This document shows, in pieces, positions 1-32,504 of a DNA stretch of 32,504 nucleotides (positions are counted from its first letter, which is position 1; each line of letters starts with the position of its first letter). The stretch is from an uncultured candidate division WWE3 bacterium (GTDB lineage Bacteria > Patescibacteriota > WWE3 > UBA101185 > UBA10185), in contig CAIRNR010000006.1 of NCBI GenBank assembly GCA_903879985.1, positions 1 to 32,504 of the forward strand. The letters are read 5' to 3'. The position numbers and the translations under genes were made by a program. The notes beneath the pieces are model-generated. The model saw only the letters and a list, made by a program, of their open reading frames with translations. It was not told where the DNA came from and ran no database searches.

Positions 1-918
1 AAGTCAGGTGAGGTTAAAATAAAGGGGGTTATTATAATTTTGATTGTACTGCTGACTAATTTATTATTTATTTTCTGTATCGCAAACTTTTTAATGATTA
101 TTACATGGCCTTTCATTGGACTGAACTACATAAGGAATATGTACTATATCCTTACACTGACGACGCACTACACGATATGGAACAAAGTTATTCTGTTCTT
201 TGGCGAATTTATCTCTCCACAACAACGGCCTTGGTACTATTTACCAACATATATACTACTAACAACGCCTATATATATATTAATCCTATATTTTTCATGT
301 TTTTACACTATTAAGAAATTTTGGAAAAATTCGTTACTAATACTACTAAACATAGTAATTGTTGTAGCTATAACCTTGTATTTAATAACAGAACCAGTAA
401 TTTATAATGGCTTGAGACATTTTCTATTTTTAATACCATTAATAACAATCTGCGCCGTCATTAAAATTATCGAAATACTAGAAGTTAAAGAGTCGCGAAT
501 CAAAAAAGTATTGGTAGCAGGCATTGTCACTGGATTTATTTTAGTTGTAATAACCATCGTAAAACTGCATCCATACGAATACGCTTACTTTAACGAGGCA
601 ACAGGTGGGATAAAGGGAGCAAATAATAACTTTGAAACAGAATACTGGGGTGCATCCTACAAAGAAGCATCAGAATGGGTAATAAAGTATGCACAAGTAA
701 ATAAAATAAGAAATTTAAAGGTTTATCCTTGTAATGTTTCTTACGCAGTAGCCTATTACTCAAAATTTAAATATGAAGTTGTTAACAAAAGTACCGAAGC
801 AGACTTAATATTATGTGACTACCAAAATGATATGCAAAGAGGTTATACAGATCCCATTATTCATACCATTTCTCGTGAAGGTACAAATCTAAATTTAATT
901 AGAAAAGTTGTTAAATAA
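1..918 (+). CDS. Membrane glycosyltransferase, C-terminal part (GT39/PMT-like), partial
   Basis: The frame is open from base 1, so the gene starts upstream of the window; the TTG at 40 is only the first possible start inside it. The visible ~305 residues hold four or five hydrophobic helices and then a soluble tail. The stretch around RHFLFLIPLI, followed by HPYEYAYFNE and EYWGASYKEASEW, is typical of the C-terminus of polyprenyl-phosphate-dependent GT-C transferases, where the tail follows the last helix. Such enzymes move a sugar from a lipid carrier to an acceptor on the outer face of the membrane. The catalytic N-terminal loop lies outside the window, so substrate cannot be judged. It converges on the next gene and overlaps its 3' end by 24 bp. 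Confidence 0.7.
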   Translation, partial: KSGEVKIKGVIIILIVLLTNLLFIFCIANFLMIITWPFIGLNYIRNMYYILTLTTHYTIWNKVILFFGEFISPQQRPWYYLPTYILLTTPIYILILYFSCFYTIKKFWKNSLLILLNIVIVVAITLYLITEPVIYNGLRHFLFLIPLITICAVIKIIEILEVKESRIKKVLVAGIVTGFILVVITIVKLHPYEYAYFNEATGGIKGANNNFETEYWGASYKEASEWVIKYAQVNKIRNLKVYPCNVSYAVAYYSKFKYEVVNKSTEADLILCDYQNDMQRGYTDPIIHTISREGTNLNLIRKVVK

Positions 919-2481
919 ATCTGTTTTTACTATTTTTTTATACAAGTAGATTTTTGGATTTTTAAATATGTTTAGCGGAAATGATATTTCATGTGCTTCA
1001 ACAAGATAGTAGTCCTTCGCATATGTAGGGTTAGCTTCTTGTGAATCAAATGAAAATTTGTACAAATAATTCTTCTCGCTACTAAAATATGTTAGCCGCC
1101 ATGCATTTGTACAAATGATCTTTGTTGGCAATACTTGCCCTTGTTGTACCAACTCCAAGCTTCTATCCCAAACATAGCGGTTACTTAAAACAAAATCCAC
1201 AGAAAACTGATAGGCGAATAAACCTAAAAACAAAACGAAAATTCCCAACAAAACCTTTTTTGTAAAATCAAACTTAATCTCAAAAGATAGCAGGTAAAAA
1301 ATCATTATCGGAACAAGTACTAGCAAATATCTATCATAAAAAGAACTTACCAACGACATCGCACCCAAATAAATAACAGTCAGTATCAGAAAAAAGTTAA
1401 CAATACGTCGTTTTATTAACACCACATAAGCTATAAATCCACTAAAAACAACTTTTGCTAACAAATCCCAATATTTATATAACGAAAACATTCCTGCAAA
1501 ATAATACTTAGTTCCTAAAATTCCGCGAGGATAATATCCGCGACGCTCCCAAATGTTTTTGATGTAAGGAAATTCTCCCCACGAGACAACATCGGGCTTA
1601 AAATAATGGTCCAAAACAATTAATAAACCTAACCAAGCAATTACAAAAATTCCAATCTTTTTGTATGAATTCTTAAACTCTTTTGCATCAAATATAAATA
1701 TAAAGTAGGGAAGCAAAACTGCAGTAAGCAACAAAAAACAGCTATATATGAGCGAGTACATGTAATCGAAACTTGATAAGTGTTGCAACAAAAAACTGTC
1801 CTGCGTCATTTCTGTGGTTTTTGGGAAAAGCAAGAAATAAAAAGCTAACTCTAAAAGCGTAGCTACAAAAGGCCAAGCGGCGGATTTCCAGTCACGTTTC
1901 AAAATGTAATAAACCGTTAAAGATACAGGAAGGACAACAGATACTTGCCTAATCATAAATGCAAAAAAACCAAACAAAAGAGATAAAAATATAAACTTCC
2001 GCTTTTTAGTTTCATCAAAATATAAAAACATTAAAATTCCTGCTAACAAAAACGATAAGAAAAAATTTTCTGTCATAAATCCCCAAATAGAGTAGGCATG
2101 CCAAGGATTTAAAAAAACGACAAGTCCCGTTAAAATTGAAAGCCAAAGTTTTTTACCAAAAAATCTATAGCAAGTGAATGCAACCAAAGCATAATTAAGT
2201 ACAGAAAAAAGCAACGTTAGAAAGGGTAAATGTGAAATTCCAAAAACAAAGCTAAACAGCGCACCAATAATTCCTTGTGCGTAAAACGTGGCCTCTATAT
2301 AGCCGTCTAACTTAAAGTTTCATTGCATAAAAGACTGAACTGTTTTGTAATAAACCCAATCATCATTTTGGTAGAAATTAATTTTTTGTGTAAGTGGGCA
2401 AAGGAAAAGAAAAAGTGTGACGCCAAACAGTAAGATCCAAAAAATTTCACTCTTTAGGAAACCGCTTATAGTTTTACGCAT
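895..2481 (-). pseudogene. Membrane glycosyltransferase (GT-C type) interrupted by in-frame TGA
   Basis: The uninterrupted frame begins at 2214, but the same frame continues upstream to an ATG at 2479-2481 with a single stop, TGA, at 2320-2322 (codon 54 of 528). The upstream part reads as the proper N-terminus: a first helix, then FYQNDDWVYY, whose Asp pair is the usual catalytic motif after helix 1 of GT39/ArnT-like enzymes. The stop falls in VQSFMQ*NFKLDGYI, where family members commonly have Gly before Asn-Phe; GGA to TGA is one base change. About ten further helices and a soluble tail follow. Without the first 54 codons the protein would lack its catalytic motif. It is a recent pseudogene, a sequencing error or a read-through case; TGA acts as a stop elsewhere in the window. 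Confidence 0.7.
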
Positions 2482-2499
2482 GGATACAATTTAACACAC

Positions 2500-2527
2500 T
2501 TGTTTGATATAGAAAAAATGATAATAT
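2500..2527 (+). promoter_or_regulatory. Promoter of superoxide dismutase gene
   Basis: TTGTTT at 2500-2505 and TAATAT at 2522-2527 are separated by 16 bp. They lie upstream of a strong Shine-Dalgarno site, AGGAGG at 2553-2558, which fixes the start at 2563. Confidence 0.55.
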
Positions 2528-2562
2528 ATTCATAGTCATGTATATTTGAAAAAGGAGGAAAT

Positions 2563-3174
2563 ATGCTTAAAGAATTACCTAAGTTACCATACGTTTACGA
2601 CGCTTTAGAACCTTATATAGATGCGCAAACAATGGAGATCCATTACACAAAGCACCATCAAACTTATTTAAATAAGTTGTTAGATGCATTATCAAAGTAT
2701 CCGGATTATCTAGATATGGATCTTGAAAAATTGCTAACAGTACTAGACACATTACCTAAAGAAATTTACACAGCCGTTAAAAACACAGCAGGAGGTGTAT
2801 ATAACCATAACTTTTTTTGGGAAATAATGGCTTCTGCAAACACAACGGAACCACACGGAGAATTGTTAAAAGAGATTAACAAAAGCTTTGGAGGTATCGA
2901 TGAATTTAAAAAGAATTTTTCAAACCATGCACTTGGTCGATTTGGAAGCGGTTGGGCATGGCTAGTAATTAATAGTGATGGCAAGTTAGAAGTAACATCA
3001 ACAGCCAACCAGGACACACCAATATCAGAAGGTAAAAAACCAATAATAACTTTAGATGTATGGGAACATGCATATTACCTTAAATATCAAAACAAGCGTG
3101 ATGAATATATCAAGAATTGGTGGAATTTGGTTAATTGGAATAAGGCTGAAGAGTTATACAACAACAAAGTTTGA
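2563..3174 (+). CDS. sodA: Superoxide dismutase, Mn-type by sequence
   Basis: Converts superoxide to oxygen and hydrogen peroxide; expected in the cytoplasm, as there is no signal peptide. The 203 residues match the usual Fe/Mn-SOD length. The four metal ligands are visible: H27 in the HYTKHH block, H82 in YNHNFFW, and D165 and H169 in DVWEHAYYL. The GG before YNHNFFW and the Gln in ANQDTP are features of Mn rather than Fe enzymes, though metal choice cannot be settled by sequence. The gene has its own promoter and an AGGAGG site 4 bp before ATG, unlike most neighbours. It ends in TGA. An oxygen-defence role agrees with the thioredoxin reductase gene nearby. Confidence 0.95.
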   Translation: MLKELPKLPYVYDALEPYIDAQTMEIHYTKHHQTYLNKLLDALSKYPDYLDMDLEKLLTVLDTLPKEIYTAVKNTAGGVYNHNFFWEIMASANTTEPHGELLKEINKSFGGIDEFKKNFSNHALGRFGSGWAWLVINSDGKLEVTSTANQDTPISEGKKPIITLDVWEHAYYLKYQNKRDEYIKNWWNLVNWNKAEELYNNKV

Positions 3175-3278
3175 AATTTTAGAGTTAGCGCCGTTCTAAG
3201 TTCCTATAGTTTACTCTAATACACGCAGGTGCTATATTCTCACCAATAGTTTCGCAAATATAACTTAAGGAGAGAATT

Positions 3279-3689
3279 ATGGATAAAAAGAAAAAGACTA
3301 AAAAACCTATAGCCATTTTACAGCGCTTTGGAAAACCCATCAAACTGTCATCTCTGAAACAGCTCGCAGCTGTGCAAAATAATACACACACAATACGCAG
3401 GGAAGAAATAGTATCCGTGGCAAAGCTGATCCCCGGATTCGACGGTGCAGTTAATTCTCTGGCAACAAGCGACGGATATCACTGGTATATTGCACTTTAT
3501 TTTGCTTTCCATAGCGGAAGCGTTGCCATACTCTTCCCATGGGGAATCCGTGATGATGATATACCGGACGCAGAAACCGGAACTGATGAGCGACCCATAT
3601 CCGCATATACAACCGGATCCGCAAGTGTGCCCGAGATTGAATATATCTGCAACCAACTCAGGGTGTTAATGGTCGAGGCCTCAAGATAA
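3279..3689 (+). CDS. Orphan small protein, 136 aa
   Basis: Not recognised. The start is supported by AAGGAGAG about 7 bp before ATG. The N-terminus is very basic (MDKKKKTKKP), followed by a mixed alpha/beta-looking stretch with aromatic patches (GYHWYIALYFAF) and an acidic segment (RDDDIPDAETGTDE). There is no signal peptide; the aromatic patch is too short and polar for a clear membrane helix. Third codon positions are richer in G/C than in the AT-rich neighbours (CTG, ATC and CCC codons are frequent). A weak promoter, TTACTC-16 bp-TATATT at 3211-3238, precedes it and a strong terminator follows, so it is probably a single-gene transcript. Confidence 0.7.
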   Translation: MDKKKKTKKPIAILQRFGKPIKLSSLKQLAAVQNNTHTIRREEIVSVAKLIPGFDGAVNSLATSDGYHWYIALYFAFHSGSVAILFPWGIRDDDIPDAETGTDERPISAYTTGSASVPEIEYICNQLRVLMVEASR

Positions 3690-3716
3690 ATTACAACGCC
3701 TGGCCACAAAACACAC

Positions 3717-3756
3717 ATGGACAAACTCAAAAAAAAGTTTGTCCATATTTTTTATT
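3717..3756 (+). terminator. Rho-independent terminator
   Basis: An 11-bp perfect stem (3717-3727 with 3736-3746) with an A-rich loop is followed by a T-rich run. It ends the transcript of the 3279 gene. Confidence 0.85.
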
Positions 3757-3808
3757 CAAACATAGGTATACACTTTCCTTAAAATCCTAATCAGAAAAGA
3801 GGCATACT

Positions 3809-4096
3809 ATGTTAACGGATACGATGGTAACAGTAGCTGTTAGGAGCCAAATAACCGGCTGTGGTGTTGAACAATGTTTCATCACAGAACAGGAGAACAA
3901 ACTGGTTATTAGCCTCAGTATTTTGAGAGAGGGAGAATACAAATTTAAACGTTTTAAGGTTCCCGTGGATACTACTCCGGAACTGGTTTTGGTTACAACT
4001 TTGGGTAGAGGACTTGCATTACAGGAAGTTAAGCCAAGCCCAAAACGCAACTGGTCGGAAATATTAATATACGAATCAGTTGAGTGGATAAGTTGA
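3809..4096 (+). CDS. Orphan small protein, 95 aa
   Basis: Not recognised. AAAAGAGG lies about 7 bp before the ATG. The protein looks like a small beta-rich cytoplasmic domain: alternating hydrophobic strands (TVAVRSQ, KLVISLSIL, EYKFKRFKVPV, ELVLVTTL), with no signal peptide or membrane helix. It has two Cys residues, in GCGVEQC. The gene sits between two terminators and so is probably a single-gene unit. It ends in TGA, showing that TGA is read as a stop here. It belongs to the window's class of Shine-Dalgarno-led orphan genes. Confidence 0.65.
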   Translation: MLTDTMVTVAVRSQITGCGVEQCFITEQENKLVISLSILREGEYKFKRFKVPVDTTPELVLVTTLGRGLALQEVKPSPKRNWSEILIYESVEWIS

Positions 4097-4113
4097 AAGA
4101 TTTTTCGTCGTAA

Positions 4114-4156
4114 ATGCCGTGGACCTGCTAATAACTAGCTCACGGCATCTTTTTTA
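4114..4156 (+). terminator. Terminator between the 3809 gene and trxB
   Basis: ATGCCGTG at 4114-4121 pairs with CACGGCAT at 4141-4148 around a 19-nt loop and is followed by six or seven T. It lies between two converging genes and touches the trxB stop codon. Confidence 0.75.
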
Positions 4157-5107
4157 ATTTTCAGCTAAAAACTTAATCACATCTAAAGAAGCCATACAAC
4201 CTAAACCTGAGGCTGTTATAGCCTGGCGATATCTATAATCGGCGACATCACCTGCAACAAAAACACCATCCTTGGTTGAATGTGTAATATCATTGGATTT
4301 TATGTAACCTTTTTGATCCAAATCAATAAATCCATTTAAAAACTTTGTGTTGGGTTCGTGACCAATGGCTACAAACAACCCTTGAATATCCGACAAAACA
4401 CTTTCGGCATTTTTATCGCTGTTAAAAACCTTAAGACCTTCAACGTGATCAACTCCTAAAACTTCTTTAACCTCGGTACTAAAAACAAATTGGATTTTTG
4501 AATTTTCCATGGCGCGCTGTTTCATGATTTTACTTGCTTTCATAGTGGCCTCAGTGTTTCGTATTAACACATAAACTTTTGAAGCAAACTTGGTTAAAAA
4601 AGTTGCTTCTTCCATCGCAGCATCGCCTCCACCAACAACTGCAATAACCTTATTTTTGAAAAAGAAACCGTCGCACGTGGCACAGGCAGAAACACCCTTA
4701 CTCTTTAAACGCTGCTCACTTTCTAAACCAAGCCATTTGGCTGTGGCACCTGTAGCAACAATAACGGAACGACCTTTGTAAATATTACCAGCGTCGGTTT
4801 CAACAACAAAACCTGTTTTTGCTGTTCCAGATATTTTTAAAACATTCTCATCGGCGAAGTTGGTGTTAAATCTTTCAGCTTGCATTCTCATATTTGAGAC
4901 CAATTCAGGTCCTTGTATACCATGTGTGAACCCAGGAAAATTCTCAACTTCTGTCGTAGTAGTTAGCTGACCGCCGGTAGGATTACCTGCAACAACTAAC
5001 GTATTTAGCATTGCGCGTGATGTATATATTGCGGCAGTAAGCCCAGAAGGACCACCACCAAGTATTAAAACATCGAAAATTGACTCTTGCATTAAAGTAT
5101 TATACAT
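4154..5107 (-). CDS. trxB: Thioredoxin reductase (NADPH, FAD)
   Basis: Reduces thioredoxin with electrons from NADPH by way of FAD and a redox-active disulfide in the cytoplasm. In the 317-aa frame the FAD-binding GGGPSG is at 17-22, the active-site CATC at 142-145 and the NADPH-binding GGGDAA at 159-164; the C-terminal FAD motif VFVAGDVADYRYRQ is present, all in the usual order. Length fits the low-molecular-weight family. The start is uncertain. The first ATG (5107) has no ribosome binding site and overlaps a TATAAT box; the ATG at 5092 (residue 6) lies exactly 6 nt after that box and gives a normal N-terminus, so a leaderless start at 5092 is more likely. Confidence 0.95.
   Translation of the reverse strand: MYNTLMQESIFDVLILGGGPSGLTAAIYTSRAMLNTLVVAGNPTGGQLTTTTEVENFPGFTHGIQGPELVSNMRMQAERFNTNFADENVLKISGTAKTGFVVETDAGNIYKGRSVIVATGATAKWLGLESEQRLKSKGVSACATCDGFFFKNKVIAVVGGGDAAMEEATFLTKFASKVYVLIRNTEATMKASKIMKQRAMENSKIQFVFSTEVKEVLGVDHVEGLKVFNSDKNAESVLSDIQGLFVAIGHEPNTKFLNGFIDLDQKGYIKSNDITHSTKDGVFVAGDVADYRYRQAITASGLGCMASLDVIKFLAEN
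5098..5103 (-). promoter_or_regulatory. -10 box of trxB, leaderless type
   Basis: TATAAT followed by 6 nt (ACTTTA) and an in-frame ATG at 5092. It lies inside the longest reading frame, so that frame's first five codons are probably untranslated promoter. Confidence 0.6.
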
Positions 5108-5179
5108 CGTATATATATTACGAAAACATCGTAAAAAAATTTAAAAGGGTTTGCCGGCGCGAGCCGCAAATAAGGTACC

Positions 5180-5419
5180 ATGCCCAAAGCAAAAACTGAA
5201 AAACCTAAAAAATTAAAAAAGACAACCGCAGAGGTTGCTGACGTAATAGAACTTGAAGATGATGGTGAAGTTGTAGAGGTCACTCACACAGAGTTAGAAC
5301 CTGATATTTTGGCAGCTTTAGAGAGTAAACGCTCTAAGAAAAAATCACCAACTGACATAGACTATATTCCAGAACTTGAACGCGACCTAGAAGGCGCAAG
5401 CTTTGACGACGACTTTTAG
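5180..5419 (+). CDS. Small charged protein, 79 aa
   Basis: Not recognised. The N-terminal third is lysine-rich (about one residue in two is Lys in the first 20), the middle is acidic (ELEDDGEVVEV) and the end is very acidic (DLEGASFDDDF). No membrane helix or signal. It is probably disordered, possibly nucleic-acid or ribosome associated, but nothing in the sequence proves this. It is divergent from trxB and lies 15 bp ahead of the PH/SHOCT gene, so it may be the first gene of a two-gene unit. No clear Shine-Dalgarno site. Confidence 0.6.
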   Translation: MPKAKTEKPKKLKKTTAEVADVIELEDDGEVVEVTHTELEPDILAALESKRSKKKSPTDIDYIPELERDLEGASFDDDF

Positions 5420-5434
5420 TGTAATATAAAACTA

Positions 5435-5884
5435 ATGTCTAGTTTATTATTAGAACTTAACGGTAACCCAGCGTTTAATAGGACTATTTTCCCACCATAT
5501 CTATACATATATGATGATTTGCTAAAATATAAACGACGCAAATGGTTTATTGTCAGAGAAATTACCATGTCCTACAACCAAATTGCCCAGGCTACACTTT
5601 CATCTGGATTATTGTTTGGAACACTTGAGATTTATACGACCGGTGCCGAAGACATAATAATTAAGTACATACCAAGAGCTTTAGCCAAACAAGCAAAAAA
5701 AGTCATCGATCAAAAGCTGTATCACGCACATGCAAAACTACATCCAGATAAAGAAAAATCCACAGATGACGTGGTTTCATTTGAACGTTCTATTAGCCGA
5801 TTAAGAGAGCTTGTTAACAAGGGAAGAATAGACGAACGCGAGTTTAACAGACGAAAATCAGATATATTGAGTAAAGTTAAGTAG
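5435..5884 (+). CDS. PH-like domain plus C-terminal SHOCT domain protein
   Basis: The first ~100 residues, with YKRRKWFIVREITMSYNQI and a following LFGTLEIYTTG strand pair, resemble bacterial PH (bPH_2-like) domains. The C-terminus, RLRELVNKGRIDEREFNRRK, is a clear SHOCT motif: a short helical hairpin common at the ends of bacterial proteins and thought to mediate oligomerisation. No membrane helix is present. The exact role is unknown. A TAATAT box 7 nt before ATG suggests a leaderless transcript of its own. It reads toward tRNA-Gly, 71 bp downstream; the gap holds a GC-rich inverted repeat (GGCGC/GCGCC, about 5893-5914) and a TAAAAT box about 30 bp before the tRNA. Confidence 0.65.
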   Translation: MSSLLLELNGNPAFNRTIFPPYLYIYDDLLKYKRRKWFIVREITMSYNQIAQATLSSGLLFGTLEIYTTGAEDIIIKYIPRALAKQAKKVIDQKLYHAHAKLHPDKEKSTDDVVSFERSISRLRELVNKGRIDEREFNRRKSDILSKVK

Positions 5885-5955
5885 CGCTATAAATGGCGCT
5901 GGCGCTAGGGCGCCGAACATAGTAAAATGCACCTACGTTAGTGTTATGACCTTAC

Positions 5956-6030
5956 GCGGCGGTAGTTCAGTGGTAGAATGTCTCCCTTCCAAGGAGAAGG
6001 TCGCCGGTTCAAGTCCGGTCCGCCGCTCCA
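5956..6030 (+). tRNA. tRNA-Gly (anticodon TCC)
   Basis: The acceptor stem GCGGCGG (5956-5962) pairs fully with CCGCCGC (6020-6026). The anticodon loop CTTCCAA gives TCC, and the T-arm carries GGTTCAAGTCC. The CCA end is encoded. Unlike both tRNA-Leu genes and tRNA-Pro in this window, it has no tail repeat downstream; the next gene's stop codon is 5 bp away. Confidence 0.97.
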
Positions 6031-6034
6031 AACA

Positions 6035-6808
6035 TTAAATGGACTTAAGGGATTTTCCTTTTAACAAAGCAGCAAAATTATTAGCTTTTTGCGTTACATC
6101 AACATCAGGGGCTGATTGATTTATACCTGTCTTCGATATTTTTGTAACAAAGGCATCAATTCTGTCCAAAAAAGCAACGTCTATTTCAGTAACATTTGCA
6201 TAAATACTTTGTAAGGTATTAAGCAAGAGTAATGCCTGCTCATGTTCAAGTGTATTCTGTTGCTCCGGATCAATATATTCATCTATTAAAGCTAAAAAGA
6301 AGGTGTCACTAAAAGTATCCAACAAACTACTCGTTTGATAATTAGCATCCAATACTTCACAAGCAACATAATAATCATCAAGTCTATTTTCCATGTTATT
6401 AACCGCCTCTTTACCTGCTACAAAGAAATAGTATTGAATATTTCTTAAATCCTCTTGTGTTAGTTCTTGTACCACTTCGCCTTTATGAATTTTCGATAGT
6501 AAACCTACCCCAAGATCAGCGGAAGAGCGTGCACCCTCTGAGATCACCGCTTGAGAAGCACTTTTTGGTAATTCAGGATGATCTAAATAATTTTGATAAA
6601 CGTCAAGTTTTCGATCTATTTCATCACCATATTTATCCGGTAACTCGCCTGTCAGTTTAAATCGTATTAAATCATGATCCATTAAACCATTTTTCGAACG
6701 ACCAATGGTTTCAACCTCTTTATCTGTAGGTTTGATAATGCCTGTTTCAGTAATACCACCTTGTTTATCAACATAAATTTTTTCATCGGAAAAGGTTTCT
6801 AGCATCAT
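6035..6808 (-). CDS. Unknown acidic cytoplasmic protein, 257 aa
   Basis: Not recognised. No signal peptide, membrane helix or known catalytic motif is visible. The protein is acidic and mostly helical in its second half. There are only one or two Cys and no metal-binding clusters. The start ATG lies 2 bp after the stop of the upstream GT2 gene, so the two are almost certainly co-transcribed and translationally coupled; a role in glycan assembly would be guilt by association only. The second ATG (6805) is an equally possible start. It ends 5 bp from tRNA-Gly on the opposite strand. Confidence 0.6.
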   Translation of the reverse strand: MMLETFSDEKIYVDKQGGITETGIIKPTDKEVETIGRSKNGLMDHDLIRFKLTGELPDKYGDEIDRKLDVYQNYLDHPELPKSASQAVISEGARSSADLGVGLLSKIHKGEVVQELTQEDLRNIQYYFFVAGKEAVNNMENRLDDYYVACEVLDANYQTSSLLDTFSDTFFLALIDEYIDPEQQNTLEHEQALLLLNTLQSIYANVTEIDVAFLDRIDAFVTKISKTGINQSAPDVDVTQKANNFAALLKGKSLKSI

Positions 6809-6810
6809 TG

Positions 6811-7770
6811 CTACTTCATCCCGTTCTTTAAATTCAACAACTTCTGCTTATTAACCCTAATAACTTTGAGCACGCGAATCGCAAAAATGACTAGGAAATT
6901 TACAATCCACGGATATTGGCTTATATAATGCTTCCTGTAAAAAGCTTCCATAGCTTCTGTGGAAAGTTCTTGAATCCTAACTCTGAATTTTCCGCGAGTG
7001 TAATCTTTATCTCCAAGTTTAAAAACAGGGGACTTACTGGCAACATCCTGAGAAACCTTTCGAACACCAACGGTGACACCTTTCCAATGTTGAGCCGTAA
7101 ACTGAGGAAGATACATTAATTTGTAACCGGCTTTTTTTAAACGGTAACAAAAATCAATATCCTCACCATACAAAAAGAATGTTTTATCATCCCAAGGACC
7201 AACTTTGTCTTGTGCACTTTTACGAATAAACAAAAAGTGGGTGATACACGAATCTATTTCGTGTTCCTTATTCATGTCTTCGTAAGTCATAAAATAACCA
7301 GCGAATAGTTTTGATTTAGGGAACAGCTTATCTAATGCTAAGAAGTGCGTGAGTGAAACCCAAGGTGTAGGAAATCCACGATGTACGTCCATATCAACTT
7401 CGCCACTTCGCAAAACCAATTTAACGGCAGCACCACCAACGTCCGGATGTGTATCAAAATATTCAACCAAACCCTTTATAGTTTTTCCTTTTTCTGGAAA
7501 TCCGTCAGAACCTAAGTATAAATAATATTCTCCCGTAGCAGATTCAATTCCTTTGTTTAGTGCGTATGCCAAACCATTATTTGGTAGTCGATTAATTCGT
7601 ACCCACGGAAATTCTGTTTCCATCATTTCAACAGAACCATCGTACGAAGCGGTGTCGTTAACGATAACTTCCATATTTTCATAACTATCTTTGAGATTTT
7701 CCAAACAAAGCCTTAAAACATCTTTTGTATTTGTATTAACTATTATTACTGATACTTTTTTTGGTTCCAT
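6811..7770 (-). CDS. GT2-family glycosyltransferase (rhamnosyltransferase-like)
   Basis: A 319-residue GT-A enzyme: VSVIIVNTNTKDVLRLCLENL at the N-terminus, the nucleotide-sugar region with LGSDG at 86-90 where relatives have a DxD-like motif, and GEDIDFCYRLKKAGY at about 202-216, the usual base-containing motif of this family. A hydrophobic helix near residues 285-300 may tether it to the membrane. It resembles WbbL-like transferases that act in O-antigen or capsule assembly, which fits the rml-like operon 1 kb away. A TATAAT box lies 7 nt before the start codon and no Shine-Dalgarno site is seen, so a leaderless transcript is likely. Confidence 0.88.
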   Translation of the reverse strand: MEPKKVSVIIVNTNTKDVLRLCLENLKDSYENMEVIVNDTASYDGSVEMMETEFPWVRINRLPNNGLAYALNKGIESATGEYYLYLGSDGFPEKGKTIKGLVEYFDTHPDVGGAAVKLVLRSGEVDMDVHRGFPTPWVSLTHFLALDKLFPKSKLFAGYFMTYEDMNKEHEIDSCITHFLFIRKSAQDKVGPWDDKTFFLYGEDIDFCYRLKKAGYKLMYLPQFTAQHWKGVTVGVRKVSQDVASKSPVFKLGDKDYTRGKFRVRIQELSTEAMEAFYRKHYISQYPWIVNFLVIFAIRVLKVIRVNKQKLLNLKNGMK

Positions 7771-7777
7771 ACGTTAC

Positions 7778-7783
7778 ATTATA
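7778..7783 (-). promoter_or_regulatory. -10 box of the GT2 gene, leaderless type
   Basis: TATAAT on the minus strand, 7 nt before the ATG at 7770; no ribosome binding site between them. Confidence 0.55.
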
Positions 7784-7868
7784 CTCATTTGACTCAAGTA
7801 TGTGGCAATGATAGACTCCAATAGTTCCTTAATGATCAAGTCATAGGGAAGTTGTATTATTTAGAAAC

Positions 7869-8705
7869 ATGAAACTATCTGAGCAAGAATTTATAAATAA
7901 AGTTGTACCAGAAGGCAAAACACCTGAAGAAGTTGGTATTGAAGAATTGGATTCAATTAATTCCAAACTGAAAGGCATTATGCCGCACTTTAATAAACGT
8001 GGAACACATCCAAAAGAGTACACAATACTTGGTGTTACTTCTGTTGAAGACTTTGAAGGAATTGTAAAAGTAGCCTCGGTTGAAATGATTCCTCCGGGAG
8101 AGAAAAAACTAGAAAGAAAAAGAAAACATTTTGTTGTTGGAGATGCGTTGCCTAGAGTTATTTGTCCAATTGTTGTTAAAAGTGGAACAGCTGTTTATTT
8201 ATTGCTATGCGCTCAAGATAGAATGACACTTGGTGGTAAAGTAAGTATAGAAGTTTATCGAGGTTCGGTTGCAGAGGGCACAAAACCTGAAAAGTTAGGC
8301 CTTAATTTAGTTAATAGAAAGTTGCCAAACCTAACAGCGGAAGCTGACCTTTTAGAAGTTCGTAACCTCGGTTACTTTTGGAATAATACAGGCATAAGTG
8401 GAGTTTCGTCCCCGGTGCAGGCTTTGTTTTATATAACAAAACAAACGATGACTGCAGAGGAGATAAAACATTCTTTAAAGTTGGAACACGGTATGGATGC
8501 AGATCCGCAAAAGGGTCCAGCCCTTGCTGCCACAGAACCAGTGTTAAAAACTTTAGAGGAAGTAGAGGAGAGAATAGATGAAATTTCTCGGCTCGATTTG
8601 GCCGAAAATAGCGATACGCCAGAGGCGTACTTAAATGATTTATTTAGCATGACAGCTTTGTTTATGCTTTTTAAATCTATAGACAAAACTGGTCTACCTT
8701 ATTAA
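7869..8705 (+). CDS. Nudix-like protein with degenerate Nudix box
   Basis: Residues ~95-190 have the strand order of an ADP-sugar pyrophosphatase-like Nudix domain: VYLLLCAQDRM, then GGKVSIEVYRGSV, a helix, and LGYFWNNTGISGVSSPVQALFYITK, which matches the usual tail LG.F..SPG.S. The Nudix box itself (G-x5-E-x7-REUxEExGU) is not conserved: the helix reads KLGLNLVNRKLPN with no Glu cluster. Hydrolase activity is therefore doubtful and a binding role is more likely. The N-terminal ~90 and C-terminal ~70 residues are not recognised. TTATTT or TATTAT lies 6-8 nt before ATG. It stands alone, 69 bp before the rml-like operon. Confidence 0.5.
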   Translation: MKLSEQEFINKVVPEGKTPEEVGIEELDSINSKLKGIMPHFNKRGTHPKEYTILGVTSVEDFEGIVKVASVEMIPPGEKKLERKRKHFVVGDALPRVICPIVVKSGTAVYLLLCAQDRMTLGGKVSIEVYRGSVAEGTKPEKLGLNLVNRKLPNLTAEADLLEVRNLGYFWNNTGISGVSSPVQALFYITKQTMTAEEIKHSLKLEHGMDADPQKGPALAATEPVLKTLEEVEERIDEISRLDLAENSDTPEAYLNDLFSMTALFMLFKSIDKTGLPY

Positions 8706-8774
8706 ATAAAGTAGACGTCAGGGAGAATCAAGTTCACCTGTAATTAATTAAAACTTTAAGAAAGAAAATTTAAT

Positions 8775-9794
8775 ATGAAAAAAATACTAGTAACTGGTGC
8801 AGAGGGATTTATTGGTCATCATTTTGTAGAGCATATCCTAAAAAATACTGACTGGGATATTGTTTCACTAGACCGCCTAGACTCAACAGCCACATACGAC
8901 CGAATAACAGATATAGATTCATGGCAGGAAAATAAACATCGCGTAAAAAATGTGTGGCACGATTTAAAAGCACCATTAAATGAATATGTTCAAAAAGCAA
9001 TTGGCAAAGCAGATTACATTGTTCACTTAGCCGCAAGTAGTCACGTTGATCGCTCAATAACTTATCCAATGGAATTTGTTATGGATAACGTTGTGGGAAC
9101 TGCAAATATTTTAGACTATGCTCGAGGTCTAGAGGGTTTAGAAAAGTTTGTATATTTTTCAACCGATGAAGTTTTTGGACCAGCACCAGCCAATGTTGCC
9201 TACAAAGAATGGGACCGCTATCGCGCAAGTAATCCTTATGCCGCAAGTAAAGCAGGCGCCGAAGAATTATGCATAGCCTACGAAAACACTTACAAACTTC
9301 CAATAATAATTACTCACTGCATGAACGTATTTGGAGAACGCCAACATCCTGAAAAGTTTTTGCCAATGGTTGTTAAAAAAATATTATTTGAAGAAGAAGT
9401 AATCATTCACTCTGATCCAACTAGAACTAAATCAGGCTCAAGGTTTTATATACACGCGCGAGATGTGGCAGACGCTGTTTTATTTTTACTAAATACTCAA
9501 ACACATAACGGAGATAAATTTAATATCAAAGGTTATCGTGAAGTTGAAAATTTGGAGCTGGCACAAATGGTTGCAAAGATATTAAACAAACCACTTAAAT
9601 ATCAAATGTTAGATTTTCACAGCTCAAGACCTGGACATGATTTACGCTACGCACTCGACGGAACAAAGTTGCAGGAAATGGGATGGTATCCAAAAGCACC
9701 ATTTGAAGTTCGTTTAGAAAAATGCGTTAAATGGATGGTAGATAGACCAAAATGGTTACTCATAGATTCCGAAATTGTTAAAAAGGAAATTTAA
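8775..9794 (+). CDS. rmlB: dTDP-glucose 4,6-dehydratase-like SDR enzyme
   Basis: An extended short-chain dehydrogenase of 339 aa, cytoplasmic. The NAD-binding GAEGFIG is at 8-14; the dehydratase signature FSTDEVFG contains T130, D131 and E132, the residues that in RmlB carry out C5-C6 elimination; Y155 and K159 form the catalytic YxxxK. RPGHDLRYALD near the C-terminus is the sugar-nucleotide binding motif. It would convert an NDP-glucose to the 4-keto-6-deoxy sugar. It opens a tight three-gene operon (3-bp and 0-bp gaps) with RmlC- and RmlD-like genes. The substrate nucleotide is inferred. No rmlA is visible in the window. Confidence 0.85.
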   Translation: MKKILVTGAEGFIGHHFVEHILKNTDWDIVSLDRLDSTATYDRITDIDSWQENKHRVKNVWHDLKAPLNEYVQKAIGKADYIVHLAASSHVDRSITYPMEFVMDNVVGTANILDYARGLEGLEKFVYFSTDEVFGPAPANVAYKEWDRYRASNPYAASKAGAEELCIAYENTYKLPIIITHCMNVFGERQHPEKFLPMVVKKILFEEEVIIHSDPTRTKSGSRFYIHARDVADAVLFLLNTQTHNGDKFNIKGYREVENLELAQMVAKILNKPLKYQMLDFHSSRPGHDLRYALDGTKLQEMGWYPKAPFEVRLEKCVKWMVDRPKWLLIDSEIVKKEI

Positions 9795-9797
9795 TTT

Positions 9798-10364
9798 ATG
9801 ATAGATTTAAGTATGGCCATTCCACGCTCTGTTACAGCTACACACATTAAAGGTTTATTTGTTGTTAATCCGCATAGGTTCGAGGATAACCGAGGATTAT
9901 TTAGAGAAGCATTTACAATAAGTGTTTTGGAAAAAGCACTAGGTAGAGATTTTAAAGTAAAAGCTTGGAATCACTCGCGATCTTTGCCCAATGTAGTGCG
10001 AGGACTTCACTCTGAACAAGCATGTAAATTAATTTACCCAATAAACGGTGAAACCTTTGTAGCTGTTGCCGACATACGTCCGGAGTCAGAAACTTTTGGT
10101 CAACACATGACCTTTGAAGTTTCGGAAAGTAATCAATTAAGTATTTTTATAGATAAAGGTTTAGCAGTAGGTTTTTGTGCTAAAGGAAACCAAGCTGTGG
10201 ATTACCAATATCTTATGAATACCGAATATGACGAGCTTAAACCAACTGGAGTTTTATGGAACGATCAAACCCTAAATATTCAGTGGCCACTAAATAATCC
10301 AATATTGTCGGATCGCGATAGAAATAATCCTACGTTAAAAAGTTTATATCCGGAGAAATTTTAA
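9798..10364 (+). CDS. rmlC: dTDP-4-dehydrorhamnose 3,5-epimerase-like (RmlC cupin)
   Basis: A 188-aa cupin matching RmlC in order: RFEDNRGLFREAF, then NHSRSLPNVVRGLH with the catalytic His at 71, K77, the strand DYQYLM with the candidate acid Tyr, and the closing VLWNDQTLNIQWP. One deviation is clear: the usual AHGF motif reads AVGF at 123-126, so the second active-site His is replaced by Val. It may still epimerise one position, as some RmlC relatives do, or act on a different 4-keto sugar. It starts 3 bp after rmlB and its stop touches the start of rmlD. Confidence 0.82.
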   Translation: MIDLSMAIPRSVTATHIKGLFVVNPHRFEDNRGLFREAFTISVLEKALGRDFKVKAWNHSRSLPNVVRGLHSEQACKLIYPINGETFVAVADIRPESETFGQHMTFEVSESNQLSIFIDKGLAVGFCAKGNQAVDYQYLMNTEYDELKPTGVLWNDQTLNIQWPLNNPILSDRDRNNPTLKSLYPEKF

Positions 10365-11252
10365 ATGAAAGTATTAGTTACAGGAGCACAAGGTTTGGTA
10401 GGTTCAAGATTTGTTGAGCTATATAAAAATGATTTTGAGTTAGTTTGTCCAACAATTGAGGAATTAAACTTTAAGGATAAAACTAAAGTAACAGCTTATA
10501 TCGAAAAACTCCAACCAGACGCCATAGTTAACTTCGCGGCCATTACCGATGTACGCGCAGCACAAGCTGAGGTTGGAAATTTAGATGGAAATACTTGGAA
10601 AACCAATTTCGGAATACCTTGTTTACTTTCAGAGTTGGCGAATAAGCATAAAATTAAGTTGGTTCAAATAAGCACTGATTTAATATTTTCTGGAAAAGAT
10701 ACGGCCGATGCAAGTTACATAGAAAACGAAGATTTATCAAAACAAGATGAAAAGAAAATTTCATTTTATGGCTTATCAAAACTAGCTGCAGAAAAATATA
10801 TAAAGGAAAATTGTGAAAATTATTGCATCATACGAATTACCTATCCGTTTAGATCGAAGTTTACCAAAACGGATTTTGTTCGAAACTTTATAGAACTTTA
10901 CGATTCGAATAAGCTGTATCCAATGTTTAACGACAACGCAATTACGCCAACGTACATTGACGAGTTTTGTAATGTTCTAAACGTGGTATTAAACAGAAAC
11001 TTATCAGGTGTTTTACATGTTTGTTCCATAAACTCAACCTCGCATTATGAAGTTGCTAAATATGTTTTAGAAAAAACTGGTCGCGATTCCAGTAAATTAG
11101 TTACGATTCCTATGAAAATGTTTTTAGAAAAGATAACGATCATTCCAAGAGCAATTTATACCGCTATGGACACAAAGGCTACACAACAGATAACCGGAAT
11201 TTCTTTTAAAACTTGGCAACATTATGTAGACGAAATGTTGAGTCAGAATTGA
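10365..11252 (+). CDS. rmlD: dTDP-4-dehydrorhamnose reductase-like SDR enzyme
   Basis: A 295-aa reductase of the RmlD superfamily: GAQGLVG at 7-13 for NAD(P) binding, [11 protein letters not shown] at 103-105 and the catalytic Y135-x3-K139 in FYGLSK. It would reduce the 4-keto-6-deoxy sugar made by the two preceding enzymes, giving an NDP-rhamnose or a related 6-deoxy sugar for envelope glycans. The gene starts directly at the rmlC stop, so they are translationally coupled. It ends in TGA, 68 bp before tRNA-Arg. Confidence 0.85.
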
Positions 11253-11269
11253 CTAATTTCCCAGACTAT

Positions 11270-11297
11270 TTGGTTTTCCATGATAATGCTGTAAAAT
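11270..11297 (+). promoter_or_regulatory. Promoter of tRNA-Arg
   Basis: TTGGTT (11270-11275), 16 bp, TAAAAT (11292-11297); the tRNA begins 24 bp after the -10 box. Confidence 0.5.
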
Positions 11298-11320
11298 ACG
11301 TTCGTTACCTAGTAAAACTG

Positions 11321-11396
11321 GCCCTCGTAGCTCAAAGGACAGAGCAGTTCCCTTCTAAGGAAAAGGTTGGGGGTTCGACTCCCTCCGGGGGCACCA
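11321..11396 (+). tRNA. tRNA-Arg (anticodon TCT)
   Basis: The acceptor GCCCTCG (11321-11327) pairs with CGGGGGC (11386-11392). The anticodon loop CTTCTAA gives TCT, and the T-arm GGGGGTTCGACTCCC is intact. CCA is encoded at 11394-11396. Confidence 0.97.
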
Positions 11397-11478
11397 GATC
11401 ACTTAACAAACGAAGTGCGTTTAGTGAGATGGGGTGCAACAGCGCGCAAAGCACGCGGATTGCCACCATAAGTTATAT
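11397..11478 (+). other. Structured spacer between two tRNA genes
   Basis: No gene. It holds CACTT/AAGTG (a small hairpin around 11400-11417) and a longer GC-rich imperfect hairpin around 11431-11466, in which GG.GCAA and CGCG pair with CGCG and TTGCC. There is no T-run, so it is not a normal terminator; it may be a processing or stability structure in a joint tRNA-Arg/tRNA-Leu transcript. The spacer ends in GCCACCA but shows no copy of the tRNA-Arg T-arm, so it is not counted as a tail repeat. Confidence 0.4.
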
Positions 11479-11484
11479 TATAAT
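11479..11484 (+). promoter_or_regulatory. -10 box before tRNA-Leu(TAA)
   Basis: A perfect TATAAT, 15 bp before the tRNA. No good -35 box at normal spacing. Confidence 0.4.
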
Positions 11485-11499
11485 AGGTAATAAGTTCAC

Positions 11500-11585
11500 G
11501 CCCGGGTGGTGGAATGGCAGACACGAAAGACTTAAAATCTTTTGCCTGCAAAGGCGTGCGGGTTCGACTCCCGCCCTGGGCACCA
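11500..11585 (+). tRNA. tRNA-Leu (anticodon TAA)
   Basis: The acceptor GCCCGGG (11500-11506) pairs with CCTGGGC (11575-11581) with one G-T pair. The anticodon loop CTTAAAA gives TAA. A long variable arm marks it as class II. CCA is encoded. Its last 21 nt (11565-11585) are repeated exactly at 11713-11733. Confidence 0.97.
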
Positions 11586-11638
11586 TTTAGCATAATAAAG
11601 TTAACGGCAACCAAAATATCCTATATAACAAGTTAATA

Positions 11639-11733
11639 GGGAGGCGAAAGGCGCAGGCGTGACGACGCCGAGCCGCGGTCGACGGTCGAGCTAGCAAGCG
11701 AGAACCGGCAACCGACTCCCGCCCTGGGCACCA
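11639..11733 (+). repeat. tRNA-tail repeat, tRNA-Leu(TAA) copy
   Basis: Begins 53 bp after tRNA-Leu(TAA). A 5' arm GGGAG (11639-11643) can pair with CTCCC (11716-11720), enclosing a GC-rich body with an internal GGCGT...ACGCC hairpin (about 11656-11669). The last 21 nt (11713-11733) are identical to the 3' end of tRNA-Leu(TAA), CCA included. Positions 11677-11708 match 25161-25192, in the tRNA-Pro tail repeat, at 30 of 32 bases. It is non-coding; function unknown. Confidence 0.7.
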
Positions 11734-11740
11734 ATAAAAA

Positions 11741-12751
11741 CTAATTTATAGTCACATCGTACTCTTTAGTCTTAATCTTAATGGGACCGGTTAAATCCAT
11801 ATTACCGTCCTTTAATATAGCCATAAAAACATCGCAACGACCAGTAGATTGTTTCCAAACGTCTTGAGTACTGGAATCGTCGGGATTTTTTAAGTCAGCC
11901 TTTCTTACATTTATCATTTCTGTTAGCCACTTTGATTCATCCACCCCATCTTTTGGACTGCCATGCATGTTCTTACTTGTCTTGTCTATTAACGCACCAA
12001 TACTATCAGGATCGTCACCTTCGCCATGTTGAATAATCGTATCGTAAAAAAATGCTCGACCCAAAGCTGAAACAACACCATTATCTTGAGCCAATTTCAA
12101 AGCCGGAAAATAATAAAGTTTATCTGTTACTTCATCCTGAGCATCACGAAAAGCTACATTTTCGTCGGCCGTTTTTTTCCAATCATCCGCAAAACCTTTT
12201 AGTTTTGATACTTTAGAACTTCCTTTTTCAGCTAAGTCTTTAAGAGTAGGTAAGTACTTTGCTAGGCGACTTTCAGTAAAACGTGTTAAGTAAAGTTTAA
12301 CAACCACATATAAATCTCCGTCGGCTGTTGTAAATCCAGCTTTTCCAGCAGTATAACCCCTGCCGTCGTCTAAATTTTCTATGTAATCATATTGAATATC
12401 GGTTTTTCCGTTTTCAAATAAACTGGTTAGTTGATCCGCACGCAATTTTTGCTCTGGAGTTAAAGAATTTAGTTCATCGGGAGTAGGTGAAGGTGTTGGT
12501 GTAGAAATCGGCGCCGAAGATTCTGGTATCTTTGCAGATGCCGTGGTACTGGCAGTAGTATCATCCAAAACACCAACTTGGCGTTCGATATTTACTAAAT
12601 TTTTTGCAGGGTCAGTTTCTGATGAATGTGTTGTCACCGAGCTTTTTGAAGAACGTCCGTTTTTGTTAGACACCACAATAAATATACCTATTCCCACAGC
12701 AAATAGTATTAATGTGACTATGAAAATGTATATGTAGTACTTTTTCATCAT
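11741..12751 (-). CDS. Membrane-anchored GH46 chitosanase
   Basis: Hydrolyses beta-1,4 bonds in chitosan (de-acetylated chitin-like polymer), outside the cell. Residues 5-28 form an N-terminal signal anchor; a Ser/Thr/Pro-rich linker follows to about 97. The catalytic domain starts with LTSLFENGK and continues QYDYIENLDDGRGYTAG, the GH46 signature. E113 (in FEN) corresponds to the general acid and D129 (in DDGRGYT) to the base; their spacing is two residues shorter than in Streptomyces CsnA. DLYVVVKLYL, FRDAQDEV, FYDTIIQHGEG and the final helices also follow the family. It is divergent from the synthase fusion gene with only 62 bp between start codons. Confidence 0.9.
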   Translation of the reverse strand: MMKKYYIYIFIVTLILFAVGIGIFIVVSNKNGRSSKSSVTTHSSETDPAKNLVNIERQVGVLDDTTASTTASAKIPESSAPISTPTPSPTPDELNSLTPEQKLRADQLTSLFENGKTDIQYDYIENLDDGRGYTAGKAGFTTADGDLYVVVKLYLTRFTESRLAKYLPTLKDLAEKGSSKVSKLKGFADDWKKTADENVAFRDAQDEVTDKLYYFPALKLAQDNGVVSALGRAFFYDTIIQHGEGDDPDSIGALIDKTSKNMHGSPKDGVDESKWLTEMINVRKADLKNPDDSSTQDVWKQSTGRCDVFMAILKDGNMDLTGPIKIKTKEYDVTIN

Positions 12752-12762
12752 GATTACGGCAA

Positions 12763-12791
12763 TTGAACTTAGCTAGCAAATAGTATATCTT
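12763..12791 (+). promoter_or_regulatory. Promoter of the GH18-NodB-GT2 gene
   Basis: TTGAAC (12763-12768), 17 bp, TATCTT (12786-12791). Transcription would start some 16 nt before the ATG at 12814; there is no Shine-Dalgarno site. The -10 box overlaps the -10 box of the opposite promoter. Confidence 0.5.
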
Positions 12792-12810
12792 ACTGTGTAC
12801 AAAAGTCGAA
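12782..12810 (-). promoter_or_regulatory. Promoter of the chitosanase gene
   Basis: On the minus strand: TTCGAC (12810-12805), 17 bp, TATACT (12787-12782). It overlaps the divergent promoter by ten bases, so two polymerases could not bind both at once. Confidence 0.5.
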
Positions 12811-12813
12811 CGT

Positions 12814-15800
12814 ATGAAATCAAGCAATAATAAAGAAAATACACAAAATCAAATTTTTTACGACAAGTCAAAAGTACGTTGGCCTATTTTCTTAATTACG
12901 GTTGGGTTGGGTATTACTCTCATTATATTTATTTATTACGGTTTAGTAAAATCGATCCAACAAAATGTCATCTTACCTCAGGTAACAATTCCAAATACAA
13001 ACACAATTACAAAAGTAGAAACACCAACTACAAATGTAAATAACGCCCAAACCACAGCACTAAAAAAGATAGCTACACTTTTTTTAGGCATAGCTAAAAA
13101 GGTCAGCGCCACACCAAACTCCTTAAATGTTGCTTTTTATCAACCTTCAGAACCTGACGGTTGGGTTTCGCTTAAAAGAAATTTGGCGACAATAAATGTA
13201 TTAATTCCTGAATGGATTTATTTAAAGGACGAAACAGGTGCAATAGGTTTATACGATACAGAAGATCAATCCAGAGTTTTAACATATCTTCAGAACAATA
13301 ACTCAGATGTAAAAGTCGAACCCTTAATAAATAATTACAGTGACACAATGCAAGACTTCGATCCTGTGTTACTTGGAAAAGTTTTGCGAAATCCCACAGC
13401 CCGCAAAAACCTAGTTGAAAATTTATATACTTACGCCACAACATATAAATTATCAGGAATTACAATTGATTTAGAAAACACCAATCCGCTAGACGAACCA
13501 TACTACAATTTATTTACTCAACAATTACACGCAAGATTTACGCCAGATAACCTTCAAGTACTTGTTGGTTTGCCTCCAGATAACGTGGACGTAAATTATT
13601 CATTCCTGTCAAAAAACAGCGATTACTTAATTTTCATGATGTACGACAATCACTGGAACACTGGTCCGGCAGGGGCTATTGCGCCACAAGATTGGTTTAT
13701 AAATTCCCTTACAAATATTTCAAAAATGGTTCCAAAAGAAAAGACACTGATAGCCCTTGGTAATTACGCATACGATTGGGATTTAACAAAAAAGACTCCA
13801 GCGGTTACCAGAACTGTTGAAGAAACGCTAAAAATGGCAAAAGACTCCGGGGCGCAGGTTCAATTTGATCAAACAACGTTAAACCCAAAATTTTCTTACG
13901 TGGACACAAATAAAGATCAGCATTCTGTTTGGTATTTGGATGCAACAACTTTTTATAACCAATTTTTAGCTACACAAAAGTTTAATATGGCAGGAATAGG
14001 GATTTGGCGACTTGGCTCCGAAGATAGTTCGATTTGGTCAATATTCAAAAACAGAGATAATCTTAGCCAAGCAATACCTGATATTTCAAATATAAATTTG
14101 GATTTATCCATTATGTATCAAGGCACCGGAGAAGTTTTAAAGGTTATATCGGCACAGCACCCAGGAAAACGCGATATAACAACAGATAAAGTAAGCGGCT
14201 TAATCACAAATCAAAACATCACTGTATATCCCGATCCATTTGAAATTCAAAGACTTGGATCAGGCGTAACACCTCAAAAACAAATAGCTCTAACATTTGA
14301 CGACGGACCTTCAAACAAATACACTCCAGAGATTTTAAAAATATTAAAAGACAATAACGTAACGGCAACTTTTTTTATTGTGGGAAGCCAAGCAAATCTT
14401 TATCCGGATATTATCAAACAAATGTATCAAGCAGGTAATGAAATCGGAAGTCATACATACACGCACCCAAACTTATCTAAAATATCAACCAACTACGAAG
14501 AAATAGAATTAAATTCAACACAAAGACTGATTGAATCTATAACCGGGCATAGTACGCTTCTTTTTAGGCCACCATTTGGAGAAGACGCTGAACCCGAAAC
14601 TCCGGAAGAAATAAATCCTGTGTTATTAACAAGTGAGCTTGGCTATTACACCGTCGGCATGGGAATTGATCCAAAAGATTGGGCACAACCTGGCAGTGAT
14701 GAAATAGTAAATCGTATCAGCGCACAATTGCAGGAAAGCGACGGTCACATAATTTTATTACACGATAGCGGTGGAGATAGGGAACAAACAATTCAAGCTT
14801 TATCAAAAATAATCTCCACGTTAAAAGACCAAGGCTATACATTTGTAAGCGTTTCCGACTTAATGGGACTTCCTAAAGATATAGTTATGCCTCCAATACA
14901 AAATCAATCGGCGTTAAATACATTTAGTAATGACGCAGGATTTATTATTCTTTCTAAATTGCTTAATCTTTTTAAAATTCTATTTTGGATAGGAATCATT
15001 TTGGGAATAGCAAGAATAGGCATAATAATTTCATTGGCTACTTTTCAAAAGTTATTTTCGAGGTTCAAAAAATTTGACGACACATACCAGCCAAAAGTTA
15101 GCGTTATTGTGCCGGCATGGAATGAGGAAAAGGTGATCATACAAACGGTTGAAACGTTATTGAAATCAGATTATAAAAACTTCGACATCTTAGTTGTAGA
15201 AAACGGATCGTCAGACAAAACCTACCGTGTCGCTCAAAAAGAATTTAGAAATAACCCAAAGGTAAAAGTATATTCATTGCCCAACGGTGGAAAATCTAAT
15301 GCGCTAAACTATGCTGCAACTATTAGCTCAGCCGAAATTCTAATTATCCAAGACGCTGACGGAATAATTTTGCCTGATACAATCTCTAAAATCGTAAAAC
15401 ATTTTGCGAATCCAAAGGTCGGTGCGGTTTCAGGTAACGTAAAAGTAGGTAACAAAATAAATATAATTACAAAATTGCAGGCCCTTGAGTACGTAATAAG
15501 TCAAAATCTGGATCGTCGCGCGTTTAGTGTTTTAAATGCAATAGCCGTTGTTCCCGGCGCAATTGGAGGCTGGCGAAAGGATGTTGTTAACAAATTGGAC
15601 GGATTTTATTCAGATACATTGGCCGAAGATACAGAATTAACTTTAAGAATTGCAAAGCTTAGTTATAAGATAGCTTACGAACAAAGCGCCATCGCTTACA
15701 CCGAAGCTCCAGAAACTATCGACGTATTTATTAAGCAACGTTTCAGGTGGATGTTTGGGACTTTCCAGGCTGCTTGGAAACATCTAAATACTTTATTTAA

Positions 15801-16209
15801 TCCAAAGTATCGTGCGATGGGATTTGTAACCATTCCGAATATAATTATTTACCAAGTTTTGTTCCCAATCGTTGCTCCTTTGCTTGATATTTTTACGATA
15901 GCCGCATTGGCCTTTGCCTTATGGCAAAGAAATATTCACACAGATATTTCATCCGATAGCCTGTATCAAATCATTGGTTTCTATCTGCTTTTTACACTTG
16001 TAGATTTTATTACTTGCATAGTGGCATTTTTGCTGGAACCCCAGGAAGATAAAAAACTTTTGATATATTTGCCATTACAGCGTTTGTTTTACAGATACCT
16101 GCTTTATGTTGTATCTATCAAATCAATGTTAACCGTTGTAAAGGGACCCTATGTAGAATGGGAGCTTAAGGAACGAAAAGGCAACTTGTTTGCTACTGAA
16201 ACTGCCTAG
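12814..16209 (+). CDS. Trifunctional fusion: GH18-like domain, NodB polysaccharide deacetylase, GT2 polymer synthase
   Basis: 1131 aa. Helix 24-45 anchors the N-terminus. Residues ~100-440 form a GH18-like barrel; SGITIDLENTN holds the catalytic pattern with D219 and E221, and GIGIWRLGSED closes the barrel. Residues ~490-690 form a NodB deacetylase with all motifs: TFDDGPS (D496, D497), SHTYTHP (H547, H551; with D497 the metal triad), RPPFGE, DPKDWAQPG and ILLHDSGG. Helices around 715-745 lead to a cytoplasmic GT2 domain from ~760: VIVPAWNEE, DAD (D847, D849), ED (938-939) and QRFRW (975-979), the processive-synthase set of PgaC, NodC and chitin synthases. Three or four helices end the protein. 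Inferred job: make a beta-linked GlcNAc polymer, export it, de-acetylate it and cut it. Confidence 0.9.
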   Translation: MKSSNNKENTQNQIFYDKSKVRWPIFLITVGLGITLIIFIYYGLVKSIQQNVILPQVTIPNTNTITKVETPTTNVNNAQTTALKKIATLFLGIAKKVSATPNSLNVAFYQPSEPDGWVSLKRNLATINVLIPEWIYLKDETGAIGLYDTEDQSRVLTYLQNNNSDVKVEPLINNYSDTMQDFDPVLLGKVLRNPTARKNLVENLYTYATTYKLSGITIDLENTNPLDEPYYNLFTQQLHARFTPDNLQVLVGLPPDNVDVNYSFLSKNSDYLIFMMYDNHWNTGPAGAIAPQDWFINSLTNISKMVPKEKTLIALGNYAYDWDLTKKTPAVTRTVEETLKMAKDSGAQVQFDQTTLNPKFSYVDTNKDQHSVWYLDATTFYNQFLATQKFNMAGIGIWRLGSEDSSIWSIFKNRDNLSQAIPDISNINLDLSIMYQGTGEVLKVISAQHPGKRDITTDKVSGLITNQNITVYPDPFEIQRLGSGVTPQKQIALTFDDGPSNKYTPEILKILKDNNVTATFFIVGSQANLYPDIIKQMYQAGNEIGSHTYTHPNLSKISTNYEEIELNSTQRLIESITGHSTLLFRPPFGEDAEPETPEEINPVLLTSELGYYTVGMGIDPKDWAQPGSDEIVNRISAQLQESDGHIILLHDSGGDREQTIQALSKIISTLKDQGYTFVSVSDLMGLPKDIVMPPIQNQSALNTFSNDAGFIILSKLLNLFKILFWIGIILGIARIGIIISLATFQKLFSRFKKFDDTYQPKVSVIVPAWNEEKVIIQTVETLLKSDYKNFDILVVENGSSDKTYRVAQKEFRNNPKVKVYSLPNGGKSNALNYAATISSAEILIIQDADGIILPDTISKIVKHFANPKVGAVSGNVKVGNKINIITKLQALEYVISQNLDRRAFSVLNAIAVVPGAIGGWRKDVVNKLDGFYSDTLAEDTELTLRIAKLSYKIAYEQSAIAYTEAPETIDVFIKQRFRWMFGTFQAAWKHLNTLFNPKYRAMGFVTIPNIIIYQVLFPIVAPLLDIFTIAALAFALWQRNIHTDISSDSLYQIIGFYLLFTLVDFITCIVAFLLEPQEDKKLLIYLPLQRLFYRYLLYVVSIKSMLTVVKGPYVEWELKERKGNLFATETA

Positions 16210-16242
16210 GTGAATTTACGAGGCAACACGATCCTATAGCCT

Positions 16243-16271
16243 TTGACACATGCTCTTTTTTGTTATAAAAT
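16243..16271 (+). promoter_or_regulatory. Strong promoter of the 16325 gene
   Basis: TTGACA (16243-16248), 17 bp, TAAAAT (16266-16271), followed by a ~50-nt leader with GGATAAGGAG just before the ATG. Confidence 0.75.
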
Positions 16272-16324
16272 CCCCGAGATGTTAGTTAACCCATATTATG
16301 AAGTGAAAGGATAAGGAGTTTATC

Positions 16325-17008
16325 ATGAAAGTTTTAAGTAGTTTTGGCAACAATAAGTTTTTGAGAATTGGTTTGATCTTCGTGTTCATGTTCATGGCCC
16401 TGGCCGCTGTACCCACGCAACCTACGCAGGCAGCAACGATCAACGGGGGTATTCCGACAAACGATCCATGGGTATTGGTTCCTATAACGGGTCACTTGAA
16501 CACCTCCCAGGTAGATTATGCAGGCAAAGCCATTCGCCCCGACCTATTGGGTCTTTTTGATCCCACCAAGGACGCCGGAATCGGTGCACTGTGTACATCG
16601 GCGGCCAAAGCATCTTTACCTTGCTCCTGGAAAGTGACCATGTTGGCAGGAAACCCTGTTATCAACATGCGCCTCCTGTCCGGAGAAAAGTACGTGATTG
16701 CGGACATCACGGCCACAAAGGTTGCATTCAAAGATATTGTAGCCTACCCTGATAGCTACAATAATCAGACCAAGGGTTGGTACATCGAGATCCAGATGGC
16801 AACCTGGCTGCTGGAGCGCTATGGCCTTGAAAAAGTGTTTTTTGATATCGCAGGGCAATCGATAAAAACCTACGATATGGTGAACAAGCAAGCCGGCGAA
16901 CCGACCATTGGTATCCTCGAAGACATACACGGGCTTAAGCCACGTTTGATCGGAGATACCCAGTTCACACCGGTCGTAAGTAACTTGTGGTTTTATCAGA
17001 TACCATAA
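16325..17008 (+). CDS. Secreted orphan protein, 227 aa, paralogue of the 17416 gene
   Basis: Function not recognised. The N-terminus is a classic signal peptide: basic start, hydrophobic core about 15-30, cleavage expected after PTQA (about residue 36). The mature part has a Cys pair (LCTSAAKASLPC) and a segment GWYIEIQMATWLLERYGLEK that aligns with GWFTYIKVAQWLTKLGMGRL in the gene at 17416; both proteins end in a V.S..W.Y motif. G/C-rich third codon positions, a strong promoter, a Shine-Dalgarno site and its own terminator suggest high expression. Possibly an abundant cell-surface protein. Confidence 0.7.
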   Translation: MKVLSSFGNNKFLRIGLIFVFMFMALAAVPTQPTQAATINGGIPTNDPWVLVPITGHLNTSQVDYAGKAIRPDLLGLFDPTKDAGIGALCTSAAKASLPCSWKVTMLAGNPVINMRLLSGEKYVIADITATKVAFKDIVAYPDSYNNQTKGWYIEIQMATWLLERYGLEKVFFDIAGQSIKTYDMVNKQAGEPTIGILEDIHGLKPRLIGDTQFTPVVSNLWFYQIP

Positions 17009-17031
17009 AACCAGGCCGCAATTAAAGCAGT

Positions 17032-17081
17032 TTAACCAAACGGAAGCTAGATATAAAAATCTACTAGCTTCCGTTTTTTTT
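17032..17081 (+). terminator. Terminator, copy 1 of an identical pair
   Basis: A 12-bp perfect stem, AACGGAAGCTAG (17039-17050) with its complement at 17064-17075, then eight T. The 50 bp at 17032-17081 are identical to 18092-18141. Confidence 0.93.
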
Positions 17082-17104
17082 GGCCTCTGTATGCCCTATA
17101 GCAT

Positions 17105-17133
17105 TTGACTGGTGCATAAATTGCGTATAGAAT
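17105..17133 (+). promoter_or_regulatory. Strong promoter of the 17190-18078 operon
   Basis: TTGACT (17105-17110), 17 bp, TAGAAT (17128-17133): the same architecture as the promoter at 16243. Confidence 0.7.
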
Positions 17134-17189
17134 GTTTGTCAATGTAATCAAAATTATCAGATCAATGAGAGAAAGGTTAGGAGGCAAAA

Positions 17190-17414
17190 ATGACAGAGCA
17201 AGCAATGCTGGAAGTTTTCAACAAATGGTTGGAAAATGTGGGACACCCGGGACTAATCTCCTTTGTCAGCGACATCGATGTGGAAAAAGCAGTAATTCAC
17301 TGCCAGGTTCCCTTGATGGGAGATTTTGCCTTTGGAATTACACCTGAGGGCATGGTCGAAGACAAGAATGGTTATCTCAAGAGCTGGGAGTTGGTAAAAA
17401 TAGAGGGCAAATAA
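17190..17414 (+). CDS. Orphan small protein, 74 aa
   Basis: Not recognised. TTAGGAGG lies 7 bp before ATG and decides this start over the in-phase-shifted one at 17132. It is a small soluble protein with an N-terminal helix (EQAMLEVFNKWLENV) and a C-terminal beta-looking half; one Cys (VIHCQV). No signal peptide. Its stop is 1 bp from the ATG of the membrane-anchored gene at 17416, so the two form a coupled pair, perhaps a cytoplasmic partner of that protein. Codon use is G/C-richer than in the metabolic genes. Confidence 0.65.
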   Translation: MTEQAMLEVFNKWLENVGHPGLISFVSDIDVEKAVIHCQVPLMGDFAFGITPEGMVEDKNGYLKSWELVKIEGK

Positions 17415-17415
17415 T

Positions 17416-18078
17416 ATGGCCGGAACATTGAATCCTGTTACGGTAATTGTTCTGGCATTTCTTGCCCTATGTGCTCTTTGCTTTTTTGGGATGCAAACAC
17501 AGGGCATTCAGGTACCGGAGTTAGCAAGTCCTGACTGGAATCTGGTAAGCAGCGCAAGTGCCGAAACGCCTAAGGCCACTGATTATCAGCCAACAGATCC
17601 GTCTCAGTTTAATTTGCCGGATCCCAACGAGCACGACTTGCTTAAGAAAGTCTGCAAGGTCGTAGCAGATATAACAAAAATACCTTGCAAATGGGAAACC
17701 TATCAGGCAAAGACCGCAGATGGCCATTTGGTTGTTAAAGCCAAACTAGTCTCTGGCGACGCCACCCTGGCTGAAATTGAAGCCATGGATATGCCCCTAA
17801 CTGAAGTCACGGAATTAGGCAGTGAATCATACGGTGGTGCAACCCACGGGTGGTTCACATACATCAAGGTTGCCCAATGGCTGACAAAGCTAGGAATGGG
17901 CAGATTGATGTGGGAAACTTGCGACCATATACTCGTCGTAACTTCCCAGAGCGTATTCGGCGAGACCCAAGCTCTGCATATTTTCGTCGATGCCGCCGGC
18001 TGGGGAGAATCTCTACTCGCAAGCGTCCCAGATAAACTGCAAGTCACATCGCAAATCTGGCTCTACTTCGTAAAATAA
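17416..18078 (+). CDS. Membrane-anchored orphan protein, 220 aa, paralogue of the 16325 gene
   Basis: Function not recognised. Residues 8-26 are a hydrophobic helix (VTVIVLAFLALCALCFF) serving as signal anchor or signal peptide. A Pro/Ser/Thr-rich linker follows, then a domain alignable to the 16325 product: a conserved IPC.W after a helix with a second Cys, L.SG strands, a Gly-Trp-aromatic start to an amphipathic helix, and a W.Y ending. Similarity is low but continuous, and both genes carry the identical downstream terminator, so a tandem duplication followed by divergence is likely. It is translated in a coupled pair with the 17190 gene. Confidence 0.7.
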   Translation: MAGTLNPVTVIVLAFLALCALCFFGMQTQGIQVPELASPDWNLVSSASAETPKATDYQPTDPSQFNLPDPNEHDLLKKVCKVVADITKIPCKWETYQAKTADGHLVVKAKLVSGDATLAEIEAMDMPLTEVTELGSESYGGATHGWFTYIKVAQWLTKLGMGRLMWETCDHILVVTSQSVFGETQALHIFVDAAGWGESLLASVPDKLQVTSQIWLYFVK

Positions 18079-18091
18079 AAGTAAACCAGAA

Positions 18092-18141
18092 TTAACCAAA
18101 CGGAAGCTAGATATAAAAATCTACTAGCTTCCGTTTTTTTT
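18092..18141 (+). terminator. Terminator, copy 2 of an identical pair
   Basis: Stem 18099-18110 with 18124-18135, then eight T; 50 of 50 bases identical to 17032-17081. Confidence 0.93.
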
Positions 18142-18223
18142 CGCCAATTCGCGACATCACCAATTCTCAACAAAATATACCCAGCTTTTTCCCAAAAAAC
18201 CCCACCGTGATAAACTACAAGTA

Positions 18224-19405
18224 ATGCATATAACACAAACTCTTAAGACATCACTCAGCTCGCTAACTCTAAACAAAATAAGATCATTATTGACCATGCT
18301 CGGCGTTATTATCGGAGTTTTTTCTGTTGTTGTTCTCGTTTCCATAGTGCGAGGAGTAGAGAATTACATTACAGATCAATTTTCTTCCTTAGGTTCCAAC
18401 CTTTTATTTATATCACCGGGTAAAGTTAACCTTCGCGACGATCCAACTAAAAACTTGGCTGGCAACAAACTTGATTACAAACATGTAGATATGATCAATA
18501 ACTATGTGAGCGATCAAATAATAGGTGTAACCGCATGGCTGGAACTTTATCAAAACGCAAATTATAAAACCAAAAATTACAACGCAGCTTTAACGGGAAT
18601 GTCCAATAAAGGATTTGATATCTTTGATTTAAAACTATCAGCAGGTCGTGTATTTACAAGCAACGAAGAAGCAACAAAAGCGAAAGTAGCAGTTATCGGA
18701 TATGATGTAGCAGATAAATTATTTGGAAATCAAGATCCTGTAGGGCAGAGAATAAAACTGGGCACCGAAAGTTTTGAGGTCATAGGTGTTATGGAAAAGA
18801 AAAGTCAAAGTTACGACAACATCGTATTTGCGCCTGACACAACAGTTAAAACAATATTTAATATTAAGAAAATTTCAAGCATTGTTATAAAAGCTAAAAA
18901 TGGTGTTAATGCCGAAGATTTAAAAAGACAAGTTGAACTCACGTTAATGCGAGATCTTTCTAAAAATGACTTTACAGTTATGACTCAAAAAGACATGCTC
19001 TCAACCGTTCAAAATATTATTGGGTTACTCTCCACAATTCTTGCAGCTATAGCAGGCATTTCACTGGTTGTCGGAGGTATCGGAATTATGAACATCATGC
19101 TTGTGGCTGTTACCGAAAGAACTCAAGAAATTGGTTTACGAAAAGCTCTTGGCGCAACACCAACGAACATTGCCTTACAATTTACTCTTGAAGCAATAAT
19201 GATTAGCTTAGCCGGGGGTTTGATAGGATTACTTCTCGGATTTTTAGCGTCATTAGTAGCCAGGTTTTGGATTAGAGCCGAAGTCCCGTTGTGGTCAATT
19301 ATCATGTCGATTGGCTTTTCGCTGGCAGTCGGAATAATCTTTGGAACTTACCCTGCAATTAAAGCTGCACGTAAAGATCCAATTGAGGCATTAAGGTATG
19401 AATAA
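18224..19405 (+). CDS. MacB/FtsX-like ABC transporter permease
   Basis: 393 aa with the standard MacB topology: helix near 22-45, a large extracytoplasmic MacB-PCD domain (about 46-265), then three helices around 265-290, 315-345 and 360-380. GGIGIMNIMLVAVTERTQEIGLRKALGAT is the family hallmark that contacts the ATPase. Such permeases work as dimers with a separate MacB/LolD-type ATPase, moving lipoproteins, peptides or signals by mechanotransmission. No ATPase gene is adjacent, so its partner is encoded elsewhere. A TAAACT box lies 7 nt before the ATG. The last 8 bp overlap the next gene. Confidence 0.9.
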   Translation: MHITQTLKTSLSSLTLNKIRSLLTMLGVIIGVFSVVVLVSIVRGVENYITDQFSSLGSNLLFISPGKVNLRDDPTKNLAGNKLDYKHVDMINNYVSDQIIGVTAWLELYQNANYKTKNYNAALTGMSNKGFDIFDLKLSAGRVFTSNEEATKAKVAVIGYDVADKLFGNQDPVGQRIKLGTESFEVIGVMEKKSQSYDNIVFAPDTTVKTIFNIKKISSIVIKAKNGVNAEDLKRQVELTLMRDLSKNDFTVMTQKDMLSTVQNIIGLLSTILAAIAGISLVVGGIGIMNIMLVAVTERTQEIGLRKALGATPTNIALQFTLEAIMISLAGGLIGLLLGFLASLVARFWIRAEVPLWSIIMSIGFSLAVGIIFGTYPAIKAARKDPIEALRYE

Positions 19406-20702
19406 TATTTACGAACAAAATGAAGTTGCTAAAAATATTGAAGACGGAAAAGTTGTCATGCTTGGATCAGACACGTTATACGGTCTTCACGCTAATGCTT
19501 TTAATCCCGATGCTGTTGGAAGAATATATGAAATAAAACAACGCGAAGCCGACAAACCTTTTATTATTTTAATTAGCGATATTTCAGATTTAAAGAAATT
19601 CGGAGTAGAAGCTACAAAAAGCGTGTCAAAGAAATTAAAATCTTTGTGGCCCGGTAAAGTTTCTATTATTTTTGGCGTAAACGGGGCGGACTTGGAATAT
19701 TTACATCGAGGCAAAAACTCACTTGCCTTTAGAATACCCGATAAAAAAGATTTAATAAACTTACTAAAACAAACCGGTCCATTGGTTTCAACAACTGTAA
19801 ATATCTCAGGAGAGCCTTCGATTAATAATGTTGAGGAAGCAAAACAAAAGTTTGGCGATGTCATTGACCTTTACGTTGAAGAAGGCGAAATTGTTTCAGA
19901 ACCATCTACAGTGATTAAGTTTAAAGATAACGAAATTATTGTTATGCGCGAGGGAGCTGTAAAAGTCGACGTACAGAAAAACACATCTACAGAATCAAGC
20001 TTGTATAATGTTGTTATGAAATCAAAGCTAAATATTGTTCTTACGATAGCCATACTACTTTTAGTGGCAGCAGGAGTTACGTCAAATGTTATGCAACAAA
20101 GAGCAGTAACTAATGCAAAACTTCAACCTGAAATCGCATTAAGTGGAGGTTTTCAGAGATGGATTACAAATCTTAAAAATAAAGGATTACAAGTTGAGGG
20201 TGACGAATTTAGACTTTTAGAGAGCACTGCTGTATTTAACTCACAATGGCTTAAAGTTGCGTCATTAAACACTCCAGGCGAAGAAGATATTTACAACAAC
20301 ACGTTAAAATCAATGCAAAAAGTTAAAAAAGTCGTATTTTCACCTGATAATACTGCGTTTGTAGATTATAGAAATGAAGTTAGAGAAGGAGCGTTACCAA
20401 CACAAGTTAAATATTACGGATTAAAAGGCGATAAGGTATTAGACGCAAATGTAATAGACTGTTCTGCTTTAGCAAATTGCTACTTTGATCGCGCATATTT
20501 TATAGACAATGACACTTTTGTTGTTTCAGAATTTTCGCGAAATATAGACAAAAAAGACACTACAGCAGCAGTTTGTAAGACCAGCGAAACCTGCACATAC
20601 ACAATAAAAGTGCATGTAGTAAACCTGCTAACCAACTCAAGGTTGGAATATCAATCAAAACCAATGGATCTTGTATTAGACAAGGTTATTCCAGAACTGT
20701 AG
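19398..20702 (+). CDS. TsaC/YrdC (threonylcarbamoyl-AMP synthase) domain fused to a membrane protein
   Basis: Residues 1-~190 are a complete TsaC/Sua5 YrdC domain: GSDTLYGLHANA, KQREADKPF, LWPGKVSIIF, LAFRIPD and STTVNISGEPS, the nucleotide and Thr/bicarbonate site. This domain makes threonylcarbamoyl-AMP for the t6A modification of ANN-reading tRNAs. The same frame continues into a hydrophobic helix at ~212-231 and a ~200-aa extracytoplasmic domain with four Cys, not recognised. TATAAT at 20004-20009 lies exactly 6 nt before an in-frame ATG at 20016 (residue 207, just before the helix), so the membrane part may also be made on its own. It overlaps the permease gene by 8 bp. Confidence 0.85.
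   Translation: MNNIYEQNEVAKNIEDGKVVMLGSDTLYGLHANAFNPDAVGRIYEIKQREADKPFIILISDISDLKKFGVEATKSVSKKLKSLWPGKVSIIFGVNGADLEYLHRGKNSLAFRIPDKKDLINLLKQTGPLVSTTVNISGEPSINNVEEAKQKFGDVIDLYVEEGEIVSEPSTVIKFKDNEIIVMREGAVKVDVQKNTSTESSLYNVVMKSKLNIVLTIAILLLVAAGVTSNVMQQRAVTNAKLQPEIALSGGFQRWITNLKNKGLQVEGDEFRLLESTAVFNSQWLKVASLNTPGEEDIYNNTLKSMQKVKKVVFSPDNTAFVDYRNEVREGALPTQVKYYGLKGDKVLDANVIDCSALANCYFDRAYFIDNDTFVVSEFSRNIDKKDTTAAVCKTSETCTYTIKVHVVNLLTNSRLEYQSKPMDLVLDKVIPEL
20004..20018 (+). promoter_or_regulatory. Internal leaderless-type start in the TsaC fusion gene
   Basis: TATAAT, 6 nt, ATG in frame with the fusion: the same layout as the leaderless starts of other genes in the window. No good -35 box is seen. Confidence 0.4.
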
Positions 20703-20710
20703 TTTTCTGG

Positions 20711-20716
20711 TAGAAT
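20711..20716 (+). promoter_or_regulatory. Extended -10 promoter of tRNA-Pro
   Basis: TGGTAGAAT is an extended -10 element (TGn plus TAGAAT), giving a tRNA precursor with a leader of about 100 nt. Confidence 0.45.
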
Positions 20717-20724
20717 GGGGAAGC

Positions 20725-20827
20725 TTTGTTAGGATAGTAATGCTTCGCCGGGGTGTAAGAGCTTGCTCGATTGCTAAGCAATCTGCGCTTCCTCATACAC
20801 GCCCTCGTTCGCAAAGAATTGCTCTCT
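20725..20827 (+). ncRNA. Structured leader of tRNA-Pro with a copy of the tRNA 5' end
   Basis: CGGGGTGTA at 20749-20757 copies the first nine bases of tRNA-Pro (20828-20836). It can pair with TACACGCCC at 20796-20804 (8 bp, one bulged G); inside lie GAG/CTC pairs and a perfect GATTGCT/AGCAATC hairpin, and CTTTG/CAAAG closes the outside. The same TACACGCCC could instead pair with the real tRNA 5' end. A switch or processing role is inference. Confidence 0.4.
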
Positions 20828-20904
20828 CGGGGTGTAGCTCAGTTGGCTAGAGTGCGCGGTTTGGGACCGTGAGGTCGCAGGTTCGAATCCTGTCACCCCG
20901 ACCA
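20828..20904 (+). tRNA. tRNA-Pro (anticodon TGG), integration site
   Basis: The acceptor CGGGGTG (20828-20834) pairs with CACCCCG (20894-20900). The anticodon loop TTTGGGA gives TGG; the T-arm is intact and CCA is encoded. The 3' end is the left junction of an integrated element. The recombinase reading frame runs antisense into the gene as far as 20847. Confidence 0.97.
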
Positions 20905-22520
20905 AAAGATAGAAAGCCTTTTTCAGCAAAGTCTCTAAAAGGCGAATTTAGTTCGTATGACAGCATTTTTTTATCCTTCAAAACGATATTCGAGAAGATT
21001 TTTCTCAGTGTAAAATCAATTTCAACTAGTTTAGGCTTTCCTTCAAGTCTTGACGCCAAATTCTTGAACTGTTCGAGAAATTTCTCATAACTGACAGTTA
21101 AGTCCCTGTTTTCATTTTTCTCCCGCTCGACATCACTTAAATTCTTTGTTATGCGCGCTATATTTTCGATTGCTTTTGGTATGTCGCACTCAAAGGTTGC
21201 AACCAAAGTAGCTTCTTTTCGTTGCTGTGCATCAAGCAAATACTGCTTCAAACTATCTAATCGCTTTTCCTCTTTCATCTTGGTCGCCTGCAATGCCTTC
21301 CTACGCATTTCAAGCTCTTTGTTGCGTTCGGATATAACTCTTTTCATTTCAGCCTGATAATGGTCGTATAGAGCCTTTTCAGCCATTATTTTAATATCTT
21401 TTAATACAGCGTAAGCACCCTCAACCGCTACCTTTGCCCGTTCTGATTTATTGAATTTTTCACACATGGGGTTTTCACAGCGGTAATAGTAAGTTAGCTT
21501 ATTGTTGTTTGAATTCAATCCCGAAGAATAGGGTTGACCACAATACCCGCATATAACAATACCTCGTAGTAAGTCTGCCTTAACTTTGCGCTTTTCCTTA
21601 AATAAACGCCTAATAGCTTTACCAACTTTGAAATCATCTTTGTTAATCAACATGTAATTATCAACGCTAACTGCGGGTATAAAACCAAGGACTTGTTCTG
21701 TAAGGTCAACAACCCTACCACCATTTCTCAAAGCTCCTGCGTAAAAAGGGTCACTAAACATACGAGATAAGCTGTTTTCATCAAACTTAAATGAAATACG
21801 TTTCGAACCTGAAATACCACGGGCGTCCGTGTAATCGGTTTTGTCCAAATAATCCACTATTGCGTCAAGCGTATGTCCTTCTACACGATACTTGAAAGCC
21901 TGTTTGATATACTCGAAATTCTTTCCGTCAGCATGAGGTAGATGTTGATTATCACGATAGTATCCGTGTTTAGTTACATTAAGTAATTTCCCTTCATAAG
22001 TTCGATTTTCCACGCCACGCTTTACGTCTTGGCTTAATTTATCCGAGTATTCTTTTGACATAACAAAAGTCATACCAAGTAGCATCTTTCCTGATGGGGT
22101 ATTCTCAAAAGAGAAACTTGCAAACTTCAAGTCTTTAATTATCCGTTTATCCAAGAGGTCGATTATTTCTCCCGCCTCACGCATATTTCTTGATAGTCTA
22201 TCGGGGTGCCATGCCAAAATTCCTTGGTATTTATTCCTTGCGATGTCATCAAGCATTTCACGAAACAAAGGTCTTTTGTTGTAATCCTTTGCGCTTTGGT
22301 CTTCTTGAATAACTTTCACAACATTCAATCCCAAAGCCGAGGACAACTGCATACATGCAGATATTTGGTCTTCTAATGACTTGGGCTGACGCTTTTCGTC
22401 AATTGTGCTTTTACGGACATAGAGGCAATAATTTATAACCTCGGGTTCTTCGGTGACATTGTTGGTTTTACCAAGTAGGACATTTACTAAATCCTGTGTG
22501 GTGTAGGTGACTTCTGCCAT
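20847..22520 (-). CDS. Large serine recombinase (integrase)
   Basis: 557 aa. The resolvase-type catalytic domain has YVRKS with the nucleophile S38 and R36, and HPDRLSR with R108 and R111. A recombinase domain (~180-290) and a zinc ribbon (C324, C327, C348, C353) follow, then a long charged coiled coil (~385-480), as in phiC31-type integrases. It joins short att sites with a two-base crossover. The gene points toward tRNA-Pro, and its last ~19 codons (GDRIRTCDLTVPNRAL) are read from the antisense of the tRNA; on excision this end would be replaced by the other half-site. It lacks an obvious Shine-Dalgarno site. Confidence 0.93.
   Translation of the reverse strand: MAEVTYTTQDLVNVLLGKTNNVTEEPEVINYCLYVRKSTIDEKRQPKSLEDQISACMQLSSALGLNVVKVIQEDQSAKDYNKRPLFREMLDDIARNKYQGILAWHPDRLSRNMREAGEIIDLLDKRIIKDLKFASFSFENTPSGKMLLGMTFVMSKEYSDKLSQDVKRGVENRTYEGKLLNVTKHGYYRDNQHLPHADGKNFEYIKQAFKYRVEGHTLDAIVDYLDKTDYTDARGISGSKRISFKFDENSLSRMFSDPFYAGALRNGGRVVDLTEQVLGFIPAVSVDNYMLINKDDFKVGKAIRRLFKEKRKVKADLLRGIVICGYCGQPYSSGLNSNNNKLTYYYRCENPMCEKFNKSERAKVAVEGAYAVLKDIKIMAEKALYDHYQAEMKRVISERNKELEMRRKALQATKMKEEKRLDSLKQYLLDAQQRKEATLVATFECDIPKAIENIARITKNLSDVEREKNENRDLTVSYEKFLEQFKNLASRLEGKPKLVEIDFTLRKIFSNIVLKDKKMLSYELNSPFRDFAEKGFLSFGRGDRIRTCDLTVPNRAL
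20897..20904 (+). other. attL core at the 3' end of tRNA-Pro
   Basis: CCCGACCA, the last 8 nt of tRNA-Pro, recurs at 25058-25065. The recombinase gene lies directly inside. Confidence 0.6.
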
Positions 22521-22552
22521 AACACCATTTTAACAGCAATTCCGAATTAGGT

Positions 22553-23050
22553 TTACTCTATATCTGCAACATCAGTGTCCAGTGGGTTGGACAACTTATT
22601 CGCTTTTTCGTAAGCGGTAATCGAGGCTCGTAAAAGAGTAATAAGCTCGTTATCCTGTTGTTTTGGTTGGGGTAAATCAAAACTTTGAATAACTCCCGAT
22701 GCCAAAAGCATTTTTAATGCAACAGCCTCGTTCTTTTTCTCAATTACCGCTTTTCTAATTAGCGACATTGATGCAACTATAATCTCGTCTAACCCGTCTT
22801 TTAAGTTATCAAGGTTCTGCCGTAAGTCTTCACGGCGTTGTTTGTTAAGTGCTTCGTAGGCTTCAAAACATTCGCCACCTGCACAAAACCAACTTCTTAG
22901 TGTCTGTTCCTTACGGTTAAGCTCTTTTGCCATTTCTTTGTAGCTTAATCCCCACAATTTCAAATGAACCGCCCGAAAATGAACATCATTAACAAGAACG
23001 ATGTCACTTACTGCTGTTGATAATTGTTGGATTTCGTTGATTGCTTCCAC
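22553..23050 (-). CDS. HTH protein, phage terminase small-subunit-like
   Basis: 165 aa, starting with GTG. An HTH at about 35-55 (SYKEMAKELNRKEQTLRSWF) is followed by a long charged helical region (EALNKQRREDLRQNLDNLKD), the layout of many phage small terminase and transposase-associated DNA-binding proteins. It may bind the element's own DNA or regulate the recombinase; the gene lies 32 bp upstream of the recombinase on the same strand. No large terminase is present, so a packaging role is unlikely here. TATAAT 6 nt before the GTG implies a leaderless transcript. Confidence 0.55.
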   Translation of the reverse strand: MEAINEIQQLSTAVSDIVLVNDVHFRAVHLKLWGLSYKEMAKELNRKEQTLRSWFCAGGECFEAYEALNKQRREDLRQNLDNLKDGLDEIIVASMSLIRKAVIEKKNEAVALKMLLASGVIQSFDLPQPKQQDNELITLLRASITAYEKANKLSNPLDTDVADIE

Positions 23051-23056
23051 TATTTA

Positions 23057-23062
23057 ATTATA
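23057..23062 (-). promoter_or_regulatory. -10 box of the HTH-recombinase unit, leaderless type
   Basis: TATAAT on the minus strand exactly 6 nt before GTG at 23050. Confidence 0.6.
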
Positions 23063-23099
23063 ACTAAAAGTAGTTGTAAATTAGTGACAGGCTAACGAT

Positions 23100-23128
23100 T
23101 TGGTAACTTCAATGTCTTATAGTATAAT
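23100..23128 (+). promoter_or_regulatory. Promoter of the zinc-binding small protein
   Basis: TTGGTA (23100-23105), 17 bp, TATAAT (23123-23128). Confidence 0.7.
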
Positions 23129-23174
23129 AAGCCTATCGTTTCCCTACCCAAACACATGTTCAAGGAGGCTTGAA

Positions 23175-23402
23175 ATGGCTAATGTTGTGTTGAAACCCGA
23201 AGAGGTGCCTGCTGAATTGGCAAAAGTTCTCGCCGAAATCGAAGCGGACACGCACAAAGCGACCTGCGACTTGCCCGAATGCACGAACCCGCATAACAAC
23301 GTTGCAACCATTCGCATGGCAAGACCTGTTGCAATCGACCTGCACTTCTGCTCGACCGAACATAAGCAAGAAGCGGCTACACGTTGGGGCTTGCAAATCT
23401 AA
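23175..23402 (+). CDS. Zinc-binding small protein, 75 aa
   Basis: Start set by AAGGAGG 6 bp before ATG; the longer frame from 23100 begins inside the promoter. After an N-terminal helix (EEVPAELAKVLAEIEADTH), the residues CDLPEC and, 30 residues on, HFCSTEHKQEA look like a four-ligand zinc site (two Cys, then Cys and His) of treble-clef or zinc-ribbon type. Function is unknown; DNA, RNA or protein binding is possible. It is the only plus-strand gene of the element and is transcribed alone between a strong promoter and a terminator, with G/C-rich codons unlike the rest of the element. Confidence 0.7.
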   Translation: MANVVLKPEEVPAELAKVLAEIEADTHKATCDLPECTNPHNNVATIRMARPVAIDLHFCSTEHKQEAATRWGLQI

Positions 23403-23431
23403 GCATCGTGAGCCAACTGCATCAAAAAACT

Positions 23432-23469
23432 GACCTAAATGGACAACCCCACCATTTAGGCCTTTTTTT
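23432..23469 (+). terminator. Rho-independent terminator
   Basis: CCTAAATGG (23434-23442) pairs with CCATTTAGG (23452-23460); a T-run follows. Confidence 0.85.
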
Positions 23470-23491
23470 ATCTTTTACCGAGAAGAACGAT

Positions 23492-24097
23492 TTAAAATCT
23501 GCAAACTAAGTTTATATTGAAAAAAGAGGATAAAACTAGCACAGCACCAATAATAAGTAGGGTTATTAAGATTTTCTGCGGAGTTATAAAAGGGTTCGTA
23601 AAACCACGTTTGTCTGCTTCACCAAATTCTGCAAGTAGTTTACTGTCCCAATCTAATACCTTTTGCACCTCCGATAATTTCACAGTCTCATCGTGTATAT
23701 AGCCGTTTACAACTATAGTTAGGTCCGTATTTCTTTTGTTGAAAATATCCCTATATTTCTTTGACGAAATTTCGAGGCTTGTCATTTCTTCGTTGTATAT
23801 TTTTGGTATTAAGAATAGGCCGTAAGCTATTGCAGATATTAAAAAGGCTTCCCCAAACGAAAACCTTAACATATTTTTAATTATCGAGGACGCTGTAAAC
23901 CCAAATCCTGCAATCAAACCAATTGAGGTAACAATCTTATAAACGTAATCAGAGCTCTTAAAAAACAAATCGAGCTGTTTGTCAGTTAGCTCTCGCATAA
24001 TATCAGATTGAAGCTCCAAGCTCTTTGACCCTATCTGTTGATATAACTGCTGATATTCTTCCCAACTTAGTTTTCTAATGTCACTGTTTTCTTGCAT
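23492..24097 (-). CDS. Membrane protein, three helices, in mobile element
   Basis: 201 aa, not recognised. A helical N-terminus (SWEEYQQLYQQIGSKSLELQSD) is followed by two adjacent membrane helices (~53-72 and ~80-98), a long soluble helical segment (~100-165) and a last helix (~172-195). Two close helices plus a coiled soluble part recall small pore-type effectors such as SLATT-domain proteins, but no diagnostic motif is present. It starts 4 bp after the stop of the CYTH gene, so the two are co-translated and probably act together. Confidence 0.6.
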   Translation of the reverse strand: MQENSDIRKLSWEEYQQLYQQIGSKSLELQSDIMRELTDKQLDLFFKSSDYVYKIVTSIGLIAGFGFTASSIIKNMLRFSFGEAFLISAIAYGLFLIPKIYNEEMTSLEISSKKYRDIFNKRNTDLTIVVNGYIHDETVKLSEVQKVLDWDSKLLAEFGEADKRGFTNPFITPQKILITLLIIGAVLVLSSFFNINLVCRF

Positions 24098-24101
24098 GGG
24101 G

Positions 24102-24683
24102 TTATTCCTTTACAAATGGGTTTTTGCCGTTGAATAGTATTTCGGGTGTCTTGTTGTTAATAATATCCTCGTCAATGCCGTATTTTAGACTATAAATTTT
24201 GCCAACGGCGCAAAAATACGCTTTTGAGTAGTCAAAACCCAATTTTTCGCTAACCTCTTTAACAATTTCTTCTGTTTCTCCTTCTACTTCGACATAAGGC
24301 TCCAAAAAAGGCCACTCGTCAATCGTTACCTCAACACCATCAAGTAGCCATAACTCACGCTTGCTTTCTTGATACGCCTTTTTTTCACAACCAATAAGTG
24401 AAAGTATTGCCACACCCTCGTCAAAATTATCTATTTTTATACAGGCTTCTTTTTGGTCTTCGATACGGTCACCATCAATTACCTTTAAACTCATCGTCAC
24501 CTTGTCGCTCTCATCACGAACCCTTAGCCAACCGCCTTTTATCTCGTGTCCTGTTGGTAGATGAAAAACCACACGCCTTTGCATAAATTCAGGCTTTTTA
24601 AGAACGGCGCCAACTTCTTTTAGTGTTGCCCTCATTTTGTCTTTATTCACGTTTAAAAATGTTGCTTCGATTTCTGATTTCAT
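24102..24683 (-). CDS. CYTH-domain protein (class IV adenylyl cyclase/triphosphatase family)
   Basis: 193 aa. It follows the CYTH tunnel-fold pattern: EIEATF at residues 4-9, WLRVRDE, VTMSLK, then VTIDEWPFLEPYVEVEGET. Family members bind triphosphates with acidic and basic residues facing inward and are adenylyl cyclases or tri(poly)phosphatases. The opening ExExK motif here reads E4-I-E6-A-T8, so the Lys is a Thr; this leaves activity open. It precedes the membrane protein gene by 4 bp inside the integrated element. A nucleotide signal made here could act on the membrane protein, but this is only inference. Confidence 0.8.
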   Translation of the reverse strand: MKSEIEATFLNVNKDKMRATLKEVGAVLKKPEFMQRRVVFHLPTGHEIKGGWLRVRDESDKVTMSLKVIDGDRIEDQKEACIKIDNFDEGVAILSLIGCEKKAYQESKRELWLLDGVEVTIDEWPFLEPYVEVEGETEEIVKEVSEKLGFDYSKAYFCAVGKIYSLKYGIDEDIINNKTPEILFNGKNPFVKE

Positions 24684-24709
24684 AATTACCTAACTATATA
24701 ATATTCGAG

Positions 24710-24910
24710 CTATTTTACCTTTATACTTTCTTGACCAAGCGTAATGACCTCGCCGTTACTTCCTGTAGCTGTTGGCGCAGGTTTTCCTTGGTTTCCACTT
24801 GGTTGTTGTTGGGGTGTTTGTTGTGTTGGTTGATTACCGTTGCCACCATTTGATGGTGGAGTAGCGTGGATTAAATCTGTTAAGTTGTCTTTTCTTATCA
24901 CATCAACCAT
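24710..24910 (-). CDS. Low-complexity Gln/Pro/Gly-rich small protein, 66 aa
   Basis: Not recognised. The longest frame starts at 24952, but TATAAT lies exactly 6 nt before the ATG at 24910, giving MVDVIRKDNLTDLIHATPP as the N-terminus. A short folded-looking start is followed by an Asn/Gln/Pro/Gly-rich middle and a short ending (EVITLGQESIKVK). Probably a disordered linker or adaptor peptide. It would be the first gene of the 24910-23492 unit (26-bp gap to the CYTH gene). Confidence 0.5.
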   Translation of the reverse strand: MVDVIRKDNLTDLIHATPPSNGGNGNQPTQQTPQQQPSGNQGKPAPTATGSNGEVITLGQESIKVK

Positions 24911-24916
24911 AAAATT
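24911..24916 (-). promoter_or_regulatory. -10 region before the low-complexity gene, leaderless type
   Basis: A TATAAT box on the minus strand ends 6 nt before the ATG at 24910 (box at about 24917-24922); the 6 nt are AATTTT. No Shine-Dalgarno site. Confidence 0.5.
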
Positions 24917-25057
24917 ATTATAACACCAAACACTCAATATCCTGTGTAACACTCACCAAATCGCTACTAAAGTAACTCTCAACACTTAGGTTAAATTTTT
25001 CCATGCTTTGATAGTTTGCTATTATGATATTTAGTAATTCGAGATTAGTCTCATAAT

Positions 25058-25065
25058 CCCGACCA
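25058..25065 (+). other. attR core of the tRNA-Pro element
   Basis: CCCGACCA, a second copy of the tRNA-Pro 3' end, followed by TGAAA and a terminator. The sequence left of it (GATTAGTCTCATAAT) does not resemble the tRNA and is element-derived. Confidence 0.55.
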
Positions 25066-25067
25066 TG

Positions 25068-25111
25068 AAAAGAGACAAACAAACATTTATGTTTTGGTTG
25101 GCTCTTTTTTT
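25068..25111 (+). terminator. Terminator, probably the original one of tRNA-Pro
   Basis: A long imperfect stem (AAAAGAG...CTCTTTT, about 17 pairs with two mismatches and a bulge) followed by a T-run. Before integration it would have lain 3 bp after tRNA-Pro. Confidence 0.7.
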
Positions 25112-25119
25112 GTTTGTGT

Positions 25120-25217
25120 CAGGATGAGAAAGCCGGAATGAGCGAAGGCGAATGAGGCGGGGTCGACGGACGAGCTATCAAGCGAGAACCGGTGACCGAA
25201 TCCTGTCACCCCGACCA
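25120..25217 (+). repeat. tRNA-tail repeat, tRNA-Pro copy
   Basis: The 5' arm CAGGAT (25120-25125) pairs with ATCCTG (25200-25205). GAGAAAGCCGG follows the 5' arm. Positions 25161-25192 match 11677-11708 at 30 of 32 bases. The last 21 nt (25197-25217) are identical to the 3' end of tRNA-Pro (20884-20904), CCA included. It starts 54 bp after the att core at 25065. No coding sequence. Confidence 0.7.
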
Positions 25218-25218
25218 T

Positions 25219-25259
25219 GAAAGTTCGGATATCACCGCAGGTGGTATGCGGACTTTTTT
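25219..25259 (+). terminator. Terminator after the tRNA-Pro tail repeat
   Basis: A 16-position stem with one mismatch (AAGTTCGGATATCACC against GGTGGTATGCGGACTT) and a 3-nt loop, then seven T. Its presence shows that the tail repeat can end a transcript. Confidence 0.9.
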
Positions 25260-25282
25260 TGGTTATGCCCAAATTACTTCGA

Positions 25283-25705
25283 CTAGACAATACGCTGGCT
25301 ATACTTACTTATAAATTCCTTTATCTGCTGTAAATTTGTATCTTTATCCACAGACAAACTGTTGGCCACACTTAAGGCAAATTTATAAAGCATATCGTTT
25401 GAAACATTCAGCCAATAACCATTAATGTACAAAAACAAAATTAAGGACATAACAGCAATTCGTTTATTACCGTTACTAAGTGGATGATTCTTCACAAGTA
25501 AATAAAACATTATTGCTGATTTCTTTGAAAGGCCTCGGTAAAGCGTTTTTCCATACACTTTCTGGAATGGTTGTGATAAACAACTCTCTAATATACCAGA
25601 AGCGCGTTCCTTTATATCCGGTATAGGTTCGTCCCAATCCATTAACTGTTTAGCAAGCCTGAATACAACATATTCTACGTCAGCCACAGTTATCGGTTTT
25701 ATCAT
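25283..25705 (-). CDS. doc: Doc/Fic-family toxin
   Basis: 140 aa, the usual Doc length. The Fic core motif reads HPLSNGNKR at 74-82, with the catalytic H74 and the anion-binding GNKR. Doc enzymes phosphorylate EF-Tu and stop translation, while Fic enzymes AMPylate; NKR rather than NGR favours Doc. The acidic residue usual at position 78 is Asn here, which may alter metal binding. It lies 7 bp after a 43-aa gene, likely its antitoxin. The unit stands just outside the integrated element, beyond the tail repeat. Confidence 0.85.
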   Translation of the reverse strand: MIKPITVADVEYVVFRLAKQLMDWDEPIPDIKERASGILESCLSQPFQKVYGKTLYRGLSKKSAIMFYLLVKNHPLSNGNKRIAVMSLILFLYINGYWLNVSNDMLYKFALSVANSLSVDKDTNLQQIKEFISKYSQRIV

Positions 25706-25712
25706 TTTTTAA

Positions 25713-25844
25713 TTATTTATTATGAAGTTTTTTTAGAGTTTCACCGTATTTTTTAAATGTTTTATCAATGGCTTTATCAAAAATTCTTTGATTTTTTTTT
25801 GTGATTTTTTTCACTTTGTTATCTGTGGTTTTAAACTCGAACAT
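25713..25844 (-). CDS. Probable small antitoxin partner of Doc, 43 aa
   Basis: A short frame (MFEFKTTDNKVKK ... YGETLKKLHNK) directly upstream of doc, 7 bp apart. It is strongly basic and probably helical. It has no recognisable Phd fold, so it is called an antitoxin only from position, size and co-transcription. TATAAT at 25856-25851 lies 6 nt before the ATG, the leaderless layout seen at other genes here, which supports it as a real gene. Confidence 0.6.
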   Translation of the reverse strand: MFEFKTTDNKVKKITKKNQRIFDKAIDKTFKKYGETLKKLHNK

Positions 25845-25850
25845 ATGTGC

Positions 25851-25856
25851 ATTATA
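25851..25856 (-). promoter_or_regulatory. -10 box of the Doc unit, leaderless type
   Basis: TATAAT, 6 nt (GCACAT), ATG at 25844. Confidence 0.55.
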
Positions 25857-25933
25857 GCATTTGCATCTAGCATGTAGTATGAAAGTTGCCTATTCAGCAT
25901 AGAAACCCCACACCAAGGTGCTAAAATAAACAC

Positions 25934-27094
25934 ATGCTCTTCGGATCAAGATATATAGAAAACATAAACACCATTAACGAATTTGCATTTTGCACACCAG
26001 CTCCCGACAAATATTTTATTCACATAGTTGTTACCCGCGTAGAGAAAGATACTCACAACCTACAAGTTTTAAGCTTTGAAAAAGGCGATCAAAAGTTCGT
26101 TATGTACGACAAAGTCGAAGAAGGCGAAACAATGTACCAGGCATTTCAAAGGGTATTTAATAAAGGTTATGGATTTAAAAACTTCGATAGCGCAAGAATA
26201 GAAAGCCTCATGGAATATGCAAACGACAGCAAAGGAATTCGTCGACCACGATTTACAATAAATGTTCGCGTATCAGGACTTGAACAATGCAACGAAAGTT
26301 GCGAAGGACATAAATTAGTATGGACTACAATTCCGGGACCATTTGAGATATTAAAGGAACTAACAAAACAAAAAGTTTTAGGAACAGCTTTTGTTCCAAC
26401 TGCACAAGCAAATTTGCCACAGCATATCTCTAAATTTGGAGGATTACCGTTTTTACCAGAATCAGTGCTTTGGCCGGAATGTGAGTTTTGCGGAAAAGCC
26501 ATGGACTTTGTTTGCCAATTTTCAAAAGAAGATTTTCCAACAATGAAAGTTCCCACACCGGAAACATCACATTTATTAGCATTTACTTGTTTAAATGGAA
26601 ACGACTCCATGCGCGATATGGGTGTAAAAACATTATGGGCAAAAAGCGGAGACACTGCAATTTCAGAAATACCCAACGTAACCTTTCCTGAAAATCGCTA
26701 CCAAAACCCACCAAAAGAATCTAAAGCACAACCAATGAATTTAATAGATTGTGTTTCTTTTACAAATTATAAACACCCTGAGCTAGCTAGATTATTCAAT
26801 GAGCTACCCGACGAACGACAGGAATATTACTTTGACAGATATTTGCCCTACGAAGGTACAAAAGTTGACGGAGAACCAAGATTTATTCAAAACGACGAGT
26901 ATCCAGTATGCAAAGTGTGCGGCAACAAAATGGAATTTTGGGGACAACTAAGTTCCGAAGAGCCTATAACAAGACTTCTAAAAAGGGATTTCGCCGACCA
27001 CAAATTTATGTGGGGTGACGTGGGTTCAGTTTATTTATATTACTGCAGAGATTGGTGCACCGATGAGGTCACGTCGATCATGCAGTGTTCGTAG
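25934..27094 (+). CDS. DUF1963 (YwqG-like) protein with two zinc knuckles
   Basis: 386 aa, cytoplasmic. From ~165 on, KFGGLPFLPESVLWPECEFCG ... MDFVCQF, then GEPRFIQND and a WGDVGSVYLYYC ending follow the DUF1963/YwqG pattern. C183/C186 and C326/C329 form two CxxC knuckles, probably binding zinc. The first ~115 residues resemble an eroded Nudix domain: VEEGETMYQAFQRVF sits where a Nudix helix would be, without its Glu cluster. Function of the family is unknown. TAAAAT lies 6 nt before ATG. The next gene follows after 11 bp. Confidence 0.65.
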   Translation: MLFGSRYIENINTINEFAFCTPAPDKYFIHIVVTRVEKDTHNLQVLSFEKGDQKFVMYDKVEEGETMYQAFQRVFNKGYGFKNFDSARIESLMEYANDSKGIRRPRFTINVRVSGLEQCNESCEGHKLVWTTIPGPFEILKELTKQKVLGTAFVPTAQANLPQHISKFGGLPFLPESVLWPECEFCGKAMDFVCQFSKEDFPTMKVPTPETSHLLAFTCLNGNDSMRDMGVKTLWAKSGDTAISEIPNVTFPENRYQNPPKESKAQPMNLIDCVSFTNYKHPELARLFNELPDERQEYYFDRYLPYEGTKVDGEPRFIQNDEYPVCKVCGNKMEFWGQLSSEEPITRLLKRDFADHKFMWGDVGSVYLYYCRDWCTDEVTSIMQCS

Positions 27095-27105
27095 AGTAAA
27101 ATAAT

Positions 27106-27639
27106 ATGTCTAGCTTAGAAATACCGGAAACAACACAAGACGAAATTGCAGACAGTGGCGAATCCGCTGAAACCACTCCACCGATACGTTTCGAATATTT
27201 AGATCAAAAAATCGATGAAGGTTTGTTGTTGCGTACTCCCGAACTACAAGAATCAAAATACGCCGTAGAAGAAAAAAATAGCTTGTTAAATCCAGAAGTA
27301 CAAAAACAACTCGCGCGAGAAATAGCGGCAGTTTCTGATTTTGGACAATGGGGTTATCCAGCACCAAAAGAAAATATTCCTGATATGCCAGAAATCGACG
27401 GCAAAGGTGAACGCCATCAATACTATATTTATCTGTCGAAAAAACATCCAGAGACATTTCCGGATCCAATAAATACACATGCAAAAGTTAGTGAAGATTT
27501 TTTTGCCGATTTAAATGTACGCGGCGCGGAACCGGTGTATGAAGCATGGATTTCCGCACTAACAAACTTTATGCAGGAAGCATATGAAGCGAGACAAAGA
27601 GAAAAAGATCTAGAGACAATGGATCTTTTCAGAGACTAA
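27106..27639 (+). CDS. Unknown acidic protein, 177 aa
   Basis: Not recognised. The N-terminal 30 residues are acidic and probably disordered (PETTQDEIADSGESAETTPP); the rest looks helical with a Pro-rich middle (GYPAPKENIPDMPEIDG). No signal, membrane helix or Cys. It follows the DUF1963 gene by 11 bp on the same strand and is likely co-transcribed. Its stop codon abuts the converging epimerase gene (27640), so the two 3' ends touch with no terminator between them. Confidence 0.6.
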   Translation: MSSLEIPETTQDEIADSGESAETTPPIRFEYLDQKIDEGLLLRTPELQESKYAVEEKNSLLNPEVQKQLAREIAAVSDFGQWGYPAPKENIPDMPEIDGKGERHQYYIYLSKKHPETFPDPINTHAKVSEDFFADLNVRGAEPVYEAWISALTNFMQEAYEARQREKDLETMDLFRD

Positions 27640-28665
27640 CTAAAACATTTTATTCAACATATCTTTATTCTGTACCACCCAATCGTGAAGTTTTTTCACA
27701 CCAGCTTCATACGAGATTTTCGGCGTCCATCCCAATTCTTGCTTAACCTTAGAAATATCACAAATAAACACCGGTTGATCTCCTGCTCGCCAAGCATGCG
27801 TGGTAGTTACAATCTTTTTACCATTTAGTTTTTCAAGCATTTCAAGCAACTTCAAGAGTGAAATCGTGTTTTCTTTTCCACCGCCAACATTAAAAATCTT
27901 TCCACTGGATTTTTCAGGATTATTAAAGGCTGCTTCATAAGCTTTAACCAAATCTTCAACAAATAAAATATCCCGAACCTGTTTACCGTTTCCGTAAATC
28001 TTAATCGGACGATCCAAAACCGACGCAATTGTAAACCACGCGACCCAACCTTGATCCTCAATACCAAACTGACGTGTACCGTAAATACAAGATTGGCGAA
28101 ACACCGTGGTCTTTAAGTTATAAATTCGAGCGTAATCGCGCACGTACTGATCCGCCGCGCCTTTGCTGCATCCATAAGGGGAGTGAAAATCCAACAGCTC
28201 ATTTTCCGTGATGCCTTCTGGGTAATCTTTATAAACATATCTATCGAATAATTCCTCAACCTTAATATGTTCCATGCCGCCATACACTTTATTTGTAGAA
28301 GAATAAATCATGTGGGCGTTTGGACTAAAATTTCGAAGTGCTTCCAAAACGTTAAAAGTTCCTAAAATATTTATATTAAAATCGTTTCGAGGATCGGTAA
28401 CACTTGTGGTTACAGCAACTTGTGCTGCTAAATGTATCACAACATCTTTTCCTACAACCGTTTCGTTTAGTATTTTTTGATCGATAACAACATCAGCTTT
28501 AACAAAACCAACCGCAGGGTATTTTGCCTGCAAATATTCCAGATTTTCCTTAGTACCTTTTCGGGAAAGATTATCTAAAACGGTTACTGCATGTCCTTGA
28601 GATAAAAAATATTCGGCGGCGTTTACACCAATAAATCCTGCGCCACCTGTTATGAGTATTTTCAT
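27640..28665 (-). CDS. NAD-dependent sugar epimerase, CDP-paratose 2-epimerase-like
   Basis: 341 aa extended SDR. GGAGFIG (7-13) binds NAD; SSTNKVYGG, then FHSPYGCSKGAADQYVRDYA with the catalytic YxxxK, and FRQSCIYGTRQFG.EDQGWVAWF, match the RfbE/Tyv (CDP-paratose 2-epimerase) group closely, including the Asn in place of the dehydratase Asp-Glu. GNGKQVRDILFVEDL is the common sugar-nucleotide segment. It would invert C2 of a 3,6-dideoxy or related NDP-sugar for surface glycans. The true substrate is not certain, since no other CDP-dideoxysugar genes are present in the window. Confidence 0.8.
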   Translation of the reverse strand: MKILITGGAGFIGVNAAEYFLSQGHAVTVLDNLSRKGTKENLEYLQAKYPAVGFVKADVVIDQKILNETVVGKDVVIHLAAQVAVTTSVTDPRNDFNINILGTFNVLEALRNFSPNAHMIYSSTNKVYGGMEHIKVEELFDRYVYKDYPEGITENELLDFHSPYGCSKGAADQYVRDYARIYNLKTTVFRQSCIYGTRQFGIEDQGWVAWFTIASVLDRPIKIYGNGKQVRDILFVEDLVKAYEAAFNNPEKSSGKIFNVGGGKENTISLLKLLEMLEKLNGKKIVTTTHAWRAGDQPVFICDISKVKQELGWTPKISYEAGVKKLHDWVVQNKDMLNKMF

Positions 28666-28713
28666 AAATTCATGTTAACATATGGAAAATCACAAATACG
28701 ATAAGGAGGAGAG

Positions 28714-29208
28714 ATGCCTATTAATGTGTTAAGTCCAACGACGGGCCGACTGCGATTTATCCAGTATATCGAAAAAACATTGCTTCTAATGTCACAAGAT
28801 ATTTCTTTTGTGCTTTTGTACGCCGGCGTAAAGAGTATTTACAACGGATATCTGTTTTTCAGCTACCATAGCAAAGACAAAACGTTCAGTATTGTGTCAC
28901 GTAGGTTTGATTGGGAAATTGAACATGCGCTTTGCCCAGCATATATCTCATTAACGTGTACGACTGAACAACTACTATCGGCGCTTAAAGAAAGCAAAAC
29001 GATTTTCGGACATACAGCAATAATGGCCTGGATAGAACTGCAAAAAGATACCACGGAAACCAGTAACCTTATAGAAGCACTGGAATCTTGTGGATTTTCA
29101 CACACAACTGAGGTGAAAAAAGCAGTTTCCAATTGTAACTTTAAGCCGCGTAAACCTAAACAACGCTACAACCCCGCACTTGACCCAAACCAACGGTCAA
29201 TATTGTAA
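28714..29208 (+). CDS. Orphan protein, 164 aa
   Basis: Not recognised. AAGGAGGAG lies just before the ATG. It is a soluble alpha/beta-looking protein: FVLLYAGVKS and YLFFSYHSK strands, an amphipathic ELLSALKESK-type helix, and a basic C-terminal tail (KPRKPKQRYNPAL). Cys residues occur at three or four places without a clear cluster. It is divergent from the epimerase gene (48 bp apart) and followed by its own terminator: another member of the Shine-Dalgarno-led single-gene class. Confidence 0.65.
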   Translation: MPINVLSPTTGRLRFIQYIEKTLLLMSQDISFVLLYAGVKSIYNGYLFFSYHSKDKTFSIVSRRFDWEIEHALCPAYISLTCTTEQLLSALKESKTIFGHTAIMAWIELQKDTTETSNLIEALESCGFSHTTEVKKAVSNCNFKPRKPKQRYNPALDPNQRSIL

Positions 29209-29213
29209 GTAAA

Positions 29214-29247
29214 AATCCCGGAGTAACGCCAACCGGGATTATCTTTT
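29214..29247 (+). terminator. Rho-independent terminator
   Basis: AATCCCGG (29214-29221) pairs with CCGGGATT (29233-29240), followed by ATCTTTT. Confidence 0.8.
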
Positions 29248-29313
29248 CACTCATATGTAGATAGGTATCTATTTGATATTTCAACCAACTTTATGTAGTC
29301 TTGATAAACATAT

Positions 29314-30102
29314 ATGTCTATCAACACGTCTGTGAATTGTTTTAAGAAAAACGGGAGATCTCTAAAGTTAAGTGGTACAGCTGTAAATACAGGAAACTAC
29401 AAAGCTCAAACAGAAGTTATATCTTCACTTTTTGACGTGAACGTAGAACAAAAGCTTCCTAGGACCGATTCAAAATTCAAGTTTGCAAGTAAATTTACAA
29501 CCTTCGTTAATAGCAATAGATACAGTACCGCGGGAGTTATGTGTTCCATGCTTTTATCCTTTGGTATTTTTGCACATGCCGCAATAGTTCCAACCAGAGC
29601 ACAACCATTACACAGTGATAAATATTCTATTTATGCATCAAAACCACTAGTCATGGAACAATCCACCTCTACAGTACATACCAAAGATTCTCGAGCACAA
29701 AAAATAGATGCAGTCTATAAAAAATATAGTTGCCCTATGGAAGGATTGGGCGAAACATTTGTAAACGAAGCCGATAAGGCAAATATTCCTTGGTGGTTAG
29801 TTGCATCAGTGGCGTTTAAGGAATCAACCTGTGGAAAGAAAATGCCAATAGTAAATGGCGTAAACTCTTTTAACGCTTGGGGTTGGGGAGTGTACGGAAG
29901 TAACATTGCGTCATTTGATAACTGGGCAAGAGGAATTGAGACGGTTTCTAAGTATTTCGGTGACAAGTTCTATTCTAAAGGTGTAACCGAGGCTTGCGAC
30001 ATTATGAAAATTTACACACCAAGTTCCCCTAACGGAGTATGGTGCCAAGATGTTAAGGCTTTTGGCCAAGAAATTCAGAATTATCAGACTCCAAACGATT
30101 AG
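29314..30102 (+). CDS. Membrane-anchored lysozyme-like (SLT-type) protein
   Basis: 262 aa. A ~70-residue cytoplasmic N-terminus precedes one hydrophobic helix (~73-93), placing the rest outside. The C-terminal ~125 residues are a lysozyme-superfamily domain: ETFVNEADKANIPWWLVASVAFKESTCG with the probable catalytic E170, then FNAWGWGVYG, a Trp-centred helix (NWARGIETV) and IYTPSSPNGVW. Such domains cleave peptidoglycan. The domain is a paralogue of the following gene. Whether it acts on self or on a neighbouring cell cannot be told. An ATG at residue 76 or 79 could give a shorter form starting as a signal peptide. Confidence 0.75.
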   Translation: MSINTSVNCFKKNGRSLKLSGTAVNTGNYKAQTEVISSLFDVNVEQKLPRTDSKFKFASKFTTFVNSNRYSTAGVMCSMLLSFGIFAHAAIVPTRAQPLHSDKYSIYASKPLVMEQSTSTVHTKDSRAQKIDAVYKKYSCPMEGLGETFVNEADKANIPWWLVASVAFKESTCGKKMPIVNGVNSFNAWGWGVYGSNIASFDNWARGIETVSKYFGDKFYSKGVTEACDIMKIYTPSSPNGVWCQDVKAFGQEIQNYQTPND

Positions 30103-30170
30103 TTTTTACTAACATGCTATGACCTATAGCGTCGACAAAACCCCTAAAACCTGCTAAAATACATTGCATT

Positions 30171-30716
30171 ATGAGTAGAAATACATTGTTATTACAAGCT
30201 ATAGCCCTGCCATTATTTGCCCTATCAACCGTTGCACAATCAACTGGTAGCTACGGCATTTCAGATGGTAAGGCCCCAATATTTCAAAGACCGGACATTG
30301 TTATTGAATCAAAGAAAATTGACCGTGTTGAAGTATTGGAAAACTTCTTTACTAAGTATGATTCACCTTTAAAGGGTAACGCTAAGACATTTGTAGAGGT
30401 TGCTGATAAATATGGTATGGACTATAAACTTTTACCTGCAATCTCTTGTATGGAATCTTCTTGTGCTAAGCACTTGATTGTAGATTCATACAACCCTTTT
30501 GGTTGGGGCATATATGGAAAAAATGCAATCTACTTTAAGAACTACGATGAAGCTATTGAAACAGTTGGTAAAGGTATCGCTGAAAGATATATTAATCGTG
30601 GTTTTGACTCGGTAGCTAAAATTGCACCTATATACACACCACCTAATTCAAGAAATTGGGGAAACGGCGTTAATTACTTTATAAGTAAGATCAACGAAGA
30701 AGAAGTTAAGTTATAA
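30171..30716 (+). CDS. Secreted lysozyme-like (SLT-type) protein
   Basis: 181 aa. The signal peptide (residues 1-22, LPLFALSTVAQ) is clear, so the protein is exported. The domain runs TFVEVADKYGMDYKLLPAISCMESSC (probable catalytic E95), YNPFGWGIYG, a helix, and IYTPPNSRNWG, in the same order as in the preceding gene. The Cys two residues before and three after the Glu could form a disulfide or bind a metal. It lies 68 bp after its paralogue and is expressed from a TAAAAT box 10 nt before ATG. It probably remodels peptidoglycan. Confidence 0.78.
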   Translation: MSRNTLLLQAIALPLFALSTVAQSTGSYGISDGKAPIFQRPDIVIESKKIDRVEVLENFFTKYDSPLKGNAKTFVEVADKYGMDYKLLPAISCMESSCAKHLIVDSYNPFGWGIYGKNAIYFKNYDEAIETVGKGIAERYINRGFDSVAKIAPIYTPPNSRNWGNGVNYFISKINEEEVKL

Positions 30717-30739
30717 GTTAAAACTGAATATTAAAAAGA

Positions 30740-30776
30740 AAAAGCCCGGAGATTTTATTGGTCTCTGGGCTTTTTT
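30740..30776. terminator. Bidirectional terminator
   Basis: AAAAGCCCGGAGA (30740-30752) pairs with TCTCTGGGCTTTT (30762-30774), one mismatch; A-run and T-run on both sides serve the converging genes. Confidence 0.88.
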
Positions 30777-30784
30777 GGTGCAGT

Positions 30785-31153
30785 TCATTGTAATGGTGTT
30801 GGGCGGGTCCATGTTACCTTGCGCGTATAACCAAGGTCCACTAGTAGACACTCAATTTCTTCCATTGAAATTACGAATTCATATTTTTCAAAGCTACTAA
30901 TATAAACTGTGATTTTCAAGGTTTTATGAGTGGCATCCGGGATCGTGAGAACTAATTTAAGTTTACTCTCGGTTGTGCAAGAAGCGATGCCGGTACGCAA
31001 TGCAGCAACTACACGATCCGGATTAATGTTATCGACCAACTTAAAATCAGTGAAAGCAATAGACAGCAGGACTGAATTTCCCATGCTCTGTAGACTTCCA
31101 ACAGGAACATTTAGTCCCTTTACATTGAATGGATATATTTGACCCATACACAT
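30785..31153 (-). CDS. Orphan small protein, 122 aa
   Basis: Not recognised. Start chosen at 31153 because AGGAG lies 6 bp before this ATG on the minus strand; the longer frame to 31201 would run over the -10 region. It is a beta-rich soluble protein with alternating hydrophobic strands (NSVLLSIAFTDFKLV, KLKLVLTIPD, LKITVYISSFEKYEFVI), with no signal peptide. TATACT about 40 bp upstream is the likely -10 box. Codon use is G/C-richer than its neighbours. Confidence 0.65.
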   Translation of the reverse strand: MCMGQIYPFNVKGLNVPVGSLQSMGNSVLLSIAFTDFKLVDNINPDRVVAALRTGIASCTTESKLKLVLTIPDATHKTLKITVYISSFEKYEFVISMEEIECLLVDLGYTRKVTWTRPTPLQ

Positions 31154-31244
31154 AATGTTCTCCTTTCCTATAGGTTTGATTCTTGGGAAGCAGTATAGCA
31201 TATCTTACTGAAATTGCGTTCTCGCCAAAGCCAACTTAAGTTTG

Positions 31245-31250
31245 TATAAT
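31245..31250 (+). promoter_or_regulatory. -10 box of tRNA-Leu(TAG)
   Basis: A perfect TATAAT, 11 bp before the tRNA; the -35 region is weak (TCGCCA at 17 bp). Confidence 0.45.
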
Positions 31251-31261
31251 GCCACTATTGG

Positions 31262-31346
31262 GCGCGAGTGGCGGAATTGGCATACGCGTACGGCTTAGGA
31301 CCGTATTCCGAAAGGATTGGAGGTTCGAGTCCTCTCTCGCGCACCA
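31262..31346 (+). tRNA. tRNA-Leu (anticodon TAG)
   Basis: The acceptor GCGCGAG (31262-31268) pairs with CTCGCGC (31336-31342). The anticodon loop CTTAGGA gives TAG. A long variable arm and an encoded CCA are present. Confidence 0.97.
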
Positions 31347-31388
31347 TGCTACAACAGATACACATTTATGTGTGACTGATGGAGCATT
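31347..31388 (+). other. Hairpins directly after tRNA-Leu(TAG)
   Basis: ACACAT/ATGTGT forms a small hairpin (about 31361-31374), enclosed by ATGCT...AGCAT pairs (31345-31349 with about 31383-31387). No T-run, so a processing or weak termination signal. Confidence 0.4.
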
Positions 31389-31396
31389 ATGAACGT

Positions 31397-31509
31397 GAGG
31401 ACGAGAATGGCGGATCACGCAGAATGCGTGAGAGCCGGGGTCGCGAACCGTAGCATTTGTAGAAGCGTAGCGACGTACAAATGGTAGGATTTGTGACCGA
31501 GTCCTCTCT
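31397..31509 (+). repeat. tRNA-tail repeat, decayed tRNA-Leu(TAG) copy
   Basis: Starts 50 bp after tRNA-Leu(TAG). The 5' arm GAGGAC (31397-31402) pairs with GTCCTC (31501-31506), and GAGAATGGCGG follows the arm as in the tRNA-Pro copy. Inside are two strong hairpins, TCACGC/GCGTGA and CATTTGTA/TACAAATG. The end copies only 12 nt of the tRNA T-arm (31498-31509 = 31326-31337); the acceptor part is lost. No coding sequence. Confidence 0.6.
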
Positions 31510-31552
31510 AACACCCCTGACAACAAATAAACCCAATGCTATACTCAAAATC

Positions 31553-32504
31553 GTGATTACAGCAACAAACCTCAGCAAAAACTACACAGGCGCACCAGTG
31601 CTCGTGGACATAACATGCAAAATCGGCAATAACCGTAAAATCGGAATAGTCGGTCGTAATGGCTGTGGCAAAACAACTCTTCTAAAAATTTTAAACGGTA
31701 TTGAAACAGCAGATAAGGGTTCGTTAACATTTGAAAACGAAAAGCTTGGCTATTTACCCCAAGAATTAGAATTTGATAAAGAACTGGTAGGGGAGTGCCT
31801 GGAATGTGCGCTGGAAAACAACTGGGAAGGATACAAAATCGACGTACTTTTGGAAGAACTTCAATTTACCAACTACGATCCTTATCAAACAGTTGAATCG
31901 CTTAGTGAAGGCCAGAAAATGAAACTTAAGCTGGTTGAAACCTTGCTAAAAGACCCAACTGTACTTTTTATTGATGAACCAACCAACCACCTAGATATAG
32001 AAGGAATTATGTGGTTTGAAGAATATGTTAAGGCGTTAAAAAAAACTGTTGTAATGATTTCGCACGATCGTTCGTTTTTGAACCACACCGTAGACGAAAT
32101 TTGGGAAATCGAAAACGGAAAGATGCGCAAGTTTGTTGGTGATTACGACAACTACAAAACCGAAAAACTTCAGTTAATAAACAAAATGGACGCTGAATAC
32201 GTGCTGTTTTTGAAAAAGAAGAACCAGCTTGAAACGTTGCTAGCAAACGTGCACAAGATAAAAGACGGAAAAAAACGAGGAAAAGCCGTTAGTTCAGCCA
32301 AGAAGAGAATCGAACGCGAGGTTGAAGGTAATAAAAAAGAAAAGTACGAAACCAAGCTCATGAAGAAAGTTGAGTTTGACACGGGAATTCATGCGTCTAA
32401 ATTGATGATTAAATTTGACGATGTTTCCAAAAGTTACGGCGACAACCAAATATTCAACGACTTAAGTTTTGAGATCCGTGGTAAAGAAAAAGTTTGGTTA
32501 TACG
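31553..32504 (+). CDS. ABC-F family ATPase, partial (cut by window end)
   Basis: Starts with GTG; TATACT lies 7 nt before it, so a leaderless transcript is likely. The first ATPase domain has Walker A GRNGCGKTT, signature LSEGQKMKLKL, Walker B VLFIDEPTNHLD and switch His in ISHDRSF. A charged linker helix follows (KKKNQLETLL ... KKRIEREVEG), the ABC-F P-site tRNA interaction region, and the second ATPase domain begins at KLMIKFDDVSKSYG before the window ends. There are no membrane helices. ABC-F proteins act on the ribosome in translation rescue or antibiotic protection; the subgroup cannot be set from this part. Confidence 0.93.
   Translation, partial: MITATNLSKNYTGAPVLVDITCKIGNNRKIGIVGRNGCGKTTLLKILNGIETADKGSLTFENEKLGYLPQELEFDKELVGECLECALENNWEGYKIDVLLEELQFTNYDPYQTVESLSEGQKMKLKLVETLLKDPTVLFIDEPTNHLDIEGIMWFEEYVKALKKTVVMISHDRSFLNHTVDEIWEIENGKMRKFVGDYDNYKTEKLQLINKMDAEYVLFLKKKNQLETLLANVHKIKDGKKRGKAVSSAKKRIEREVEGNKKEKYETKLMKKVEFDTGIHASKLMIKFDDVSKSYGDNQIFNDLSFEIRGKEKVWLY

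Follow-up and report, generated by a model that had tools for sequence, protein, structure and literature searches.

The window analysed here, a stretch of 32,504 nt from an uncultured candidate division WWE3 bacterium, encodes a predicted membrane-anchored GH46 chitosanase beside a single large protein in which GH18, CE4/NodB and GT2 domains are fused. The best explanation for this locus, to which we assign a probability of roughly 0.6, is that it serves a synthase-dependent, partly deacetylated poly-GlcNAc surface polymer provided with a dedicated hydrolase. As originally predicted, the two ORFs (336 and 1131 aa) are divergent and separated by 62 bp. The features of the locus, in coordinates of the window, are the following:

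11741..12751, minus strand: GH46 chitosanase gene, 336 aa, membrane-anchored (Pfam PF01374 and identity to 7c6c)
12671..12727, minus strand: transmembrane anchor at the N terminus, aa 9-27, with a linker rich in Ser, Thr and Pro after it (hydropathy peak 3.16; sequence)
11780..12433, minus strand: GH46 catalytic domain, aa 107-324, with acid E113, base D129, R131, T134 and D146
12752..12813, no strand: intergenic gap of 62 bp, with promoter-like hexamers at the level expected by chance
12814..16209, plus strand: GH18-CE4-GT2 fusion gene, 1131 aa (ORF, Pfam, NCBIfam, alignment)
12892..12948, plus strand: transmembrane segment 1 of the fusion, aa 27-45 (hydropathy)
13066..14016, plus strand: GH18 domain, aa 85-401, with D219 and E221 (PF00704; motif)
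14266..14865, plus strand: CE4/NodB deacetylase domain, aa 485-684, with D496-D497, H547, H551, RPPF, DPKDW and LLHD (PF01522; motifs)
14977..15033, plus strand: transmembrane segment 2, aa 722-740, separating GT2 from the outer domains (hydropathy)
15091..15759, plus strand: processive GT2 synthase domain, aa 760-982, with ENGS, DAD, ED and QRFRW (PF13641; motifs)
15817..16035, plus strand: C-terminal transmembrane segments of the synthase (hydropathy)
16325..17008, plus strand: first of two paralogous small proteins, secreted or anchored, possibly accessory (no Pfam/NCBIfam match)
17416..18078, plus strand: second small secreted or anchored paralogue, possible accessory (no Pfam/NCBIfam match)

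The GH46 ORF matched PF01374 in a Pfam search with 195.5 bits (cut-off 27) and covered the whole domain, positions 1-210 of the 210 in the profile. The protein is 54% identical to the solved Bacillus chitosanase 7c6c and belongs to the Bacillus kind, cluster B, as classed in PMC4663542. E113, D129, R131 and T134 aligned to E22, D40, R42 and T45 of CsnN174, and these residues, together with D146, agree with those listed for characterised GH46 enzymes (roles in PMC4663542, Table 1). The protein is thus a predicted chitosanase with every key residue in place, and the anchoring helix and the catalytic Glu and Asp that had been proposed for it were confirmed. GH46 enzymes are known solely as beta-1,4 chitosanases, specific for chitosan, and the roles recorded for them are chitosan assimilation, chitosan protection, antifungal action and algal wall lysis (PMC4663542).

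All three domains claimed for the fusion also scored above their Pfam cut-offs. GH18 matched PF00704 with 62.1 bits (cut-off 29.6), and its DxxDxDxE motif retains D219 and the catalytic E221 while the two earlier Asp are missing. CE4 matched Polysacc_deac_1 (PF01522) with 122.9 bits over aa 485-590, and the metal triad and catalytic base (D496-D497, H547 and H551) are present, as are motifs 3 to 5. GT2 matched PF13641 with 109.1 bits and has the marks of a processive synthase, namely DAD (847-849), ED (938-939), QRFRW (975-979) and helices that reach residue 1074. Its first UDP-binding motif is ENGS (N797), the second position of which is Asp in 13 of the 13 other fusions compared, and this difference from its relatives counts against our explanation. 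The variant is no demonstration of inactivity, since acid-Asn-Gly-Ser is common among other GT2 enzymes. The hydropathy profile placed helices at aa 27-45 and 722-740, on either side of the GH18-CE4 region, and three peaks C-terminal to GT2. Because GH18 and CE4 are bracketed by two transmembrane segments, the simplest reading is that both are outside and GT2 inside. In the same genome, three adjoining but unfused genes are found on contig C4 (L039 5258-8541), encoding a GH18 protein, a DUF2334/CE4-like protein that weakly matches LysM, and a GT2 of processive type.

We then looked at how GH46 is distributed, using survey samples that overlap. It was found in the window genome alone among 57 relatives and proved very rare across the phylum sample (2 of 380 genomes); it scored over the cut-off in 3 of 286 genomes from the class of the second carrier and was present in 3 of 41 genomes searched in that carrier's family (f62) and in 1 of 45 searched in the window's own class, in which the GH46-fusion pair is private to the window genome. 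A weak match in G442 (18 bits, below the cut-off) was set aside. This left four confident carriers, the window genome (G000) and three members of f62 (G334, G607 and G562). The neighbours of the chitosanase did not differ at random from genome to genome, in agreement with the original prediction: all four carriers have a full-length GH18-CE4-GT2 fusion, which is adjacent to GH46 in three of them. In G334 and G607, GH46, the fusion and a GH18-CE4 gene form a tandem array on a single strand, close to a CBM-CE4 gene, and in G562 the full fusion is on a separate contig and GH46 is located 37 bp behind a CBM-CE4 gene. Co-occurrence was thus observed in all four carriers, but the divergent orientation was limited to the window genome.

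In the phylum sample, scanned for GH46 in 380 genomes and for the fusion in 362, CE4 and GT2 shared one frame in six genomes, both GH46 carriers included (P = 2e-4); within f62, the three GH46 carriers were all among the six fusion genomes of 41, one of the six being cut by a contig end (P = 2e-3). Both P values are naive, in that they ignore relatedness. Fusions in genomes that lack GH46 (G648, G575 and four f19 genomes) count against our explanation. In G334, G607 and G562 the CE4 domain of the fusion no longer has its metal ligands (DDG is replaced by DGG or SGG, and HxxxH is missing), yet separate CE4 proteins with intact motifs are encoded near GH46, either in the same cluster or, in G562, at the distance of 37 bp. 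Synthase, deacetylase and chitosanase are therefore kept together as a set in the carriers. The G648 and G575 fusions have intact CE4 motifs. The retention of a deacetylase wherever GH46 occurs agrees with a requirement of GH46 for substrate that has been deacetylated. Taken together, a pairing that is rare and recurs in distant relatives suggests more than coincidence, and that the cutting enzyme serves the cell's own polymer.

To what extent these pairings are independent was addressed with a tree of 14 fusions. The window copy was placed near Deinococcus and G648 with modest support, and the G334, G607 and G562 copies formed a well supported clade with that of G575, a genome without GH46. 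A single clade of the four GH46-associated fusions was rejected (AU p = 6e-6), a result to which domain decay in the G334/G607/G562 group may contribute. With the window fusion and those of the other carriers on different branches, the pairing seems, on this phylogeny, to have arisen at least twice, and as only four genomes carry it, three from one family, the independent events number about two or three. The GH46 tree had no resolution inside cluster B and therefore gives no firm count of GH46 gains.

Full-length, collinear homologues of the fusion were identified in a six-way alignment and in 22 plasmid records, where the match covers 80% or more. The triple fusion itself is not new; it is widespread in other phyla (Deinococcus, sphingomonads, Prevotella, Sulfitobacter), and the novelty of the locus is accordingly narrower than had been claimed. 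No GH46 was annotated within 8 kb of the triple fusions of Deinococcus, Sphingomonas, Prevotella and Sulfitobacter and, conversely, flanks of 1-10 kb around nine GH46 loci of actinobacteria, rhizobia, staphylococci and phage gave no GH18, CE4 or GT2 match. Neither the triple fusion nor a role for a chitosanase in Patescibacteria turned up in exact-word searches of open papers. A viral origin of GH46 was rejected, as the viral contigs gave no confirmed relative and the phage copies are only ∼33% identical. Other neighbourhoods also came to light: on a Kocuria plasmid (L095 4734-8039) a CE4-GT2 fusion is convergent with a gene annotated as chitinase, another case of a synthase next to a hydrolase; at L085 5142-9333 the CE4-GT2 fusion of G107 precedes, in the same orientation, a gene whose protein resembles GH16 by eye; and on two Staphylococcus epidermidis plasmids (L102 and L185) a GH46 chitosanase is followed by a GH5/cellulase-family protein.

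Regarding the origin of the locus, the genes downstream (MacB-like, TsaC-like, tRNA-Pro, a lysozyme-like pair and tRNA-Leu) occur in the same order in G020, a genome of the same family, which has different genes upstream of this syntenic block, and the best match of the MacB-like gene is in the same family. That the contig, which is 104,991 bp long, is a binning artefact was rejected on the basis of this synteny and of the MacB-like match. The contig therefore belongs to this lineage, into whose chromosome the locus seems to have been inserted. The 3' end of tRNA-Leu(TAA) is present as an exact 21-bp duplication (11565-11585 and 11713-11733, 148 bp apart), with 8 bp separating one copy from the stop codon of GH46; it resembles the scar of an attachment site. 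The two small secreted paralogues downstream of the fusion share 24% identity and were found in no other of 38 relatives. Each of them is directly followed by one of two 54-bp copies (17032-17085 and 18092-18145; 98% identical) consisting of an inverted repeat and then a T run, that is, duplicated terminators. Further downstream, at 20828-22520, the reading frame of a large serine recombinase extends into tRNA-Pro; because the flanks are the same in G020 but without the recombinase, an element is probably integrated at this tRNA.

This setting bears on a reading in which GH46 faces outward and breaks down chitosan of foreign origin (fungal walls, debris), whether to feed, to protect the cell or to attack, its position beside the fusion being due to chance or to a shared surface-gene island. 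The recorded roles of GH46 enzymes agree with it, and the locus looks acquired: the 44 other class members searched lack it, the genes upstream of the block shared with G020 differ, and the tRNA duplication sits beside GH46. Nonetheless, we regard this reading as unlikely, because adjacency or co-occurrence recurs on separate fusion branches, the window enzyme is predicted to be membrane-anchored and that of G334 has, by eye, a lipobox-like LSAGC start, and chitosan uptake genes beside GH46 were not noticed.

The intergenic gap had been proposed to hold two promoters whose -10 boxes overlap, so that transcription of the two genes would be mutually exclusive. A promoter scan of 400 bp found 2 promoter-like sites against 2.2 expected, one of them on the minus strand inside the gap. 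The -10 box that had been claimed on the plus strand reads TATCTT, and in 10% of shuffles of the 62-bp gap an equally good pair appeared on both strands. The overlapping promoters were therefore rejected as evidence of a regulatory switch, which is not supported: the sites are at chance level and the layout is not conserved, the other adjacent pairs being tandem.

As for the polymer, a chitosan- or PNAG-like product is a reasonable inference from the predicted domains. The fusion scored below the equivalog cut-offs of both TIGR03937 (PgaC/IcaA PNAG synthase; 178.1 bits, cut-off 422.3) and TIGR04242 (NodC chitooligosaccharide synthase; 96.5 bits, cut-off 550). In a GT2 tree with long branches, NodC was outside, PgaC/IcaA clustered with the Kocuria CE4-GT2 protein and the fusions did not fall within the PgaC branch. 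By score, GT2 is closer to the PNAG synthases, which are beta-1,6, whereas the presence of GH46, which is beta-1,4-specific (PMC4663542), points to the linkage of chitosan; this disagreement also counts against our explanation. A PNAG-like beta-1,6 polymer on which GH46 does not act, made by a fusion of the MatB/PgaC type with its own GH18 as hydrolase, would accord with the higher PgaC/IcaA score, with the position of NodC in the tree and with the fact that MatB makes PNAG (PMC5972031). This seems quite improbable to us, given that 178 bits is far under the PgaC cut-off, that the fusions lie apart from the PgaC branch and that the association with GH46 would be left unexplained. Peptidoglycan remodelling, suggested by the likeness of CE4 and GH18 to spore-cortex and cell-wall enzymes (PdaB is the best NCBIfam match of CE4; YdhD and cortical-lytic enzymes are the best structural relatives of GH18) and by the lysozyme-like fold of GH46, is very hard to reconcile with a processive synthase fused to CE4 and GH18, with the chitosan specificity recorded for GH46 and with the placement of GH46 proteins that have peptidoglycan-binding modules in a different cluster.

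We infer the substrate, the linkage, the deacetylation of a self-made polymer and the action of GH46 on it. According to the dedicated-hydrolase explanation, the C-terminal GT2 would polymerise a UDP-sugar, most likely UDP-GlcNAc, at the inner face and move the chain across the membrane; the outer GH18 and CE4 would trim the emerging chain and N-deacetylate it in part; and GH46, anchored outside by its N-terminal helix, would cut the deacetylated stretches, which might set chain length, free the cell from the polymer or clear the polymer. A bolder proposal, which we put forward tentatively and with more doubt than belief, is that in some Patescibacteria one protein, combining synthase, deacetylase and hydrolase, makes a true bacterial chitosan (poly-GlcNAc that is beta-1,4-linked and deacetylated in part), which these cells manage by means of a chitosanase dedicated to it. 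Natural chitosan is confined to chitin-making organisms according to the GH46 review (PMC4663542), so this proposal, if true, would add bacteria to the sources of chitosan and give GH46 a new role, directed at the producing cell itself. The recurrent link between GH46 and the fusion suggests that chitosanases of this family can act in the service of the polymer made by their own cell, and it offers independent information on what the widespread, apparently uncharacterised GH18-CE4-GT2 fusions produce. The lifestyle of Patescibacteria is believed to be one of attachment to other cells, and little is known about how they adhere and let go. An amino-sugar polymer at the surface, together with an enzyme matched to cut it, would provide a concrete mechanism for attachment and release.

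Among known systems, MatB of Streptomyces is a cytoplasmic GT2 joined by a helix to an outer CE4 (PMC5972031), and domain order and hydropathy predict the same topology of outer CE4, helix and inner processive GT2 in the fusion; MatB, however, lacks a GH18 domain, requires MatA and has no chitosanase described alongside. PgaABCD and IcaADBC likewise combine a GT2 synthase with a deacetylase, and PgaB also bears a hydrolase domain for the product, but these are separate proteins, with GH153 in place of GH18 and GH46 and, for PgaABCD, an outer-membrane porin (PgaA), and the window GT2 scores under the NCBIfam PgaC cut-off. The fusions of Deinococcus, Sphingomonas, Prevotella and Sulfitobacter, annotated as 'glycosyltransferase', have the same domain order over their full length at 31-39% identity and differ in the lack of an annotated GH46 within the 8 kb around them. 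The cluster B enzymes (Bacillus Csn, CsnMY002) resemble the window GH46 in identity (54%) and in all key residues, although Bacillus Csn is required for growth on chitosan (PMC4663542) whereas the window enzyme would be anchored beside a synthase. Finally, the BcsZ cellulase of cellulose operons follows the same logic, a dedicated hydrolase encoded together with the synthase whose product it cuts, but for another polymer and with other families and architecture, and the GH153 domain of PgaB is a dedicated hydrolase within a synthase locus (PMC5933820). Since dedicated hydrolases in synthase loci are thus already known, the arrangement proposed here represents a variation on a known logic.
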